Assembly: GCA_017620335.1 (NCBI GenBank)
Contig: JAFZQO010000052.1
Coordinates: 1 to 64,000, forward strand
Reading direction: 5' to 3'
Source of the DNA: Bacteroidales bacterium
GTDB taxonomy: Bacteria; Bacteroidota; Bacteroidia; Bacteroidales; UBA932
Length of the DNA stretch: 64,000 nt
A model generated the notes under the pieces. That model saw only the letters and a list, made by a program, of their open reading frames with translations, was not told where the DNA came from and did no database searches. The position numbers and the translations under genes are program-made. Of this stretch, positions 1-64,000 are shown one piece after another; position 1 is the stretch's first letter; each line of letters opens with the position of its first letter.

Positions 1-90
1 CTCCCGCATCCAAGATAGAAGATCTTTTCGCGAAAATCTCTGCTCTGGCTGTAAACTAGCATAGCATCGTATGATCTCTTTCGTAGTCAT
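1..90 (-). CDS. Unknown protein, N-terminal 30 codons only
   Basis: The reverse strand reads an open frame from an ATG at 90 to the window edge, beginning MTTKEIIRCYASLQPEQ. The residues look like a helical N-terminus (a winged-helix-like start such as those in short Bacteroidales regulators or DUF6577-type proteins), but 30 residues are too few to assign a family. A strong Bacteroidota promoter lies just upstream (98-129), which supports a real gene. It is divergent from the OLD nuclease gene and lies in the same AT-rich element. The remainder is outside the window. Confidence 0.55.
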   Translation of the reverse strand, partial: MTTKEIIRCYASLQPEQRFSRKDLLSWMRE

Positions 91-97
91 TCCGATG

Positions 98-129
98 CAA
101 AACTATATATTTTCCGTCAATAATTCAAA
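98..129 (-). promoter_or_regulatory. Promoter of the truncated leftward gene
   Basis: On the minus strand, TTTG (129-126) is followed after 20 bases by TAGTTTTG (105-98), an exact match to the Bacteroidota -33/-7 pattern. Transcription would start near 91, at or next to the ATG at 90, so the mRNA may have almost no leader. Confidence 0.6.
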
Positions 130-157
130 TAATTGACAAGAATTATAATATTTTTCC

Positions 158-168
158 GGGGGGGGGGG
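158..168. repeat. Homopolymer tract of eleven G
   Basis: An uninterrupted run of 11 G sits in an AT-rich intergenic stretch between two divergent promoters, about 30 bases upstream of the -33 box of the leftward gene. Such tracts can change length by slippage. The rest of the gap (169-346) shows no gene or hairpin that I can support. Confidence 0.9.
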
Positions 169-346
169 TAATTCCTCGTGTGACGAAATACTACATCAGA
201 ACGGATGTAAAAAGCACATAAAGGAAGCTAATTACATTCGAAAGAATATAATTTCATTGCAACATTTTCTTTGGTCAATTAAATCTGAAGATGACTAATA
301 AATGATTCTAGTGTCGTTGAGAGAAGTGTGGAATAGAGAAGGATTA

Positions 347-378
347 TTGCTCGCAAGTCGTTTTTTTTCCTAACTTTG
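347..378 (+). promoter_or_regulatory. Promoter of the OLD nuclease gene
   Basis: TTG at 347-349 and TAACTTTG at 371-378 (21-base spacer) match the Bacteroidota -33/-7 pattern. The predicted transcription start is near 385. This lies downstream of the first possible GTG (378), so translation more likely begins at GTG 396. Confidence 0.5.
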
Positions 379-395
379 TGAAAAAAGTAACTCCA

Positions 396-2339
396 GTGAA
401 AATCAAGTCATTCAGAATTCAGAATTTCAAATCCATTCGCGACATGGAGATTATGCTCGATCCGGAATTGAGCATACTTACAGGAGTGAATAATTGTGGA
501 AAGACAACGGTGTTGGAGGCAATCGCTTTTTGGGCGGACTGTTTTCAGAAGCTCATACATAGGGCAGAGAGAGGGCATAAAGACCGATTTAACAAGGGTG
601 ATTTTATCTTCCGGCCTGAAACGCAGAGCTATTTTGAGTTTTCGTCCTTTCCCTGCATCCACTGTGCTGGGATAGCTGATGTCTTTCCCGAGCGGGAAAC
701 GAATCAACCGATTTGCTTAACAGCAACACTTTCTGACGATTACGGAAATGAATTGGCCATACCTGTTGTTATTTCGCTGGCCAAACCGGCCCGTTTTTTA
801 GTAACGGTCAAGGAAAAATCCTCGTTTGATTATGGAAAGATGAATAGCATGTTGCGTTCTCTTCCCAATGCAGTGGCAACATACTTTGCAACCCCTGTTG
901 CTGATATCCTCCCTGAAGAGAATTTTGAGACGGAACCTTTTCTCAAGGCCAAAGTCGAGGAGAGGAAGTCCATCGAAGTGCTTCGAAACCGACTTTTCCG
1001 CCTTATGAGCACATCGAATTTTGCGCAGTACTGCCAAGACCTATCCTATATCTTGTATGGGAAGACCGTCTCCAATCAAGTGTTCTTTTCTACCCCGTCG
1101 AATATTTCCACAGATAAGACGGTAATCATTGAGTATTGGACTGCGAAGAATTCCCACAAGAAAGAAATTGCCATGTTAGGCAGTGGAACTCTCCAAATCC
1201 TTGAAATTCTTTTGAATCTCTATCACAATGTAGAGGATAGGACTGATTTGAATATTGTGCTCCTGGATGAACCAGATAGCCATATCCACCGAGACGTTCA
1301 AGGACGACTACTGGAGATTTTAGCCAGAGTGACCAAAAGCAACCAGATTATCCTTACGACTCACAATGAGTCTATGATAAGGAGTGCATCTTTGAAGCAC
1401 TTATTCCATATTGATGCGTCCATTGGCGGACTTGTCACTTGCATGTATAAAAAGGATCTTCCCGATCTACATCAACCTTATTTTAAAGGCTTGTACCCCG
1501 GCTTCGAGTCATCGCTTCTGAAAGCCATATCCGGACAGTCCACGGGCTTAGATTTTATCAATGCCATCGAAGCCGACAAAATTGTCTTTGTAGAAGGAGA
1601 AGATGATGCGCGACTTTTATATCATTTGATGATGACCAACGTGGCCAATCAAAACAGAAAAGTAGTTTTTTGGGTCATGGGAGGCGTATCCCAAATCATC
1701 AATAATTTAGGGGCATACAAAACAGTCCTTTCGTCCATTAAGAACGGTATTTCTTTATGGGATAAGACTGTTTTGGTTTTCGATTGTGACAGACTGATTG
1801 ATGAACATCTGAATCAGTTAAAGAATAACATTTCTTCAGAATATGGAATCCCTGTTTATGTCCCGAATATGTATACTGAGGAATCCGTCGCACTTTCCGA
1901 TTTTTCAATCCTTACCGAACTGCTGATTAGAGCCCTTTCTCTTGATCCCAGTAAACGCGCCGACTTAACAAAGGCTCTGCAGAGTGCCAGTTTAACCGAG
2001 GATCCCGCCATCCGTAAACGCTATTCAGATTTGGACAACCCCTTTGTCCAGAGCTATAAAGGAATCTATTTAGAGCCAATAAACCACATTAAAAAGAATA
2101 GCATCAAAATCCCTTCTGATATTGACTTGAAAGCCAAACTAGAGAGTCAATATACGACCTGCCCTTTGCTGCGATTGGCCAATAAGGATGATGTTGCCGC
2201 AATAATCAATAACGCCCTCAAGGTAGTTGAGCCTTCTGCTACTTATGCAGCAGAACGGTTTGATATCCTTGTAGAGGAGGCTGAAGCCTCCACGCTGTTT
2301 GATGAGTGGAAGAAGTTAATTCAATTCCTCTCGAAATAA
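396..2339 (+). CDS. OLD-family ATPase/TOPRIM endonuclease, possible defence gene
   Basis: Predicted nuclease of the overcoming-lysogenization-defect (OLD) type: an ABC/SMC-like ATPase fused to a TOPRIM nuclease. Numbering from GTG 378, Walker A is GVNNCGKT (about 36-43), a signature-like LGSGTLQ lies before the Walker B segment LLDEPDSHIH (about 294-303), and a switch histidine is in TTHNES. The TOPRIM half has VEGEDD (about 405) and the acidic pair in VFDCD (about 467). The frame is open from GTG 378, but that codon is part of the -7 box TAACTTTG, so GTG 396 (protein starting VKIKSFRIQNF) is chosen. About 647 residues, somewhat longer than typical OLD proteins. No UvrD-like helicase follows, so it is not a Gabija pair; the next gene is the integrase on the other strand. 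AT-rich composition and the integrase suggest it is cargo of the element. Confidence 0.85.
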   Translation: MKIKSFRIQNFKSIRDMEIMLDPELSILTGVNNCGKTTVLEAIAFWADCFQKLIHRAERGHKDRFNKGDFIFRPETQSYFEFSSFPCIHCAGIADVFPERETNQPICLTATLSDDYGNELAIPVVISLAKPARFLVTVKEKSSFDYGKMNSMLRSLPNAVATYFATPVADILPEENFETEPFLKAKVEERKSIEVLRNRLFRLMSTSNFAQYCQDLSYILYGKTVSNQVFFSTPSNISTDKTVIIEYWTAKNSHKKEIAMLGSGTLQILEILLNLYHNVEDRTDLNIVLLDEPDSHIHRDVQGRLLEILARVTKSNQIILTTHNESMIRSASLKHLFHIDASIGGLVTCMYKKDLPDLHQPYFKGLYPGFESSLLKAISGQSTGLDFINAIEADKIVFVEGEDDARLLYHLMMTNVANQNRKVVFWVMGGVSQIINNLGAYKTVLSSIKNGISLWDKTVLVFDCDRLIDEHLNQLKNNISSEYGIPVYVPNMYTEESVALSDFSILTELLIRALSLDPSKRADLTKALQSASLTEDPAIRKRYSDLDNPFVQSYKGIYLEPINHIKKNSIKIPSDIDLKAKLESQYTTCPLLRLANKDDVAAIINNALKVVEPSATYAAERFDILVEEAEASTLFDEWKKLIQFLSK

Positions 2340-2488
2340 TTGAGCAAGATACTGCCTCAGAGATAGATGTTCATTGTATTTTGGAGATAGATTGTTATCA
2401 TGTCTTGTATCTAACTACTTCGCTAAAGGAAATCTGTGAAGGCTGATGCAATGAATTCTTCCTCTCAACGTCATTATTTAAACAGTTA

Positions 2489-3901
2489 TTATTCAAGTTT
2501 CAAGATGACCTCCTTGGCCATCTCTTCGTCGATGTCGCGGTAGCGGCTGAAGGCGCGGGAGTTCTCTACGTGGCCGGAAATCTTGGCGATGAGATTCGGG
2601 TCCTTGACTTCTTTATACAGATTGCCGACCAGGACGCGGCGGGCCATGTGGGAGGAGGCGACTTCCCAGATGGGATGCTTCTCTTCCTCACGGGTGATGG
2701 TGTTCAGGGTGGTCACCACGCGGTCGATGCCGGCAAGTTTGATCATCTTCTTGATATCGCGGTTGTAGTCCTGCTCACAAATAAAGGGAAGAAGACGTCC
2801 GTCGGGCTGGTCCTTATAGCGATCCAGAATCTCCAATGCGGTTGGAGATAGAGGGACTCGGACCGTATAGGGACGGCCCTCCTTTGTCTTACGAGGAACG
2901 TATTCGATAGCGCCATTGATGACATTGTTCTTGGTCATCTTCATCAGGTCGCCGACGCGGCATCCGATGAAGCATTGGAAGACGAAGATGTCACGCTGGA
3001 CATCCAGACCGGGGTTGTCCGGGAACTTCGCCTGGTACAGTTGGTTTCGTTCCTCCTTGGTGAGATAGAAGGGAGTACCATAGATGGCCGTGCCAATAAC
3101 ATAATCATCGTAAGGATCCCGGTTCATGTAGCCTCTCTTGATCGACCAGCGGACGAAGGTGTGAAAACGGGACATAGTTCCAATGATGGAATTCTGGCCG
3201 CGCTGCTTCGGGAACCGGCATTCCGGGACCGACTTGTAGGCTTTCTTGTAAAGGGGATCCTTGATGCACGGTTTTCCGTCCTTGCCTTCCACAACGAACT
3301 TGTGTTCATTCTCCAGGAACTTGGAGAACTCCCGGAGCAGATCCGAGGATAGTGTAGCAAAGCTCACCTCCTGGGCGCTATAGATGGCGAAGCGCTTCAG
3401 GGCCCGGATGATAACGTTGTAGTGACGGATCCGGGAGATGGAAATCTTCTGGATGGATACGAAATGCTCGAACGTATCGAAGAACTCCTTCTGAAGATTA
3501 CGCTTCTCTTCTTCGGGAGTTTCCTCGTCGTTCTCTTCTGCTGCTGGAATGTCCAGTTCCTCAATTGTCCGATCGAGCAACTTATCTGCTACCCATTTAT
3601 TGGGTAGGGGAACCTTTCCAGATCCTGCTGCGACAAAGGCATCGAGCAGGAATCTGGATGTCGCATCCAATTCGGAGTTCAGATTCTGGAGCTCCTGGAT
3701 CTCCTTCCGCTTCTCTTCGGTCATCATACGGACCTTGGGAATCATGAACCGTTGCCGGTCCTGATCCCAATCGTCAGAATGTCCGTATAGGTTCGTTTTT
3801 CCCCTCTGATTGAACCTTCCATGGAAAAATCTGACCAAAATCTCCTGTTTTCCCGTTGTTTTGTCCTTCTTACTGGACAGAGAATATTCAATAGTCGCCA
3901 T
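2489..3901 (-). CDS. Tyrosine recombinase (integrase) of the integrative element
   Basis: Site-specific tyrosine recombinase of the Bacteroidales type, 470 residues. An arm-binding-like N-terminal domain (about 1-60) and a SAM-like core-binding domain (about 135-270) precede the catalytic domain. Catalytic residues visible: Arg315 in GCRVGDL, Lys338 or Lys340 in the beta hairpin RKTKEGR, His418 and Arg421 in HMARR, His444 in SGH, and nucleophile Tyr454 in FSRYRD. The set is complete, so the enzyme is predicted active. The gene points away from a tRNA 3' fragment at 4102-4121, the usual placement of an integrase beside its attachment site. A promoter (TACCTTTG, 3931-3924) and repeated TGGCGAC heptamers lie between them. 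Confidence 0.93.
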   Translation of the reverse strand: MATIEYSLSSKKDKTTGKQEILVRFFHGRFNQRGKTNLYGHSDDWDQDRQRFMIPKVRMMTEEKRKEIQELQNLNSELDATSRFLLDAFVAAGSGKVPLPNKWVADKLLDRTIEELDIPAAEENDEETPEEEKRNLQKEFFDTFEHFVSIQKISISRIRHYNVIIRALKRFAIYSAQEVSFATLSSDLLREFSKFLENEHKFVVEGKDGKPCIKDPLYKKAYKSVPECRFPKQRGQNSIIGTMSRFHTFVRWSIKRGYMNRDPYDDYVIGTAIYGTPFYLTKEERNQLYQAKFPDNPGLDVQRDIFVFQCFIGCRVGDLMKMTKNNVINGAIEYVPRKTKEGRPYTVRVPLSPTALEILDRYKDQPDGRLLPFICEQDYNRDIKKMIKLAGIDRVVTTLNTITREEEKHPIWEVASSHMARRVLVGNLYKEVKDPNLIAKISGHVENSRAFSRYRDIDEEMAKEVILKLE

Positions 3902-4061
3902 AAATCAACCATTTAGATCGCCACAAAGGTAATAAATTTTTGGCGACATTTTGGCGACTTAGCTGAAAAATAAAGATTTTTCGTGGTCCCGTACTAGAAT
4001 CGAAACAGGCTCGAAATCATATATAATTTATTGATAATCAATCTATAATAAGCTGTCGCCA
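3894..4061. repeat. Four copies of the TGGCGAC heptamer around the integrase start and att site
   Basis: TGGCGAC occurs at 3941-3947 and 3952-3958 (11 bases apart, same face of the helix), and its complement GTCGCCA at 3894-3900 and 4055-4061. They sit between the integrase start and the tRNA fragment, where arm-type or excisionase sites of such elements lie. Function is inferred. The rest of the gap 3902-4101 is AT-rich and non-coding. Confidence 0.5.
3924..3931 (-). promoter_or_regulatory. -7 box of the integrase gene
   Basis: The minus strand carries TACCTTTG, a full match to TAnnTTTG, 23 bases before the integrase ATG. No clear -33 box is seen. Two TGGCGAC copies lie just upstream, so integrase or an accessory factor bound there could also control the promoter. 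Confidence 0.5.
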
Positions 4062-4101
4062 ATGTCAAATCCGTTCAATCCATTTCAGACCCGTTCAGTT
4101 C

Positions 4102-4121
4102 TTCGAGTCCCGCCTCGGGCA
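4102..4121 (+). other. tRNA 3'-end fragment, probable attachment site (attR) of the element
   Basis: The 20 bases can be read as the last part of a tRNA: T-loop TTCGAGT, T-stem 3' strand CCCGC, acceptor 3' strand CTCGGGC and discriminator A. No matching 5' T-stem or tRNA body precedes it, so it is not a tRNA gene. The acceptor implies a tRNA starting GCCCGAG, plausibly leucine. A terminator follows at once, as expected if an intact tRNA once stood here and integration moved its body to the far (left) end of the element. CCGTTCA repeats at 4071-4077 and 4091-4097 flank its left side. Confidence 0.5.
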
Positions 4122-4136
4122 CGAGCAAAGCGAGTA

Positions 4137-4187
4137 CCGCCGGTGTTTCAGGATAACGATCCCGAAGCACCGGCGGCTTTCTTTTTC
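4137..4187 (+). terminator. Rho-independent terminator after the tRNA fragment
   Basis: CCGCCGGTG (4137-4145) pairs perfectly with CACCGGCGG (4168-4176), followed by a T-rich tail to 4187. It works on the plus strand, where the only upstream unit is the tRNA fragment, so it was probably the terminator of the split tRNA gene. Confidence 0.75.
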
Positions 4188-4206
4188 CTCCACCAATCGA
4201 CCGCGA

Positions 4207-5007
4207 TCAAGGGACGGGTTCTTCCCAGACGGGGCGGACGTTCATCCCGATCCAGCGGGAATTCCTGCCAATGCCGTCGGTAAGTGTGCCGCCATGGTTC
4301 TTGATCATCGTCTGGGCGGTGGTAGGATAATCCGCAGTCACCGTCGCCGTCATGTAACACCAATCAAGTTTGTGTTCATGAAAGGTATCCTTTCTGACGC
4401 CCGTGGCAGGAAGGTAGATGCTGTTGCCTGTGATCTTGCTGGTGATCTTCATGCAGCTGACACCATTGTAAGTGACATACATGGTGATGGCGTTTCTCCT
4501 GAGTGTAAGCCACTCTTGTTCGGTTGGAGTACGCCATTTGCCGCCGAGGTTGGCCCTGGCGGCATCGTCGGCATAACCGTAGTCGCTGAACTCGGTCTTG
4601 CCGTCGGGATCGCCGTAACCGCCCCAATGCTCCGTCCTATCCTTGGGACAATATCTGGTAAGCATGAGATAGAGTTCATAACTATTATTGCCGGTCTTCA
4701 CGCGTTTGGTGCCATTACACCACTTATATGAATCCGTGTCATACGACGGTTTATCTGAATACACCTCTCCCCAGGCGTAATAATCCCCGATCTCCTCGGG
4801 CAGGGAAGCCCCAAGGTTGCATTCGGCCCAGAAAAGCCTGTACAGCGAGCCGTCCTCACGTGTCAGCAACAGTCCCATGTCCACCGTCCCGTCAGGGGCG
4901 ATGACCATCTGGTCGTCATCGGGATTGTTTTCTTTGTCGCATGACAAGACAGCAATCACCGAAAGGGCGAAGACAGCCAGGGTTTTCTTTAAAGTCAAGG
5001 AAGCCAT
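4207..5007 (-). CDS. FISUMP-domain lipoprotein
   Basis: Predicted surface or periplasmic lipoprotein, 266 residues. A signal peptide ends in the lipobox VLSC (Cys about 23) followed by an Asp/Asn-rich linker. The rest matches the Fibrobacter succinogenes major paralogous (FISUMP) domain: a segment like WAECNLGAS, then GDYYAWGE, a GGKWRTPTEQEW box, and a C-terminal GMNVRPVW. Function of the domain is unknown; it is common in Bacteroidales cell-surface proteins. It is the first chromosomal gene beside the att-like site. A near-consensus -7 box (TATCTTTA, 5028-5021) lies upstream. Confidence 0.8.
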   Translation of the reverse strand: MASLTLKKTLAVFALSVIAVLSCDKENNPDDDQMVIAPDGTVDMGLLLTREDGSLYRLFWAECNLGASLPEEIGDYYAWGEVYSDKPSYDTDSYKWCNGTKRVKTGNNSYELYLMLTRYCPKDRTEHWGGYGDPDGKTEFSDYGYADDAARANLGGKWRTPTEQEWLTLRRNAITMYVTYNGVSCMKITSKITGNSIYLPATGVRKDTFHEHKLDWCYMTATVTADYPTTAQTMIKNHGGTLTDGIGRNSRWIGMNVRPVWEEPVP

Positions 5008-5071
5008 AGTCAGTTCATTTTTTGTAAAGATAAAAAGTTTTTGAGCGGATATGCAAAAAATGCGATTTAAA

Positions 5072-5103
5072 TTTGGTTTATAAAATAAACTTGTTTATAT
5101 TTG
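5072..5103 (+). promoter_or_regulatory. Promoter of the membrane-protein/regulator operon
   Basis: TTTG at 5072-5075, a 20-base spacer and TATATTTG at 5096-5103 form an exact Bacteroidota promoter. Predicted start near 5110, giving a leader of about 60 bases. Confidence 0.65.
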
Positions 5104-5168
5104 CAGCAGAGTTCGGACGGACTGCGCAGCCGATACCGGGCTCAAAATGAACATAAATAACTAACACA

Positions 5169-5744
5169 ATGGAACTTAACAATGAAATGACGGCTCAGCA
5201 GAGCCTCGCGCTCATCAGCGAAACGATGAACAATTGCCGGAAAGCCATCCTCCGGAACAACGCGAAGGGATTCCTTGTCTGGGGCATATTGCTCACGGTA
5301 TTCTCCCTCGTAGTCTATCTTCTTTGGCACACGACCGGCAGCCCGAACTGGAACCTTCTCTGGTTCGCGATGCCCCTCATCGGCTATCCCCTGGCCGCAT
5401 TGCTTTACAAGAAGAATGACGCCGTCCCCCAAAGCGAAATCGGCCGCATGCTCGGGCAGATCTGGGGAGTCTTCGCGGTTTTCTCCCTCACCCTCAGCGC
5501 CATCGCCGTATTCATCGTGCCGATGAACATCACCCTGATGGTCGTCGTCCTTCTCGGCATCGCCGAGTGCATCTCCGGCGTCGTGCTCAAGAACTGGCCC
5601 ATCATCGCCTGCGGCGCCATCCTCGGCATCGGAGGCGCCGTTGCCGCCGTCCTGCTGAAAAGCGAAGCCCAGCTTCTGCTTTTCACCCTCGGCGGCGTGC
5701 TTCTCGCAGTCACGGGCCTGATCGTCAAACAGCAGTACAGGTAG
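5169..5744 (+). CDS. Six-helix membrane protein of unknown function
   Basis: 191 residues with about 30 cytoplasmic N-terminal residues and then roughly six hydrophobic segments (about 33-53, 60-80, 95-115, 118-135, 140-157, 163-183). No catalytic motif is visible. It lies 4 bases upstream of a winged-helix regulator, a pairing often seen in Bacteroidota, where the membrane protein may sense or transport whatever the regulator responds to; that role is inference. Start ATG 5169 is the first in-frame start after a strong promoter. Confidence 0.75.
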   Translation: MELNNEMTAQQSLALISETMNNCRKAILRNNAKGFLVWGILLTVFSLVVYLLWHTTGSPNWNLLWFAMPLIGYPLAALLYKKNDAVPQSEIGRMLGQIWGVFAVFSLTLSAIAVFIVPMNITLMVVVLLGIAECISGVVLKNWPIIACGAILGIGGAVAAVLLKSEAQLLLFTLGGVLLAVTGLIVKQQYR

Positions 5745-5748
5745 CGCC

Positions 5749-6042
5749 ATGTTCCCCAAACTCGACCCGCTCCTGCACTCTGAGCTCCGCCTGGCCGTGA
5801 TGTCGGTCCTTGCGGGGGTGGAGTCCGCGGACTTCACCTTCCTCAAGGCCCAGACCGGGGCCACGGCCGGCAACCTCAGCGTCCAGATCGACAAGCTCGC
5901 GAACGCCGGCTACATAGCCGTCGAGAAAGGCTTCAAGGGCAAGATGCCATGCACCACCTGCCGAATAACCCCTGAGGGGGTTGAAGCCTTCGACTCCTAC
6001 GTCAGCGCCCTGAAGGAGTACCTCTCCGCCGGGCAGTCCTGA
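5749..6042 (+). CDS. Winged-helix transcriptional regulator (MarR/ArsR-like, single domain)
   Basis: 97-residue DNA-binding protein consisting of one winged-helix domain. The recognition-helix region is ATAGNLSVQIDKLANAGYI, followed by a wing and a C-terminal helix, as in the small HTH_34-like (PadR/MarR-related) regulators of Bacteroidota. It follows the membrane protein by 4 bases and precedes two palindromes (6051-6091 and 6107-6135) in front of the ABC operon, making it the obvious candidate to bind them and control itself or the exporter. Target binding is inferred. Confidence 0.8.
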   Translation: MFPKLDPLLHSELRLAVMSVLAGVESADFTFLKAQTGATAGNLSVQIDKLANAGYIAVEKGFKGKMPCTTCRITPEGVEAFDSYVSALKEYLSAGQS

Positions 6043-6050
6043 CCTCTCCG

Positions 6051-6091
6051 CCAAAACGGGAATGAAAAACGCATTTTCATTCCCGTTTTGG
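6051..6091. repeat. Perfect 18-bp inverted repeat with 5-base loop (palindrome 1)
   Basis: CCAAAACGGGAATGAAAA (6051-6068) and its exact complement (6074-6091) flank the loop ACGCA. No T-run follows on either strand, which argues against a plain terminator. Its core GGGAATGAAA is shared with the second palindrome at 6107-6135. Confidence 0.85.
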
Positions 6092-6106
6092 CAAAAAAAC
6101 TCGATT

Positions 6107-6135
6107 CGGGAATGAAACGGCCGTTTTCATTCCCG
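6107..6135. repeat. Second palindrome with the same core, overlapping the -33 region of the ABC operon
   Basis: CGGGAATGAAACGG (6107-6120) pairs with CCGTTTTCATTCCCG (6121-6135) with one bulged T. It ends 8 bases before the -7 box, so it covers the -33 region: an operator is likely. A T-rich stretch follows, so on the plus strand it could also terminate transcription coming from the regulator gene. Confidence 0.7.
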
Positions 6136-6143
6136 TTTCTTTT

Positions 6144-6151
6144 TATCTTTG
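6144..6151 (+). promoter_or_regulatory. -7 box of the DUF5687/ABC operon
   Basis: TATCTTTG matches TAnnTTTG exactly and stands 20 bases before the ATG at 6172. The usual -33 position falls in the palindrome at 6107-6135. Confidence 0.6.
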
Positions 6152-6171
6152 CGGGCACAACATATTGAACT

Positions 6172-7374
6172 ATGTCCCCTTCCATTTCCATGAAGTCGCT
6201 CTCGCGCCTGCAGTTCCGCCAGTTCTTCCGTGGGAAGAAGGGGCGCGACCTGCTGGCCCCGGCGATCCTAATCATCTACTTCTGGCTCATCGAGTTCATC
6301 GTGTATTTCGAAGTGGGCGGGAAGCTGCCCGCGCTGGCCGGCCTCCTGTTCCTGACCGCCCTCATTCCGGATTTCATAATGAAGATCATCTTCGAAAGGG
6401 ACCACACAGTCATGGACCCCTTCCTGAAGACGAGGCCCGTACCCCAAGGATTCTGGGACAGGTTCCTGACCATTTCCCAGTTATGGAACCCGTCCAACCT
6501 GATCATGCCCGTGGCGATGGCTCCGGCCTGCCTGCTGTTCCTCCCCTTTCCGACCAGCCTGGTCATACTGGTGGTAATCTACCTGTTATCGGCCTTCAAC
6601 GGCTTCCTGGTGATGCTCATCAAGCACCGTGGCACCTACCAGTCGGAAAAGAGCGCCTCCGCAAAGGCTCCGCGCACCTTCAAGTCCACCACCGGGCACG
6701 CCGTCTTCAGCCTTCAGACAAAGAGCGTCCTCAGGTCGAAGAGGCTCAGGACTTCGGTGATCTACCTCATCGTGTTCTCCCTGTTCATGTTCATCTGTTA
6801 CGGCAGGATGGAGGGAATGAACGGTAAGATCTTCCTGTTCTGCGTCACCGGCCTTGGATCCTCCTTGCTCAATCAGTACGGGATCGGTGTCGAAGCCAAT
6901 TTCATCAGCGCCATCTGGACCCGCCCCGTCTCCTTAAGCAGGATCCTGAAAGACAAATTCAGGCTTGCCATGGCACTCAACGGCACAATGGCCCTCATCT
7001 CCATACCCCTGTGCGTCTGGATGGACATTCCCGTCTATCTTCCCGTCGCCTACGCCTTGCTTGGGACTGGGATCGGATGCCCGGTATCCCTCATCGACGC
7101 TTACAACTGCAGTCCTTTCGACCTCTTCGGAAAGACATTCTTCAACTATCAGGGTTCGAGAGGGACATTCAAGGCCAGCACCATCCTGGGAATGACCTTC
7201 CTCCTTTTACTGGCGATATTGTTACCCATGTTCCTCCCCGACCTCACCGCCTCCCTCATCCTCGGCGGCCTGGGCCTCATCGGCTTCGCCTTCCACCGGC
7301 CCTTCTTCGACTGGGTGGAGCGCAAGTTCCTCAGAAACAAGCATAAATACATCGAAAAATACCTTGCGAAATGA
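6172..7374 (+). CDS. DUF5687-family ABC exporter membrane subunit
   Basis: 400-residue polytopic membrane protein, the permease-like half of a Bacteroidota ABC exporter. A conserved-looking N-terminus (SRLQFRQFFRGKK) precedes about ten hydrophobic segments, the first near residues 28-70 and the last near 340-380. It resembles DUF5687 proteins, which are always next to an ABC ATPase. The stop overlaps the start of the ATPase by 4 bases (ATGA), so the two are translationally coupled. Substrate unknown. Control by the upstream winged-helix protein is suggested by the palindromes over the promoter. Confidence 0.82.
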   Translation: MSPSISMKSLSRLQFRQFFRGKKGRDLLAPAILIIYFWLIEFIVYFEVGGKLPALAGLLFLTALIPDFIMKIIFERDHTVMDPFLKTRPVPQGFWDRFLTISQLWNPSNLIMPVAMAPACLLFLPFPTSLVILVVIYLLSAFNGFLVMLIKHRGTYQSEKSASAKAPRTFKSTTGHAVFSLQTKSVLRSKRLRTSVIYLIVFSLFMFICYGRMEGMNGKIFLFCVTGLGSSLLNQYGIGVEANFISAIWTRPVSLSRILKDKFRLAMALNGTMALISIPLCVWMDIPVYLPVAYALLGTGIGCPVSLIDAYNCSPFDLFGKTFFNYQGSRGTFKASTILGMTFLLLLAILLPMFLPDLTASLILGGLGLIGFAFHRPFFDWVERKFLRNKHKYIEKYLAK

Positions 7375-8078
7375 TACGGCTGAACGAACTCAGAAAACTT
7401 TACCACGGCGTCGCCGCGCTGGACGTAGAAGAATTGACCATTGAAGAAGGGCAGATCGTGGGCCTCGTCGGTAACAACGGCGCCGGCAAGACCACGATGA
7501 TGCGCCTGATCCTCGACCTCATCCGCGCGGACAGGGGCAGCGCCACCATCGACGGCATCAGGGTGGACCAGGATCCGGCATGGAAAAACTTCACCGGATC
7601 CTACCTCGACTCGACCTTCCTCGTCGATTTCTATACTCCCGAGGAATTCTTCGACTTCGTAGCCGAGGCGTACGGCATCCCAGGCGACGAGCTGAATCGG
7701 CGTCTTCAGACTTATGAAACCCTGATGAACGACGAGATCATGGGCAAGGGCAAGCTCATCCACGACCATTCCAACGGCAACCGCCAGAAGATAGGCATCA
7801 TCGCTGCGATGCTGATCAATCCGAAAGTGCTGATACTGGACGAACCCTTCAACTACCTCGATCCCAGCTCGCAACTGGTGGTCGCGAAACTCATCCGCGA
7901 GATGAACCGCGACCTCGGCACCACTTGCATGGTTTCCAGCCACAACCTCACCTCCATCAACGACCTCTGCAACCGCATCCTCCTGCTGGAGAAAGGCAAA
8001 CTTATCATGGACAAGCCCCACGTCCCCGGCAGCACCGACCCCGAACTCGAAGCCTACTTCCTCGACGCGGTGAGATAA
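7371..8078 (+). CDS. ABC transporter ATP-binding protein
   Basis: 235-residue nucleotide-binding subunit. Walker A is GNNGAGKTT (about 35-43), the signature is degenerate (HSNGNRQKIG instead of LSGGQ), Walker B is VLILDEP with the catalytic Glu, and the switch His is in SSHNL. It partners the DUF5687 membrane protein with which it overlaps by 4 bases. The pair probably exports a lipid, peptide or drug; the sequence does not say which. Confidence 0.92.
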   Translation: MIRLNELRKLYHGVAALDVEELTIEEGQIVGLVGNNGAGKTTMMRLILDLIRADRGSATIDGIRVDQDPAWKNFTGSYLDSTFLVDFYTPEEFFDFVAEAYGIPGDELNRRLQTYETLMNDEIMGKGKLIHDHSNGNRQKIGIIAAMLINPKVLILDEPFNYLDPSSQLVVAKLIREMNRDLGTTCMVSSHNLTSINDLCNRILLLEKGKLIMDKPHVPGSTDPELEAYFLDAVR

Positions 8079-8228
8079 GCTTATCTATAAGCAGTATTTT
8101 TGCGATACGATTTCACTCTTGGTGACGTATGCCCGATAGCCTCCAAACTACTTGATAATGGACATGCCGACCCCAAAGCTTATTACAACGAGGAGGAAGA
8201 TTAATTTGATAGCCAAATAGTTATGTGG

Positions 8229-8253
8229 AATCCCGCGGCAAAACCGCGGGATT
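8229..8253 (+). terminator. Hairpin terminator after the ABC operon
   Basis: AATCCCGCGG (8229-8238) and CCGCGGGATT (8244-8253) form a perfect 10-bp stem with a CAAAA loop. The tail is AT-rich rather than a strict T-run. The rest of 8079-8312 is AT-rich and shows no gene that I can support. Confidence 0.6.
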
Positions 8254-8312
8254 AATTTATTCCAAAAACTATGAAATAATCAAAAGTGCGATGATTAATT
8301 TATAGTTTTTAT

Positions 8313-8320
8313 TATATTTG
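8313..8320 (+). promoter_or_regulatory. -7 box of the DUF4143 ATPase gene
   Basis: TATATTTG, an exact TAnnTTTG match, 24 bases before ATG 8344; no clear -33 box. Confidence 0.5.
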
Positions 8321-8343
8321 TCCGGAATGACAATCGACACAGA

Positions 8344-9711
8344 ATGATGAAAAGAAAGATTACAGAAGCTCTGATAGCCTGGAAAAACAACCCGGCACAC
8401 AAACCCCTGATTCTTCAAGGCGCCCGTCAGGTGGGCAAGTCTTTTATTCTTGAAGAGTTCGGGCGGCAGTATTATAAGAACTATATTAGGGTGAGCCTGG
8501 ATCTTGTTCCCGAAGTCCGGAGTTTTCTTAAGGATAACATCAATCCACTGGAAGTCATCGCCTATCTGGAGTCACTATACAATACCCGCATCCTCCCGCA
8601 CGAGACTCTTGTAATCCTGGACGAAATCCAGGACTGCAAGCGGGCTCTTCTTGCCCTAAAGTATTTTCAGGAAGATTATCCACAGTACGACATAGCTGCC
8701 GCCGGTAGCCTGTTGGGAGTGGCCGTCAACAGCGGATTCAAGCCTGAAGAGGAAGATGAGAAGCAACCAGCAGAGAACGCAGAAGAGGCCTTCTCTTATC
8801 CTGTCGGCAAGGTAGAAGAGCTGCGTCTTTTCCCAATGGATTTCGAGGAGTTTCTCTGGGCAACAGGCAATGTCATTTTAGCCGGTGAAATCCGGACACA
8901 TTTCGCAACAAATGAAACTATGCCGGCATCAGTCCATGCCATGGCCTTGGATCTCTATCAGAAATACCTTATCGTTGGCGGTATGCCCGAGAGCGTCCAG
9001 AAATATGTAGACACACACAGTTACATAGAATGCAGAGCCATCCAACAGTCCATTCTCATCGGATACAATGCCGATATGGCCAAATACGCAAAGCCGGCCA
9101 CGACAGTCAAGATACGGGCCTGCTTCAACTCCATTCCGGCTCAACTTGCAAAGGAGAACCGCAAGTTCCAGTACAAACTGGCCAAAAAAGGTGGGACGGC
9201 AAAGATTTTCGGTGAAGCTATCGAGTGGCTCATACTGGCCGGGACAGTTCACAAATGCAAGCTCATCTCACACGGTTTCATCCCTATATCGGCACAGGAG
9301 GATGACAGTGACTTCAAGATATATATGAACGACGTGGGCCTGCTCGGATGCAAAGCTCAGATGCCTGCCCAGATGCTTCTGGGGTCCATCGATACTGATA
9401 ATACCTTCCTGGGCTCCGTGGCAGAGAACTACGTCTGCCAGGCCCTTGCGGCAAATAACATTATTCCCCGCTACTGGAAGAATGACAACACCCAGGAAAT
9501 GGAATTCATTCTTCAAGACGGTATTAACGTGATTCCCACGGAAGTGAAGAAAGGCAGGAAAGTGGACGCCATCAGCCTTAACAATTTCAGAACCACATAT
9601 AAATGCCCTATTTCCTACAGGATTTCCGGAAAGAACTTCGGCTTTGCAAATGGCATTAAAGCCATTCCCTTGTACGCGGTATTTTGTATCGAGACCAAAG
9701 AAATTGAATAA
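8344..9711 (+). CDS. AAA ATPase with C-terminal DUF4143
   Basis: 455-residue protein of the common AAA_14/DUF4143 family. The N-terminus binds ATP: Walker A GARQVGKS (about 27-34) and Walker B LVILDEIQDC (about 90-99). The C-terminal half carries the DUF4143 domain, with PD-(D/E)XK-like features including a late VIPTEVKKGRK segment that resembles the E-x-K of restriction-like nucleases. Cellular role is not established; members spread horizontally and are often in accessory regions. Composition is more AT-rich than the flanking operons. ATG 8344 is directly followed by a second ATG (8347); either could be used. Confidence 0.88.
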   Translation: MMKRKITEALIAWKNNPAHKPLILQGARQVGKSFILEEFGRQYYKNYIRVSLDLVPEVRSFLKDNINPLEVIAYLESLYNTRILPHETLVILDEIQDCKRALLALKYFQEDYPQYDIAAAGSLLGVAVNSGFKPEEEDEKQPAENAEEAFSYPVGKVEELRLFPMDFEEFLWATGNVILAGEIRTHFATNETMPASVHAMALDLYQKYLIVGGMPESVQKYVDTHSYIECRAIQQSILIGYNADMAKYAKPATTVKIRACFNSIPAQLAKENRKFQYKLAKKGGTAKIFGEAIEWLILAGTVHKCKLISHGFIPISAQEDDSDFKIYMNDVGLLGCKAQMPAQMLLGSIDTDNTFLGSVAENYVCQALAANNIIPRYWKNDNTQEMEFILQDGINVIPTEVKKGRKVDAISLNNFRTTYKCPISYRISGKNFGFANGIKAIPLYAVFCIETKEIE

Positions 9712-9735
9712 AACGAAGTAATCCAGGATGTAGCT

Positions 9736-10040
9736 ATGAAAAGGTCAGAGCATCCTCTTTACAAAGAATTTGAAAAAACAGAGAAAGCAGTATTGAAGAG
9801 TATTGCCCGTAAGCATGGATGGCGGCAGAGTAATTATATTGAGTGGAAAATTGATGCTTGTGGTGGGATGTTTTCGAGGCTTTTCCAAATGGCTCACGGC
9901 CGTCTTCTCTACACCTTCATTTCTAGTTGCTTTTTGACCAAAAAGAGGACCTTATCACTGACGTGTGCCAGCGAGCCGTCGGAGAGATAGCCCTCTGTCG
10001 CTTGGCCTCTGAACATCTTTACCAGATAATTATCCAATAA
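9736..10040 (+). pseudogene. Frameshifted small gene of unknown function
   Basis: The frame from ATG 9736 starts MKRSEHPLYKEFEKTEK and reads like a real protein to about 9926 (through AHGRLLYTF), but then becomes unlikely sequence and stops at 9988-9990. A second frame, opening after a TAG at 9924, gives a plausible continuation (FDQKEDLITDVCQRAVGE) ending at TAA 10038-10040. One indel near the T5 run at 9931-9935 would join the two into a protein of about 100 residues. It is either decayed or a sequencing error. The 3' end overlaps the convergent ORF ending at 10019. Confidence 0.4.
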
Positions 10041-10516
10041 TCAATGCTTTGTTCAAGTTCTCCATAAGTAATCCCAGAGGAATAATAATGTTGAGTTTTA
10101 TCTGAATAATCACTGTTGGCGTCAGCATTTGATAGAAAGTCATTCACAGTTTCGCCTAAATTGTAATTAAAAACCAGTGTGCGTGTGTGATTCTTTTCTA
10201 AGGCATCATCTGGGACAAATATGACTGTATCTGCTTTCTCCACATTGAGCGTTTTATTGTTTTGTATGTGCTCATATAATTGATCAAAAGAACAAACAAC
10301 ACAATTCTCGTTTATTTCTTTTGCACCTTCTTTTCGTATCCTCTCTATAATTGCTTCGTAGGTACTAGCATCATTAATAAGATAATGCTCTGAAAACCTC
10401 CATGGGAGGGGATGTGTTTCATTCTTCTTAACCTTCGGGAATGATTTAAAAATAGTATAACGGCAGGAAGTAAGCGTCAGAGCAGAATCCTTATCTATTG
10501 TGGGAAAAAAACGCAT
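10019..10516 (-). CDS. Orphan ORF, unknown function, possibly 5'-truncated
   Basis: 165-residue predicted soluble protein, rich in Asn, Glu and Lys, clearly more AT-rich than the TonB receptor gene on its right. No known motif is recognised and there is no signal peptide. The frame stays open about 14 codons upstream of the only ATG (to about 10558) and reads as plausible protein (LLAEKNVPDS), with no start codon of ordinary type there, so the gene may have lost its 5' end when the islet was inserted or rearranged. It converges with the frameshifted gene on the left. Confidence 0.45.
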   Translation of the reverse strand: MRFFPTIDKDSALTLTSCRYTIFKSFPKVKKNETHPLPWRFSEHYLINDASTYEAIIERIRKEGAKEINENCVVCSFDQLYEHIQNNKTLNVEKADTVIFVPDDALEKNHTRTLVFNYNLGETVNDFLSNADANSDYSDKTQHYYSSGITYGELEQSIDYWIIIW

Positions 10517-10589
10517 AAGCGAGTCGGGTACGTTCTTCTCTGCTAAAAGCTGGAGCCCTTATATATTTTGGAGATTATTTGAATCTATA

Positions 10590-12980
10590 TCAAAACCTTA
10601 TCCGCCAGTTAAAGCTCGGCATGATGGGGATGAGCGAAATCTGGCGCCATTCACGCGAGCGGCTGTCGTAGGTGATCGAGAAGGGATTATGGCGGTTTAG
10701 GACGTTGTACACTCCGAGGGTCAGTTCCTGCGGATGCAGTGTTTTGAACTCGAAGCAGCATCCCAGGTCCAGGCGGATGTAGGCAGGCATTTCGTAATTG
10801 TTCACCGAGGTTAAATAATCCAAGGTAACGTCCTTCCCGAAGAAGGTGTATGCCTGGTATTCGCCGACCGCGACAGTCTCCCAATGGCCTGACTGATAGG
10901 TGAATAAGCCGTTGAGGACAATGCTTCTCCGAGCATTGTCAGCGATGGTGAAAGAAGCCGTGGAATTAAGGATGTGACGGCGGTCGAACTTGGCCGGGAA
11001 AGTATTGCCTTCGTTGACCTCCTCGAAGGTTCGGTCGGTCTTCGAGTAGGTGTAGGCTACCCTCAGATCAAGTTTCTCTCCATCCTTCTCGTACAGGAAC
11101 TCCAGGCCCCGTGAAGATCCCGAGCCGGTCTTGATGTTGTTTTTCCAACCCGCAATGGCGGGGCTGAAGAGCATTCCCGCATCAAGGAAATACACGAGAT
11201 TGGACATGACCTTGTCATATGCTCCCGCCGTGAGGTGGTGCTGTCCGAAGGAAGTGAAGAAACCTGCGTAGAACTGGCGGGCACGCTCGGGGGGCCGGGC
11301 CGGGTTTGTCGGGACCAGCAGGTCCACGGACCAGCCCAAAGGGATGCCCTCCAGCGTATGGTAAAACTGAGCCGTCCAGTCAAAGGTCGCTTCCACGGCC
11401 AGCCATTTGGCGAGATTTACGCGCGCCAGAAGGCCAGCCTCGGGGGTGATGAGCCAATCCCATCTGCTGATTCCCGTCTGGTCGGCACCATAAGCATTGA
11501 TGCGTCCGGAGGCCATGAACTCGTAACTGTCTTCTTTCTCCAAGCTCCACTGTGCGTGAAGCGTTGTGATGCTGCTGTGACTGATATGGTCGCTGCGGGG
11601 AGAATCAAGCGGCTTGAGGGGGCCTGAGCCAGAGAAGGTCGAGGAGGTTCCGGGGTTGAATACCGCGAAACGCTCGCGAGCCCCGAGTCGGACGTCGCCG
11701 GCTCGCGCCAGGGGGCGCGAGAACACGACGTCCGCCATGAACTCGTCCAGCGAGCTGACGATGGCGATATTGTTCACAGTGCCGTTCATGTCCCGAATAA
11801 TGCCTTGACGGCCGCTGAAGCGGTTGTAGGCGGCGCCGTCCTCGACAATCCAGCCTCCGTTCAGGCGTCCCTCATGGCGGACGCTCACGATCAGGTTGTT
11901 CCATCCCATACTCTCTTCGGAGTCGCCACCGTAAACGTAGCTGTAGGCGTCCAGGCTGTTAAAGACGCTAAGCGAGAGGGAGTTGTCATCATCCACGAGC
12001 CATTTCGTCTTGGCGAAGGCGTCATAAACGGCGGCGCGGGGCCGGCTGAGGCTGTCCAAAGCGCCGCCTGCGGCGGCCTGGACAGCCCGGAACAGCGGCC
12101 CCAGCGGCGACACCCGCACCGACCCAAGCAGCGAGACCTTGTTCCTGACAATCGGCAACGAGACCGTCCCTCCAAGGATGAACGTGCTCGCGGAAATGCT
12201 GTATGACGGCTTCACGAAGCTTCCGTCATTCGTCCGGAGGCCTATGTGCGAGGCCGTGATATTGCTCTCGTCCCCGTGGAACCCTCCCAAACGGAAACTC
12301 ACCGAGGAGATGACGTCGGTGGGACAGGCACTGGTGAGCCCCAGCAGATGGCTCCCTCCGTAGAGCGGTATACCGTCGAGCGTTGTGAGATTGCTGCCGA
12401 TATTGCCGCCGCGTACGTAGATTGCGGACGAGCCCTCCGCGCCTGTCGAAACTCCAGGCAAGGTCTGGATATACTTTATCGCGTCCGCCTCGCCGGTGGC
12501 GGCTACCATCGTGCGCAGCTCAGGCAGCGCAACGATGCGCGTTCCGGCGTCGCGGCGAACCGCCCGGTCCGAAATGATTCTCGCCTCACGCAAAGTATCC
12601 CGCATCGCAGCCTCTATGCGTGCCGGGCGAAGGGTATCCAACACCAGTATGGGGGCCTCATAAGCGGCTGATACATTGCTTTTTACCCTTTTAAGTACGA
12701 CAGTGTCCCCCATAATTTCATACTCTATCCCACTGCCATCGAAAAGCTCCCGAATGCTCCTCGACAACGACCCACGGCCGCGGACACTCCTGCACGTTCC
12801 GTTCAAAGGAAGTGTAGAGTCATAGACAAAAGTGACGTTGAACCTGTCCTTCAGGACGTTCATTTCCGAAATGTATGTCGTCTGCGCCTGAGCCTTTAGA
12901 CAAAGCCCGGACGAAATCATGAAAACGACCGCGATGATATACTTAGTTTTCATGATTTTCATGGATGAAAGCATGTTCAT
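10590..12980 (-). CDS. TonB-dependent outer membrane receptor with STN domain
   Basis: 796-residue outer membrane transporter. A signal peptide (about 1-33) is followed by an STN (secretin/TonB N-terminal) domain at about 40-100, the domain used by transducing receptors to contact a FecR-type anti-sigma factor. A plug domain follows (TLPGVSTGAEGSSAIYVRGG near 170-195), then a beta barrel ending in a typical aromatic C-terminus (NWRIRF). It is the last gene of an ECF sigma / FecR / DUF4249 / receptor series, overlapping DUF4249 by 4 bases (ATGA), which sets the start at 12980. Ligand unknown; iron chelates are the classical case, but DUF4249-linked receptors are not proven to take iron. Confidence 0.88.
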   Translation of the reverse strand: MNMLSSMKIMKTKYIIAVVFMISSGLCLKAQAQTTYISEMNVLKDRFNVTFVYDSTLPLNGTCRSVRGRGSLSRSIRELFDGSGIEYEIMGDTVVLKRVKSNVSAAYEAPILVLDTLRPARIEAAMRDTLREARIISDRAVRRDAGTRIVALPELRTMVAATGEADAIKYIQTLPGVSTGAEGSSAIYVRGGNIGSNLTTLDGIPLYGGSHLLGLTSACPTDVISSVSFRLGGFHGDESNITASHIGLRTNDGSFVKPSYSISASTFILGGTVSLPIVRNKVSLLGSVRVSPLGPLFRAVQAAAGGALDSLSRPRAAVYDAFAKTKWLVDDDNSLSLSVFNSLDAYSYVYGGDSEESMGWNNLIVSVRHEGRLNGGWIVEDGAAYNRFSGRQGIIRDMNGTVNNIAIVSSLDEFMADVVFSRPLARAGDVRLGARERFAVFNPGTSSTFSGSGPLKPLDSPRSDHISHSSITTLHAQWSLEKEDSYEFMASGRINAYGADQTGISRWDWLITPEAGLLARVNLAKWLAVEATFDWTAQFYHTLEGIPLGWSVDLLVPTNPARPPERARQFYAGFFTSFGQHHLTAGAYDKVMSNLVYFLDAGMLFSPAIAGWKNNIKTGSGSSRGLEFLYEKDGEKLDLRVAYTYSKTDRTFEEVNEGNTFPAKFDRRHILNSTASFTIADNARRSIVLNGLFTYQSGHWETVAVGEYQAYTFFGKDVTLDYLTSVNNYEMPAYIRLDLGCCFEFKTLHPQELTLGVYNVLNRHNPFSITYDSRSREWRQISLIPIMPSFNWRIRF

Positions 12981-14194
12981 TTACGCCAGTTTTCTCCAAA
13001 AGTGGAGCGGGGATCGGGATCCCGGAGAAACAATACCAGTTGGTTTTCGCAGCCGAATATGCCCACGCCTCCTTGTATATTCGAGAAAATGTCGGGGGCG
13101 GTATACAAAGTGGTGAGATAGTTGTCCGTCTTATACTCCCGTATATATATGCTACGGAGATACTCATCCAGATCGGAATTGACAAAATGGAAATGGAAAC
13201 GGAAATACTGGTTCCAGCTCCACCTTCTTTTTTTGTATACCGGCACGCGTATGTATTCCTTCTTTTCCTCGTCATAGACAATATTCGAACCGGCTTGGAT
13301 ATCAAAGTACCCATAATAGCCGTTAGATTCAAGATTAAGATACCATATCGGGCCGGCGGACACGAATATGGTGCGGGACGTATCTACCTTCTCCATGCGG
13401 ATATAACCTTCATGCAATTGTAGGTTCGGCATGGCCTTCAGCGAAGCCTCAAACACCTCACGTATCCTTGCATCAGTGCCGTCGCCCTGGTCCTGCGTCC
13501 CGAGGATTGTCAAGTCGGATAGATGCTTCCCGCTAATATTGAAATCGTCCGCGTACGGGTTGTCGGTCGCCAAATACTTCAGATCCTTCCACCCTTCAGG
13601 CGTATATTCCTGAGCGAACACCCAGACCGGGCAGTCAATATCCTTCTGATTATTATGAAAATAGTAAGGGTGTCTCAGAAAGTACTCTTCGGCTTCCTTG
13701 TCATCGTATTCAAACACTTCGGGCGGAGCATATGTTGCGGTTTGTACATCAGGCAACCCTGTGGTCTCCGCACGGATAGTATCCTTCCCTGGAATCAATA
13801 CTGACAAATAATATTCTGCTTCCGGGTAGATGCGGACGGAATCCGACTCCCAAACTCCGTCCCCGACGTGTTCGAAAGCAATAGTGCCGGTCGGATCTTT
13901 CCTAGGCCCGTTCTCGTACCTGACACATACCTCCGCCTCCTCGACCGGGATATGGTTCTCCATCGACTTGCCCTTGACATAATTCAAGGTCATTGTCTGC
14001 CTTTGTATGTCAAGCGTGGCGTTTGTAGTTTGTGTAAGACTGTAGAAACTCTCAGGGTCTGGATTTCTCAGGATGCAGCAGACAGCCACCGGCAGATCCT
14101 CGTCGTGCGGGTCCATGACGATGGACTCGACGCATCCGGTCAGGATTAATAAGGATACCGGTATCTGTATTATAAGTTTTGCAAGTAGTTTCAT
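12977..14194 (-). CDS. DUF4249 lipoprotein, receptor partner
   Basis: 405-residue lipoprotein with lipobox LTGC (Cys about 21). The sequence after it (SIVMDPHDEDLPVAVCCIL) and the Ig-like beta-rich body match the DUF4249 family, which in Bacteroidota is usually encoded beside a TonB-dependent receptor. It probably sits on the outer membrane with the receptor. It lies 26 bases after the FecR-like gene and overlaps the receptor start by 4 bases, so the three are co-transcribed. Confidence 0.82.
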   Translation of the reverse strand: MKLLAKLIIQIPVSLLILTGCVESIVMDPHDEDLPVAVCCILRNPDPESFYSLTQTTNATLDIQRQTMTLNYVKGKSMENHIPVEEAEVCVRYENGPRKDPTGTIAFEHVGDGVWESDSVRIYPEAEYYLSVLIPGKDTIRAETTGLPDVQTATYAPPEVFEYDDKEAEEYFLRHPYYFHNNQKDIDCPVWVFAQEYTPEGWKDLKYLATDNPYADDFNISGKHLSDLTILGTQDQGDGTDARIREVFEASLKAMPNLQLHEGYIRMEKVDTSRTIFVSAGPIWYLNLESNGYYGYFDIQAGSNIVYDEEKKEYIRVPVYKKRRWSWNQYFRFHFHFVNSDLDEYLRSIYIREYKTDNYLTTLYTAPDIFSNIQGGVGIFGCENQLVLFLRDPDPRSTFGENWRK

Positions 14195-14220
14195 GGCATT
14201 ATGAACTCTATTATCCCGGG

Positions 14221-15018
14221 CTATTCATTCGGGAGGATTTCGACATTCAGGGCGGACTCGATGGCGGAGAGGATGTGGTCGAGGCCGTCGGAGACGAGGA
14301 ATTCGCCGGTAAGCAGCGCTGAATCAGATGATTGCGTGGAAGTCTTCAGTTCCTTTCCGAAAATGACGGACAACTCATCAAGGACTTGGGCGAGGGGGAC
14401 GGCATCATAGGCCAGCCGTCCCGTCGCCCAGGCGACCGGGTTCAGGGAAGCCGGAGTGATGAAAACCGGGACGGCGGCGTCCCCTTCGAGTACGGCCGCG
14501 GTCCCATCCGTCATGAGCAGGCCTTTGTCCGAGTCTTCACGGGCGAACAAAAGGCGGCCTTCGGAGAGGAAGACCTCGCGGCGCTCCGCGTCGAACTGGA
14601 ACTTCGTTCCGAGAACGCGGACGCGCGCCTCACCGGAGCGCACCTCGAAGGGTGCTCCGGGGTCGCTCACAACCTCGAAGTAGGCAGTCCCTTCCAACCG
14701 CACGGTGCGCTCTTTGGAGAAGCGCCGGGGCTGGAAGGCCAGCGTCGAGCCGTCCTTGAGGCGGACAGTGGAGCGGTCCGGGAGCACGACGGAAGAAGCG
14801 GTTGTCTCCTCCCAACGGTTCAGGGTGGAGCGGTGCAGCGCCAGGCCGGCGGCCAGCAGCAAAGCTGCGACCGCCGCCGCGGACAGGCGCCACACCGCCC
14901 TCCGCGCCTTCCACGCGTCATAATAGCCTATGTTTTTCCGGAAACGGACAATTGCCTTGTCCGGATCCCAGAGTCCACGCCTGTAATGGCGCAGGACGAA
15001 TTGAAGCAGATCTTCCAT
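14221..15018 (-). CDS. FecR-type anti-sigma factor
   Basis: 265-residue inner-membrane regulator. A short cytoplasmic part (1-42) precedes a single transmembrane helix (about 43-62, AAAVAALLLAAGLAL). The periplasmic FecR domain follows (VVLPDRSTVRLKDGSTLAF, then VRLEGTAYFEV), and a DUF4974-like C-terminal domain (about 180-262) that would bind the STN domain of the receptor. It controls the ECF sigma factor encoded 51 bases upstream. The N-terminal cytoplasmic part is short compared with many FecR proteins. Confidence 0.88.
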   Translation of the reverse strand: MEDLLQFVLRHYRRGLWDPDKAIVRFRKNIGYYDAWKARRAVWRLSAAAVAALLLAAGLALHRSTLNRWEETTASSVVLPDRSTVRLKDGSTLAFQPRRFSKERTVRLEGTAYFEVVSDPGAPFEVRSGEARVRVLGTKFQFDAERREVFLSEGRLLFAREDSDKGLLMTDGTAAVLEGDAAVPVFITPASLNPVAWATGRLAYDAVPLAQVLDELSVIFGKELKTSTQSSDSALLTGEFLVSDGLDHILSAIESALNVEILPNE

Positions 15019-15068
15019 AAAGCAGAGTACTCTTTCCGGCTATAAGACTCGGAGAAAGGGAAAAAGTA

Positions 15069-15560
15069 CTATCCTGCGCAGAATAAAAATGAATAAATCT
15101 TGTAAGGGAGGTTCCTGAGCGCCTCCAGTGCTTTCGAGATATGGTTGCGGACCGTATGCACGGAGATACCCAGCATATAGGCTATGTCCTCGTATTTCAT
15201 ACCGTCACGCTTGCTCATCAGCAGGACCTGACGCCTCCTTTCCGGGAGAGAATCGATGGCCGACCAAAGCCTGGCCTCGCTCTCGGAACGGTCTTCCAGA
15301 TCTTCGGACGGGATGTCTTCCGGCAATACATCCGCACCGCCCCGTTGCTTCTTAAGATAGGAAATGCATTTGTTGCGGACCGATGCATAGAGATAAGGCT
15401 TGATGTCCCGGACCTCGTCTTTCCTCTGCCAGAGGCCGACGAAAGCCTCCTGCACGATGTCCTCAACAGCCCCCACATCTTCGGTGAAATGCATGGCATA
15501 GATGCACAACTGCCTGTAGTACAACTTGAAAGAATTCTCTATGTCCTTGACGGTCCCCAT
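15069..15560 (-). CDS. ECF RNA polymerase sigma factor (FecI-like)
   Basis: 163-residue sigma-70 family factor. Region 2 spans about 10-75 (DIVQEAFVGLWQ is the region 2.2 helix) and region 4 about 105-155, with the helix-turn-helix MKYEDIAYMLGISVHTVRNH. It should transcribe the downstream FecR/DUF4249/receptor genes when the receptor signals. It starts 2 bases after the stop of the TerB-DnaJ gene, so it may be co-transcribed with it. Confidence 0.92.
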   Translation of the reverse strand: MGTVKDIENSFKLYYRQLCIYAMHFTEDVGAVEDIVQEAFVGLWQRKDEVRDIKPYLYASVRNKCISYLKKQRGGADVLPEDIPSEDLEDRSESEARLWSAIDSLPERRRQVLLMSKRDGMKYEDIAYMLGISVHTVRNHISKALEALRNLPYKIYSFLFCAG

Positions 15561-15562
15561 CC

Positions 15563-16462
15563 CTAACTCATGCCGCGCTGGCGCTTGATGGTTTCGTAGG
15601 CGTCCTGGATCTGGCGGAACTTCTCCTCGGCGGCCTTCTGGACTTCGGGGCCGAGGGTTGCGACCTTGTCGGGATGGTTCTTCATGGCCATGCGACGGTA
15701 GGCGCTCTTGACCTCGTCATCGGTGGCGCTGGGGGAGATGCCTAGGACCGCGTAGGCGGACTCGTCGGTCTCCTTGTATAACATCGCGATGACGGAGTTG
15801 ATGTCGGTATTGTTGAGGCGGATGACGGCTCCGATGGCCTCAAGGACCGATTTTTCAGATTTGCTGAAGTTACCGTCGGAGGTAGCGATTTGGACGAGGT
15901 AATGGAAGAGCTGCAGGCGCTGCGAGTAGTTCATGTTGGAGGCGATCTGGTCACCTACCGAATAGATGTTGACCTGCTGGCGGTTGAAGCTGTCCAGCAT
16001 GCGCATCGCCTCGTCCACGGCGCTCTCGCCGAAATTCTTCCGGATGAACTCCCGCGCGCAGTCGCGCTCGGACGCCAGGACCTGGCCGTCGGCCTTCATG
16101 ACCGCCGACGACAGGACAAGCAGGCTGACGAAGAAGCTGTTGCGCTGCTCGTCGGCGGTGTAGCGGCCGCCGGTCGAAGTCCGATAGCCTCCGGTCTGCT
16201 GCTGGTACGTGCCGCCGGTGCGGCCGGTGTAAGCGCCGCCGTAACCGCCGCCATATCCGCCTGTGCCGTAGCCTCCGGTGCCCGTGCCGTAACCGCCGCC
16301 GTAGCTGCCGCCCTGACCGCTGCCGGCGCCTCCGCCGGGCAGCTGCCGGGCGACGTCTATGAACTTCTCAACGGCCGAGCCGAGGAAATATCCGAGCAGG
16401 GCCCCGATGGGCCCGCCGGCCACCCAGCCCAGGAAACCGCCTATCCATTTGCCTGATCCCAT
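15563..16462 (-). CDS. TerB/DnaJ co-chaperone-like protein with glycine-rich linker
   Basis: 299 residues. The N-terminus has a glycine-zipper-like hydrophobic segment (GGFLGWVAGGPIGALLGYFLG) that may insert in the membrane, as in DjlA proteins. A Gly/Tyr/Thr-rich low-complexity linker (about 43-100) follows, then a TerB-like helical domain (about 105-225) and a C-terminal J domain (about 235-297) with the HPD motif in MKNHPDK. The J domain should stimulate a DnaK-type chaperone. It is immediately upstream of the ECF sigma gene (2-base gap). Confidence 0.88.
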   Translation of the reverse strand: MGSGKWIGGFLGWVAGGPIGALLGYFLGSAVEKFIDVARQLPGGGAGSGQGGSYGGGYGTGTGGYGTGGYGGGYGGAYTGRTGGTYQQQTGGYRTSTGGRYTADEQRNSFFVSLLVLSSAVMKADGQVLASERDCAREFIRKNFGESAVDEAMRMLDSFNRQQVNIYSVGDQIASNMNYSQRLQLFHYLVQIATSDGNFSKSEKSVLEAIGAVIRLNNTDINSVIAMLYKETDESAYAVLGISPSATDDEVKSAYRRMAMKNHPDKVATLGPEVQKAAEEKFRQIQDAYETIKRQRGMS

Positions 16463-16542
16463 ATTCTCTTATAATGTTACGGCCACTACCCATCAAAATC
16501 CGGTCCAGCGCCGTCCGACTGCCATAATGGCGGAGGCGCGCC

Positions 16543-18243
16543 CTATTGCAGTGCCTGCGGGTCGTTGTAGCGGATGGTCACGCCGAAGTCGGTGATGCTG
16601 CGGTTCAGGCCGTTGGCCGAGTCGGGCGTGCCCTTGCGTCTGCCGGAGAGGACCTCCTGCGACATCTTCTTCTCGTCGAGAACGCGCTGGAGGGTCTCGG
16701 GGTTGTCTCCGTGATAATGGCCGGGGTAGAGCTTGGTTATGCCGTTCTTCTGCATGTACTCCGCCGTGCGGGTGCAGGTGTTGATCAAAGTCTTGAAGGT
16801 GCCGCCGAAGAGCAGGAGGTTGGTCGAGCCGAAGGCGTCGCCGCTGAAGCCGTAGCCCTTGGACTTGTCGAAGAAGGTGACTGAGCCGGAGGTGTGGCCG
16901 GGGGTATAGAGGACTTCGATCTGCCGGCCGCCGAGGTCGATGACCTGGCCGTCCTCGAGATGGTTGACCTTGCCTTCATAGCGGCGGAGCATTCCCGCGT
17001 CTGCGGGATGGACCCAGACCTCGGGGAAGCAGACGATGCCGCCGACGTGGTCGCCGTGGCCGTGCGTCAGGGCCATCATCACGGGCTTGTCCGTGAGCGC
17101 GGCCACGGCCTTGTCGAGGTGCGGCATGTTGGAGCCGGCGTCTATGACGAGGGCCTTGTCATCGCCCTCCACGACATAGACGGACTCGTTGTAGACGAGG
17201 TGGCCGTTGCCCTCCCAAGTATGCTCGTCAATTTGGCGGAAGACGATGTCCGCGTCGCGGTAGATGAAGGTCTCGGGATATTGGGAGCGGTGTTTCTCAG
17301 CCTGCTCGGCGCTCCAGGTGATAATGGCGTTGCCGTTGCGGAAATAGGTGTCGAGGCCCTGGCGGCCGAGGTTGGACGGCTCAGCGGAGGCGGTGCCCGT
17401 TTCAATCTGGTTCACAAGCTCCTGCATCTCGCGAAGGTACTCCATGCCAATCTCGCTGCCCTTGGGCAGGGTGAGCCAGTCCTTCTGCCAGTAGTGGCCG
17501 CCGTAGATCTGGAGTTTGTCAAGGTCCACCCCGTTCTCCGGGTCCTCGAGCCATTCGATAAGGTGCGGAACGGCGGAGGCGTAGTTGTAGAAACTGTCCT
17601 CATTGAAGATCCAGACTCCGTGGCCGGAGCCGACGGCATCGCCGGAGAAGAGGAGGTTGTGGTCCTTGAGGTAGAATACCATGGAGCCGACGGTGTGGCC
17701 GGGGACGGCTATGGTCTCCACGACCAGACCGCCGAGGTCGAAGACCTTGCCCTCGTCGTAGAACTCGCGGCGGTCCTCAGGGATGCGGGCCGCGAAGCGC
17801 CCGAAGTCGGCCTCGGGCAGCGCGAAGCGCACGCCCGGGACTTCGAGCATCGCGGGCAGCATGCCGGTATGGTCGCCGTGGCTGTGGGTGAAGGTCACCG
17901 TAACGGGCTTGTCGCCCGCGCGCTCCGCGATGAGGGATCGGAGCGACTCGGCGGCGTTGTCCGCCCAGTTGATGGCGTTTGAGAGGTCGATGACCAGAGC
18001 TTCGTTCTCTCCCACAAGCAGATAGATGTCAGAACAGTTGTTGAAATGCGTAAGCTTGCCGTCGGCGTCATAAGTCTCGCCGGAGGGGTTGGTGCTGTTG
18101 AAGTCCTGGATGTGATAGACGTTCTTCTCGATGACGGAGACTGTGTAGGGTCCGACTTCGACGTCCCTGGGGCCTGCGCAAGAGGCCAGGACGGCCGTGA
18201 AAACCAGGATGGATAAGGATTTCAAATAAGTTCCAAGGTTCAT
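16543..18243 (-). CDS. Lipoprotein with two metallo-beta-lactamase-fold domains
   Basis: 566 residues with signal peptide and lipobox LASC (Cys22). Two metallo-beta-lactamase-fold domains follow in tandem, both with a full metal set: domain 1 has H120-x-H122-x-D124-H125, His183, Asp202 and His250; domain 2 has H394-x-H396-x-D398-H399, His450, Asp469 and His509. Most family members carry one domain. Substrate is not indicated; hydrolysis of a lactone, ester or phosphodiester in the periplasm is possible. A -7 box (TACATTTG, 18304-18297) precedes it. Confidence 0.88.
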   Translation of the reverse strand: MNLGTYLKSLSILVFTAVLASCAGPRDVEVGPYTVSVIEKNVYHIQDFNSTNPSGETYDADGKLTHFNNCSDIYLLVGENEALVIDLSNAINWADNAAESLRSLIAERAGDKPVTVTFTHSHGDHTGMLPAMLEVPGVRFALPEADFGRFAARIPEDRREFYDEGKVFDLGGLVVETIAVPGHTVGSMVFYLKDHNLLFSGDAVGSGHGVWIFNEDSFYNYASAVPHLIEWLEDPENGVDLDKLQIYGGHYWQKDWLTLPKGSEIGMEYLREMQELVNQIETGTASAEPSNLGRQGLDTYFRNGNAIITWSAEQAEKHRSQYPETFIYRDADIVFRQIDEHTWEGNGHLVYNESVYVVEGDDKALVIDAGSNMPHLDKAVAALTDKPVMMALTHGHGDHVGGIVCFPEVWVHPADAGMLRRYEGKVNHLEDGQVIDLGGRQIEVLYTPGHTSGSVTFFDKSKGYGFSGDAFGSTNLLLFGGTFKTLINTCTRTAEYMQKNGITKLYPGHYHGDNPETLQRVLDEKKMSQEVLSGRRKGTPDSANGLNRSITDFGVTIRYNDPQALQ

Positions 18244-18296
18244 ATTGTGAAAGGTTATTGGTTTAAAAGTTAGATGTTTGCGGTTTATCAGTTCAA

Positions 18297-18304
18297 CAAA
18301 TGTA
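18297..18304 (-). promoter_or_regulatory. -7 box of the double MBL gene
   Basis: TACATTTG on the minus strand, about 54 bases before ATG 18243. No -33 box at the usual distance. Confidence 0.45.
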
Positions 18305-18356
18305 ATCTTTTTTTTCTACAATATTGAATTCTCGGCCTAAATCCGTCAGAAATCAC

Positions 18357-18364
18357 TATCTTTG
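18357..18364 (+). promoter_or_regulatory. -7 box of the LolA-like/rmuC unit
   Basis: TATCTTTG matches TAnnTTTG exactly. It includes the TTG at 18362 that could look like a start codon, so translation must begin further on, at ATG 18410. Confidence 0.55.
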
Positions 18365-18409
18365 AAACCTATACCACAGTATTCGAAAACGACTGATTCT
18401 TTTAATACG

Positions 18410-19036
18410 ATGAAACGCTTTTTCATTTGCATCGCAACGCTGCTGGCATCTGCAGCCATGCTCATCGCACAGACTCCCGAAGAGATCATCTCCCGCATGG
18501 AGGAGGAAATGAACAAATCAGACCAGATGGGAATGGCCGTCACCATGGACCTCAAGATTCCAATCCTCGGCACTACATCGGCGCGCATGAACATCCTGGG
18601 CGAAAAGAGCCGTACGGACATGGCCATCAAGGACATCAAGTCCACCCTCTGGATGGACGAGACCACCATGTGGACCTACAATCCCAATGAAAACGAGGTC
18701 GTCATCGAGAATAGGGATTCAAAGTCCGGCAGCCAGGAAGAGAATCTCGGACTCATGAAGGGCATTACGGCCGGCTACGACGTCTCGCTGACCAAGGAAA
18801 CCGCGGACGCCTGGTATTTCGACTGTAAGAAATCCAAGGACAATACCGAAAAGGACGACCCCAAGAAGATGACGCTCGTGGTCGACAAGAAAACCTATAT
18901 GCCCAAAGAGCTCTCCACAAAGGCCAAGGGCATCACCGTCTCGATGAAGGATGCCGTCCTGGGCGTCAAGGAGAGCGACGTGACTTACGATCCTTCCAAG
19001 CTTCCCGCAGGCGTTAAGGTCACCGACAAGCGCTAG
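18410..19036 (+). CDS. LolA-like periplasmic outer-membrane lipoprotein carrier
   Basis: 208 residues from ATG 18410. A signal peptide (MKRFFICIATLLASAAMLIAQ region) is followed by a LolA/LolB-like half-barrel sequence with the typical TLWMDETTMWTYNPNENEV segment. It probably carries lipids or lipoproteins between membranes. An in-frame TTG at 18362 is rejected as start because it lies in the -7 box. rmuC follows 19 bases later, probably in the same transcript. Confidence 0.75.
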   Translation: MKRFFICIATLLASAAMLIAQTPEEIISRMEEEMNKSDQMGMAVTMDLKIPILGTTSARMNILGEKSRTDMAIKDIKSTLWMDETTMWTYNPNENEVVIENRDSKSGSQEENLGLMKGITAGYDVSLTKETADAWYFDCKKSKDNTEKDDPKKMTLVVDKKTYMPKELSTKAKGITVSMKDAVLGVKESDVTYDPSKLPAGVKVTDKR

Positions 19037-19055
19037 CCGAAGGCCATTCCGCACG

Positions 19056-20285
19056 ATGGAGGGGGACAATACTCTGCTGATAATGGGCATCATCGCGGCC
19101 GCGGCGCTGGTCACGGTGTGGGCGCTGACGCACGTCATCGTGACGCTGCGCTGGAAGGGCCGCACATTGCAGGCGCTCTCCGACAAGCGTGTGGAGGAGG
19201 CCCTCCGCAAGCAGCAGGAGGAGAGCCTCCAGCAGCAGATGGCCGCCGTGAAGGCAGAGATGACCGCCCGGACCGAGGAGATCCTCAAGACGCGCGAGGA
19301 GGAGCTGAGCCGCAAGGCGAAGGAGACCTTCGAGGGCATCAGCGGCGGGCTCTCCCGCGACCTCTCGGCCATGAAGGAGGCCTTCGAGGCGGGGAAGAAA
19401 TCGCAGGCACAGGACGCCGCGGCGCTGCGCGAGCGCTTCGACGCGGCCGTACGCGACCTGGAGGAGCAGAGCCGCGTGATAGGCGGCAAGGCGGACCGCC
19501 TTGCCGACGCCATGCGCGGCCAGAAGAAACTCCAGGGCTGCTGGGGCGAGACCGTGCTGGCCAACCTCCTGGCGGCGGAAGGACTCGTCGAAGGCAGGGA
19601 CTACGACAAGGAATCCACTCTCCGAGACGAACTCGGTTTCGCGCTTCTGGGCGAAGATTCAGAGAAGAAGATGCGTCCGGACTTCATCCTCCACCTCCCC
19701 GACAACAACGACATCGTCATCGACGCCAAAGTCTCCCTGTCAGCTTTCAGCGATTATGTGGAGGCGGAAGACCCGGAGGCCCGGGCGGACGCGGCCGTGC
19801 GCAACGCCGCTGCCGTACGCGAGCAGGCGAAGCGCCTTGCCCGCAAGGGCTACGAGCGCTACCTGCGCCCCGGCCGCCGCATGCTGGACTACGTGGTGAT
19901 GTTCGTCCCGAACTATCCCGCCCTCCAACTGGCTTATACGGAAGACCCTTCGCTGTGGCGTGACGCCTACGCGCAGGGTGTCCTGATAACCAGCGAGGAG
20001 ACGCTGATGCCTTTCCTCAGGATGATCTCCATAGCCTGGACGCATGTCGAGCAGGTGCGCAACCAGCAGCAGATCATCGCGTCGGCGCAGATGATGATAG
20101 ACCGCGTGGCCGACTTCGCCAAGGCCCACGCGGAGATGGGCGGCAAGCTCAAGGACGCACAGGAGTGCTACGACCGCTGCGCCGACAAGCTCAAGGACTC
20201 AGGCCGCAGCATTGTCCAGTCCGCCCGTCAGATCGTCAAGCTCGGCGTTCCCGCCAATCCCAAGAAACCGCTGCCGGAAGAATAA
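19056..20285 (+). CDS. rmuC: DNA recombination protein RmuC
   Basis: 409 residues. One N-terminal membrane helix (about 5-27) precedes a coiled coil (about 35-140) and the RmuC domain, with LQGCWGE near 165 and the conserved PDFILHLPDNNDIVIDAKVSL segment near 210, in which D-A-K belongs to a PD-(D/E)XK nuclease-like core. RmuC limits rearrangements between inverted repeats in Escherichia coli. Length is normal. Confidence 0.92.
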   Translation: MEGDNTLLIMGIIAAAALVTVWALTHVIVTLRWKGRTLQALSDKRVEEALRKQQEESLQQQMAAVKAEMTARTEEILKTREEELSRKAKETFEGISGGLSRDLSAMKEAFEAGKKSQAQDAAALRERFDAAVRDLEEQSRVIGGKADRLADAMRGQKKLQGCWGETVLANLLAAEGLVEGRDYDKESTLRDELGFALLGEDSEKKMRPDFILHLPDNNDIVIDAKVSLSAFSDYVEAEDPEARADAAVRNAAAVREQAKRLARKGYERYLRPGRRMLDYVVMFVPNYPALQLAYTEDPSLWRDAYAQGVLITSEETLMPFLRMISIAWTHVEQVRNQQQIIASAQMMIDRVADFAKAHAEMGGKLKDAQECYDRCADKLKDSGRSIVQSARQIVKLGVPANPKKPLPEE

Positions 20286-20298
20286 CTCCCGGCAGCGG
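20268..20298. repeat. Perfect 10-bp inverted repeat across the rmuC stop codon
   Basis: CCGCTGCCGG (20268-20277) and CCGGCAGCGG (20289-20298) flank the stop codon. No T-run follows on either strand; it may still act as a bidirectional end signal between rmuC and the convergent gene. Confidence 0.6.
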
Positions 20299-20320
20299 CA
20301 GATATCAATCGGAAACAATA

Positions 20321-22567
20321 CTATTCAGCGGCTTCGGCTGCAGCATCCGCTGCGGCTTCGGCGGTTTCGACGACGGCTTCAGCCGCCTCCTCGACCGGAG
20401 CAGGCTCTGCGACCTTCTCCACCTTCGGTTTGCGCTCTATACCCATGAACTTCAGGTTGTTGGTGAAGTAACCGACGGCGAACGCAACTACCAGCAGGAA
20501 TATCAGCCAGCGCAGGATACGCTTCCAGAGCGGGGGACGCATCGAGTACGGGTCGGCGACATGCACCTTCGGATACTTGGCCACGGAGGTCAGGGTCTTG
20601 CCGAAGAGGATGTTGACCAGTACTGCTGAGTTCATGGCCCAGCCGTTGGCGTTGAGGACGGGTCCGAGGTTGCGCTTGCGGAGCTTGCGCCATGCGATGA
20701 AGCAGGCAGGGCCGGAGATGATGAGCATCAGGACTGCGATAAGGATCAGCCACTTCCACCATACCATGCCCTTGAGGGCGTTGATGATAAGGGTGAGGAC
20801 GCCCGCCACCGCAGCAATGGCCATTGTCACCATCGCGGCGATACCTGCAAACTTGGCAACGTCGAAAGGAGCAGCCTTGGTGGCTTCGTTCACGCCGTCT
20901 TTCGGTTTGTTGGTAGCGCTGTCCGATATCTTGGTCATCGTATCCATTCCCTTGGAATCCTTTTCAGAAGCGGACTTGTCGATCTTGCTGGAGATGAAAT
21001 TGCCGAACTTGCGGTAAGGGCTCCAGAAGGCCTGACGGACGCTGATGGGGTTGTCGACCACCTTGGTGATGACGGCGTCCCAGTCTTTGCCTTCCCTGTC
21101 ATAGAACACGCCGTTGACTCCGGGGCGGAGGTTGCGGATGTTGCCGGCAGTCATGACTGCGGCGATGTTCATGGTCTCGCCCTTGGCCTTGGAGGTGCAG
21201 GCACAGTAGATCAGGAACATGTTGCTGAGTCCGGCCATGTCGGCGTGCTTGCCCATGTCCTCGACGCGGATACAAAGCTCGCAGCAGCGCTCGTCGATGT
21301 AGAGCTTGCCGACCTCAAAGACCGCCAGCTTCTCCGGATCGCGGGTATAGAAGTCGCTGAGGATCACGTAGTTGTTGAGCAGCTTCGCGAAATGCGCATA
21401 GTAGCGGACGAGCTTGCAGGCCTCGTCGATGCCGCTGGCTTCGGCTTCCTGTGCCTTATCGTCCTCGATAAGGGCGAGGAGGGCCGGCTTGCCGTCGGCC
21501 GCGAGGACGGCCTTGACTTCGTCAAGTCCGAGCGGCTCGACCTCGGCGCCGGCCTTCGCCGCCTTCCAGGCGGTGTACGGCGCGAGGCTGGCGACCACCT
21601 CGTTCCACTCGGCCTCGGTAACCCCGTCCTTGTCCGCGAACGAGGGCACAAGGGCCTTGACCGTATCGACGGCGGCCTTCCAGGCGGGGTTGATGCCGGT
21701 GAACGGGAGTACCTGCTCCTTGCACGGGCGGGCTATCGGATACGAGGCTATCTCCGCCTCCTGCTCGGCGAGGTTGCCGCCGGCGATGGCGACTATCTTC
21801 TCGACGTCGACGTCCACCGCCGGCGCGGCGGCGTCGTCGAAGGCGATGAGCTTGCAGCGCATGAAGAAGTCCTGGACCTTGGCCTGGACGGCCTCGACGG
21901 CGGCGTTTACGGCCTCGGTGCCCTCGCCGTAAGGCAGCGCCTCGGCGCCGGCCGCCTGCCAGGCGGCGTACGCGCCGGCCGCTTCGTAGAACTTCTCGAC
22001 AAGTTCTGCCGTCACGCCGGCCTCGCCGCTGCGGTCTTCTGCTGAACCGACTGTATCGACTATCTGTCCTATGGTCTTCTTGATATCCTCGGCATCGGCG
22101 GAAGCGGCGGTGATGATACCGTCTCCGTTGAATTTCGTGCCAGCGAAAATCTTGGTCGTATCCTCTATGTCTTCCAGAGCGAGTTCGTCTTTCTCAAGGC
22201 CGAGATAGTCCAGGATGCGCTTCGCGGAATCGCAGAGCTTCTTTCCGGCTTCATTGTCCGTGTCGATGAGCGACAGCGGAAGGGCCTTGCGGCCTTCCAG
22301 GATGGAATCCTTGTCCTTGATGACAGAGGTCAGCCACTGGGCGGCCGCCACGACCTCCGGGACGCGGATCTTGCTATCCGCATCGGTATCAAGGAGCTCG
22401 AGCGTCTTCGCGTCGAACTCCAGCCCCTTTGTCGGACAGCTGAGCACCGTCCAGAGCTTCTGGTCCAACTCTCCGAGGTGTGCGAGGTCCTCGCCGCACG
22501 CCACCTTGACCCTGACCACTCCGCCTACGGAGCAGTACTGCCAGTTGTATTTGTCGTCTTTTTTCAT
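20321..22567 (-). CDS. Large uncharacterised membrane protein with acidic, EF-hand-like segments
   Basis: 748 residues, no signal peptide. The first 550 residues are predicted soluble, very acidic and Ala-rich, with EF-hand-like loops (LLDTDADSKIRVPEV near 58-72, and FNGDGIITAASADAED near 145-160). Three hydrophobic helices lie near 570-595, 602-628 and 685-705. The C-terminal tail (about 715-748) is Glu/Ala-rich. I do not recognise a named family. Cytoplasmic location of the large N-terminal part is inferred from the missing signal. A near-consensus -7 box (TATCTTTA, 22622-22615) lies upstream. Calcium binding is only a possibility. Confidence 0.8.
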   Translation of the reverse strand: MKKDDKYNWQYCSVGGVVRVKVACGEDLAHLGELDQKLWTVLSCPTKGLEFDAKTLELLDTDADSKIRVPEVVAAAQWLTSVIKDKDSILEGRKALPLSLIDTDNEAGKKLCDSAKRILDYLGLEKDELALEDIEDTTKIFAGTKFNGDGIITAASADAEDIKKTIGQIVDTVGSAEDRSGEAGVTAELVEKFYEAAGAYAAWQAAGAEALPYGEGTEAVNAAVEAVQAKVQDFFMRCKLIAFDDAAAPAVDVDVEKIVAIAGGNLAEQEAEIASYPIARPCKEQVLPFTGINPAWKAAVDTVKALVPSFADKDGVTEAEWNEVVASLAPYTAWKAAKAGAEVEPLGLDEVKAVLAADGKPALLALIEDDKAQEAEASGIDEACKLVRYYAHFAKLLNNYVILSDFYTRDPEKLAVFEVGKLYIDERCCELCIRVEDMGKHADMAGLSNMFLIYCACTSKAKGETMNIAAVMTAGNIRNLRPGVNGVFYDREGKDWDAVITKVVDNPISVRQAFWSPYRKFGNFISSKIDKSASEKDSKGMDTMTKISDSATNKPKDGVNEATKAAPFDVAKFAGIAAMVTMAIAAVAGVLTLIINALKGMVWWKWLILIAVLMLIISGPACFIAWRKLRKRNLGPVLNANGWAMNSAVLVNILFGKTLTSVAKYPKVHVADPYSMRPPLWKRILRWLIFLLVVAFAVGYFTNNLKFMGIERKPKVEKVAEPAPVEEAAEAVVETAEAAADAAAEAAE

Positions 22568-22634
22568 GGTTAGAGAGATTATATCCTGTCTTTAAGAGGT
22601 TATTTCCAGTCTTGTAAAGATAATAAAAAAGTTT

Positions 22635-22691
22635 CAGGATGCTTGTCGCGGCATCCTGAAATCGTTGAAAAAGACCGGGTATCCCCGGTTT
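22635..22691 (-). terminator. Two tandem terminators after the rSAM/lipoprotein operon
   Basis: Read leftwards, a first hairpin (22689-22674, ACCGGGG/CCCGGT) is followed by CTTTTTC, and a second 8-bp hairpin (CAGGATGC/GCATCCTG, 22658-22635) by a T-run at 22630-22625. Both fit the end of the lipoprotein operon. Confidence 0.7.
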
Positions 22692-22718
22692 ATGGCTATG
22701 GAATTACGGCTTTCGGGC

Positions 22719-23195
22719 CTATTTCTTGACCATGTAGGTGTCCGCCTCCGCTTGGAAGGCGCCTTCATACCAGTTCTTGTCGCCCTTCTTCGTCTGAACG
22801 ACGTGAGGCTTCTCCACGGTCTTGGCGTATTCGCCGCCATGCCGCTCGCCGTCGACGTCCTCGAAGACGACGGTTACGTCATCGGGCGGACTGAAAACGG
22901 ATTTCTCCATCAGATACGCTCCATTGAAGTCGGTGAAAACGGTGTCGTCCTCGTACCAGTCGTTCTGGTCATAAAAGACCGAAGATGTATTCTCGTAGTG
23001 CCTGTGCCCCCGGATGGCGACGCGGATGCCCTCGATGGGTTTTCCGTCCTCATTCCGGACGGTACCCAGGACCTTGAAATCGGCATGGGGTTCGCCGTAC
23101 ATGCAGAGTCCTATCCCCAGCCACGAACAGGATGAAAAACCCAGCAGTCCGAGCAATGTCGTCGCCAGGAACTTAAAGATGCTTTTCCCTTTCAT
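22719..23195 (-). CDS. rSAM-associated lipoprotein, second copy
   Basis: 158-residue lipoprotein with lipobox GFSSC. After the lipid Cys comes the shared block CMYGEPHADFKVLGTV and an Ig/carboxypeptidase-regulatory-like fold (GKPIEGIRVAIR, then DDVTVVFEDVDGERHGGEY). It is a clear paralogue of the product of the gene just upstream, which lies 5 bases away. Together they match the putative lipoprotein of the Bacteroidota rSAM/lipoprotein system (recalled as TIGR04134). Probable substrate or partner of the radical SAM enzyme; modification site unknown. This copy has an extra stretch (HYENTSSVFYDQND). Confidence 0.82.
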   Translation of the reverse strand: MKGKSIFKFLATTLLGLLGFSSCSWLGIGLCMYGEPHADFKVLGTVRNEDGKPIEGIRVAIRGHRHYENTSSVFYDQNDWYEDDTVFTDFNGAYLMEKSVFSPPDDVTVVFEDVDGERHGGEYAKTVEKPHVVQTKKGDKNWYEGAFQAEADTYMVKK

Positions 23196-23200
23196 ACCCG

Positions 23201-23662
23201 TTACTTTTTATTCATTTTCACATTGGCCCTGGCCTCGAAGGCGCCTTTATTCCAGGAGCCGTCGCCCTTCTTGGTCTGCTTGACGTCAGGGGTCGCCTCA
23301 GCCTTCTCGAACTCACCGCCGTTCGCCGCTCCGTCGATGTCCTCGAAAACGATCCTGACGCTGCTCGGCCCGTTGAAAGCCTGCGTGGTCAAAAGATACT
23401 CACCTTTACTGTCAGTATATACGGTATCCTTCACTTCGGAGGAGCTGGGGACCGTCAGCCGGACGGCGACACGGATACCTTCCAACGGTTTTCCCGACTT
23501 GTCCTTGACGGTACCGACAGCCTTGAAAGTTGCATAAGGCTGGCCGTACATGCACATCATTTCCCCGTTCTCGTAGATATCGAGCGCTTTTTCGCAGGAA
23601 GCGAAACCCAGGATGCCGAGTACGGCCGCAGTCAGTGATTTGAGGACTCCTTTTATTTTCAT
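23201..23662 (-). CDS. rSAM-associated lipoprotein, first copy
   Basis: 153 residues from ATG 23662 (MKIKGVLKS). Lipobox GFASC, then MCMYGQPYATFKAVGTV, GKPLEGIRVAVR and VRIVFEDIDGAANGGEF, closely parallel to the downstream paralogue. The start overlaps the stop of the radical SAM gene by 4 bases (ATGA); this coupling decides against the longer frame that begins inside the rSAM gene at 23689. Role as in the other copy: presumed target of the radical SAM enzyme, exported to the periplasm or surface. Confidence 0.84.
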   Translation of the reverse strand: MKIKGVLKSLTAAVLGILGFASCEKALDIYENGEMMCMYGQPYATFKAVGTVKDKSGKPLEGIRVAVRLTVPSSSEVKDTVYTDSKGEYLLTTQAFNGPSSVRIVFEDIDGAANGGEFEKAEATPDVKQTKKGDGSWNKGAFEARANVKMNKK

Positions 23663-24738
23663 TTCTCTGTCATTTTTAGCATTAAACATTGGACCAGCCT
23701 GCCGTTTTCATCGCGCAGGTGCATGCCGTTGCCGCGGCAATACTTCCAGTAGCGGCAGCCGGCGCAGTCGTCCTTCTTCATCCACGAACGGTCGCGGTAG
23801 GGCTGGTAGCGATTGTTCCACACATCCATGAAATCATCCTTGTAGATGTTTCCCTGGACATAGTCGGCGCGTATGCTCGGGCAGGCGGAGATCGACCCGT
23901 CCGCCAGGACCGAGCCCACGGTCACGCCCGCCTCGCACATGAAGAAATGGTCGCGGACGTCGCCTTCGTAGTTCCCAAGAAAGCCCTCGCAGGCGAACGA
24001 CGTCTTGATGCGGCCTTCCTTGCGCGTGGCCTTGATGAAGTCCATCAGGCTCCGGAGCTCCTTTCCGTCGAGGAGCAGCTCGGGGTCGTTAGCCGCCCTG
24101 CCGACGGGGAAGATGGTGAACAGGCGCCAGGACTTGAGGCCGAGGCCGATCAGGTATTCCTTCAGCTCATTGAGCTGGGGGAGGCTGCGCTTGTTCACGC
24201 AGGTGACGACGTCGAACTCTATCTCACCCGAGTCGATGACCATCTTGATGGCTTCCGAGGCCTGCTTGAACGTGCCGGGACGGCCGCGCATCCAGTCATG
24301 GACCTCGCCAAGTCCGTCCAGGCTGATGGTCATGGCCCTCAGGCCGCTGGCCAGCAGGCTGGCATAGCGCTCCTGAGTGAGCGCAAGGCCGTTGGTGACC
24401 ATTCCCCAAGGGAAACCGCGGTCGTAAATGGCACGGCCGCATTTCTCCAGGTCGCGGCGGACCAGGGGCTCCCCGCCGGTGATGTTGACCATCACCTTAT
24501 GCGGGTCGCACTCCCGCGCGACCGAGTCCAGCGCCCGGCAGAAATCCTCTACCGGCATGTCCTTAACGGCGGACTGGACGCGGCAGTCGCTGCCGCAATG
24601 CCTGCAGGACAGGTTGCAGCGCAGCGTGCACTCCCAGAACAGCTGGCGGAGCACATGTTCCTCCACCGCATCGTCCTGGAGCCGTTTCACTATGTCCAGC
24701 GCAAGCCTGCGCCTCAACGAAAGTGCTTCCATATTCAT
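23659..24738 (-). CDS. Radical SAM/SPASM enzyme of the rSAM/lipoprotein system
   Basis: 359 residues. The radical SAM cluster motif is C41-NLS-C45-RH-C48 (CNLSCRHC), with a GGEP motif after it (VNITGGEPLVRRD near 83-95). The C-terminal SPASM region has Cys in SACPS, then DDCAGCRYWKYCRGNG and a last Cys in LVQCL, enough for one or two auxiliary clusters. Such enzymes modify peptides or proteins. The two tandem lipoproteins follow with a 4-base overlap; this arrangement matches a system recalled as TIGR04133. The chemistry is not known. A near-consensus -7 box (TATCTTTA, 24779-24772) precedes it. Confidence 0.88.
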   Translation of the reverse strand: MNMEALSLRRRLALDIVKRLQDDAVEEHVLRQLFWECTLRCNLSCRHCGSDCRVQSAVKDMPVEDFCRALDSVARECDPHKVMVNITGGEPLVRRDLEKCGRAIYDRGFPWGMVTNGLALTQERYASLLASGLRAMTISLDGLGEVHDWMRGRPGTFKQASEAIKMVIDSGEIEFDVVTCVNKRSLPQLNELKEYLIGLGLKSWRLFTIFPVGRAANDPELLLDGKELRSLMDFIKATRKEGRIKTSFACEGFLGNYEGDVRDHFFMCEAGVTVGSVLADGSISACPSIRADYVQGNIYKDDFMDVWNNRYQPYRDRSWMKKDDCAGCRYWKYCRGNGMHLRDENGRLVQCLMLKMTEK

Positions 24739-24788
24739 CCCTTATAACGCCCGTTTCCGGCTTTTACTGCGTAAAGATACGTTTTTTT

Positions 24789-24912
24789 CCGCAGGTTAAG
24801 GCGTTTTCGCCCTGACCTGCGGGTAAACGCCCGCACGTCAACGCATTTTTGGCCTGACCTGCGGGTAAACGCCCGCACGTCAAGGCTTTTTGGGGGGTAA
24901 CGTGCGGGAAAA
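24789..24912. repeat. REP-like hairpin cluster next to the RAYT gene
   Basis: Two identical 31-base copies (24811-24841 and 24853-24883, period 42) each contain TGACCTGCGGG, loop TAAACG, and CCCGCACGTCA, an 11-bp inverted repeat with one mismatch. To the left, CCGCAGGT (24789-24796) pairs with the ACCTGCGG of copy 1. A partial third copy (TAACGTGCGGG, 24898-24908) lies in the transposase gene. Copy 2 contains the stop codon of that gene. Confidence 0.8.
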
Positions 24913-25833
24913 CTCACCGGTGTGGAAGTATTTATCCAACTCCAGCGATGGAGGGTTGAGATTATAAATGCAATTCTTCCGGACCCTGTCGACAAGGCTG
25001 GTATCAACGTCCTCGCTGTCAAAACGGATTCTGGACAGGTCGAAGCCTGCTTTACTGGCGATGTAATTCATCCGGTCATAATCCTTGTAATCTTCCTGGG
25101 AGCCGTCTTCCGTCAAATCGTACTCGCTCCCCTTTACCAAATCTAAGATTTCCGAAACAGATTCCTTTGACGGCCACTTTGATAACATGACGCGATAATC
25201 AATAACATTGTAAACAGACACAATCATATCAAGAATCTGCTGGTACTGCTTTTCATTCATACCGCTCGTCAATGCACTAAAGAAAGAATAATCTATATAC
25301 CGTCCCAAACCGTGTGCTTTTTCTATTTCCCTATATTTGATTCTCATCATATCCGGTGCTGATGCAAAGTCGAATGCGTCGGAAAAAGGTGACTTGGAAT
25401 CCATATAAGCGAGGAAGTTCCATCGATATTCGATGGCATGTTCTGCCGCCTTCTTGGGAACAGGATTATTGCCGATATAAATCATACAATCATAAATGTC
25501 TGATTCATTGTATTTTGGCGCGCTGCCAAATGATTTCTTAAAAAGTTTGCCTCTCCTTTGATACCTTACATTATATAATCTTGCAAAGGTTGAACAGACT
25601 GCGTTTATGAACAACTCCATATTCTCCGGGGAGCCAAAGTGTCCGAGGATATGGAAATGGTTTTTCATAATACACAAAGAGGCTATACGAATATGATACT
25701 TGATAGAATAGCTACACAGGAGAGTAAAGAAAACTATTACATCGGCATCGGTGTAGAAGATGATGCCGCGATCGACGGAGATCTGGAAGACATGCTGGTA
25801 GCCCTTCCTGTTAAATTTGCGCTTGGGTGTCAT
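24880..25833 (-). mobile_element. REP-associated tyrosine transposase (RAYT, Y1/IS200-like)
   Basis: 317-residue single-strand transposase of the Y1 (HUH) family. The HUH motif is in MKNHFHILGHF (about 57-67) and the candidate nucleophile Tyr is in the helix after SDIYDCMIYIGNNP (about 110-130). A C-terminal region (about 170-317) extends beyond the Y1 domain, as in many RAYTs. There are no flanking insertion-sequence ends; instead REP-like hairpins overlap and follow the stop, as expected for a domesticated RAYT that mobilises REP sequences. Clearly more AT-rich than its neighbours. Confidence 0.85.
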
Positions 25834-25868
25834 TTTTCAATAGTGTTAAGGTTGATAATAAGGGTGTA

Positions 25869-26738
25869 TCATTCAGAACTGACGTAAGCTAGTGTGGCGA
25901 CGGAGATGCGGACCGGAGGCGGGAACGCCTGCCTGAGCACTGCGCGGCAGGCGTTCAGCGTCGACCCGGTGGTAAAGGTGTCATCCACCAGTAGGACGTG
26001 ACCCGCAGGGTAGGCCATTTTTCGGGGTACCCTGCGGGTATGGCGGAGGGAGAAGGCGCCACGGACGTTGGCGGCCTTGGCGGCGAGGGGGAGGCGGACC
26101 TGGGTGCGGGTGCGACGCGGGCGGCGGAGGATGTCCGTGCGGAGCTCCGCTCCCAGGACATCCGCCAGCTCGCGCGCGATGACCTCCGCCTGGTTGTAGC
26201 CGCGCCGCCAGCGCCGGGTCCAGTGAAGCGGGACGGGGATGACGACATCCACGTCCGCGAACTGGGGCGCGGCGGCCAGGCGCGCGCCCAGCAGTCGGGC
26301 GAAAAATCGCCCGGCCGCGATCCCGCCCTCGTATTTCAGGTGCCAGGGAATGTGCCGAAATTCGGAGTCCGCGTTGTAGAAAAAGAGAGCGGCCGCAAAG
26401 GCGTAGGGCTCGCGGGGGACATCTTCAGAGTTCCGGGGGGTATCCTGGGTGGAATCCGGTACAGCGGAAATGAGGCTCGAGGCGGGAAAGGCAGAAGGGG
26501 CAACCGGGGCGGCGGAATCCAGTTCCTTCTGAATAAGGGCGTTGAATTTGTCGGCCATGGGGTTGTGGGAGCGTTCCCAGAAGTGCGTATAGGGAAAATC
26601 AGCAAGACATTCCAGACAGATGAAACGTTCGCGCAGGGCCAGGGGCCGGCGGCAGACGACGCAGTGGCGCGGCATGACAAGGTCGAGCAGCGCCGTGGCG
26701 GCGTCGCGGAGGGAAATGGTTGAGAGGATGGGGTCCAT
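25869..26738 (-). CDS. comF: ComF-family phosphoribosyltransferase-like protein
   Basis: 289 residues. An N-terminal zinc-ribbon-like set (CVVC near 24-27, CLEC near 41-44) and a C-terminal phosphoribosyltransferase fold with the PRPP loop VLLVDDTFTTGST fit ComF, a helper of DNA uptake. The Tyr-Asn-Gln box (RGYNQAEVIARELA) is present. Just before the PRPP loop the gene encodes RRVPRKMAYPAG from a 12-bp inverted repeat (26001-26039). Probably in one unit with fabG, 67 bases upstream. Confidence 0.85.
   Translation of the reverse strand: MDPILSTISLRDAATALLDLVMPRHCVVCRRPLALRERFICLECLADFPYTHFWERSHNPMADKFNALIQKELDSAAPVAPSAFPASSLISAVPDSTQDTPRNSEDVPREPYAFAAALFFYNADSEFRHIPWHLKYEGGIAAGRFFARLLGARLAAAPQFADVDVVIPVPLHWTRRWRRGYNQAEVIARELADVLGAELRTDILRRPRRTRTQVRLPLAAKAANVRGAFSLRHTRRVPRKMAYPAGHVLLVDDTFTTGSTLNACRAVLRQAFPPPVRISVATLAYVSSE
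26001..26039. repeat. Inverted repeat inside comF, REP-like
   Basis: ACCCGCAGGGTA (26001-26012) and TACCCTGCGGGT (26028-26039) are perfect complements with a 15-base loop. The CTGCGGG core is the same as in the REP-like cluster 1.1 kb away. It lies in frame in comF. Confidence 0.7.
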
Positions 26739-26805
26739 GACAAGGGGGGCTCAGAACGTCCGGAAGGCGCTCTGAAAAAGGGGAAGTATGAAAGTCTGGG
26801 GCCGG

Positions 26806-27552
26806 CTAGCAGTTCATGCCGCCGCAGCAGTGGATGACCTGGCCGCTTACATAGGCGGAGAGGTCGCTGGCGAGGAAGAGCGCCACCTTGGCGACATCCT
26901 CGGGCGTACCGCCGCGGCGCAGCGGGATGGTCTTGACCCACTGCTCCCGCACGTCGTCGGGCAGAGCCGCCGTCATGTCGGAGATGATGAAGCCGGGGGC
27001 GATGCAGTTGGCGCGGATGCCGCGCGGCCCCATCTCCTTGGCGATGGACTTGGTAAGTCCGATGAGCCCGGCCTTGGATGCGGAATAGTTGCACTGTCCG
27101 GCATTGCCGGAAACGCCTACCACTGAAGACATCGAGATGATGCTTCCGCCCCTCTGGCGGGCCATGACGGGCGTGAGGGCATGTATGAAGTTGAATGCCG
27201 ACTTGAGGTTGACCGTCAGGACGGCGTCCCACTGCTGCTCGCTCATGCGGAGCATCAGGCCGTCCTTGGTGATGCCGGCGTTGTTGACCAGTATGTCGAT
27301 CCGGCCGAACTCCTTCAGTATCTCGTCCACGACCGCGTGCGTCTCCTCGAAGGAGGCAGCGTTGGAAGCATAGGCCTTCACCTTGTGTCCGAAGGCCTCG
27401 AGCTCTGCTATCGTCTGCTCCGCAGCCTCGTTGATGACCAGGTCCGTGAAGGCGACGTCAGCGCCTTCCTCGGCAAATTTGAGGGCGATGGCCTTGCCTA
27501 TCCCTCTCGCTGCGCCGGTGATGAGCGCAACCTTTCCTTCAAGCAATCCCAT
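26806..27552 (-). CDS. fabG: 3-oxoacyl-ACP reductase (FabG)
   Basis: 248-residue short-chain dehydrogenase for fatty acid elongation, NADPH-dependent. Cofactor motif TGAARGIG (about 12-19), NNAG (about 89-92), catalytic Ser in SSVVG (about 142), Tyr155 and Lys159 in YSASKAG. C-terminal part GGTPEDVAKVALFLASD is typical. The start follows the DUF456 stop directly. The end CCGGMNC is slightly unusual in having two Cys pairs. Confidence 0.92.
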   Translation of the reverse strand: MGLLEGKVALITGAARGIGKAIALKFAEEGADVAFTDLVINEAAEQTIAELEAFGHKVKAYASNAASFEETHAVVDEILKEFGRIDILVNNAGITKDGLMLRMSEQQWDAVLTVNLKSAFNFIHALTPVMARQRGGSIISMSSVVGVSGNAGQCNYSASKAGLIGLTKSIAKEMGPRGIRANCIAPGFIISDMTAALPDDVREQWVKTIPLRRGGTPEDVAKVALFLASDLSAYVSGQVIHCCGGMNC

Positions 27553-28038
27553 TTATAGATAAACTATTATATAATACATCATTACACCGGAGGCTATGAG
27601 CTTGATGCCGGTCCCTCCGAGAAAACCGAGAAAAGCGCCGATGGAGGACTTGAACGAAGCCCAGACCCCCTTGTCCTCGATGAAGAAATCGGCGAGGAAG
27701 GCGCCGAGGAGCGTTCCTACGATAATGCCTACGGGCGGAACGAAAAGGCCGATGAACAGGCCGACGATGGCGCCCCTGGCGGCCACCTTCGAGCCTCCTG
27801 TCAAACGGGTGAAATACGCCGGTACGACATAGTCCAAGATGGTCACTACAACAGTGATTATCAGCCAGATGACCAGGAACTTGACCGTCATGGGATCCCC
27901 CGCTCCGTTGGTACCTTTTGCCAGGTATGCCAGCAGGAGGCCCACCCAGCTTATGGGAGGGCCCGGAAGCCCGGGGACGACGCTTCCGACTATGCCGATC
28001 AGGCCGGCGACTACCGCGAGGATGGCCAGGACAGTCAT
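27553..28038 (-). CDS. DUF456 membrane protein
   Basis: 161 residues, about four to five hydrophobic segments with glycine-rich turns. The GSVVPGLPGPPISWVGLL segment near 17-34 and the repeated glycine-zipper segments (GAIVGLFIGLFVPPVGIIVG, GAFLGFLGG) are typical of DUF456. Function unknown. It is squeezed between the aminopeptidase P gene (4-base gap) and fabG (0-base gap), so all three are one operon. Confidence 0.85.
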   Translation of the reverse strand: MTVLAILAVVAGLIGIVGSVVPGLPGPPISWVGLLLAYLAKGTNGAGDPMTVKFLVIWLIITVVVTILDYVVPAYFTRLTGGSKVAARGAIVGLFIGLFVPPVGIIVGTLLGAFLADFFIEDKGVWASFKSSIGAFLGFLGGTGIKLIASGVMMYYIIVYL

Positions 28039-28042
28039 CGCC

Positions 28043-29476
28043 TTATGCCTTGTCGGCCTCCATGGCCGCCTCTACGTCGTCCGGGGCGATAGGCAGCCTG
28101 TTGGCACCGAGCCTCCGCGCCCCGTCCGCCGTGACTAGGACGTCGTCCTCGAGGCGGATGCCGCCGAAATCGTAAAAAGATGCGAGTTTGTCGTAATTGA
28201 CGCAGCCCTTGTCCGTACCCTCCTTCTTCCACTGCTCGATGAGCGCGGGGATGAAGTAGATTCCGGGCTCGTCGGTGACGACATTGCCGGGAACGAGCGG
28301 GCGCGCCATGCGCAGGCTTCCCAGCCCCAGCTGGGAAGACCGCCGCTGGCCAGGCCCGTACCCGACGAGGTTCTCGCCGAGGTCCTCCATGTCATGGACG
28401 TCCATGCCCATGTTGTGGCCAAGGCCGTGCGGCATGAAGAGGCCCGCTATGCCGGCCTCGACCATGCCGTCGACGTCGCCACGGACGAGCCCGAGGTCCT
28501 TCAGTCCCTCGAGCATCCTGCGGGCCACGCTCAGGTGCACGTCAAGATAGGGCGTGCCGGGACGCGTGATGCCGAACGCGTGCTCGTTGCATTCATACAC
28601 GAGCTGGTATATGTCGCGCTGCTTCGGAGTGAACTTCCCGCCGGTAGGATACGTGCGGGTGAAATCCGAAGCGTAATGGTCGTTGGTCTCGAGGCCGGCG
28701 TCGATGACCAGGAGCTTACCCGGCTCGATGAGGGCTTCGTGGGAATGGCAGTGGAATATCTCGCCGTGCTGGGTGAGGATGGTGGCGAAGGACACGCCCC
28801 AGCCCTTGGCAAGGGTAAGGGCCTCCATGGCGCCGACTATCTCCTGCTCCTTCACCCCGATGACGATGCCCTGACGGGCAACCGTGTGCATCAGCTGGCC
28901 GAGGGTGCAGGCGGTCTCCAGTTCGGCGATCTCGATGTCCTCCTTGACCAGGCGCATCTCCACGACGGCGCGGACCATCTCGAGGGAAGCGGCCGGACAG
29001 CCGGCCTTACCCTTGGAGAACGTGTCATACGGCTCGATGCCGAGCAAAGAACTGAGCTTCAAAGCATTGTAGTAGCGGGAAGCAGGAAGGAAATGAACCT
29101 TGCGGCCGAGGGCGCGGGCTGCGGCGACGGCGCTGTCGAGGGCGCCGTACGGCGCCGAGTGCGCCACGCCGACGCCCGCCGCGACCGACGCCACCGAAGG
29201 CATCGGACCCATCCAGATGATGTCGTCTATCTCGACGTCGTCGGCATATACGGTCTCCTCTCCGCTGTCAAGGTCGAGCACGGCCGCATAACGCGGCTCG
29301 TCGATGCCGAAATAATACAGCCAGCAGCTGTCCTGACGGAATTTGTAGCAGTTGTCCCTATACTGGGCCGCGGAATCGACATTGCCCAGGAAAAGGGCGA
29401 TGCCGGACGCTCCCTGCGCCTTCATGCTGTCGATAAGCGTCTGACGCCTCCTGACATAAACATCCTTTGCAAACAT
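28043..29476 (-). CDS. Aminopeptidase P family Xaa-Pro peptidase (M24B)
   Basis: 477 residues from ATG 29476. N-terminal creatinase-like domain (about 10-170), then the pita-bread M24 domain with ligands in VIDAGLETNDHYASD (two Asp), the His in MPHGLGHNMGMDVHD, Glu in VTDEPGIYF and Glu in IRLEDDVLVT. It releases an N-terminal residue before proline, using Mn or Co. No signal peptide. A TTG three codons upstream (29485) is rejected because it belongs to the -7 box; the transcription start would fall about at the ATG, so the mRNA may be leaderless. Confidence 0.9.
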   Translation of the reverse strand: MFAKDVYVRRRQTLIDSMKAQGASGIALFLGNVDSAAQYRDNCYKFRQDSCWLYYFGIDEPRYAAVLDLDSGEETVYADDVEIDDIIWMGPMPSVASVAAGVGVAHSAPYGALDSAVAAARALGRKVHFLPASRYYNALKLSSLLGIEPYDTFSKGKAGCPAASLEMVRAVVEMRLVKEDIEIAELETACTLGQLMHTVARQGIVIGVKEQEIVGAMEALTLAKGWGVSFATILTQHGEIFHCHSHEALIEPGKLLVIDAGLETNDHYASDFTRTYPTGGKFTPKQRDIYQLVYECNEHAFGITRPGTPYLDVHLSVARRMLEGLKDLGLVRGDVDGMVEAGIAGLFMPHGLGHNMGMDVHDMEDLGENLVGYGPGQRRSSQLGLGSLRMARPLVPGNVVTDEPGIYFIPALIEQWKKEGTDKGCVNYDKLASFYDFGGIRLEDDVLVTADGARRLGANRLPIAPDDVEAAMEADKA

Positions 29477-29482
29477 AGCAAA

Positions 29483-29514
29483 CAAAGATAGGGATTTCCC
29501 GCCTCTTTGTCAAA
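29483..29514 (-). promoter_or_regulatory. Promoter of the aminopeptidase P operon
   Basis: Reading leftwards, TTTG (29514-29511), a 20-base spacer, and TATCTTTG (29490-29483) match the consensus exactly. The -33 box overlaps the stop codon of the upstream lipoprotein gene. Confidence 0.7.
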
Positions 29515-30694
29515 TAAAAGCGAAGGTCAGGTAAACATCGCCGAACTGTGATTCCATGCCGTTGTTCTTCTCAAGATAGTTGCGCGTAAGCTGTCCCCGC
29601 CAGATGATGTCATCCCTTGAATTCAGGGGTATTTCTATGTCGAAACCGTAGGACTTGCCCTTAATGGTGACCTTGGAGGTACATTTCCAGGATGTCAGGG
29701 TACCACCGTCATCCTCTGTGCACAGGAAGGCCAGGGACTGGAGGTCCTCCGTCCATTCCGAAATCATCACCGCCTGGAACGGAATCTTCTGCCTGACCTG
29801 GCTGCGCTTGACCGAGATCATGAAATCGGTGATGGAAGGGGAATACAGCCTCATCTCCGCCTCCGTGCTGGCGCTGAAATTCTCCACGCCTCCGGCCTTG
29901 AAGACGATCTCGTTACCTCCCGCAAACCAGCAATCCTTGTTCTTCATGAGCTCGAACTCCTTGAGGATCAGGGACCTGGTATCACCTGACGATTTGGTAT
30001 CTTTGCGTACTACGATGGTGCCGCCCTTCCCCCAGTCGGGGTCCTGGCGGCGCAGCATCTCGATGGTCTGGTACCCGCTGTCGTCATTGCGGTTTATCAC
30101 CCACACCGGCCTCTCCATCGCCATGTTCTCGTTGACGACGACCTCCTTGACGGAGCCGTCGCCCCTGAGTTCGTAGCCGATGTTGGCCGTCATGTCCCCT
30201 CCGGGGTCGAAAGTGATAACCGGCATGCTGGAGTGGTCCCATTCCTCCGAATAGGGCCAGTATATCTGCAGGTCGGACCCTGTCAGCGCCGAGATGTACT
30301 CCGCGGCGCTGGCGGGGGCGGGGGTGTCGCCGGAACGCGTGGCGTACGCATTCTCGAGATAGTTCTCGAGCAGCGTGCGCAGCGGCCGCGACCACCGTTC
30401 CGCAGGGGCCTTCGTCCCCGCGGAACGGGCCCCGACCCCCGCCCCGGGCGATGTAAACAGGTCAGCCATGGTGTATTCCTCGTCATACCCGTTCCCGACG
30501 GAAGAGCAGACGGCGGAATGTACTTCGTCGAGGTGCTCCTGCTCCAGCGGGAGACGTGAGAATATCATGGCGAGTTCTTCAAGGGATACCGGAGGGGAGT
30601 CCTCCTCGTCAACGACAGGGAATTTCTCGCAGGAAAAAAGCGAAAGGAGCAGCAGCGCCTTGGCCGCCGTTCCGAAAAAAGACTTGTTCTTCAT
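29510..30694 (-). CDS. Lipoprotein of unknown function
   Basis: 394 residues with signal peptide and lipobox LFSC (Cys about 22). The mature part starts acidic, has a low-complexity stretch around the residues SPGAGVGARSAGTKAP, and then a beta-rich region without recognised motifs. It resembles the many unassigned Bacteroidales surface lipoproteins. It has no close operon partner: the aminopeptidase P gene downstream has its own promoter, and prmC ends 95 bases to its right. Confidence 0.75.
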   Translation of the reverse strand: MKNKSFFGTAAKALLLLSLFSCEKFPVVDEEDSPPVSLEELAMIFSRLPLEQEHLDEVHSAVCSSVGNGYDEEYTMADLFTSPGAGVGARSAGTKAPAERWSRPLRTLLENYLENAYATRSGDTPAPASAAEYISALTGSDLQIYWPYSEEWDHSSMPVITFDPGGDMTANIGYELRGDGSVKEVVVNENMAMERPVWVINRNDDSGYQTIEMLRRQDPDWGKGGTIVVRKDTKSSGDTRSLILKEFELMKNKDCWFAGGNEIVFKAGGVENFSASTEAEMRLYSPSITDFMISVKRSQVRQKIPFQAVMISEWTEDLQSLAFLCTEDDGGTLTSWKCTSKVTIKGKSYGFDIEIPLNSRDDIIWRGQLTRNYLEKNNGMESQFGDVYLTFAFI

Positions 30695-30788
30695 AGTCGA
30701 CTTCCTTTAACCATTGCAAAGGAACCGAGAATTATCCGTGTACGCAAAATGGAAACGGATAATCAACAAAAACAAGTCCTGACGCGCG

Positions 30789-31691
30789 TCAGATGGCGTT
30801 TTTGGAAAAGTAGACGAAACGGTTTCTTTCAAAAACGTCCTTCACGGCCCGGGTTTCCGCGAATCCGGCGGAGCGGAAAACCTCCTCCGTCTCCCCCGCC
30901 AGGCGGTCGTTTATCTCGACGATCCCGCAGCCTCCGGGCAGCAGGAAGCGTTCGGACCAGCGAGCGACGGCCCGGTAGAATACCAGGGGGTCGTCGCCCG
31001 GAACGAACAGGGCGAGATCAGGTTCGTGCTCCAGTACGTTGCGGTGCATCAGGGGCTTCTCGGACTCCGTCAGATATGGAGGATTGCTGAGAATGATATC
31101 GAAGATTCCGTAATCGAAATCCTGCTCAGCGTCCAAAACGTCCGCCCGGACGAAGAGGGGCATAGAGGCCCCGCGGGCGCCGGCTTCTTGCGCAAAGTCC
31201 TGCGCACGCGCGACGGCCAGGGCCGCCTCTGACACGTCCACCGCCACCTCTTCCGTCCAGGGGGCGAGCAGCGCCACCGACCAGGCGATGCAGCCAGAGC
31301 CGGTACAGAGGTCCAGCACCCGTACCGGGGGTGCGCCGGGACCGCGCTTCCGCCGCAGGCGGGCAGCCTCCTCCACGGCGTCCGTCACCAGCCGCTCCGT
31401 CTCCTGCCGGGGTATCAGCACGTCCGGCGTGACGCGGAAGCGGAAGCCGCAGAACTCCGCGTACCCGAGCACATACTGCACGGGCTCGCCGCCGCGGAGC
31501 CGCGCCATGGCGGCCTCGAGGGCCGCCACGGCCCCCGGCTCCACGACCGTCCCCGGCTCGACCACATGCGTATAGCTCTTCGTCCCCAGAAGGGCCTCGC
31601 AGAGCATCAGGACGATGCTGCGGGCCTCCCTTTCAGGGTACAGGGAGCCGAGGGACCTTGTCCCTTCACGTATGAAGTCAGCGAGCAGCAT
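30789..31691 (-). CDS. prmC: Release factor glutamine methyltransferase PrmC
   Basis: 300 residues. It methylates the Gln of the GGQ motif in peptide release factors. An N-terminal helical domain is followed by the SAM-binding motif VLDLCTGSGCIAW and the catalytic NPPY in IILSNPPYL. Last gene of the PBP1A-Ddl-PrmC series, 3 bases after the stop of ddl. Confidence 0.92.
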   Translation of the reverse strand: MLLADFIREGTRSLGSLYPEREARSIVLMLCEALLGTKSYTHVVEPGTVVEPGAVAALEAAMARLRGGEPVQYVLGYAEFCGFRFRVTPDVLIPRQETERLVTDAVEEAARLRRKRGPGAPPVRVLDLCTGSGCIAWSVALLAPWTEEVAVDVSEAALAVARAQDFAQEAGARGASMPLFVRADVLDAEQDFDYGIFDIILSNPPYLTESEKPLMHRNVLEHEPDLALFVPGDDPLVFYRAVARWSERFLLPGGCGIVEINDRLAGETEEVFRSAGFAETRAVKDVFERNRFVYFSKNAI

Positions 31692-31694
31692 CCG

Positions 31695-32711
31695 TTATGA
31701 ATTCTCGATGATGATGGAGAGGAATGTGGTCATGTCCATCCCGGCCGTGCGCACCATGCGCGGCACGAGCGAAGCGCTGGTCATGCCAGGTATCGTATTG
31801 ACTTCCAGGAAGTAAAGTCCGTCCTCGCCGAGGATGAAGTCCACTCTCACGACTCCCGCGCAGCCCAGTCTGCGGTAGATTAGCTTCGTGGTGTCCTGCA
31901 CGAGGGCCTTCACGTCGTCGGATACGGGGGCGGGGCAGATCTCCTGGCTGTGTCCGTTGTACTTGGCATCGTAGTCGAAGTAGTCGTTCTCGGAGACGAT
32001 CTCGATTAGCGGCAGCGCCTGCACGTCCTTCCCGTCGAAATAAGCGGCGCACGTGAGCTCGCGGCCGGATATACCCTGCTCCACGAGCACCATGGGACCT
32101 TCGGAGAAGGCGAACTGCACGGCGGAGACGAGGTCCTCCGGCCGCGACACCTTGGTTATGCCGAAACTCGATCCGCCGTCCGTCGGCTTGACGAACACCG
32201 GGAAGCGGAGCTTGGCGGCGACGGTGGCCGCAAAGGCCTCCAGGTCGGCGCCCCGGCGCACGAACGCGTCAGGCGCGCACTTTACGAAGTCCACGTCGCG
32301 CAGATAGTTCTTGCAGGCGTACTTGTCGAAGGAGATGGCGCTCACGAACGAGCTGCAGCCGCTGTACGGGATGCCGAGCATCTCGAAATAGCCCTGCAGG
32401 AGTCCGTTCTCGCCGGGCCGGCCGTGCTGCATGATATAGACGAAGTCGAACTTCACCTTCTCGCCCAGCACCCGTACGGAACAGTCGGTCTTGTCAACCT
32501 CCGGGCGTGACCCCTCGGGGAAGATGACGCGCATGGAGTTCTTCTTGCGGTACGCGACCAGCTGCCAGCGCCCGAAGCGGGCCAGGATCTCATACACGTC
32601 ATAGACGTTCTCGTCGATGCGGGACGCCGTGAACTCCCCGCTCCGGCACGCGACCTCCCACTCCGAGGAGTCGCTGCCGTAGAATACTGCTATCGAACTA
32701 TACTTGGACAT
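31695..32711 (-). CDS. ddl: D-alanine-D-alanine ligase
   Basis: 338 residues from ATG 32711 (MSKYSSIAVFYGS). ATP-grasp enzyme making the D-Ala-D-Ala end of the peptidoglycan stem. Typical segments: MQHGRPGENG near 98, the ATP-binding PVFVKPTDGGSSFGITKV, and the metal-binding end LEVNTIPGMTSASL. The frame extends 48 codons upstream into the PBP1A gene, but that part is low-quality Arg/Ser/Pro sequence, and ATG 32711 lies 1 base after the PBP1A stop. Confidence 0.92.
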   Translation of the reverse strand: MSKYSSIAVFYGSDSSEWEVACRSGEFTASRIDENVYDVYEILARFGRWQLVAYRKKNSMRVIFPEGSRPEVDKTDCSVRVLGEKVKFDFVYIMQHGRPGENGLLQGYFEMLGIPYSGCSSFVSAISFDKYACKNYLRDVDFVKCAPDAFVRRGADLEAFAATVAAKLRFPVFVKPTDGGSSFGITKVSRPEDLVSAVQFAFSEGPMVLVEQGISGRELTCAAYFDGKDVQALPLIEIVSENDYFDYDAKYNGHSQEICPAPVSDDVKALVQDTTKLIYRRLGCAGVVRVDFILGEDGLYFLEVNTIPGMTSASLVPRMVRTAGMDMTTFLSIIIENS

Positions 32712-32712
32712 A

Positions 32713-35109
32713 TCAATCGAAATAATACTCTTCTTCCTTCTTCTCGGTGCTGTTCTTCGGCTCCTCCACGGTGCCGATGATCTCCGGCAGGAGGGCCATG
32801 CCTGCGGGCTCGATGAAAGCGTCGGCCTCGGTGATGCCGAGGGTGCCGTCCGCAAGCAGTTTCTTCATCCAGATGCCCCAGATGGGCAGGGCGGCATTGG
32901 AACCCTGGCCGAGGGCCGTGGACTGGAAGTGTACCTGACGGTCCTCGCAGCCTACCCATGCGCCGGCGGTGATGGACGGTGTATAGCCTATGAACCATCC
33001 GTCGGAGTTGTCGTTGGTCGTACCGGTCTTGCCGGCGATCTGGCCGCGCAGGCCGTAAACGGAGCGCAGGCGCCCGCCGGTACCCCCGTTGACGACGTTC
33101 TGCATCATCTGCACCATCGTGTAGGCGACGTTCTCGTTGAGGGCGTCACGCTTGCCGCTGGTGAACTCGCTGACGACGTTGCCGAGGTTGTCCTCGATGC
33201 GTGTCACGAACAGCGGCTCGCAGAACACTCCCCCGGAGGGGAAGGTGTTGTACGCCGCAACCATCTCGTAGATGGACAGGTCGGCCGCGCCCACGCAGAT
33301 GGACGGGACGGGGTCGAGATGCCCGGTGATACCCATCGAGCGCATCAGGCTGATCATCTGCTCGGGTCCGCGGCTGAAATAAGGGTCGCCTTCGCAGAGC
33401 TTCTTCATGATGCCCGCGGCGATGTTGTTGCTGCTTATCTGGAGACCCTGGCGCATGGTCAGCGCACGGCCCCTGTACTGGGCGGCGTCAGTGGTCTTCG
33501 GGGTCCATTCCTGACCGTCCGGGAAGACGAACGACACGGGATTGTTCATGAACTGCTCGTCCGGGGACATGCCGCTGAGAAGGCCCGTAGTGTACAGGAA
33601 GGGCTTGATGGTGGAGCCGACCTGGCGGCGGCCCTGCCCGACGTTGTCATACTTGAAGAAGCGGTAGTTCGGGCCGCCGACATAGGCCTTGATATGGCCC
33701 GTGGCGGGCTCGATGGCCATGAAACCGGCCCTCAGGATAGCCTTGTAATAACGGATGGAATCGTCCGGGGTCATGACAGTGTCAATGACCACCGGCTTGC
33801 CGTCATTGCCATAGGCGAATATCTTCATCTTCTGGGGCTCGGAGAAGCTCTTGAGGATGGTGGCCTCGGGAACGCCGGCGTTCTTCTGGAGGCGGTAGCG
33901 GTCGCTCCAACGGCGGGCCTGGTTCATCAGGCGGTTGCGCACGGCCTCGTCCACGTCGGGTGCGAAAGGCTTGTGGGCGAGGTTGCGGGACTCCCTGTCG
34001 AAGCTCTTCTGAAGGGTCTTTCCGAGATGCTCCTCGACAGCCTCTTCGGCGTACTTCTGCATCTTGTAGTTGATGGTGGTGTAGATGCGCAGTCCGTCGC
34101 GGTCGAGGTCGTAGGGTTCGCCGTTGGCCTTCTTGTTCTTGTCCAGCCAGCCGTAGAGTTCGTCACGGACCCAGCGGAGGGAATCCCTCGAGTAGTCCTC
34201 ACGGTCGGTATAGTCCGAGCGCTTGGGCTTGTGGGCGGACATCACCCTGCGCAGCATGTCGCGGAAATAAGGGGCATGTCCGGCGTTGTGGTCCTGGACC
34301 TGGAAGTTGTCGACGTTGATGGGCAACTGGCAGAGCGAGTCGCACTCGGCCTTCGTGAGGTACCCGGAACGCTCCATTCGTCCCAGGACCGTGTTGCGGC
34401 GTTCGAGGGCCTTGTCAGGATTGAGGCGGGGATTGTAACGGGTGGGCTTGTTGACCATGCCGACAAGCACAGCGCTCTCCTCGACCTTCAGTTCGGAAGG
34501 CTGCTTGTCGAAGAAGGTCAGGGCCGCAGCCTTGATGCCGTAGGCGCTGCTGCCGAAGAAGATGGAGTTGAGATACATGTCCACAATCTCCTCCTTGGTA
34601 TAGTTGCGTTCGAGCTTGACGGCCGTGATCCATTCCTTCAGCTTGGTCCACACCGTGACGACCTTGGACCAGCCCGGAATCTTGCTGTTGACCTCGCGGC
34701 GGGGATAAAGGGTCTTGGCCAGCTGCTGGGTGATGGTACTTCCGCCTCCCTGGCTGGTGTCCATCATGAGCAGGGTCTTGAAGAATACGCGGCCGAGACC
34801 GATCATGTCAATGCCTGAATGTTTGTAAAAGCGCTTGTCCTCGGTCGCGACTGCAGCCTGGACGAGGCTGGGGGCCAGCTCGTCGTAGCTGGCGTACGTG
34901 CGGTTCTCTATATGGAAGGTCGTAAGGATCTCCCCTTCCTCGGCGAGGACCTGCGTAGCGAGCTTGCTCTCAGGGTTTTCAAGCTCCTCGAAGGAAGGTA
35001 TCTTGGCGAATATCCATACCAGTATGAGAAGGGCCAGGATCAGGGCCACCGGGAAGGTGATGATGATCCAGAACCACTTGGTTATTTTCTTGCGTGTCGT
35101 GTCTTTCAT
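32713..35109 (-). CDS. Penicillin-binding protein 1A, bifunctional
   Basis: 798 residues from ATG 35109 (MKDTTRKKI). One N-terminal helix (about 12-32), a GT51 glycosyltransferase with catalytic Glu in ATEDKRFYKHSGID and the GGSTITQQLAKTLYP box, then a transpeptidase with Ser-x-x-Lys in GSTIKPF, SSN and KTGTTND. It polymerises and cross-links peptidoglycan. The C-terminal end is acidic. Co-transcribed with ddl and prmC. The longer start at 35166 is rejected because the extra 19 residues are not signal-like and a -7 box (35171-35164) overlaps there. Confidence 0.92.
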   Translation of the reverse strand: MKDTTRKKITKWFWIIITFPVALILALLILVWIFAKIPSFEELENPESKLATQVLAEEGEILTTFHIENRTYASYDELAPSLVQAAVATEDKRFYKHSGIDMIGLGRVFFKTLLMMDTSQGGGSTITQQLAKTLYPRREVNSKIPGWSKVVTVWTKLKEWITAVKLERNYTKEEIVDMYLNSIFFGSSAYGIKAAALTFFDKQPSELKVEESAVLVGMVNKPTRYNPRLNPDKALERRNTVLGRMERSGYLTKAECDSLCQLPINVDNFQVQDHNAGHAPYFRDMLRRVMSAHKPKRSDYTDREDYSRDSLRWVRDELYGWLDKNKKANGEPYDLDRDGLRIYTTINYKMQKYAEEAVEEHLGKTLQKSFDRESRNLAHKPFAPDVDEAVRNRLMNQARRWSDRYRLQKNAGVPEATILKSFSEPQKMKIFAYGNDGKPVVIDTVMTPDDSIRYYKAILRAGFMAIEPATGHIKAYVGGPNYRFFKYDNVGQGRRQVGSTIKPFLYTTGLLSGMSPDEQFMNNPVSFVFPDGQEWTPKTTDAAQYRGRALTMRQGLQISSNNIAAGIMKKLCEGDPYFSRGPEQMISLMRSMGITGHLDPVPSICVGAADLSIYEMVAAYNTFPSGGVFCEPLFVTRIEDNLGNVVSEFTSGKRDALNENVAYTMVQMMQNVVNGGTGGRLRSVYGLRGQIAGKTGTTNDNSDGWFIGYTPSITAGAWVGCEDRQVHFQSTALGQGSNAALPIWGIWMKKLLADGTLGITEADAFIEPAGMALLPEIIGTVEEPKNSTEKKEEEYYFD

Positions 35110-35163
35110 ATTATATATTTTTCTCGACTTCGTCGAGCGCTTGGAGTCAGTGCACAATCCCGA

Positions 35164-35171
35164 CAAAATTA
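35164..35171 (-). promoter_or_regulatory. -7 box of the PBP1A-ddl-prmC operon
   Basis: TAATTTTG on the minus strand, 55 bases before ATG 35109. The leader contains a short stem (CTCGAC/GTCGAG, 35117-35131) without a T-run. Confidence 0.45.
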
Positions 35172-35225
35172 CGCATTAAAATTTGGAAAATTGCCCTGTT
35201 TGTGATTTTCTTTGCAGTCCGATTG

Positions 35226-35233
35226 TATTTTTG
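35226..35233 (+). promoter_or_regulatory. -7 box of topA
   Basis: TATTTTTG matches TAnnTTTG; a TTTG at 35199-35202 may be the -33 box with a long 23-base spacer. The predicted start near 35240 gives a very short leader before ATG 35245. Confidence 0.5.
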
Positions 35234-35244
35234 AAAGACTTGTG

Positions 35245-37560
35245 ATGGAGAATTTGGTTATTGTGGAGTCACCGGCGAAAGCCAAGACATTCCAAAAGTA
35301 TCTGGGGAAGGATTTCGCGGTGAAGGCGAGTTTCGGGCATATCCGCGACCTGCAGGACAAGAAACTCAGCATCAACGTGGAAAAGGGCTTTGAGCCGGAG
35401 TACGTCATTCCGGCCGACAAGCGCCGCGTCGTCTCCGAGCTGCGCAAGGCGGCGTCGGAGGCGTCCGTCGTATGGCTCGCTTCCGATGAGGACCGCGAAG
35501 GGGAGGCCATATCCTGGCACCTTTGCGAGGCCCTCGGCCTCGATCCAGCCAGGACGAGGCGCATAGTCTTCCACGAGATAACAAAAGACGCCATACAGAA
35601 CGCGGTTAAGAATCCCCGCACCATAGACATGAACCTCGTGAACGCCCAGCAGGCGCGGCGCGTGCTCGACCGTCTGGTCGGCTTCGAGCTTTCACCCATC
35701 CTCTGGCGCAAGATCCAGCCCAAGCTCTCCGCCGGCCGCGTGCAGTCGGTTGCGCTGAGGCTGGTGGTGGACCGCGAGAAGGAGATCATGGCTTTCCAAA
35801 GTGAGCCGTTCTACCGCGTCGAAGCTGTGTTCCATCCTCAGGGTGCCCCCGCCGCGGTCAAGGTCAAGGCGACCCTCGGCACACGTTTCCAGAGCCTGGA
35901 AGAGGCCCGCAAGTTCCTGGAGGACAGCATCGGAGCCCGCTTCACCGTAGGTTCGATGGAGTCGAAGGAGGTCACGCGCTATCCCGCCCCACCCTTCACC
36001 ACCTCCACGCTCCAGCAGGAGGCGGCGCGCAAGCTCCGCTTCCCCGTGAGCCTTACCATGCGCCTGGCCCAGAGCCTGTACGAGCGCGGTCTGATCACCT
36101 ACATGCGTACGGATTCCACCAACCTCTCGTCCCTGGCCCTCGGCACTTCCAAGAAGTTCATCGTCGACAATTTCGGTGAGGAGTACTCGCACCCGCGCCA
36201 GTTCAGGACTCATTCCAAGGGCGCGCAGGAGGCCCACGAGGCCATCCGCCCCACCTTCATCGAGAATACCGTCATAGAAGGCACAGCCCAGGAGCAGAAG
36301 CTTTACAACCTCATCTGGAAGCGCACCGTTGCGTCCCAGATGGCAGACGCCCGCGTGCTCTCCACCGCCATCAAGGTGGATTCCGACAAGCGCGAGGAGA
36401 AGTTCAGCATCCAGGCCTCGCAGGTCCTGTTCGACGGCTTCCTGAAACTCTACATGGAGGGTACGGACGACGAGAACAGCCCCGAAGAGGAGACCGTGCT
36501 TCCACCCGTCAATGTCGGCGACGTGCTTGACGCCAAGGGCATCACGGCGGAGTGCAAGTTCACCCAGCCTCCCCAGCGCTATTCCGAGGCCACCCTGGTC
36601 AAGAAGCTCGAGGAGCTCGGCATCGGACGCCCGTCCACATACGCCCCCACCATCAGCACCCTGACCACCGGCCGCGGTTACATCGTCAAGGGCGACAAGG
36701 ATGGACAGAAATACCCCGTCACCAACCTCACCCTGAAGAACGGCGCCATCAGCGAAAGCCGGAAGACCGAGACTGTCGGCGCGGAGAAAGGCAAGCTCCT
36801 GCCCCAGGAGATCGGCATGATCGTGACCGACTACCTCGTGAAGAACTTCCCGGACATCCTGGACTATGACTTCACCGCCAACGTCGAGAAGGACTTCGAC
36901 CAGATCGCCGACGGCGGAAAGGTCTGGAACTCCGTCATCGGCGAGTTCTACTCCCCCTTCCACCACAAGGTCGAGGACGTGCTCGGGGACAAGCAGTACA
37001 GCAAGGTAAGCCGCGAGATTGGAATCGACCCCGCCGACGGGCAGATGGTCGTAGCGCGCTTCGGACAGTACGGACCGTACGTACAGAAGGGCGAGGGTGA
37101 GAACCGCCAGTTCGCCAGCCTCGACAAGGGCCAGCTGATCGAGACCATAACTCTCGAGGACGCGCTGAAACTTTTCCGACTGCCCCGCCGTGTCGGAACC
37201 TTCGAGGGCCTGGACATCATCGCCATGAAGGGACGCTACGGCCCCTACATCAAGCACGGGGACAGGATAGTCTCGCTGCCGAAGGGCGCCGACCCCCTCA
37301 AGGTTTCTCTCGAGGAATGCATCGGAATCATCGGGGAAGACAGGAAGAAGGTTCCCCTCAACACCGTGCTGTTGGAGTTCCCGGACAGCGGCGTCAGCGT
37401 GCTGAACGGCCGTTACGGTCCCTACATCAAGAAGGACGGCGCCAACTACAGGATTCCGAAGGGAACGGACGCCTCAACCCTCACTGAGGCCGCCTGCATG
37501 GCCATCATTAACAATTCGAAACCCTCGGAAAAGACTTTCAGGAAAGGAAGGAAATCGTGA
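35245..37560 (+). CDS. topA: DNA topoisomerase I
   Basis: 771 residues from ATG 35245 (MENLVIVESPAKAKT). Relaxes negative supercoils. TOPRIM domain at the N-terminus with ESPAKA and SDEDREGEAI, active Tyr286 in LITYMRTDST. The C-terminus lacks zinc fingers and has three repeats of the type GRYGPYIKKG (with FGQYGPYVQKG), the repeat form found in Bacteroidota TopA. A longer start at 35212 is unlikely because it lies upstream of the -7 box. Confidence 0.94.
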   Translation: MENLVIVESPAKAKTFQKYLGKDFAVKASFGHIRDLQDKKLSINVEKGFEPEYVIPADKRRVVSELRKAASEASVVWLASDEDREGEAISWHLCEALGLDPARTRRIVFHEITKDAIQNAVKNPRTIDMNLVNAQQARRVLDRLVGFELSPILWRKIQPKLSAGRVQSVALRLVVDREKEIMAFQSEPFYRVEAVFHPQGAPAAVKVKATLGTRFQSLEEARKFLEDSIGARFTVGSMESKEVTRYPAPPFTTSTLQQEAARKLRFPVSLTMRLAQSLYERGLITYMRTDSTNLSSLALGTSKKFIVDNFGEEYSHPRQFRTHSKGAQEAHEAIRPTFIENTVIEGTAQEQKLYNLIWKRTVASQMADARVLSTAIKVDSDKREEKFSIQASQVLFDGFLKLYMEGTDDENSPEEETVLPPVNVGDVLDAKGITAECKFTQPPQRYSEATLVKKLEELGIGRPSTYAPTISTLTTGRGYIVKGDKDGQKYPVTNLTLKNGAISESRKTETVGAEKGKLLPQEIGMIVTDYLVKNFPDILDYDFTANVEKDFDQIADGGKVWNSVIGEFYSPFHHKVEDVLGDKQYSKVSREIGIDPADGQMVVARFGQYGPYVQKGEGENRQFASLDKGQLIETITLEDALKLFRLPRRVGTFEGLDIIAMKGRYGPYIKHGDRIVSLPKGADPLKVSLEECIGIIGEDRKKVPLNTVLLEFPDSGVSVLNGRYGPYIKKDGANYRIPKGTDASTLTEAACMAIINNSKPSEKTFRKGRKS

Positions 37561-37598
37561 GGATGAATTGATTTATAACGTTTTATGTTTCATAACCA

Positions 37599-37630
37599 TT
37601 GCGGATTTAGATTTTTTATTTCTATATTCG
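37599..37630 (+). promoter_or_regulatory. Possible promoter of the Lrp-type regulator
   Basis: TTG (37599-37601), 21 bases, then TATATTCG (37623-37630), one mismatch to the consensus; predicted start about 22 bases before ATG 37659. Confidence 0.35.
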
Positions 37631-37658
37631 CAATGTTTACTTTTAAATCGTAAGCACT

Positions 37659-38168
37659 ATGCCTACTACATACCAGATCGACGAAATCGACCAGAAGATA
37701 CTTTCCTTCCTGGTCAACAACGCCAGGATGCCATTCCTGGAGATAGCACGCGAGTGCGGAGTGTCCGGAGCGGCCATCCACCAGAGGGTCAAGAAACTGG
37801 AAGCCAACGGGGTAATCACCGGTTCACGCCTCCTTGTCAAGCCCCAGGCTCTCGGCCTTAACGTCTGCGCCTTCATCAGCGTGGTGCTCTCCGAGGCCAA
37901 CAAGTATCCGCAGGTGGTCAACTCCCTCAAGCACATCCCCGAGATCGTGGAGTGTCATTTCGTAACCGGCAGGGCCGCGCTATTCGTGAAGGTGTACTGC
38001 TTCAACAACGACCACCTTATGGAGGTGCTGCTCAATACGATACAGAAGATTCCGTACATCCAGTCAACGGACACCATGATATCCCTGGACGAGGCGTTCG
38101 AGCGCCAGGTCTGGGTCAAGGACTATTCAAGCGTAAGCTTCAACGCCAATTCTTCAGCGTCAGAATAG
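37659..38168 (+). CDS. Lrp/AsnC-family transcriptional regulator
   Basis: 169 residues. Winged-helix DNA-binding domain (about 5-60, EIDQKILSFLVNNARM and SGAAIHQRVKKLEANGVI) and a C-terminal AsnC ligand-sensing domain (about 68-145). Such regulators respond to amino acids. The gene stands alone and overlaps the 3' end of ispD by 29 bases on the opposite strand. Confidence 0.92.
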   Translation: MPTTYQIDEIDQKILSFLVNNARMPFLEIARECGVSGAAIHQRVKKLEANGVITGSRLLVKPQALGLNVCAFISVVLSEANKYPQVVNSLKHIPEIVECHFVTGRAALFVKVYCFNNDHLMEVLLNTIQKIPYIQSTDTMISLDEAFERQVWVKDYSSVSFNANSSASE

Positions 38169-38859
38169 CTTCGGCGAAGTCCAGGTCGTCCGGAGTGGTG
38201 ATCTTGATGTTGTACCTCTCTCCTTCGATGTAGGAGAGGGGTATGTTTTTTTTCGCCGCCACGGAGGCGTCGTCCGTGAAGGAGGTGTCGAAGGCCTGCC
38301 CGTAGGCCGCCTTGATGTCCTCGGAAAGGAACATCTGCGGCGTCTGGGCGCGGTACACGGTCTCCCTGTCCAGGATGGCTCCCGGAATGGTCTCCAGGAC
38401 TTCCTCCCCGGAAGCCTTCACCACCTTGCGCACGGCCTTCAGGCTGTCCACGGAGGGCAGGACGGGAATCAGCGCACGGCATGAGGACATGCGCGCGAAC
38501 ATTTTTGCTACCAGTTCCGGGGTGACCATGGGGCGCACACCGTCATGGATCGCGACCACCGCCCCCGCCGGGACCTTGTCCAGGGCGTTGCGCACGGAAT
38601 GGAAGCGGGTGATGCCGCCTTCGACCAGTATCTGGGGATAATAGAAATTGTTCTTCTGGCAGAGTTCCTTCCATTCAGGCATGAAGTCCCTGGGGAGGAC
38701 GGTTATGACCCTGACGTCGGAACACGCCTGGACGAAGCGTTCGATGGAGCGCTGGAGGATGGGCTTCCCCCCGAGCGGGATGAACTGCTTGGGCAGGGCG
38801 GAACCCATCCTGGTGCCGTGTCCGGCGGCCATGACGACAAGATATTTTTTTCTCTCCAT
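38140..38859 (-). CDS. ispD: 2-C-methyl-D-erythritol 4-phosphate cytidylyltransferase
   Basis: 239 residues. Third step of the MEP isoprenoid pathway, forming CDP-methylerythritol from CTP. The nucleotide-binding start is AAGHGTRMGSALPKQF, followed by VAIHDGVRPMV and, near the end, ITTPDDLDFAEAIL. Normal length. Its last 29 bases overlap the Lrp gene. A -7 box (TAAATTTG, 38887-38880) lies upstream. Confidence 0.93.
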   Translation of the reverse strand: MERKKYLVVMAAGHGTRMGSALPKQFIPLGGKPILQRSIERFVQACSDVRVITVLPRDFMPEWKELCQKNNFYYPQILVEGGITRFHSVRNALDKVPAGAVVAIHDGVRPMVTPELVAKMFARMSSCRALIPVLPSVDSLKAVRKVVKASGEEVLETIPGAILDRETVYRAQTPQMFLSEDIKAAYGQAFDTSFTDDASVAAKKNIPLSYIEGERYNIKITTPDDLDFAEAILTLKNWR

Positions 38860-38879
38860 AATGTATCTGAAAACAAAAG

Positions 38880-38887
38880 CAAATTTA
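38880..38887 (-). promoter_or_regulatory. -7 box of ispD
   Basis: TAAATTTG on the minus strand, about 21 bases before the ispD ATG, back to back with the mreB promoter region. Confidence 0.5.
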
Positions 38888-38953
38888 ACTATTTTTTGTA
38901 CCTTTACATTTCCATTCCCAAAACTTTATTTGACAACATAGAAAGATACAGAT

Positions 38954-39976
38954 ATGGCACTATCCTTTTGGAACCAGGAACTGGCAATGGACCTCGGTAC
39001 GGCCAACACCATCATCTTCCAGAACGACCAGATCGTATTGGACGAGCCGAGCATCGTCGCCATCGACAACAATTCCGGAAAATGCATCGCCATCGGCCAG
39101 AAAGCCAAGCTGATGCACGAAAGGGCCAACCCCGGCATCAAGACCGTCAGGCCCCTGCGGGACGGCGTTATCGCCGACTTCAACGCCGCGGAGATGATGA
39201 TCCGCGGATTCATCAAGCAGGTGAATTCCAAGCACAAGTCGCTGTTCACCCCGAACATCAAGATAGTCGTAGGCATCCCTTCCGGCAGTACCGAAGTGGA
39301 GATCAGGGCCGTGCGCGATTCCTCCGAACACGCCGGCGCGCGTGACGTCTACCTGATCTTCGAGCCTATGGCCGCCGCCCTCGGTATCGGTCTCGACGTC
39401 GAGGCCCCGAAGGGCAACATGGTCGTCGACATCGGCGGCGGCACCACCGAGATCGCAGTCATCTCCCTCGGCGGCCTGGTGGTCCAGGACAGCATCCGCA
39501 CCGCCGGCGACGTGTTCACAAGCGACATCCAGTACTACCTCCGCCAGCAGCACAACATCCGCGTCGGCGAGATCACGGCCGAGAAGATCAAGATCGCTGT
39601 CGGAGCGGTCATCCAGAACCTGGACGAGGAGCCGGAGCCGTTCGTGGCCAGGGGTCCGAACCTCATGACCGCGCACCCGGTCGAGGCGACCATCACGTAT
39701 CAGGAGATCGCCCACTGCCTTGACAAGTCCATCGCCAAGATCGAGACCTCCATCCTCCACGTGCTCGAGCAAACTCCCCCGGAGCTCTACTCCGACATCG
39801 TGGAGAACGGCATCTTCCTCTCCGGCGGCGGCGCCCTTCTCAGGGGCCTCGCAAAGCGTTTCTCAGAAAAAGTCAACATCCCGTTCCACGTTGCGGACGA
39901 CCCGCTCCACTCCGTGGCGCGCGGAACCTGCATCGCTCTCAAGAACACCGAGAACTATTCTTTCCTCATGAGGTAG
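38954..39976 (+). CDS. mreB: Rod shape-determining protein MreB
   Basis: 340-residue bacterial actin that guides side-wall synthesis. Phosphate-1 loop MDLGTANTIIF near the N-terminus, phosphate-2 MVVDIGGGTTEIAVIS near 155-170, and LSGGGALLRGL near 290. First gene of the mreBCD-PBP2-rodA operon; mreC starts 1 base after the stop. A near-consensus -7 box (TACCTTTA, 38899-38906) lies 47 bases upstream. Confidence 0.95.
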   Translation: MALSFWNQELAMDLGTANTIIFQNDQIVLDEPSIVAIDNNSGKCIAIGQKAKLMHERANPGIKTVRPLRDGVIADFNAAEMMIRGFIKQVNSKHKSLFTPNIKIVVGIPSGSTEVEIRAVRDSSEHAGARDVYLIFEPMAAALGIGLDVEAPKGNMVVDIGGGTTEIAVISLGGLVVQDSIRTAGDVFTSDIQYYLRQQHNIRVGEITAEKIKIAVGAVIQNLDEEPEPFVARGPNLMTAHPVEATITYQEIAHCLDKSIAKIETSILHVLEQTPPELYSDIVENGIFLSGGGALLRGLAKRFSEKVNIPFHVADDPLHSVARGTCIALKNTENYSFLMR

Positions 39977-39977
39977 A

Positions 39978-40820
39978 ATGGTCGACGAGCGGAAAACATG
40001 GGCCAAAGTCATCAGCACGGTAGTCTTCATTCTCATGGAGATCGCCGCGCTGAGCATGCTCAAGCATTCCGGAAGCCTCCAGGACATATGGGTTACCAAG
40101 GCCTCGCACCGCGTGATGGCCTGGGTCTGGGGCGGATTCGACAGCATAGGGCACTATTTCTCGCTCCGTACGGAGAATGAAAAGCTGGCCGCGGAGAACG
40201 CCATGCTCACGGAGTCTCTCAGGCGCAGCCAGGACAAGGTCCAGAAAGCCATGGAGAACGGCCTCCTGACCGACACCACCATGGTCTTCGCCGGCTACGA
40301 CCACGTTCCTGCCAGCATAGTCAAGATCAGCCGCAACAAGCAGCACAACTATTTCATCCTGAACAAGGGCTATGAGGACGGTGTGCGGCCCCAGTCGGGC
40401 GTCATCACCGCCTCCGGCATCGTCGGCATCGTCGATGCGGTGGAGAAGCACTACTCCTACGGCCTGTCGTTCATGAACACCGGGGTCAGCATCAGCGCCC
40501 GCCTCGGGAACGAAGGCGCCGTCGGCCCGCTGACCTGGGACGGCATCTCCATGGACGGGGCTGTCCTCAGGGACATCCCGCTCCAGTACAAGTATGCCCC
40601 CGGCGACACCGTCTGGACCAGCGGCAGCTCCATCCTGTTCCCTCCGGACATCCCCCTCGGCATAGCCGGGTCGTCAAAGGTGGTGAACGGTGCGGTGAAC
40701 GAGATCCAGGTGGACCTCTTCCAGAGCTTCACCGCGCTCCGCTACGTCACGGTGGTGTCCAACGCCGGCAGGGAAGAGATCATGTATCTTGAGAACCTAG
40801 AAAACGAAGGGGAGGAGTAG
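39978..40820 (+). CDS. mreC: Rod shape-determining protein MreC
   Basis: 280 residues. A membrane helix (about 10-30), a coiled coil (about 60-95, ENEKLAAENAMLTESLRR) and the MreC beta domain (about 105-260, GVITASGIVGIVDAV). It links MreB inside to PBP2/RodA outside. It starts directly after mreB. Confidence 0.92.
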   Translation: MVDERKTWAKVISTVVFILMEIAALSMLKHSGSLQDIWVTKASHRVMAWVWGGFDSIGHYFSLRTENEKLAAENAMLTESLRRSQDKVQKAMENGLLTDTTMVFAGYDHVPASIVKISRNKQHNYFILNKGYEDGVRPQSGVITASGIVGIVDAVEKHYSYGLSFMNTGVSISARLGNEGAVGPLTWDGISMDGAVLRDIPLQYKYAPGDTVWTSGSSILFPPDIPLGIAGSSKVVNGAVNEIQVDLFQSFTALRYVTVVSNAGREEIMYLENLENEGEE

Positions 40821-40823
40821 GCC

Positions 40824-41348
40824 ATGAAAGACACGAGATTCCTGATCCACTTCCTCATCCTGCTGTTGGTGCAGGTCTGCATAGCCAATTTCTTCAGGCT
40901 TTCGCAGTACGTCATGCTGTCGATCCTGCCCGCCATGATACTCCTGATCCCGATCAAGCGCGGCACGGTCGCGGCCCTCTTCATAGCCTTCGCCACCGGT
41001 CTTGCCGTCGACCTGCTTTCGGACGGTCTCACGGGCCTCAACGTGCTAGCCTTGGTGCCCGTCGCCTTCTGCCGCCTGGGCATCATCCGCCTGGTCTTCG
41101 GAGACGAGGTCTTCGCCCGCAAGGAGGACATCTCCATCCCCAGGCAGGGCCTGTGGAAAATGTCCGTCGCCATCATCATGGCACAGTCCCTGTTCCTGAT
41201 CATCTACATCTGGGCCGACGGCGCCGGCACCAGGCCGCTCTGGTTCAGTGGTTTGCGCTTCGCGGCCTCGCTCGCGGGAGGTTACCTGCTCTCGCTGCTT
41301 GTCGCCGGCATACTTGCGCCGGAGCGCACGGGCGTCGCCAGGAGGTAG
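40824..41348 (+). CDS. mreD: Rod shape-determining protein MreD
   Basis: 174 residues with about five hydrophobic helices, no loops of note. Identity rests on size, topology and its place between mreC (3-base gap) and the PBP2 gene (3-base gap). Confidence 0.85.
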   Translation: MKDTRFLIHFLILLLVQVCIANFFRLSQYVMLSILPAMILLIPIKRGTVAALFIAFATGLAVDLLSDGLTGLNVLALVPVAFCRLGIIRLVFGDEVFARKEDISIPRQGLWKMSVAIIMAQSLFLIIYIWADGAGTRPLWFSGLRFAASLAGGYLLSLLVAGILAPERTGVARR

Positions 41349-41351
41349 GGT

Positions 41352-43196
41352 ATGGATTTCAGCAGGAAAAACAAGCTTCTGGCCGGCCTCGGGGTGGTGG
41401 TCGCCATCCTTCTGGCCAAGCTTTTCTCCATCCAGATCGTCCACGACGAGTACAAGAAGAGCTCGGAGAACAATTCCATGGTCTATGAGACCATCTATCC
41501 CACACGCGGCATCATCTACGACCGCAACGGGGACATCCTCGTCGGCAACAAGACGGCCTACGACATCATTGTGACGCCCCGCGAGGTGAAGGCCTTCGAC
41601 ACCCTCGCCCTCGCCACGGCGCTCGACGTGGACGTACAGTTCATCCGCGACAGGATGGACTATTACCGCAGGTACCGGAGCAGCATAGGCTACCAGTCGC
41701 AGACCATGATCAAGCAGGTCCCTCCGGAAACCTACATGAAGTTCGCGGAGATCCAGTACAAGTTCCCCGGCTTCAAGGGACAGATGCGCAGCATACGCGA
41801 CTATCCGATAGACGCCGGAGGCAACCTCCTGGGATATGTGTCCGAGGTGGACGCCGACTACATCAAGCAGCACCCGGGCGAGTACAAGTCCGGCGATTAC
41901 ATAGGCCGGACCGGTATCGAGGCCGCCCGCGAGCAGGACCTCAGGGGTGTCAAAGGCTATCACGTGTACCTGCGCGACTCCCACAACCAGATCCAGACCG
42001 CCTACAACGACGGCGAGATGGACATGGAGGCCGTCCCGGGGAACGACATCGTCACCACCATCGACGCACAGCTGCAGAATTACGGGCAGCTCCTGATGCA
42101 GAACAAGGTGGGCAGCGTCGTCGCCATCGAGCCGGCGACCGGCGAGATCCTCGCCATGGTCTCCAGCCCCGGCATCAGCGTGGACCAGCTCGCCGACATA
42201 GGCCAGCATTACAACGACCTCATCAACGACCCCTACCGCCCGATGTTCAACCGTACCGTGATGGCTTCCTACCCTCCCGGATCGGTGTTCAAGCTCGTGA
42301 ACGGCCTGATAGGCCTGGAGGAAGGGGTCCTGCAGCCTTCGGACAAGTATCCCTGCTACAGTGGATTCCCTTACGGCAACGGCCGGAAGCTCGGCTGTCA
42401 CGGCCACGCCTCCCCCCTTGCCCTGCTGGACGCCATCGCCACCTCCTGCAACGGCTATTTCTGCTACGTGTTCCGCAACATCCTGGAAAACAAGAGGTAT
42501 GATTCCATCCAGGATGCCTTCGACAAGTGGAGGGACTACGTGCTGAGCTTCGGCTTCGGCCGCAAGCTCGGCAGCGACTTCCCCTCCGAACTCGGCGGCA
42601 ACATCCCCACCTCCGCCTATTACAACAAGATATACGGCCGGCGCGGCTGGCGCTTCCAGACCATCATCTCCTTGTCCATCGGACAGGGTGAGATAGGCGT
42701 GACGCCGCTCCAGATCGCCAACCTCTGCGCCACCGTGGCCAACCGCGGCTGGTACATCATCCCGCACATCGTCAAGGACTCCCAGAACGTCACCATAGAC
42801 GACAAGTTCCGCGAGCGCCAGTACCCCCTCGTCGACACGACCAATTTCAAGAAGGTCATCAACGGCATGTACATGGCGGTGAACGGCGGCGGCGCGGCGG
42901 GCGGCACGGCCTTCGCCGCCGCCATCCCGGGCCTGGACGTCTGCGGCAAGACCGGTACGGCTCAGAACCCGCGCGGCGCCGACAATTCCGTCTTCATCTG
43001 CTTCGCGCCCAAGGACGACCCGAAGATCGCGATTGCGGCATACATCGAGAACGCCGGATTCGGCGCGACCTGGGCCTGCCCCATCGCGTCCCTGATGGTG
43101 GAAAAATACCTTACCGGGGATATCCGTCCCGAAAGGAAATACGTGGAGGACCGCATCCTCAACGCCGACCTCATGTCAAGGGTGAAAACCGATTAG
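41352..43196 (+). CDS. mrdA: Penicillin-binding protein 2 (elongation transpeptidase)
   Basis: 614 residues. One N-terminal helix (about 7-27), PBP dimer domain with RGIIYDRNG, and the transpeptidase domain with active Ser in PPGSVFKLVN, SCN in TSCNGYF, and KTGTAQN. Cross-links side-wall peptidoglycan with RodA, encoded 4 bases downstream. Confidence 0.94.
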   Translation: MDFSRKNKLLAGLGVVVAILLAKLFSIQIVHDEYKKSSENNSMVYETIYPTRGIIYDRNGDILVGNKTAYDIIVTPREVKAFDTLALATALDVDVQFIRDRMDYYRRYRSSIGYQSQTMIKQVPPETYMKFAEIQYKFPGFKGQMRSIRDYPIDAGGNLLGYVSEVDADYIKQHPGEYKSGDYIGRTGIEAAREQDLRGVKGYHVYLRDSHNQIQTAYNDGEMDMEAVPGNDIVTTIDAQLQNYGQLLMQNKVGSVVAIEPATGEILAMVSSPGISVDQLADIGQHYNDLINDPYRPMFNRTVMASYPPGSVFKLVNGLIGLEEGVLQPSDKYPCYSGFPYGNGRKLGCHGHASPLALLDAIATSCNGYFCYVFRNILENKRYDSIQDAFDKWRDYVLSFGFGRKLGSDFPSELGGNIPTSAYYNKIYGRRGWRFQTIISLSIGQGEIGVTPLQIANLCATVANRGWYIIPHIVKDSQNVTIDDKFRERQYPLVDTTNFKKVINGMYMAVNGGGAAGGTAFAAAIPGLDVCGKTGTAQNPRGADNSVFICFAPKDDPKIAIAAYIENAGFGATWACPIASLMVEKYLTGDIRPERKYVEDRILNADLMSRVKTD

Positions 43197-43200
43197 AGAG

Positions 43201-44733
43201 ATGCACGAGCCCGGGAGTCAATACAAGAGGGGCCTGAAACAGGCCGTGGACTGGAGACTGGTCATCTACTACCTGATACTTGTCTTTATCGGGTGGATCA
43301 ACATCTATGCTTCCATCCATTCGTCAGAGCCGGCGAGCATCTTCGACTGGACCGCCCGCAGCGGCAAGCAGTTCATCTGGATAATAACTTCGCTGGGGCT
43401 CGCCGCCCTCATCCTCTTCGTCCTCAACCCAAGGCTGTGGGAGGTCATATCCATACCATCGTACGTGCTGGTGGGAGTTCTGCTTGTGCTGGTGATATTC
43501 CTCTCGAAGGACGTCAAGGGCTCGCACTCCTGGTTCGAACTGGGCCCGGTGAAGTTCCAGCCGGCCGAGATATCGAAGATTACGACGTCGCTGCTGCTGG
43601 CGGCGACCATGAGCAAGCCTGGCTTCAAGATAGGCAAGGCCAAGGATTTCCTCACCATCGCGCTCATCATCGGCCTGCCGATGCTCATCATCGTGGCCGA
43701 GAGCGAGACGGGCTCGGCGCTCGTCTATGTGGGTTTCCTGTTCGTCCTCTACCGCGAGGGGCTGACCGGATGGCTCCTGGCCATCGCCGGCATGTGCATC
43801 CTCCTGTTCATACTTACGCTGACGGCATCGCCGTACACTTCCATACTGGTGCTGGCGGCAGTCGTCACGCTGGGATATTTCATGCACACGGGGCGCTTCG
43901 GAACCTGGATCAAGCGCTGCGGCCTGCCGATACTCTTCTTCGCCTTCCTGCCCCGGATCTGGACCTGGGTGTGCGAATGGCTGGTGCCCGGCGGGGCGCT
44001 CCTCGGGTCCGTCGACCCGTCGGTGGCCGACGCCATCACGGGCGCGGCCGGCCGCTGGACCGTCCTGCTCAAGTTCAAGCCCATGTACCTGCTGCTGGCC
44101 GTCTGCGGCCTCGCGCTGCCCGTCTGCATGGTCAGGGCCTACCGCGACAAGCACATGTACCTCTGGGCCGCCATCGGCGCCTTCGTCCTCGGAGTCCTGC
44201 TGACCTTCTCGACGGAGTTCCTCTTCAACGACGTGCTCCAGGACCACCAGCGCGCCCGCATCGAGGTTCTGCTGGGCATGAAGGAGGACCTCGCCGGCGT
44301 GGGCTACAACGTCAACCAGTCCAAGATCGCCATCGGTTCGGGCGGCCTGTTCGGAAAGGGTTTCCTGCAGGGCACGCAGACCACCTACGGCTTCGTGCCG
44401 GAGCAGAGCACCGACTTCATCTTCTGCACCGTGGGCGAGGAATGGGGCTTCGTCGGCTGCGCCGTGGTCATCCTCCTCTACGTATTCCTGATATCCCGCA
44501 TCATATCGGACGCAGAAAAAAGCCGTGAATCCTTCACCAGGATCTACGGCTATTGCGTGGCGAGCTGCATCTTCATGCACCTCTTCATCAATGTCGGAAT
44601 GACGATAGGACTGATGCCCGTCATCGGCATACCCCTGCCCCTTCTGTCCTACGGAGGCTCCTCGCTCTGGGCCTTCACGATCTTGATTTTCATCTTCATA
44701 GCCCTGGACCGCGAGGAGAAGAAGTACTTCTAA
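43201..44733 (+). CDS. rodA: RodA peptidoglycan glycosyltransferase (SEDS)
   Basis: 510 residues, about ten membrane helices. SEDS motifs: KGSHSWFELGPVKFQPAEI near 108-125, the catalytic-loop region ending QSTDFIFCTVGEEWGFVG, and the last PLLSYGGSS. Somewhat long for RodA, through an extended loop near 250-290 (the stretch around residues LLGSVDPSVADA). Its stop overlaps the nitroreductase stop by 4 bases on the other strand. Confidence 0.94.
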   Translation: MHEPGSQYKRGLKQAVDWRLVIYYLILVFIGWINIYASIHSSEPASIFDWTARSGKQFIWIITSLGLAALILFVLNPRLWEVISIPSYVLVGVLLVLVIFLSKDVKGSHSWFELGPVKFQPAEISKITTSLLLAATMSKPGFKIGKAKDFLTIALIIGLPMLIIVAESETGSALVYVGFLFVLYREGLTGWLLAIAGMCILLFILTLTASPYTSILVLAAVVTLGYFMHTGRFGTWIKRCGLPILFFAFLPRIWTWVCEWLVPGGALLGSVDPSVADAITGAAGRWTVLLKFKPMYLLLAVCGLALPVCMVRAYRDKHMYLWAAIGAFVLGVLLTFSTEFLFNDVLQDHQRARIEVLLGMKEDLAGVGYNVNQSKIAIGSGGLFGKGFLQGTQTTYGFVPEQSTDFIFCTVGEEWGFVGCAVVILLYVFLISRIISDAEKSRESFTRIYGYCVASCIFMHLFINVGMTIGLMPVIGIPLPLLSYGGSSLWAFTILIFIFIALDREEKKYF

Positions 44734-45344
44734 AGGACGGTGCTGAACTCTTCGAGGGACTTGCGGACGTAGTGGCGGGCGGTGGGCTCGGCGTCGTCCG
44801 TGGGATGGCCTATGGCAAGCAGGAAGGAGACCTCGTACCCTGCGGTCTCGGGGAAAAGCTCCGCGACCTTGGCGGGATCGAAGGAGGCGATCCAGGCGCC
44901 GCCGAGGCCCATGTCAAAAGCTTCGAGCATGATATGGGTTGCAACGATGGCGGCGTCGCCGTCGGCGGCATTCTTGCCGTCGAAGCTGCGCACCCAGGCC
45001 TCCTCGGCCTTGGAACCGACCATGAAGACGACGGGGGCGCCGAACGCGTCGTGCACCTTGTGCAGGCGTTCGAGAGCCTCGGGGGTGGTAATCGCCCAGA
45101 CGTGCACCGGCTGGAGGTTGGCAGCGGTAGGCGCGAGCCTTGCCACGTCGAGGATCTTGTTCACCTTGGCGAGACGCACGGGCCTGTCGGTATAAGAGCG
45201 GCAGGTGAAACGGGCGGCGGCGAGGTCTTCGAAGTGAGTCTCGTACTTGAGCTCCGAGATATGCTTGTCAACTTTTGCGAAATTGGCGCGTTGCGAGATC
45301 TTGGTCAGGTCGCTGATCCTTTCGAGGAATGTTTTTTTGGCCAT
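44730..45344 (-). CDS. Nitroreductase-family flavoprotein
   Basis: 204 residues. FMN-binding oxidoreductase fold with CRSYTDRPV (FMN-binding Arg), APTAANLQPVHVWAI and GLGGAWIASFDPAKVAE. About 45 residues precede the family core, longer than usual. The substrate is unknown. Convergent with rodA. Confidence 0.88.
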   Translation of the reverse strand: MAKKTFLERISDLTKISQRANFAKVDKHISELKYETHFEDLAAARFTCRSYTDRPVRLAKVNKILDVARLAPTAANLQPVHVWAITTPEALERLHKVHDAFGAPVVFMVGSKAEEAWVRSFDGKNAADGDAAIVATHIMLEAFDMGLGGAWIASFDPAKVAELFPETAGYEVSFLLAIGHPTDDAEPTARHYVRKSLEEFSTVL

Positions 45345-45442
45345 TTCAGTTTTCTTTTCGTGGTTTTACTGCAAAAAAGCCTTGAAATATACGTACAATT
45401 CCCCGAATTTCCAAAAAAACGCGTATCCAGGCTGCTCCACAC

Positions 45443-45473
45443 TTGTTTGAATCAGGGTATTTCGGTAAATTTG
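45443..45473 (+). promoter_or_regulatory. Promoter of the porin/GH5 unit
   Basis: TTG (45443-45445), 20 bases, TAAATTTG (45466-45473): full match to the Bacteroidota pattern; start ATG 45503 lies about 23 bases past the predicted transcription start. Confidence 0.6.
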
Positions 45474-45502
45474 AACTCGCACGAAACTGTAGCCGCCACA
45501 TC

Positions 45503-46501
45503 ATGAAATCTGTCCGCTTACTTCCGGCAATGCTTCTCCTGCTCCTGCGACTGCCCTTCCTGCATGCGCAGGAGGCTTCGGGCTGGCTGCATCCGGAACT
45601 GTCGGCATCGACCTACCTCACAGGCGTTTATGACCATGGCGCTTATGAAGGGCGTTTCTCGGTCCTGTCCGCACTGTCGGCCACGCTGGGGCGCGGGACC
45701 GCGGTGGAGACCTCCGTATCCTTCGACGTGATACAAAAAAAGGTTATGGGCTGCGAGCTCGTATGGCGGCCCGTGAACGCGCTCCGCGTACGGGCCGGCA
45801 TACAGCGCATGCCCTTCCTCCTGGAGACCACCTACTCGCCGCGTACGCTCGAAGCCGTGGGCTTCTCGCAGGCGGCATCGTACCTCGGAGGCTATTCCAA
45901 GGACCTGAGCGGGCGCAACTCCCGCAGCCGCGACTGCGGGCTTGCAGTCGAGGGCTCCTTCTGGCCGCGCGACGGAGGCTACAGCGTGCTCAGCGTCGTG
46001 GCGGGGCTCTTCAACGGCAACGGCTATTCGTTCAGGGACGACAACGGCGCCAAGGACTTCCAGGGGCGCGTCGTGCTCCAGCCCGCGCGCCGCTGGAAGG
46101 TCTCGCTGGGCGCGATGGTCGGGCGTTACGGCGAGGAAAAGCTCGTCCGTGACCGCATCAGCACCGGTTTCTGGTACGACGACGGAAAGTGGTTCGTCCG
46201 TTCCGAGAACATATTCGGCGTCACCGACGGCCTGCGGAGCGACGGCTTCTCCGCCCTCGGCGGATGCTGGTTCAGGCCGTCCATGGCGCTGTCCGCGCGC
46301 TGCGACCGTTTCCAGACGGACCTGTCGGACCCCCTCACGGTTACCACGCAGGCGCAGCTCTGCTTCTCCCACATGCTGAGCGCCGACCGCAACTTCAGCT
46401 ACCGTCTCCAGTACGGGCACGCCTTCCATTCCGACCCCTCCGTCCCGGGCAGCGACACGCTGTACTGCTGCCTCATCTTCCGCTTCGGCGCCACCCTCTG
46501 A
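45503..46501 (+). CDS. OprP-like outer membrane porin
   Basis: 332 residues from ATG 45503 (MKSVRLLPAM). Signal peptide to about residue 22 (FLHAQ), then alternating beta-strand pattern to a C-terminal IFRFGATL-type end. The pattern resembles phosphate-selective porin O/P proteins, though shorter. It is 22 bases upstream of the GH5 gene, so the two may serve uptake of the glucanase products, or of phosphate. Confidence 0.65.
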   Translation: MKSVRLLPAMLLLLLRLPFLHAQEASGWLHPELSASTYLTGVYDHGAYEGRFSVLSALSATLGRGTAVETSVSFDVIQKKVMGCELVWRPVNALRVRAGIQRMPFLLETTYSPRTLEAVGFSQAASYLGGYSKDLSGRNSRSRDCGLAVEGSFWPRDGGYSVLSVVAGLFNGNGYSFRDDNGAKDFQGRVVLQPARRWKVSLGAMVGRYGEEKLVRDRISTGFWYDDGKWFVRSENIFGVTDGLRSDGFSALGGCWFRPSMALSARCDRFQTDLSDPLTVTTQAQLCFSHMLSADRNFSYRLQYGHAFHSDPSVPGSDTLYCCLIFRFGATL

Positions 46502-46523
46502 TATCCGCTTAAAACCTTATACC

Positions 46524-47594
46524 ATGAAAAGAATCCTTACCCTCGTCCTCTGCCTGGCGGCAATGTCCGCAGGCCTTTTAGCCCAGAACGAACGCCCCTG
46601 GTACGACGGCGAACCCTGGGAGCGCAGGACCATCAGTTATGACATCAAGACCATGCCCCGCATCACCGTTCAGGGCAACAAATTCGTGACCGCCGACGAC
46701 GGCAAGGTCGTCCAGTTCCGCGGCATAGCCATCTCCGACCCGGACAAGGTGGAGCGCCAGGGCCACTGGAACAAGGAGCATTTCCAGCATGTCAAGGACC
46801 TGGGAGCCAACATAGTGCGCGTCCCCATCCACCCCGTGGCTTGGCGCGAGCGCACGCCGAAGGCGTACATGGCCATGCTCGACCAGATGGTGCAGTGGTG
46901 CACCGAACTGGGCCTTTACGTGATGCTCGACTGGCACACCATCGGCAACCTCGAGATGGAGATGTGGCAGGACCCGATGTACGTCACCACCAAGCAGGAG
47001 ACCTACGATTTCTGGAGGAAGATATCCCAGCGTTTCAGCGGCAACAACACCGTGGCCTTCTACGAGCTCCTGAACGAGCCGACGACCTACCGCGGGCAGC
47101 TCGGCGTCTGCACATGGGCTCAATGGAAAACGCTGGTGGAGAACATGATAGCCGTCATCCGCGGCTATGACGCCGAGACGACCGTGCTGGTCGGCGGCTT
47201 CGACTGGGCATACGACCTCACCCCGGTCCATGAGAACCCCATCAACGCGCAGAACATCGGCTACACCACCCATCCTTATCCCAACAAGGTCACCCAGCCC
47301 TGGAAGCCCAAGTGGGAGCGCGACTGGGGCTTCGTCGCCGCCACCTACCCTGTCTTCGCCACCGAGTTCGGATCAGACGTACGCGGGAACCAGACCATCG
47401 ACTACGATGACGAGGAGTTCTACGGCAACCAGATCCTGTCCTATCTCGAAGAGCAGGACATGGGCTGGTGCATATGGGTGTACGACCCCACCTGGGGCGG
47501 CGCCAAGATCAAGAGCTGGGACTACGAGCCGACGGAGGGCATGAAATACTGGTCCGCCGGCATGAAGGGCCAGCTCAAGTGGCAGAAGAAGTAG
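46524..47594 (+). CDS. Secreted GH5 endoglucanase-like glycosidase
   Basis: 356 residues with a signal peptide (to about 20, LLAQN). The (beta/alpha)8 GH5 fold shows the acid/base Glu185 in ELLNEPTTY, His139 in DWHTIGN, His250 in TTHPYPN, and the nucleophile Glu281 in FATEFGSD. It probably cuts beta-1,4-linked glucan or mannan in the periplasm or outside. Normal length for a single GH5 domain. Confidence 0.9.
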   Translation: MKRILTLVLCLAAMSAGLLAQNERPWYDGEPWERRTISYDIKTMPRITVQGNKFVTADDGKVVQFRGIAISDPDKVERQGHWNKEHFQHVKDLGANIVRVPIHPVAWRERTPKAYMAMLDQMVQWCTELGLYVMLDWHTIGNLEMEMWQDPMYVTTKQETYDFWRKISQRFSGNNTVAFYELLNEPTTYRGQLGVCTWAQWKTLVENMIAVIRGYDAETTVLVGGFDWAYDLTPVHENPINAQNIGYTTHPYPNKVTQPWKPKWERDWGFVAATYPVFATEFGSDVRGNQTIDYDDEEFYGNQILSYLEEQDMGWCIWVYDPTWGGAKIKSWDYEPTEGMKYWSAGMKGQLKWQKK

Positions 47595-47598
47595 GCCT

Positions 47599-50500
47599 TT
47601 ACTTTCCGGCCTCCCTCCATGTGCGGCCGGTCACTACCGGCGCGGAGCCCGTCGGAGCCTGACGGACGGCAGCCTTCAGAGGGCCGGTGTGCGCTGCCGC
47701 ACCGGCCTTCTTCCTATTGACGGCATCGTATGCCGCGAAGTCCTCGTAGGTGCCGTTCCAGTCCTTGCCGTAGGCCAGCTTGTGGATCCTGTACCAGATG
47801 GTATAGCGTGACGGGGCGTTGAAGCCGCCCTCGTTGTCGTTCATGATGCTGTTCTCGGAAGGACGCCATACGTTGTACATATAGGTGAAACCTCCCTCAT
47901 ATATACCGACCTCGTCCTTGTAGCGTGGATCGGCAAGGAACCGCGCCCATTTCACTTCCCCGGGATCGGAAGTAATGTCCACGTTGGAGTACCACATGTT
48001 GCGGGAACGCTCCCTTATCAACTCCCTGTCAGTGACCGAAAGGTTGCCTGAATAATGGTACTCGTCCGCCAGCTTGGCGAATCCGTGGCCGCCGGACTCA
48101 TGGCGGAGGACCTTTCCCGTTTCGCTGAAGTTCCTGTCCATTTTCAGGAAATAGGTCACTGCGGGGCCGCAGGCGAAATCACGTCCCGCCGTCACTTCGG
48201 GATAATAGAAGTAACAGGTTCCGCACAGTCTGACAGTGCCATCGAGGTCCTGGTTACCGCAAACGATTACAAGCACCTCGTCCATCCGCTTGTCGTCCCC
48301 GACGGCCTTGCGGGCAAACTCCAAGCATTTTTCGTCATTGCCTTCCATGGCCGTACCGTTAAGCAAGACTGTTCCGAGGCTTCGTCCGCCGTGGCTGTAA
48401 CCTTCAGTCGCGGATACGGCAGTGACGATATAGATGTTGAACAGTTCGCGGAACGACTTGTACGGCTCCACCGCAAAGTATTCCTCGATGCATGCCTCCA
48501 AATCGCCGAGATACATGCCTGACGCGATCTGGCGGTCGGAGTAGGCGTCGCCGATGAAAACGATATCGATGCCGTTACCCTTCGATGCCTTCTGGTATTC
48601 CGTCACTTCGCCATCCTTGGAGTAGTCTTCCGAGATATAGAAATCAGGCTCGGGAAGGTCCGTATAATCAAACGGTTTCATTACTTCCCGATATGGTTTC
48701 CATACAGCGTCGGAGGTGTATATCATGTATGACTTGGAAGGGACATAGAAGGTTACCAACGGGTTCCCGGTATCCTCGATGGAAGCGCAGGCTGGAGGCA
48801 GTATGCTCCTGAAATAGACAGATTCCAGCTTGTCGCAGAACTGGAAGGGATTGTACCCCATTGAAACCAGGTTGGCGGACAGGGTGACGCTCCTGAGTTC
48901 ATGGCTGAACGCGAAGGCATACATCCCGATATCCTTCACCTGGTCACCCATCGTGACGGAACGGAGACCGGGCTTGCTTGCGAAAACATGGCCTCCGAGA
49001 GCGGTGACCTCGTCCGGAACCACGTAGTCTCCGCTGAGGGTGGGAACGACGAACTGCAATGTCCCGTAATTGACCAGACCCTTATGGTCGGAGGTGGTAT
49101 AGGGGCCGTAAAGATTCTCCAGGTTGACGCAGTCGGAGAATGCTTCCCCGGAAACGTTGACGAGGCTTTTCGGGAAAGTAACGCTCCTGAGGTTCTCACA
49201 ACCGTCGAAAGCATAATTGGAAACTGCCATTACGCCCTCCGGAATCTCGTAGGAAGTGTCGTCCCTGCCCGCAAAATAGAACAGCGTGTTCGGATACATC
49301 GCATAAGGATCGAAAAGATACTTGCGGTCCTTCGATATGAAGGGGCTGTCGCCAATGAGGTTCTTCAAGTTGTGACACGATAGGAATGAATACAGGTCCA
49401 TGGACTTGACCGAAGCCGGGATCGTGACTGATTCAATCGAAGAGCCGCTGAAGCAGCTCCGTTCCATAGTCGTTATACAAGATGGAATGACGACGGATTT
49501 GAGTTCCTTGGTGTTCGCAAACGCCCCTTCCCCTATGATGACGGTTCCTGAAGGGATCTCGTAATGAGAGATACCTGCCGGAGCGAAAGCGTATATGATA
49601 CCGTCGATGACGATGCAGCGTTCGTCTTCCGACACATGGTTGCCGTAGAAGCGCTCCAGGGCCATCTGCTTGTAGCACGTAAATGGAGCCGTCACCCTCA
49701 AGGATGCGGGCACCCTGAATTCAGTGACCATGGGCACCTCCCAGAAGACCTGGCTTCCTATGATTTCCACACAATCGGGGACCAGTATGCCCGTAAGCCT
49801 CTCAAGGTCTTCCGAAACGTAGGTGAGGATGTCGAAGCGGGTCAGGGGACCGCCGAAGCGGAGCACGCCCATGCCGTTCTCGAACGTGTGGGACACCAGG
49901 CTGTATCCGGACTGGTTCTCGACATTGGTAATGGGCTTCTTGTCGGCGGTAGTGTACCATATCTCGTTGTCCTGGGGAAGCTCGCCCTCGGGGAATCCTC
50001 CCGCCCTGTACGCCAGGCCTTCGTCGGCGGAGGAGATACGGCCGAATACCGAACGCTTCAGGTCCACCTTGCGGTCGAGCTTGAGCTGCGCGACCCTCTC
50101 ATCCTCCTTGACCATGTTCAGGGTGATGCCTTTCTCGAATACGGTAGGGATGCAGACGATATAGTAATTGACTCCGGGCCTGAAAGACCCGCCGGGGGCG
50201 TTGAGCCGGATGACCTTGTCGCCGTCAGTGGATGCGGCCTCGACCTTCACCGAGGAGTCGCCGACGGTAGCCTTGAAGCCCCCGGCGATCACCTCGCCGT
50301 CATTGCCACGGAGCTCGACATACGCGACGCCTTCGCTCTTGACCGAGAAACAGATGCCGCTGACGAGGTTGCGGAAGCGGATGCTTCCGTCCGCCGAAGA
50401 TACTCCGGCGCTGTAGAGATACCCGTTCGCGACATTGCCTTCCACGCCATCCTGCGTGGCCGGAAGGGTCGCCTTGATGACGCTTCCGTCATATGAGGCG

Positions 50501-50817
50501 TCGTCCTTATAGGGATAGAGGGCAAGGTATTTGTCCGCCTTGCCGATATTGCCGGTGAAACCGCACTCGGCCGAATTCTCCTTGATGTCGGTGGTGAAAC
50601 GGGCGGAGGAATTGCCGGCGAAGACCTTTATCTCGTCTCCCGGGACCCAGTAGACCTTGGTCCCGTCCACGAGGGTGGACTTGGTTGGGATGTCCTCGAA
50701 AAAGGCGTTCAGGGTAAGCTCTCCGCCGTTTCCGGTGTCATCCGGAAGCTGCATCTCCTGGGGGGAGCAGGCAACGGCCGCTGCAATGGCCGAAAGGATG
50801 TAAATGTACTTTTTCAT
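47599..50817 (-). CDS. Surface lipoprotein: fimbrillin-like + LRR + M64 peptidase
   Basis: 1072 residues. Lipobox AVAC (Cys about 17), then a Mfa-like/fimbrillin-type domain (about 30-270, with TKSTLVDGTKVYWVPGDEI), BspA-like leucine-rich repeats (about 330-690, repeats such as SVTIPASVKSMDLYSF and LRSVTLSANL), and a C-terminal IgA peptidase M64 domain (about 710-1040). The zinc motif is H906-E907-x-x-x-H911 with LADEY after it. M64 enzymes can cut IgA or host mucosal proteins; whether this one does is unknown. It is next to the Big_2 lipoprotein (15-base gap). Confidence 0.88.
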   Translation of the reverse strand: MKKYIYILSAIAAAVACSPQEMQLPDDTGNGGELTLNAFFEDIPTKSTLVDGTKVYWVPGDEIKVFAGNSSARFTTDIKENSAECGFTGNIGKADKYLALYPYKDDASYDGSVIKATLPATQDGVEGNVANGYLYSAGVSSADGSIRFRNLVSGICFSVKSEGVAYVELRGNDGEVIAGGFKATVGDSSVKVEAASTDGDKVIRLNAPGGSFRPGVNYYIVCIPTVFEKGITLNMVKEDERVAQLKLDRKVDLKRSVFGRISSADEGLAYRAGGFPEGELPQDNEIWYTTADKKPITNVENQSGYSLVSHTFENGMGVLRFGGPLTRFDILTYVSEDLERLTGILVPDCVEIIGSQVFWEVPMVTEFRVPASLRVTAPFTCYKQMALERFYGNHVSEDERCIVIDGIIYAFAPAGISHYEIPSGTVIIGEGAFANTKELKSVVIPSCITTMERSCFSGSSIESVTIPASVKSMDLYSFLSCHNLKNLIGDSPFISKDRKYLFDPYAMYPNTLFYFAGRDDTSYEIPEGVMAVSNYAFDGCENLRSVTFPKSLVNVSGEAFSDCVNLENLYGPYTTSDHKGLVNYGTLQFVVPTLSGDYVVPDEVTALGGHVFASKPGLRSVTMGDQVKDIGMYAFAFSHELRSVTLSANLVSMGYNPFQFCDKLESVYFRSILPPACASIEDTGNPLVTFYVPSKSYMIYTSDAVWKPYREVMKPFDYTDLPEPDFYISEDYSKDGEVTEYQKASKGNGIDIVFIGDAYSDRQIASGMYLGDLEACIEEYFAVEPYKSFRELFNIYIVTAVSATEGYSHGGRSLGTVLLNGTAMEGNDEKCLEFARKAVGDDKRMDEVLVIVCGNQDLDGTVRLCGTCYFYYPEVTAGRDFACGPAVTYFLKMDRNFSETGKVLRHESGGHGFAKLADEYHYSGNLSVTDRELIRERSRNMWYSNVDITSDPGEVKWARFLADPRYKDEVGIYEGGFTYMYNVWRPSENSIMNDNEGGFNAPSRYTIWYRIHKLAYGKDWNGTYEDFAAYDAVNRKKAGAAAHTGPLKAAVRQAPTGSAPVVTGRTWREAGK

Positions 50818-50832
50818 CGCTCTTCCTCCCTT

Positions 50833-51459
50833 TTATTTCAGATCCTCGTATTCAAATCCCTCGTTCGAGCCGGGGAGCTGCACCTTCACCTCGCACTTGG
50901 CGCTGGCACTGCCCGCGGAGGCGGTGACCGTGACGGTCCCGGGACTCACAGCCTTCACCAGGCCGTTCTCGACCGTGACCTTGGAAGCGTCGCCGCTGGT
51001 CCATTTCACGGTCTTGTCCGTGGCATTGGCAGGGGTCACCGTGGCCTCCAGCTGGAACGACGCGCCGGGGTTGAGCGCCAGGCTGGTCTTGTTCAGGCTC
51101 ACGCCGGTCACGGCGACGGTCTTGGCCGTGACCTTGACCTCGCACTTCGCGGACTTGCCGCCGGCTGTGGCCGTGACGGTGGCCGAGCCTTCGGCCACGG
51201 CCGTCACGACGCCGCCGGCGACCGAAGCCACACCGGCGTTCGAACTGGACCACGTGACGGTCTTGTCAGTGGCGTTGGAGGGCGTCACCGTTGCGGACAG
51301 GCTGGCCGTGCCGCCCACCTCAAGGGAAACCGAACTCGGATTCAGGGAGATGCCGGTGACCGCCACCACGGGGTCCTCCTTCGGCCCGCAAGCAGCCATC
51401 GCCCCGATGACCGTCACCGCCGCCAGCACCTTCAGCAAGCTTGAAACGAACTTTCTCAT
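50833..51459 (-). CDS. Lipoprotein with two Big_2 immunoglobulin-like domains
   Basis: 208 residues. Lipobox GAMAAC, Cys about 24, then two bacterial Ig-like (Big_2) domains: VTGISLNPSSVSLEVGGTASL (near 34) and VTGVSLNKTSLALNPGASFQL (near 117), each ending in GTVTVTA or SATVTA. Short exposed tail. Probably a surface adhesin-like or structural partner of the M64 peptidase. Own promoter at 51486-51516. Confidence 0.85.
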   Translation of the reverse strand: MRKFVSSLLKVLAAVTVIGAMAACGPKEDPVVAVTGISLNPSSVSLEVGGTASLSATVTPSNATDKTVTWSSSNAGVASVAGGVVTAVAEGSATVTATAGGKSAKCEVKVTAKTVAVTGVSLNKTSLALNPGASFQLEATVTPANATDKTVKWTSGDASKVTVENGLVKAVSPGTVTVTASAGSASAKCEVKVQLPGSNEGFEYEDLK

Positions 51460-51485
51460 ATCGTGTCTGATAATGTCTTTCCATT

Positions 51486-51516
51486 CAAAGGTACAATCTT
51501 TTCCTTACTCAGGCAA
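51486..51516 (-). promoter_or_regulatory. Promoter of the Big_2/M64 unit
   Basis: On the minus strand, TTG (51516-51514), a 20-base spacer, and TACCTTTG (51493-51486), an exact match. It lies just past the SusD-operon terminator. Confidence 0.65.
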
Positions 51517-51559
51517 GACCCTCCGCTACACCCGGGGTGGCCGGATTGTCATTCCGTGC

Positions 51560-51602
51560 AAAAAAAGGCGCCGCAGCCCCCGTGACGGGAAACTGCGGCG
51601 CC
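51560..51602 (-). terminator. Terminator after susD
   Basis: GGCGCCGCAG (51567-51576) pairs with CTGCGGCGCC (51593-51602), with CCCGT/ACGGG in the loop. A run of seven T on the minus strand (51566-51560) follows. It ends the GH2-SusC-SusD unit. Confidence 0.85.
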
Positions 51603-51630
51603 GTTCCAACCAAATTATAAAACCAGCGGA

Positions 51631-53430
51631 TTATTTCCAATTAGTATACTGTGCCGTCGAAGGGTCTGTCCAGCCCTCGTTCTGCTTGAGGACGCCGTTG
51701 GACAGGCTGATCTCGGACTGAGGGAAGGGACGGAAGCCCCAGGTGGCCTCGTAACGGGCCTTGTAGCCCACGCCCTGGTCCTTCATCACGGTCGCAGCAC
51801 TGTTGTTCTTGATGGGCTGGCCAAGCTGGGTCTGGAGGGCGGCGATGCAGTAGGCCTTGCCGTAGCGGCGCATGTCGGCCCAGCGGATACCCTCGAAGGC
51901 GAGCTCGTGCTGGCGCTCCTTGCGCAGGGCGTCCACGCTGTAGGCCTTGTCAGGCAGGCCGGCGCGTGCGCGCACTGCGTTCATGCCGCTCTTGCCGTTG
52001 TAGATGACCTTGCCGTCGGTGAGCTCGGAGTGCATCAGGAGCACGTCGGCGAAACGGATGATCTGCACGTTCTGCAGGGAGTGTCCGCGGCCGAGGTCGC
52101 TGCCGGAGCCGCCGTACTCGGGAACGGACGAGAACTCATAGAAGAACTTGCCGTTGACCATGGCGCCGTAGGCCTGATACTTCTTCTGCCAGAAGCCGGT
52201 CTCCTCCATCTGCTGGTCGTTGCCCCAGGTGTAGTCCTTGTCGGCGTCCTCCATCTCGTCGTAGATGTAATAGATCGAAGCGGCCTTGCGGATGTCGCCG
52301 GGCTCGTCCTTCTCCCACTGCTCCCAGACGTAAGGGTTGACGGTGGCCATGCCGTAGCCGCGGCTGAACGGGAACGCGTTCACCTCATAGTGGGAGCGCT
52401 TGCGCACGCCGAGGTACTGGTCGAACTTGTTGCGGTTGCGAGAGGACTCGGCTACGTTGGAGAAGCAGATGCTGAACATCTCCTCGGGGTTGACGTCGTC
52501 GGTGAGCCAGGTGCCGGCCACGCTCTGGGCGTACTTGTAGTCGGCCTTGGTGGCAGAATTCATGTAAGGCCACATCAGGCGGAAATCGGAGGCGAGCTTA
52601 TGGCCGCTGTTGGCGATGCAGTCCTCGAGTCCCCTGACCACTTCGTCCTTGCCGATGGTGCCGGAAGTGAGCTCTCCGGTCTCAAGGTCGACGAGGGGCA
52701 AGGTGGTGATGCTCTTGCCCTCCTTGTCGCTGTAGAAGCCGGTGTAGAAGAGATACACGCGGGCGAGCAGGGCCTCGGCATCCCACTTCGTGACATGCCT
52801 CAGGCCGGAGACGCACTGGTCCCAGGGCTTGGAAGGCATGATCGCGATGGCCTTCTGGAGGCCGGCGGCGATGGTTCCGTAGATTTCCTCGGTGGTACCG
52901 GGAGCGGGATACTCGGAAGCCTCACTCACGGAATTGGGAACGGCGGAAACGAGCGGAATCTCACCGAACTGCTGCGAAAGGTCATAGAGGAAGTATGAAC
53001 GGAGGAAGTAAGCCTCGCCGAAGAGCTGGTTGCGCAGTTCCTCGTTCTCGACCTTGTCGAGGTTGGCGATGGCCATGTTGGCCCTGGTGATGCCGGAATA
53101 GTAGGGCTCCCAGTAGTCCAGCTGGGCGTTGGGCTCGAAGTAGAGAAGGTGGTCGTAGGCCTGGATCTCATAGTCGTCCTGTCCGCCGCCGCCGAAGCAT
53201 TCGTCGGAAGCCGTCAGGTTGGCGATGAACGAGTGGGCGCTGGGCTCGTAAGCGGCCTGGTTGAGGACGCTGTAGATACCCGTGACCAGCTGGAGGGCAT
53301 CGGTCTCCGATGCGGGGAAGTTACTGGTGTTGCTCTCGGTGTAGCTCACAGTGTCGAGGAAGTTCTCGCAGCCTGCGAAAAGCATGGAGCCCAGGACGAG
53401 GGCCGAAAGGTATTTCATTATCGTTTTCAT
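51631..53430 (-). CDS. SusD-like glycan-binding lipoprotein
   Basis: 599 residues. Lipobox LFAGC (Cys about 21), then ENFLDTVS and the TPR-like SusD fold. The C-terminal RagB/SusD domain contains NAVRARAGLPDKAYSVDALRKERQHELAFEGIRW, the usual end. It sits on the outer surface and covers the SusC pore. It starts 6 bases after SusC. Confidence 0.94.
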   Translation of the reverse strand: MKTIMKYLSALVLGSMLFAGCENFLDTVSYTESNTSNFPASETDALQLVTGIYSVLNQAAYEPSAHSFIANLTASDECFGGGGQDDYEIQAYDHLLYFEPNAQLDYWEPYYSGITRANMAIANLDKVENEELRNQLFGEAYFLRSYFLYDLSQQFGEIPLVSAVPNSVSEASEYPAPGTTEEIYGTIAAGLQKAIAIMPSKPWDQCVSGLRHVTKWDAEALLARVYLFYTGFYSDKEGKSITTLPLVDLETGELTSGTIGKDEVVRGLEDCIANSGHKLASDFRLMWPYMNSATKADYKYAQSVAGTWLTDDVNPEEMFSICFSNVAESSRNRNKFDQYLGVRKRSHYEVNAFPFSRGYGMATVNPYVWEQWEKDEPGDIRKAASIYYIYDEMEDADKDYTWGNDQQMEETGFWQKKYQAYGAMVNGKFFYEFSSVPEYGGSGSDLGRGHSLQNVQIIRFADVLLMHSELTDGKVIYNGKSGMNAVRARAGLPDKAYSVDALRKERQHELAFEGIRWADMRRYGKAYCIAALQTQLGQPIKNNSAATVMKDQGVGYKARYEATWGFRPFPQSEISLSNGVLKQNEGWTDPSTAQYTNWK

Positions 53431-53436
53431 GGCAGA

Positions 53437-56400
53437 CTAGAATTGAATGTTGACACCCACGAGGAAGGTACGGGCGCTCGGATAGTAACCGAGGTCGATG
53501 CCGGACACCCAGTCCTCGTCGAAACCGTAGCCGATCTCCGGATCCATTCCCGAGTACTTGGTTATGGTCAGGAGGTTCTGGGCAGTGAAATAGAGGCGGC
53601 ACTTGCTGATGAGGTTGCTCCTCATCAGGCGGCCGAAGTCATAGCCGAGAGTGACGTTGGAGACCTTGAAGAAGTCGCCGTTCTCGATGTAGATGTCGGA
53701 GATGTTGGACCAGTTGCGGTCGGCGCAGGTGGTCCAGAGAGGCAGGCGGTTGGAAGTGCCCTCGCCGCTCCAGCAGTTCAGCAGGTCGCGGGTGTAGCTG
53801 TCGGTAGGACGGTCGAAGAACGAACGGTAGGACTTTGCGATCTGCTGTCCGAACGCGCCGTAACCGGTGACGTTGAAGTCAAAGCCTTTCCAAGCCATCC
53901 ACAGGTTGAGACCCGCGGTGAAGTCGGGATGGGGATTGCCTATCATGGTGCGGTCCTCCTCGGTGATCTTGCCGTCGCCGTCGGTATCCACGAAAATCAG
54001 GTCGCCGGGCTTGGCGTCCTCATACTTGGCGGCGGTACGGTCCACCTCTGCCTGGTTCTGGAAGACGCCTGCGGTCTTGTAGCCGTAGAAGTAGCCGATA
54101 GGATAGCCGACCTGGGCGCGGTACATCTCGGAGGTACCCTGGCTGAGGACGTCGTCCTCGCCGTGGATGATGCCCTCGGCGTTCGCGATGCGGGTGACGA
54201 TGTTCTTGTTGTACGAGCCGTTGAGCTTGACTCCGTAGGTGAACTCGCCGGTGTGCTTGCCGTAGTCGAGGGAGACCTCGATACCGGAATTGCGGACGTC
54301 ACCACCGTTCACGTAAGGGGCGGAGAAGCCGTACACCGCCGCGATAGGGGCCTGGACCAGCCAGTCCTTGGTGTCCTTGATGTAGGCGTCGACGGTGAGG
54401 CCGAGCCTGGAGCCGAAGAAACGGGCGTCGAGACCGACGTTGGTCTGCTCGGAGGTCTCCCAGCTTACGTCGGGGTTGGCGAGGACGCCGGGCTTGGCAC
54501 CGGTCGAGAGGGTTCCCTTGTTGGCGAAGTAGTAACCAGCGCTGCTGGACAGCGAGATGGTGGTCAGGTACTGGAAATTGTCAATGCTGGCGTTACCGTT
54601 CTGGCCCCAGCTGGCGCGGAGCTTCAGGAAGTCCAGCCAGCCGTCGGTACCCTCCATGAAGGGCTCGTTGGAGATGATCCAGCCGGCCGACACGGAAGGG
54701 AAGATGCCCCAGCGGTGGCCGCGGGCGAAGTTGGACGAACCGTCGGCGCGGACCGTGGCGGAGAACAGGTAGGTGTCACGGAAGCTGTAGTTGACACGTC
54801 CGAAGAAGGACGCGAGGGCGCCCTGCGAGGACGGGGAGCCGGAGGCGGAGATCTGGTTGATCAGGGCCGGCTTGGTGTTGGAAATCCATGCGCGGGTGAA
54901 ATCGTTCGGGAAGATGCTGTTCATCGCGGAGGCCTTCAGGCTCTCGCCGAAGCCCCACTTCTCGATGGACTGTCCGAGCACGGTGTCGAACACGTGGTCA
55001 TCGGAGGCGAAGTGATAGGAAACCGTGTTCTCCCAGGTGTAACGGTGGTTGAGCTTGAGGCTCTGGGTCACCTGGTCGTTGACGTTGTACTGCGATGCGT
55101 TCAGGGCGTAGATCATCTTGTAGCTGCGGTTTGAGGATCCGGACATGCGGAAACCGAACTGGCTCCTGAACTTGAGGTTCTTTATCGGCTGGAGCTCGGC
55201 ATATACGCTGGCGTGCAACGAGTAGAACCTTTCGAGGTTGCGGCCGCGGTTGTAGTAGTCAAGGCCGATAGGGTGCTTGGCGTCGCTGAAGAAGTTCCAT
55301 CCGGCAGCCTCCTTGGCGGCCTCGTCGTAGAAGCCGGTGATATTGCCCTGGGCGTCCTTGGTATAGACGGGAAGGAGCGGGTTGGCGCCGATGGCGTCGT
55401 GCAGGGAGCTCTCATAGATGTCGCCCTCGCCGATGCCGCTGTTCTGGCCGTAGCTGAAGTTGAGGGTCTCGCCGATCTTGAGGACGTCGAGGTTGTGACG
55501 CTTGATGGCGACGTTGTCGCTGTTGATGCGGAAGGTGTACCTCCTGTACTTTGCGTTCATGGGCTCGATCTCGTTCCAGCCGAGGATACCGTCCTGGGAG
55601 GTGTAGGAGAGACCCATGGAAATCTTGTTTTCGGCGGAGCCGCCGGCGATGTTGAGCGAGTGGTTCTGGGTGCGGGCACCCTTGTTGTACATCTCCTCAA
55701 CCCAGTTGGTACCCGTCCAGCTGCCGTTCATGATCGACTGGTAAAGGTCGGCGGGCAGCACGGAGGCGAAGTCGACGGTGGCGACACCGGAGTTCTGGCG
55801 GGCGAGGTTGTAGAGCTGCATGTACTCCTTGGCATCCACCATGTCGGGCATCTTGGCGATGTACTGGGAGCCCACGTAGCCGTCATAGGAGACGACCATG
55901 CGGCCTTCCTTGCCCTGCTTGGTGGTGACGAGCACGACACCGTTGGCGGCGCGGGCGCCGTAGATGGCGGCGGAAGCAGCGTCCTTGAGGATGTCGATGG
56001 ACTCGATGTCGTTGGGGTTCAGGGCGTTGATGTCACCGCCGGCCACACCGTCGATGACGTAGAGGGGCTCGGAGTCGCCGATGGTGCCGATACCGCGGAT
56101 GTTGACCTTGTAGCCGCGTCCCGGCTGGCCGGAGTTTTGAGTGATGGAGACACCCGGGCTCTGGCTCTGGAGGGCGTTGAGGGCAGAGGTCGTGCTGAGC
56201 TTGGCAAGCTCGTCGCCCTTGACCTGGATGGTCGAGCCGGTGACGAGTTTCTTCTGCTGGACACCGTATCCGATGACCACCGCCTCGGAGAGCTGGTCCA
56301 GCTCCGGCTGGAGGACGATGTCAACGACACTGCGCGATTCGATGGCGACTTCAGCGTCCACATAGCCGAGGATGCCCACGGAAATAATTCCGCTGGCAGG

Positions 56401-56595
56401 GGCCTCGATCGTGTACTGGCCGTCTGCATTCGCCGTAGTCCACGTCGTCGTACCCTTGACGACGACCGATGCGTACGGGACGGGAGCCCCGGTAGCACCG
56501 TCTGTGATCGTTCCCTTGACCGTCAGGTTCTGGGCGCCGAGATTCAGCGCCACAGACAGCATCAAAGGGATCAAAAGGGTCTTGATGGCTTTCAT
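53437..56595 (-). CDS. SusC-like TonB-dependent transporter
   Basis: 1052 residues. Signal peptide, then a carboxypeptidase-D-like regulatory domain (about 25-100, VKGTITDGATGAPVPYASV), the plug (SPGVSITQNSGQPGRGYKVNIRG and ILKDAASAAIYGARAANGVV near 190-210), and a long beta barrel ending in NIQF. Typical glycan importer of a PUL. It is preceded by the GH2 gene with a 45-base gap and no promoter is visible there. Confidence 0.94.
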   Translation of the reverse strand: MKAIKTLLIPLMLSVALNLGAQNLTVKGTITDGATGAPVPYASVVVKGTTTWTTANADGQYTIEAPASGIISVGILGYVDAEVAIESRSVVDIVLQPELDQLSEAVVIGYGVQQKKLVTGSTIQVKGDELAKLSTTSALNALQSQSPGVSITQNSGQPGRGYKVNIRGIGTIGDSEPLYVIDGVAGGDINALNPNDIESIDILKDAASAAIYGARAANGVVLVTTKQGKEGRMVVSYDGYVGSQYIAKMPDMVDAKEYMQLYNLARQNSGVATVDFASVLPADLYQSIMNGSWTGTNWVEEMYNKGARTQNHSLNIAGGSAENKISMGLSYTSQDGILGWNEIEPMNAKYRRYTFRINSDNVAIKRHNLDVLKIGETLNFSYGQNSGIGEGDIYESSLHDAIGANPLLPVYTKDAQGNITGFYDEAAKEAAGWNFFSDAKHPIGLDYYNRGRNLERFYSLHASVYAELQPIKNLKFRSQFGFRMSGSSNRSYKMIYALNASQYNVNDQVTQSLKLNHRYTWENTVSYHFASDDHVFDTVLGQSIEKWGFGESLKASAMNSIFPNDFTRAWISNTKPALINQISASGSPSSQGALASFFGRVNYSFRDTYLFSATVRADGSSNFARGHRWGIFPSVSAGWIISNEPFMEGTDGWLDFLKLRASWGQNGNASIDNFQYLTTISLSSSAGYYFANKGTLSTGAKPGVLANPDVSWETSEQTNVGLDARFFGSRLGLTVDAYIKDTKDWLVQAPIAAVYGFSAPYVNGGDVRNSGIEVSLDYGKHTGEFTYGVKLNGSYNKNIVTRIANAEGIIHGEDDVLSQGTSEMYRAQVGYPIGYFYGYKTAGVFQNQAEVDRTAAKYEDAKPGDLIFVDTDGDGKITEEDRTMIGNPHPDFTAGLNLWMAWKGFDFNVTGYGAFGQQIAKSYRSFFDRPTDSYTRDLLNCWSGEGTSNRLPLWTTCADRNWSNISDIYIENGDFFKVSNVTLGYDFGRLMRSNLISKCRLYFTAQNLLTITKYSGMDPEIGYGFDEDWVSGIDLGYYPSARTFLVGVNIQF

Positions 56596-56640
56596 GTTAC
56601 TGATTTTGAGTTAGTTGATTTTAGAAGTCGATTTATGGTT

Positions 56641-59124
56641 TCAGTTGTCCAATTCGATGTGCACGTTGCCGGCGACCCGGCAGGTCACCGTCTTTTTCTG
56701 TCCCGGCTCGAGCGGGAAGAAGTTGTCGCTCCAGATGGCCGGGACCACGAGGTTCCCGGAGGCGTCCTTCGCCTTCAGGATGTTCATATAGGAAATGGTG
56801 TCTGAGTTATTGGTGAGCGTCACCTCGGCTTCGCCTTCGCCCCAGGCCACAGTCATCTCCACCTCGGCGGGCCTCTGCGAGAAGGCGAAGCCAAGGTCGG
56901 ACCAGGAAGTGATGGGGGTGATGTACCAGTTGGTCCTGCCCCACTCATATTCGTTGTCCTTCGCGCCGATGCAGTAGAAGTTGTCGGCGAGGAGGCCGCT
57001 GCCGTCCGAGACGGAGAGGGCCACGAAATGCGGCTCGCCGTCGTAGCGGGAGAGGTCGAAGACCGGCAGCACGTCGCGGTAGCCTGCATAGATGTCGCGG
57101 GAGTCCTCGCCGATCAGGCGCGATGAGGCGTCATACACCCTGACGCCGGCCTTGAGGGCGACGGGGGTGTCATCCGGCCTTTCATTCACGACGTAAACGG
57201 TCCTGTCGTCATAGTCAAATATCATCTGGACGGGCTCGCAGGCCTTTTTCGTGCCATAATATCCGGCGGTCGGGACTCCGTACCAGTCATAGAGCTGCCA
57301 GTACAGGGAAGGCCAGGCGGAGTTCAGCATCCACTGGACGATGCCGGTGGAACGGGGCATGCGGACGCGGAAGGCCTCGAACATGGCGCGGGTGCCGTCG
57401 TAATCCACGGCGTGGGCTTTGCGGACATAGTCTTCCAGGCCGTCATAGCCGCCGTATAGGCCTTCGATGGTCTTAGTGAGCTGTTTGGTGGAGTTCATCG
57501 CGGAACCGGATGCGGTGCAATGGTAGTCCCAGGAGTCGGAGAGCGGCCAGAGGGCATCCTCGGGAATCATCCTGCGCAGCGACTCGAGCTGCGGAAGGTT
57601 GGCTCCGATGCCGGTCTCGGTGTTCCAGCCGAAGGCGCCGCCGGCGTCCCTGTCAAGGTACCAGTAGTCGGGAGCGACGTACTCGTAGGGGCCTTCCATC
57701 TTGGTGCCCGACCAGCCAGCAGTGCTCTCGAGATTCTTGGCGGAGCAGACATACGGACGGTAATCCTCCCTCTCGTAGATGGCAAGATAGCGCGCCTCAA
57801 GCCCTGGGTTGGGGATGCGGTCGCTGCCAGTCAGCCAGGCGATTACGGAAGGATGGTTGTGCAGGCGCACGACCTGGTCGTGGAAATACCTGACGGCCAG
57901 GGCCTCGGACTCGGGGGTGTTGATGCAGCCGTAGCCCTTCACCTCGGGAAGGCCGCAGTAGTCCTCCCACTCCCACTGGCAGCTGAAGCCCACCAGGGCC
58001 ATCAGTCCCAAATAGTCGCAGAGATTGTACACGGTGTCGTCTTTACCCCAAATGTTCTCGAAACGAATGAGGTTGAGGTTCATGTCCTTGACATAGCGGA
58101 CCTGGCGCTCGATAGACTCCGGAGTATCCTCCAAGAAGATATCGTCGGTCCAGCCGGCACCCTTCAGCAGGACGTCGCGGCCATTGAGGGTGAACTGGCG
58201 GTAACCCTCCGGGGTAAGGCGGCTCTCGATCTTGCGGATGCCGAAGTTGAGAATCCTGCCGTCCGAAGACTTTCCGCTTTCATTCACGTCTACGGCAAGG
58301 GAGTAAAGCTCGGGGGTACCCAGGTCATATGTCCACCATACACGGGGTTTTTCGACCCTGAGAAGGGGAACGTCGAACGGGGTCAGGGTGACGTCCCTGG
58401 TCTCGCCGGGGCCGAGGGTGACGGGAACGGCCGCCGTACCGCAGTCGTCAAGGGCCAGGCTGACGGCTGCATCGACCGCACGGTCCTCCTTGTTGCGGAG
58501 AGTCACGCGGACCGTGAGGTCGGCCGACCCGAAAGTATCCGTATCCAAATCGGGAATCACGAAAACGTCCTCGACAGAGACGGCTCCCGTCTCATGGAGC
58601 GTAACGGGACGGACTATGCCCATGCTCTCGTCCAGCGGACGGGGATTCCAGTCAACGAAGCCGATGTTGAGGTCGCCCGACTGTGCCCTGCGGAGTTTCA
58701 CCTCCAGCTTGTTACGCCTTTTCAGGAGGTCCGTAATGTCGTAAGTGCGGCGGATGAACGGTCCGAAGGTAGTGTCCGACGATGCTATTTGTCTTCCGTT
58801 CAAGTAAATGTCGGCATAGTAGTTCAGGCCGTCGAACACCAGTTCGGTGTGCCTACCCTTCTTAGGCTTCGAGGAAAAGGTCTTTGAATAGGTCCAGGTA
58901 CCGTCGAAGACGGATTTGTCCGCCTTTTCATAATTCCTGCCTTCGAGCAGGTCCTTTCCGAGGAGGCCGGCGGCATGCATCGAGCCGGCAACGGTCGAAG
59001 GGACCATGGTCTCGAGGCGCTCGCGTCCACCGTCGTGTGAGAGTTTCCAACTGCCATCAAGCCAGTTTTCCCTGCCGCAGGCGCAGGCGGCCAAAGCCAG
59101 GAAAAGGATAAATATCTTTTTCAT
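56641..59124 (-). CDS. GH2 glycosidase, exo-beta-glucosaminidase-like
   Basis: 827 residues from ATG 59124 (MKKIFILFLALAAC), lipoprotein. GH2 sugar-binding, Ig-like and (beta/alpha)8 domains are seen in order. In place of the usual Asn-Glu acid/base, it has WLTGSD (Asp435), and the second catalytic Glu503 in GWNTETGIGANLP. Asp/Glu with about 70 residues between them is what I recall for exo-beta-D-glucosaminidases of GH2 (such as CsxA), so chitosan-like or GlcN-containing substrates are more likely than beta-mannosides. First gene of GH2-SusC-SusD. The longer start (59154) is rejected because a -7 box lies at 59159-59152. Confidence 0.82.
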   Translation of the reverse strand: MKKIFILFLALAACACGRENWLDGSWKLSHDGGRERLETMVPSTVAGSMHAAGLLGKDLLEGRNYEKADKSVFDGTWTYSKTFSSKPKKGRHTELVFDGLNYYADIYLNGRQIASSDTTFGPFIRRTYDITDLLKRRNKLEVKLRRAQSGDLNIGFVDWNPRPLDESMGIVRPVTLHETGAVSVEDVFVIPDLDTDTFGSADLTVRVTLRNKEDRAVDAAVSLALDDCGTAAVPVTLGPGETRDVTLTPFDVPLLRVEKPRVWWTYDLGTPELYSLAVDVNESGKSSDGRILNFGIRKIESRLTPEGYRQFTLNGRDVLLKGAGWTDDIFLEDTPESIERQVRYVKDMNLNLIRFENIWGKDDTVYNLCDYLGLMALVGFSCQWEWEDYCGLPEVKGYGCINTPESEALAVRYFHDQVVRLHNHPSVIAWLTGSDRIPNPGLEARYLAIYEREDYRPYVCSAKNLESTAGWSGTKMEGPYEYVAPDYWYLDRDAGGAFGWNTETGIGANLPQLESLRRMIPEDALWPLSDSWDYHCTASGSAMNSTKQLTKTIEGLYGGYDGLEDYVRKAHAVDYDGTRAMFEAFRVRMPRSTGIVQWMLNSAWPSLYWQLYDWYGVPTAGYYGTKKACEPVQMIFDYDDRTVYVVNERPDDTPVALKAGVRVYDASSRLIGEDSRDIYAGYRDVLPVFDLSRYDGEPHFVALSVSDGSGLLADNFYCIGAKDNEYEWGRTNWYITPITSWSDLGFAFSQRPAEVEMTVAWGEGEAEVTLTNNSDTISYMNILKAKDASGNLVVPAIWSDNFFPLEPGQKKTVTCRVAGNVHIELDN

Positions 59125-59151
59125 ATTAGGATACAGATAGTCGTGGTTTTG

Positions 59152-59159
59152 CAAAATTA
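59152..59159 (-). promoter_or_regulatory. -7 box of the GH2-susC-susD operon
   Basis: TAATTTTG on the minus strand, about 28 bases before ATG 59124. The rest of the divergent gap to 59280 is AT-rich and holds a near-consensus plus-strand box (CATATTTG, 59247-59254) for the GH20 gene. Confidence 0.5.
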
Positions 59160-59280
59160 TTGATTAGATTTGTACTGTAAATACAAATTTGCGCATTTAA
59201 GCACACAATTTGCGTCAATGTATTGAAACGGTTTAGTTTTTTTTGCCATATTTGCGTCAGACAACTCAAACAAACTGACA

Positions 59281-61365
59281 ATGAAGGTCAAACGTTCATT
59301 TCTCCTTGTTTTGTCCGCATGCGCGCTGTGTGCGGCGTGTTCCTCCCCCTGCCGTATCGTATGGACCGAAGGCGGGACCGACCCGGAGAGCGGCAAGGCC
59401 CTGCATACTCTTGAAATACTGAACCCTCCCGCAGGGACTGACTGGACCATCTGGTTCGGGCAGTTCCGCACCCCGGTCACGATGCAGGAGGGCTCCCCCG
59501 CCACGATAGAGCACGTGAGCGGCACCTTATACCGCATCATCCCGGGCGAGGGGGCTGACGGATCCGACATGGTCCTGGCCTATGAGGCCCGTCCCCTGGC
59601 CAACCAGTGCCGGGCCCCGGAAGGCTTCTACCTGCAGGAGAAGGGCGGGAAGGCCCGTCCCGTAGGAGTGTCTTACAATTTCCTCCCGGCGGAGGAAGTG
59701 AAGACCTTCGCGTGGAACCATGTCGCCACGGGGGTTTTTGACATCATCCCCCGCCTGAAACAGGTGGAAACGAATGAAGGCGTCACGAACATCCAATACC
59801 TTGCCCCCAACGACATCGTTTATGACAGCAGCCAGGTCCCCGGCTGGTACCGGATAACCCTGGACGGGAAGATCCATATCGAGGCCGCGGACAAGGAGGG
59901 CGCCGAACACGCCGTCGTCACCCTGACCAAGCTCAGGGAGAATTCCGGTGATTTCAACGTGCCCGACTGCGTCATCACAGACTGGCCCGACCTTCCTTAC
60001 CGCGGCCTCATGCTGGACGTCAGCCGCAATTTCACGAAAAAGGACGACATGATACGCCTGATAAGCCTCCTGGCCCATTATAAGGTCAACCGCCTGCACC
60101 TGCATTTCGGCGACGACGAGGGCTGGCGCATAGAGATAGACGGACTCCCTGAGCTCACCTCCTACGGAGCGTTCCGCGGCATCCCCGAGCTGCAGGAGGA
60201 CGGCTCCATAAAGGAGCCCGACGCCCTGCAGCCCACCTACTGCGGTTCGCTGGACCGCGATGACAAGGCGTCGCCCGCCAACGGATACTACTCACACGAA
60301 GATTTCGTGGAGATACTACGGTGCGCGTGGGACTCCGGCATACGCGTCATCCCTGAATTCGACACTCCGGGACACTCCCGCGCGGCGGTCAAGTCCATGG
60401 AGGTCAGGGCCGCCCGCACCGGTGACACGACTTACCTGCTGTCCGAACCGGAAGACACTTCCGAATACGAGTCCGTGCAGGACTATACCGACAATGTCAT
60501 CAACGTCGCCCTCCCCTCCACCTATGCCTTCATTGGCAAGGTGTTCGACGGGCTCATCGCCATGTATGAAGAGGCGGGCGTTCCGCTCGAGGCCATCCAC
60601 ATCGGCGGCGACGAGGTGCCTGAGGGCGCCTGGACGGGCTCGCCGGCCTGCCGGGCCCTCATGGAGGCCAACGGCAGGACCGATACCGCCTGGCTGACGG
60701 ACTACTACATCAACCGGGTGCTGGACCTTGCCGAGGAAAGGGGCATAAAGATAGCCGGCTGGCAGGACATCTGCCAGGGAGTGGAGCCTGCCACCTTTGA
60801 GCGGCTTAAGAAGGACCTGGCTTTCACCAACTTCTGGACCGTCTCGCATGGGCGCGACGAGCTGGCTTACCAGTTCGCGGACGAAGGGATACCCGTCGTA
60901 ATCTCGAGCGCCCCGAACTGCTACCTCGATTTCGCATACAACCCCTCCAAGACCGAGCGCGGGCACAACTGGGGCGGCTACGTGGACGAGAGGCGTTCCT
61001 TCTCCCTCCTCCCGTACGACATATACCGTTCGGTGCGCTGGGACGATTACGGGGAGATCGCGGACATTTCCCAGGCTGACGCTGGGAAGACCCCTCTGCT
61101 CCCGGATTCCCGCGGGAACATCATAGGCGTGTCCGGCCAGCTCTGGGCGGAGACATTGCGCAACTTCGACCACGTGACCTATTACATCTTCCCTAAGGCC
61201 CTCGGCCTCTTCGAGCGCGGGTGGAACGCCACGCCGGCCTGGCAGGACACCAGGGTATCCGACGACCCCGCCTTCACCGAAGATTTCGACCGCTTCTTCA
61301 GCATCGTCACCGACCACGAATATCCTTACTACGAGTCCCTGGGAATAACCTACCACCGCCATTGA
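59281..61365 (+). CDS. GH20 beta-N-acetylhexosaminidase, lipoprotein
   Basis: 694 residues. Lipobox LCAAC (Cys about 20). N-terminal domain (about 30-235) is followed by the GH20 barrel with GLMLDVSRNFTKKDDM, HLHFGDDEGWRIEI, and the catalytic Asp-Glu in HIGGDEVPEGAW. It removes terminal GlcNAc or GalNAc. Divergent from the GH2 unit and followed 1 base later by the regulator, which places all of them in one PUL. Confidence 0.94.
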   Translation: MKVKRSFLLVLSACALCAACSSPCRIVWTEGGTDPESGKALHTLEILNPPAGTDWTIWFGQFRTPVTMQEGSPATIEHVSGTLYRIIPGEGADGSDMVLAYEARPLANQCRAPEGFYLQEKGGKARPVGVSYNFLPAEEVKTFAWNHVATGVFDIIPRLKQVETNEGVTNIQYLAPNDIVYDSSQVPGWYRITLDGKIHIEAADKEGAEHAVVTLTKLRENSGDFNVPDCVITDWPDLPYRGLMLDVSRNFTKKDDMIRLISLLAHYKVNRLHLHFGDDEGWRIEIDGLPELTSYGAFRGIPELQEDGSIKEPDALQPTYCGSLDRDDKASPANGYYSHEDFVEILRCAWDSGIRVIPEFDTPGHSRAAVKSMEVRAARTGDTTYLLSEPEDTSEYESVQDYTDNVINVALPSTYAFIGKVFDGLIAMYEEAGVPLEAIHIGGDEVPEGAWTGSPACRALMEANGRTDTAWLTDYYINRVLDLAEERGIKIAGWQDICQGVEPATFERLKKDLAFTNFWTVSHGRDELAYQFADEGIPVVISSAPNCYLDFAYNPSKTERGHNWGGYVDERRSFSLLPYDIYRSVRWDDYGEIADISQADAGKTPLLPDSRGNIIGVSGQLWAETLRNFDHVTYYIFPKALGLFERGWNATPAWQDTRVSDDPAFTEDFDRFFSIVTDHEYPYYESLGITYHRH

Positions 61366-61366
61366 C

Positions 61367-62536
61367 ATGCTCCGCCTGCTCATCATAACCGACTTCACGG
61401 AGTCCTTCGCGCGCAAGCTGCTGAAGGGCATTGTGGACTATTCACGCACCAAGGAGCAGTGGGTAATATGCCGCATGCCTCCAGCGTACAAGGCGCAGAT
61501 CGGAATTCCGGGCGTGGTCAGGTTCGCAAAGGACTGGGGCGCCGACGCCGTCATCGGGCAGTTCGAGGAGACCGACGACGTCGGCCTCTTTGCCAAGAAC
61601 GGCATCGCCGCAGTAGCGCAGGATTTCAAGAAACGCTTCACCTCCATCCCCAACATCACCGCGGATTACATCGGGACGGGACGCATGGCCGCGCGTTTCT
61701 ACATAGACAGGGGCTTCCGCAACTTCGGCTTCTTCGGCTTCAACCACGTCTGCTGGTCCGACGAGCGTCTCGAAGGCTTCCGCCGGGAAGTGGAGGAAGC
61801 CGGCTTCGGCGACTCATTCTATCCCTACAACCTGCAGGACATCGACCATCTGTGGTACTATGAGCGTGACAAGATGGCGGAATGGCTGCGCATGATCCCC
61901 AAGCCCATAGGCATCATGGCCTGCGACGACAACCAGGGCAACAACCTCATAGAAGCCTGCCACTCAGCCGGAGTGAAGATACCTTCCGAAGTGTCGGTCA
62001 TGGGCGTGGATAACGACGAACTTCTATGCAACCTGGGCAGCACCACAATGTCCAGCATATCGGTAGACATAGAGGAAGGAGGCTGGAAGACCGCGGAGCT
62101 CATCGAGCGCATGGTCTCCTTCCCCGGGGCACCGGTCGAGGATGTGGTCCTGAATCCTGTCAAGATAGTCGGCCGCATGTCCACCGCCGCCTTCGCCACG
62201 GACGACGACCAGATCCAGAAGGCGGTCCAGTTCATACACAGGAACTACCAGAAGAAGATCTCGGTCAAGGACGTGACGGCCGAGGTCGCGTTGTCCCGCA
62301 GGCTCCTCGAACGGAGGTTCAAGAGCGTGACGGGACAGACCATCTACCAGTATATCACAGACCTGAAGATAAAGCATTTCTCGGAAATGCTCCTGAATAC
62401 GGGGGACCAGGTGATCAACATCGCCCTCTCGCTGGGGGAGAACGACACCAAGAGCATCGCCAGGCGCTTCAAACAGCTGTACGGATGCACCCCGCACGAA
62501 TGGAGGGAAATACATCAAAAAGATAAACAGACATGA
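61367..62536 (+). CDS. XylR-type AraC-family regulator with periplasmic-binding-like sensor
   Basis: 389 residues. The N-terminal two thirds is a LacI/periplasmic-binding-like sensor (IITDFTESFARKLLKGIV near the start, GIMACDDNQGNNLIEACHSAG near 190-205), followed by an AraC-type HTH (about 285-385, with two HTH motifs: TAEVALSRRLLERRFK and NIALSLGENDTKSIARRFK). It probably senses a sugar from this locus and activates the PUL. Overlaps the next gene by 4 bases (ATGA). Confidence 0.92.
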   Translation: MLRLLIITDFTESFARKLLKGIVDYSRTKEQWVICRMPPAYKAQIGIPGVVRFAKDWGADAVIGQFEETDDVGLFAKNGIAAVAQDFKKRFTSIPNITADYIGTGRMAARFYIDRGFRNFGFFGFNHVCWSDERLEGFRREVEEAGFGDSFYPYNLQDIDHLWYYERDKMAEWLRMIPKPIGIMACDDNQGNNLIEACHSAGVKIPSEVSVMGVDNDELLCNLGSTTMSSISVDIEEGGWKTAELIERMVSFPGAPVEDVVLNPVKIVGRMSTAAFATDDDQIQKAVQFIHRNYQKKISVKDVTAEVALSRRLLERRFKSVTGQTIYQYITDLKIKHFSEMLLNTGDQVINIALSLGENDTKSIARRFKQLYGCTPHEWREIHQKDKQT

Positions 62537-64000
62537 GAAAACCCATCATCCTGGCCGCCCTGCTGATGCTGGCGGGCGCCCTGCACACCGGAGCGCAGCA
62601 GCCGGACGCCATCCGTCAGCTCGAGCTCCATCCGGAATTCCTGGACGGAACCGACTACCTCTGTCCGACAGGGCCGGCGGCCCTGACTCCGGCTCCGAAG
62701 GGTTACAAAGCCTTCTATATCAGCCACTATGGCCGCCATGGCGCACGTTATGCCTGGCAGAGCGACATGTACTCCAGCCTGAACGAAGTCTTCTCCACGC
62801 AGGAAAAGGAGGGCAACCTCACGGAGCAGGGTAAGGACTACAAGCGTCGCTTCGACAGCCTCTTCCCGTCGGTGCGCTACCGCACCGGGGACCTCTCCCG
62901 CAAGGGCTGGCAGCAGCAGCAGGAACTCGCCGCGCGCATATACGCCAACTTCCCTGAGGTATTCCCTGACGGGGCCCATGTCCGTGCCTGGACGTCGACT
63001 TCCACCCGGTGCGTCATGACCATGTCGGCTTTCTGTATCGGGCTCAAGGGACGCAACCCCAAACTGGATATTTTCGAGAATTTCGGCGTGTATTTCCTGC
63101 CGGCCATCCTGCCCATGGACCGCAGCAACCCCTTCCGCCGCGAGGTCATACCCGAGACACCGCTGGCTTTCAAGGAGACCTGGGAGGAGTACGTGGACAG
63201 GACCGTCGACTACAAGTCCATCCTCGCGCGCCTCTTCAAGGACCCGGACAAGGCTGTTTCCGAAGAGGACCAGTGGAATCTGGCGTCGTACTTGTATTTC
63301 TTCGCGGCGGGCATGGCCAGCCTTGACACCGATCTGGACTTCACGGATATCTTCACACCCGAGGACCGCATCGCCCTCTGGAAGGCCGACGATTTCCAGT
63401 TCTACGCCAACGCCTGGCCCACCCATCTGGGATACAGCCCCATCGTTGACGACATCATCGCCAAGGCCGACGCGAGGATAGCCGCCGGCGAGGTTGGCGC
63501 GGACCTTCGTTTCGGCCATGACTACACTTTCCTGCCGCTGCTCATGACGCTCGGCGTCAACGGATACAACCACTCCGTGGAGAATCCGGACGACATCCCC
63601 ATGTGGTGCCGCCTGCAGGACGTCCCCATGGGAGCGAACCTCCAGTTCGTATTCTACCGCAGCAAGCGTTCGCCGAAGGTGCTGTTCAAGGTACTCCTCA
63701 ACGGTCAGGAGGCCCGCCTGCCGCTCGCGACCGACACCTTCCCCTACTATGACTGGGATGCTTTCAAGAACCAGGGCTACAGCCCCGTGATGGGCGGAGT
63801 GACGACCATCGACACGACCGTCCCGGAGGTCTCCGGCCTGTGCGCGGCTCCCGCCGGTGACGGCATGCTGGCCGCCTCCGACGACAACGGTGTGTACCAT
63901 GTCGCCTGGGACGGCACCACCACGGAGTTCTTCAACAGCCACATGGACTGCGAGGGCGTGACGATCGACCCTGAGACGAAGGACGTCTATTACATTATCG
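62533..64000 (+). CDS. Histidine phosphatase (phytase-like) fused to a beta-propeller-like domain, truncated by window end
   Basis: 489 codons seen. Signal peptide (to about 22), then a histidine acid phosphatase domain: SHYGRHGARY with R68-H69-G70-x-R72, and the catalytic His329-Asp330 in FGHDYTF. From about 427 a second domain begins: PEVSGLCAAPAGDG and HMDCEGVTIDPETKDVY look like the SdiA-regulated / phytase-esterase-like beta-propeller. It frees phosphate, perhaps from phytate or a sugar phosphate. In the PUL it is coupled to the regulator by a 4-base overlap. Confidence 0.82.
   Translation, partial: MRKPIILAALLMLAGALHTGAQQPDAIRQLELHPEFLDGTDYLCPTGPAALTPAPKGYKAFYISHYGRHGARYAWQSDMYSSLNEVFSTQEKEGNLTEQGKDYKRRFDSLFPSVRYRTGDLSRKGWQQQQELAARIYANFPEVFPDGAHVRAWTSTSTRCVMTMSAFCIGLKGRNPKLDIFENFGVYFLPAILPMDRSNPFRREVIPETPLAFKETWEEYVDRTVDYKSILARLFKDPDKAVSEEDQWNLASYLYFFAAGMASLDTDLDFTDIFTPEDRIALWKADDFQFYANAWPTHLGYSPIVDDIIAKADARIAAGEVGADLRFGHDYTFLPLLMTLGVNGYNHSVENPDDIPMWCRLQDVPMGANLQFVFYRSKRSPKVLFKVLLNGQEARLPLATDTFPYYDWDAFKNQGYSPVMGGVTTIDTTVPEVSGLCAAPAGDGMLAASDDNGVYHVAWDGTTTEFFNSHMDCEGVTIDPETKDVYYII

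Follow-up and report, generated by a model that had tools for sequence, protein, structure and literature searches.

A radical SAM enzyme gene coupled to two lipoprotein genes

The window, by which we mean the whole analysed stretch of 64,000 nucleotides from a Bacteroidales bacterium, carries on its reverse strand a gene for a radical SAM/SPASM enzyme followed by two genes for related lipoproteins, which are 49% identical to each other. The features of this operon are:

24738-23659, reverse strand: radical SAM/SPASM enzyme, TIGR04133, 359 aa; proposed to be splicease-like
23662-23201, reverse strand: first lipoprotein, TIGR04134, 153 aa; lipobox GFASC, Cys23
23597..23662, reverse strand: signal peptide of the first lipoprotein; proposed recognition leader
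23537..23551, reverse strand: putative site of splicing in the first lipoprotein, MYGQP (residues 38-42)
23195-22719, reverse strand: second lipoprotein, TIGR04134, 158 aa; lipobox GFSSC, Cys23
23130..23195, reverse strand: signal peptide of the second lipoprotein, assigned on the same basis from the aligned lipoproteins
23088..23102, reverse strand: putative site of splicing in the second lipoprotein, MYGEP (residues 32-36)
22674..22689, reverse strand: weaker terminator-like hairpin, 6 pairs, T run
22632..22661, reverse strand: terminator-like hairpin, 11 pairs, T run

As the initial annotation had it, the enzyme gene overlaps the first lipoprotein gene by four bases, the stop codon TGA (23661-23659) and the start codon ATG (from 23662) together reading ATGA, and the second lipoprotein gene begins after a five-base gap. 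The sequence block that it described as shared by the two lipoproteins is likewise present (CMYGQPYATFK and CMYGEPHADFK), as is EDIDG/EDVDG. The tandem terminators that it placed at the end of the operon survive in part: there are two hairpins with T runs (fold z -2.85), but only the 11-pair one is convincing by itself, because a scan of 4 kb finds 4 terminator-like sites where 3.9 would be expected.

Upstream of the enzyme gene lies an ORF for a Y1/REP-type transposase (24880-25833, reverse strand), and between it and the enzyme start are two identical 28-base palindromic REP-like repeats (window 24813-24882), the second of which overlaps the last bases of the transposase ORF. Six copies of this repeat with at most three mismatches occur in the same genome, against none in the control. 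Downstream of the operon, a 748-aa ORF (window 20321-22567, reverse strand) matches nothing in NCBIfam or Pfam at E 0.01. The genome possesses a second TIGR04133 gene on another contig (C7, L004 1052-2553), which overlaps a lipoprotein gene by one base. A search of the same genome for further lipopeptides with a five-row profile returned only the signal peptide of the second lipoprotein (E < 0.1).

Family assignment and predicted structures

The initial annotation had assigned the operon to the rSAM/lipoprotein system, and this assignment was correct: the enzyme scores 575 bits against TIGR04133 (cut-off 425), and the lipoproteins score 110.7 and 103.5 bits against TIGR04134 (cut-off 39.8). 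Both are NCBIfam hypothetical equivalogs whose names give no chemistry and no product. The evidence for the radical SAM/SPASM assignment comprises the CNLSCRHC signature (CX3CX2C) and a PF04055 match (61.7 bits, cut-off 29.5) for the radical SAM domain, a PF13186 match (32.6 bits, cut-off 21.5) for the SPASM domain, and the segment CNLSCRHCGSDC. The canonical cysteine spacing of the SPASM domain is CX2CX5CX3C; the SPASM cysteines that had been noted in the enzyme are present except for the fourth (CAGCRYWKYCRGNG), which is missing in all 20 TIGR04133 enzymes of our tree set. The next-best NCBIfam matches are TIGR03913 (132.2 bits), TIGR04103 (131.9 bits, against a cut-off of 725) and TIGR04053 (128.1 bits).

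The predicted fold of the enzyme resembles SuiB, SkfB and PqqE and, further down among the matches, the epimerase EpeE; the model contains no extra recognition domain. The first lipoprotein is predicted to form a transthyretin-like sandwich from residue 43 onwards, with MYGQP modelled at low confidence as a linker just before the first strand. No solved structure was related to this lipoprotein by sequence at E 0.01.

A recurrent tyrosine motif in the lipoproteins of enzyme loci

We analysed 144 loci with a TIGR04133 enzyme (141 distinct enzymes), namely the window, 60 loci from genomes of its family, three plasmid records and 80 loci from named genomes; three pairs of loci have the same sequence (L055/L126, L059/L131, L061/L137). 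The 60 were taken from 71 TIGR04133 places in the window's own family, the other 11 being the window, four others and six of a lower-scoring clade B; one further locus (L261) yielded no enzyme. Neighbouring ORFs were collected if they had the lipoprotein signal type, lay on the strand of the enzyme and within 1.3 kb of it; the motif was not required, and the signal pattern was drawn up after the family had been seen. This filter returned 178 signal-bearing ORFs, spread over 127 of the 144 loci; the remaining 17 had none.

Y[GA]xP occurs in 147 of these 178 ORFs, Y[GA]xxP in nine, Y[GA] without the proline in six and neither in 16, most of which resemble chance frames by eye, though all were kept in the count. 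With shuffled mature parts, Y[GA]xP appeared in 6.5 of 178 on average and in at most 19. Distinct mature parts number 172, and 141 of them have Y[GA]xP. A second background count, on other lipoproteins, was contaminated by family members and was set aside.

The residue before the tyrosine is mostly Glu (73 of 161 distinct sites) or Met (53 of 161); YA takes the place of YG at 10 of the 161, and one lipopeptide has YS (L153). The median distance of the motif behind the lipobox is 10 residues. In an alignment of 34 lipoproteins (A4), whose rows were chosen for the motif, the invariant columns are G19, C23, Y39, G40 and P42. A cysteine two residues before the tyrosine is found at only 34 of the 161 distinct sites, and the cysteine of CMYG is therefore incidental: the recurrent core is Y-[G/A]-x-P. 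The advice in the initial annotation to look for conserved residues especially in CMYG and EDxDG is not supported, in view of this cysteine and of 25 motif-bearing lipopeptides that do not match the TIGR04134-body model (see below). Its suggestion of more than one target per enzyme gains support from the surplus of signal-bearing ORFs over loci and from unlinked copies in the same genomes.

Among 143 adjacent lipoprotein-like ORFs, 104 lie upstream and 39 downstream of the enzyme, so the window has the less common gene order. Several lipoproteins of a real-looking kind have no motif (L045, L049, the second of L192, L112b), and in L037 it stands in a later loop instead of behind the lipobox. 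Clade B proteins read ACYGTP, the cysteine adjoining YG being the lipid anchor itself. The lipoprotein encoded upstream of the second TIGR04133 enzyme of the window's genome (L004) has a lipobox reading ACYGTGPD, with the lipidated cysteine directly before YG; in the clade of this locus, the x of xYG would be the cysteine that bears the lipid.

A larger RiPP cluster was considered and rejected: clustering of the 773 neighbour ORFs of at least 100 aa at the 144 loci gave lipoprotein clusters (95 and 13 loci), and no non-lipoprotein family at more than seven. The seven-locus cluster has an ABC transporter ATP-binding protein as its representative. A serpin adjoins the enzyme at two of the 144 loci (L148 3755-5026, reverse strand, Pfam PF00079; L183, by BLAST), and another (L111 2-958, reverse strand, PF00079) lies beside an unlinked TIGR04134 lipoprotein; such neighbours are too few to argue from.

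The same motif on other bodies

Judged with the TIGR04134-body model at E 0.001, 124 distinct motif-bearing proteins match and 26 fail. One of the latter (L094, 336 aa) resembles an unrelated enzyme and was left out, leaving 25 lipopeptides; two of these, L040 (E 0.0023) and the longer of the L095 proteins (E 0.27), could be truncated or remote versions of the TIGR04134 body. These lipopeptides have 35-101 residues after the cysteine, and they carry the motif near the lipobox, in mid-chain or at the C-terminus (at mature-chain residues 57-73 in L195, L199 and L187), in up to three copies (CEKPGPDMYGPPLAMYGPPMYGPP, L128). They include proline-rich forms (LMYGVPP), coiled-coil-like forms with a C-terminal motif (VVYGPRPGK, LVYGPP, LLYAVP) and tandem forms (DMYGPPLAMYGPPMYGPP). 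The short ones have only Y[GA]x(x)P in common. Most of the lipopeptides share an LLGF-C signal, three reading SLIFMACYGPAP. Since the motif is kept despite replacement of the body and shifts along the chain, we infer that it is most simply the site of action; the signal type, being kept on unrelated bodies, would most simply be the recognition element.

Motif and presence of the enzyme

Copies and homologues outside the enzyme loci allow the motif to be set against the presence of the enzyme. Unlinked TIGR04134-like copies in enzyme-bearing genomes have the motif in 12 of 15 cases. None of 14 sub-cut-off homologues from genomes without a TIGR04133 match has it, the enzyme-less state of these genomes being defined by a search at E 1e-100, with G057 alone re-searched at 1e-10; nor is there a motif behind the lipobox in four copies whose genomes gave no enzyme match at 1e-10. 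The comparison of 12/15 with 0/18 in this small sample counts sites behind the lipobox only, mixes close and distant homologues and omits three rows from genomes with enzyme remnants (two with the motif, one without). One of the four copies from genomes without the enzyme (L100, genome G004) reads EYGVP within its domain, and among sub-cut-off homologues in enzyme-bearing genomes one of six matches the motif.

Two motif-keeping genomes first scored as enzyme-less (G058, G031) contain enzyme remnants. The first has a TIGR04133 fragment with one stop (G058:C1:158933-159490) and, on a separate contig, a lipoprotein that still bears the motif, as would fit a recent loss of the enzyme; the second has a C-terminal enzyme fragment beside a lipoprotein, and also one copy without the motif (L097). 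The linkage of motif and enzyme is support rather than proof, because the homologues serving as controls are more remote than the positives.

Relatives of the enzyme and their partners

In a 42-row tree, a 100/99 branch places TIGR04133 together with TIGR04103/TIGR03913-type and Agathobacter-like enzymes on one side and MftC, NirJ, TIGR04053, TIGR04347 and AhbD-like rows on the other. The tree without MftC and NirJ gives 100/100 with a long-branch warning, and the TIGR04133 stem is long. The RHIZ and THIOD rows of a preceding tree were left out of the 42-row tree for their long branches. The trees were built without PqqE, SkfB, NirJ2 and other SPASM families. The AU test rejects a grouping of TIGR04133 with AhbD-like enzymes (p 0.0004) and with TIGR04053 (p 0.011), and gives no rejection for MftC (p 0.099). 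The tetrapeptide HCGS after CX3CX2C is present in 31 of 31 rows of the TIGR04133/TIGR04103/TIGR03913/Agathobacter-like group and in none of the 11 others.

The partners of these relatives bear comparable sites. A Nostoc plasmid has a TIGR04103 enzyme (853 bits) beside a Nif11 peptide ending in ALYGLPPELF (GGRGSIALYGLPPELF), and TIGR03913-type enzymes adjoin DUF1843 peptides with LYGGA, PYGVA, LYAAG or MYMAT. Of the five Agathobacter-like loci read, three show a comparable motif close by: MYGTG in an ORF of 35 residues (L119), LYGTPP in a protein (L256) whose counterpart in L255 reads LYMAH, and six KYGYP sites in a protein encoded downstream of a TIGR04103-like HCGS radical SAM enzyme, the genome being of the window's order (L258); L257 has no motif-bearing ORF nearby. 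In a genome of the same phylum and another class (G308, L259), the TIGR04133 partner LLSVLGFPFLLNGYDRPQPEYGVREP, encoded upstream of the enzyme, has an EYG site and no clear lipobox cysteine.

A splicease-like reaction and its alternatives

The available sections of two reports (PMC11002830, PMC10373908) describe PlpX as excising tyramine at Xaa-Tyr-Gly, with several events per precursor possible, and the spliced products as protease inhibitors. Xaa-Tyr-Gly is found in both lipoproteins of the window, as MYGQP and MYGEP. On the strength of the partner motifs, the tree grouping, the HCGS tetrapeptide and this literature, we propose that the enzyme is splicease-like and would cut tyramine out at xYG, so that an alpha-ketoamide is left close to the lipid anchor; we put the probability of this reading at roughly two in three. 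The proposal is that the TIGR04133 enzyme may work like a splicease, without membership in TIGR04103: the window enzyme is not filed there because it scores below the cut-off, is short of one SPASM cysteine and has no PlpY-like partner of at least 100 aa in its neighbourhood.

Under this proposal, the enzyme would bind the precursor while it is still in the cytosol and not yet exported. The conserved LLGF-C signal peptide would probably be the leader that it recognises, and it would act on the tyrosine of xYGxP, so that tyramine leaves and a backbone alpha-ketoamide remains. After export, lipidation at Cys23 and anchoring, the spliced protein would carry its electrophile in the flexible linker that joins the lipid to the beta-sandwich. 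The likely use would be the covalent trapping of a nucleophile, most simply of a protease with residue x as P1.

A different radical chemistry on the same tyrosine, namely a crosslink, epimerisation or oxidation at Tyr or x with no excision, is an unlikely outcome that nevertheless deserves weight. The structural matches of the predicted enzyme model, SuiB, SkfB, PqqE and, further down, EpeE, differ in their chemistries; the SPASM cysteines are unlike those of TIGR04103 enzymes; and the grouping with MftC, which acts on a tyrosine according to the available part of PMC8326336, is not rejected by the AU test. A crosslink would call for a second conserved partner residue, whereas the invariant columns of A4 offer none and the short lipopeptides share the motif alone; and, against this whole class of reactions, those relatives whose substrates contain xYG are of the characterised splicease type or close to it.

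The reading in which xYGxP is a sorting or folding signal, the enzyme acting elsewhere, has some appeal in that export signals of Bacteroidota lipoproteins sit close behind the lipobox, as the motif often does. We consider it quite improbable in view of the mid-chain, C-terminal and repeated motifs of the lipopeptides, the enzyme-less homologues that do not have it and the xYG sites in non-lipoprotein peptides adjoining related enzymes. There is a very slim chance indeed that the enzyme makes a sactipeptide- or ranthipeptide-like thioether at the cysteine of CMYG: both window proteins have a cysteine two before the tyrosine and SkfB is a close fold match, but this position is so seldom a cysteine across the distinct sites that the donor expected of such peptides is wanting, and in clade B the cysteine adjoining YG is the lipid anchor. 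We have thus rejected the cysteine as the target.

Distribution and implications

Within the window's own family, 60 of 149 genomes have the TIGR04133 enzyme; in a phylum-wide draw the figure is three of 395, the window's genome being counted in both. A pattern scan found at least 576 relatives; the 80 loci kept from these matches are, with few exceptions, from Bacteroidales or genera of that order, and largely from animal gut and rumen. A Treponema plasmid carries an enzyme/lipoprotein pair with CYGMPENYY. A viral origin was considered and rejected, there being no relative among 64 pattern matches in viral contigs.

Extending the proposed reaction to these organisms, we tentatively suggest, while regarding it as doubtful, that many gut and rumen Bacteroidales might display backbone-spliced alpha-ketoamide lipoproteins and very small lipopeptides on their envelope as a genome-encoded family of membrane-anchored covalent protease inhibitors, with the signal peptide as leader and residue x (mainly Glu or Met) picking the protease. 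If tyramine excision holds, the enzyme family can be credited with a reaction on a defined residue and with an expected mass shift (loss of C8H9NO, about 135 Da), and ribosomal beta-amino acids reach lipid-anchored envelope proteins of gut bacteria. The ketoamide could then serve as a chemical handle to find such lipoproteins in cells; the available part of PMC10533398 reports successful tetrazine ligation of the aminopyruvate form that arises at GYG.

Comparison with known systems

Literature searches by the family names found no papers, and among the titles and abstract starts listed by broader searches none ties TIGR04133/TIGR04134 to tyramine excision, although Scott 2022, Morinaka 2018 and Lakis 2022 may include the family; the first of these surveyed 939 predicted splicease systems according to the available part of PMC10533398. 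The available parts of PMC10352776, PMC8939145, PMC10885120, PMC11117315 and PMC10994174 do not mention TIGR04133.

MftC, whose target is the terminal Val-Tyr of a small peptide, is like TIGR04133 a tyrosine-directed SPASM enzyme that the AU test does not separate from it, but it has HCLS in place of HCGS. The TIGR03913 (GDL) type falls in the same tree group as TIGR04133 and has DUF1843 peptides with xY[G/A/M] near the N-terminus; unlike TIGR04134 proteins, these are 54-70 aa long and have no signal peptide. The spliceotide systems comprise PlpX/PlpY and TIGR04103 (nif11-class rSAM maturase 3), which we take to be the IPR026482 of PlpX. Like TIGR04133, they have a SPASM radical SAM enzyme of the same tree group, with HCGS in the Nostoc TIGR04103 member, whose partner contains xYGxP (ALYGLPPELF), and a precursor can have several sites; the published splice tag GGPIRPLYGLPI reads LYGLPI (PMC10533398, available part). 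They differ in that their partner is a Nif11 peptide in place of an exported lipoprotein and that PlpX works with PlpY, whereas TIGR04133 loci show no PlpY-like partner among neighbour ORFs of at least 100 aa; TIGR04133 enzymes, for their part, miss the fourth, CX3C cysteine, and the window enzyme falls far below the TIGR04103 cut-off. With respect to the rSAM/lipoprotein pair itself, the window is a plain member of both TIGR04133 and TIGR04134, and what is new here relative to the NCBIfam entries is the splice-like motif together with substrates that carry it on other bodies.
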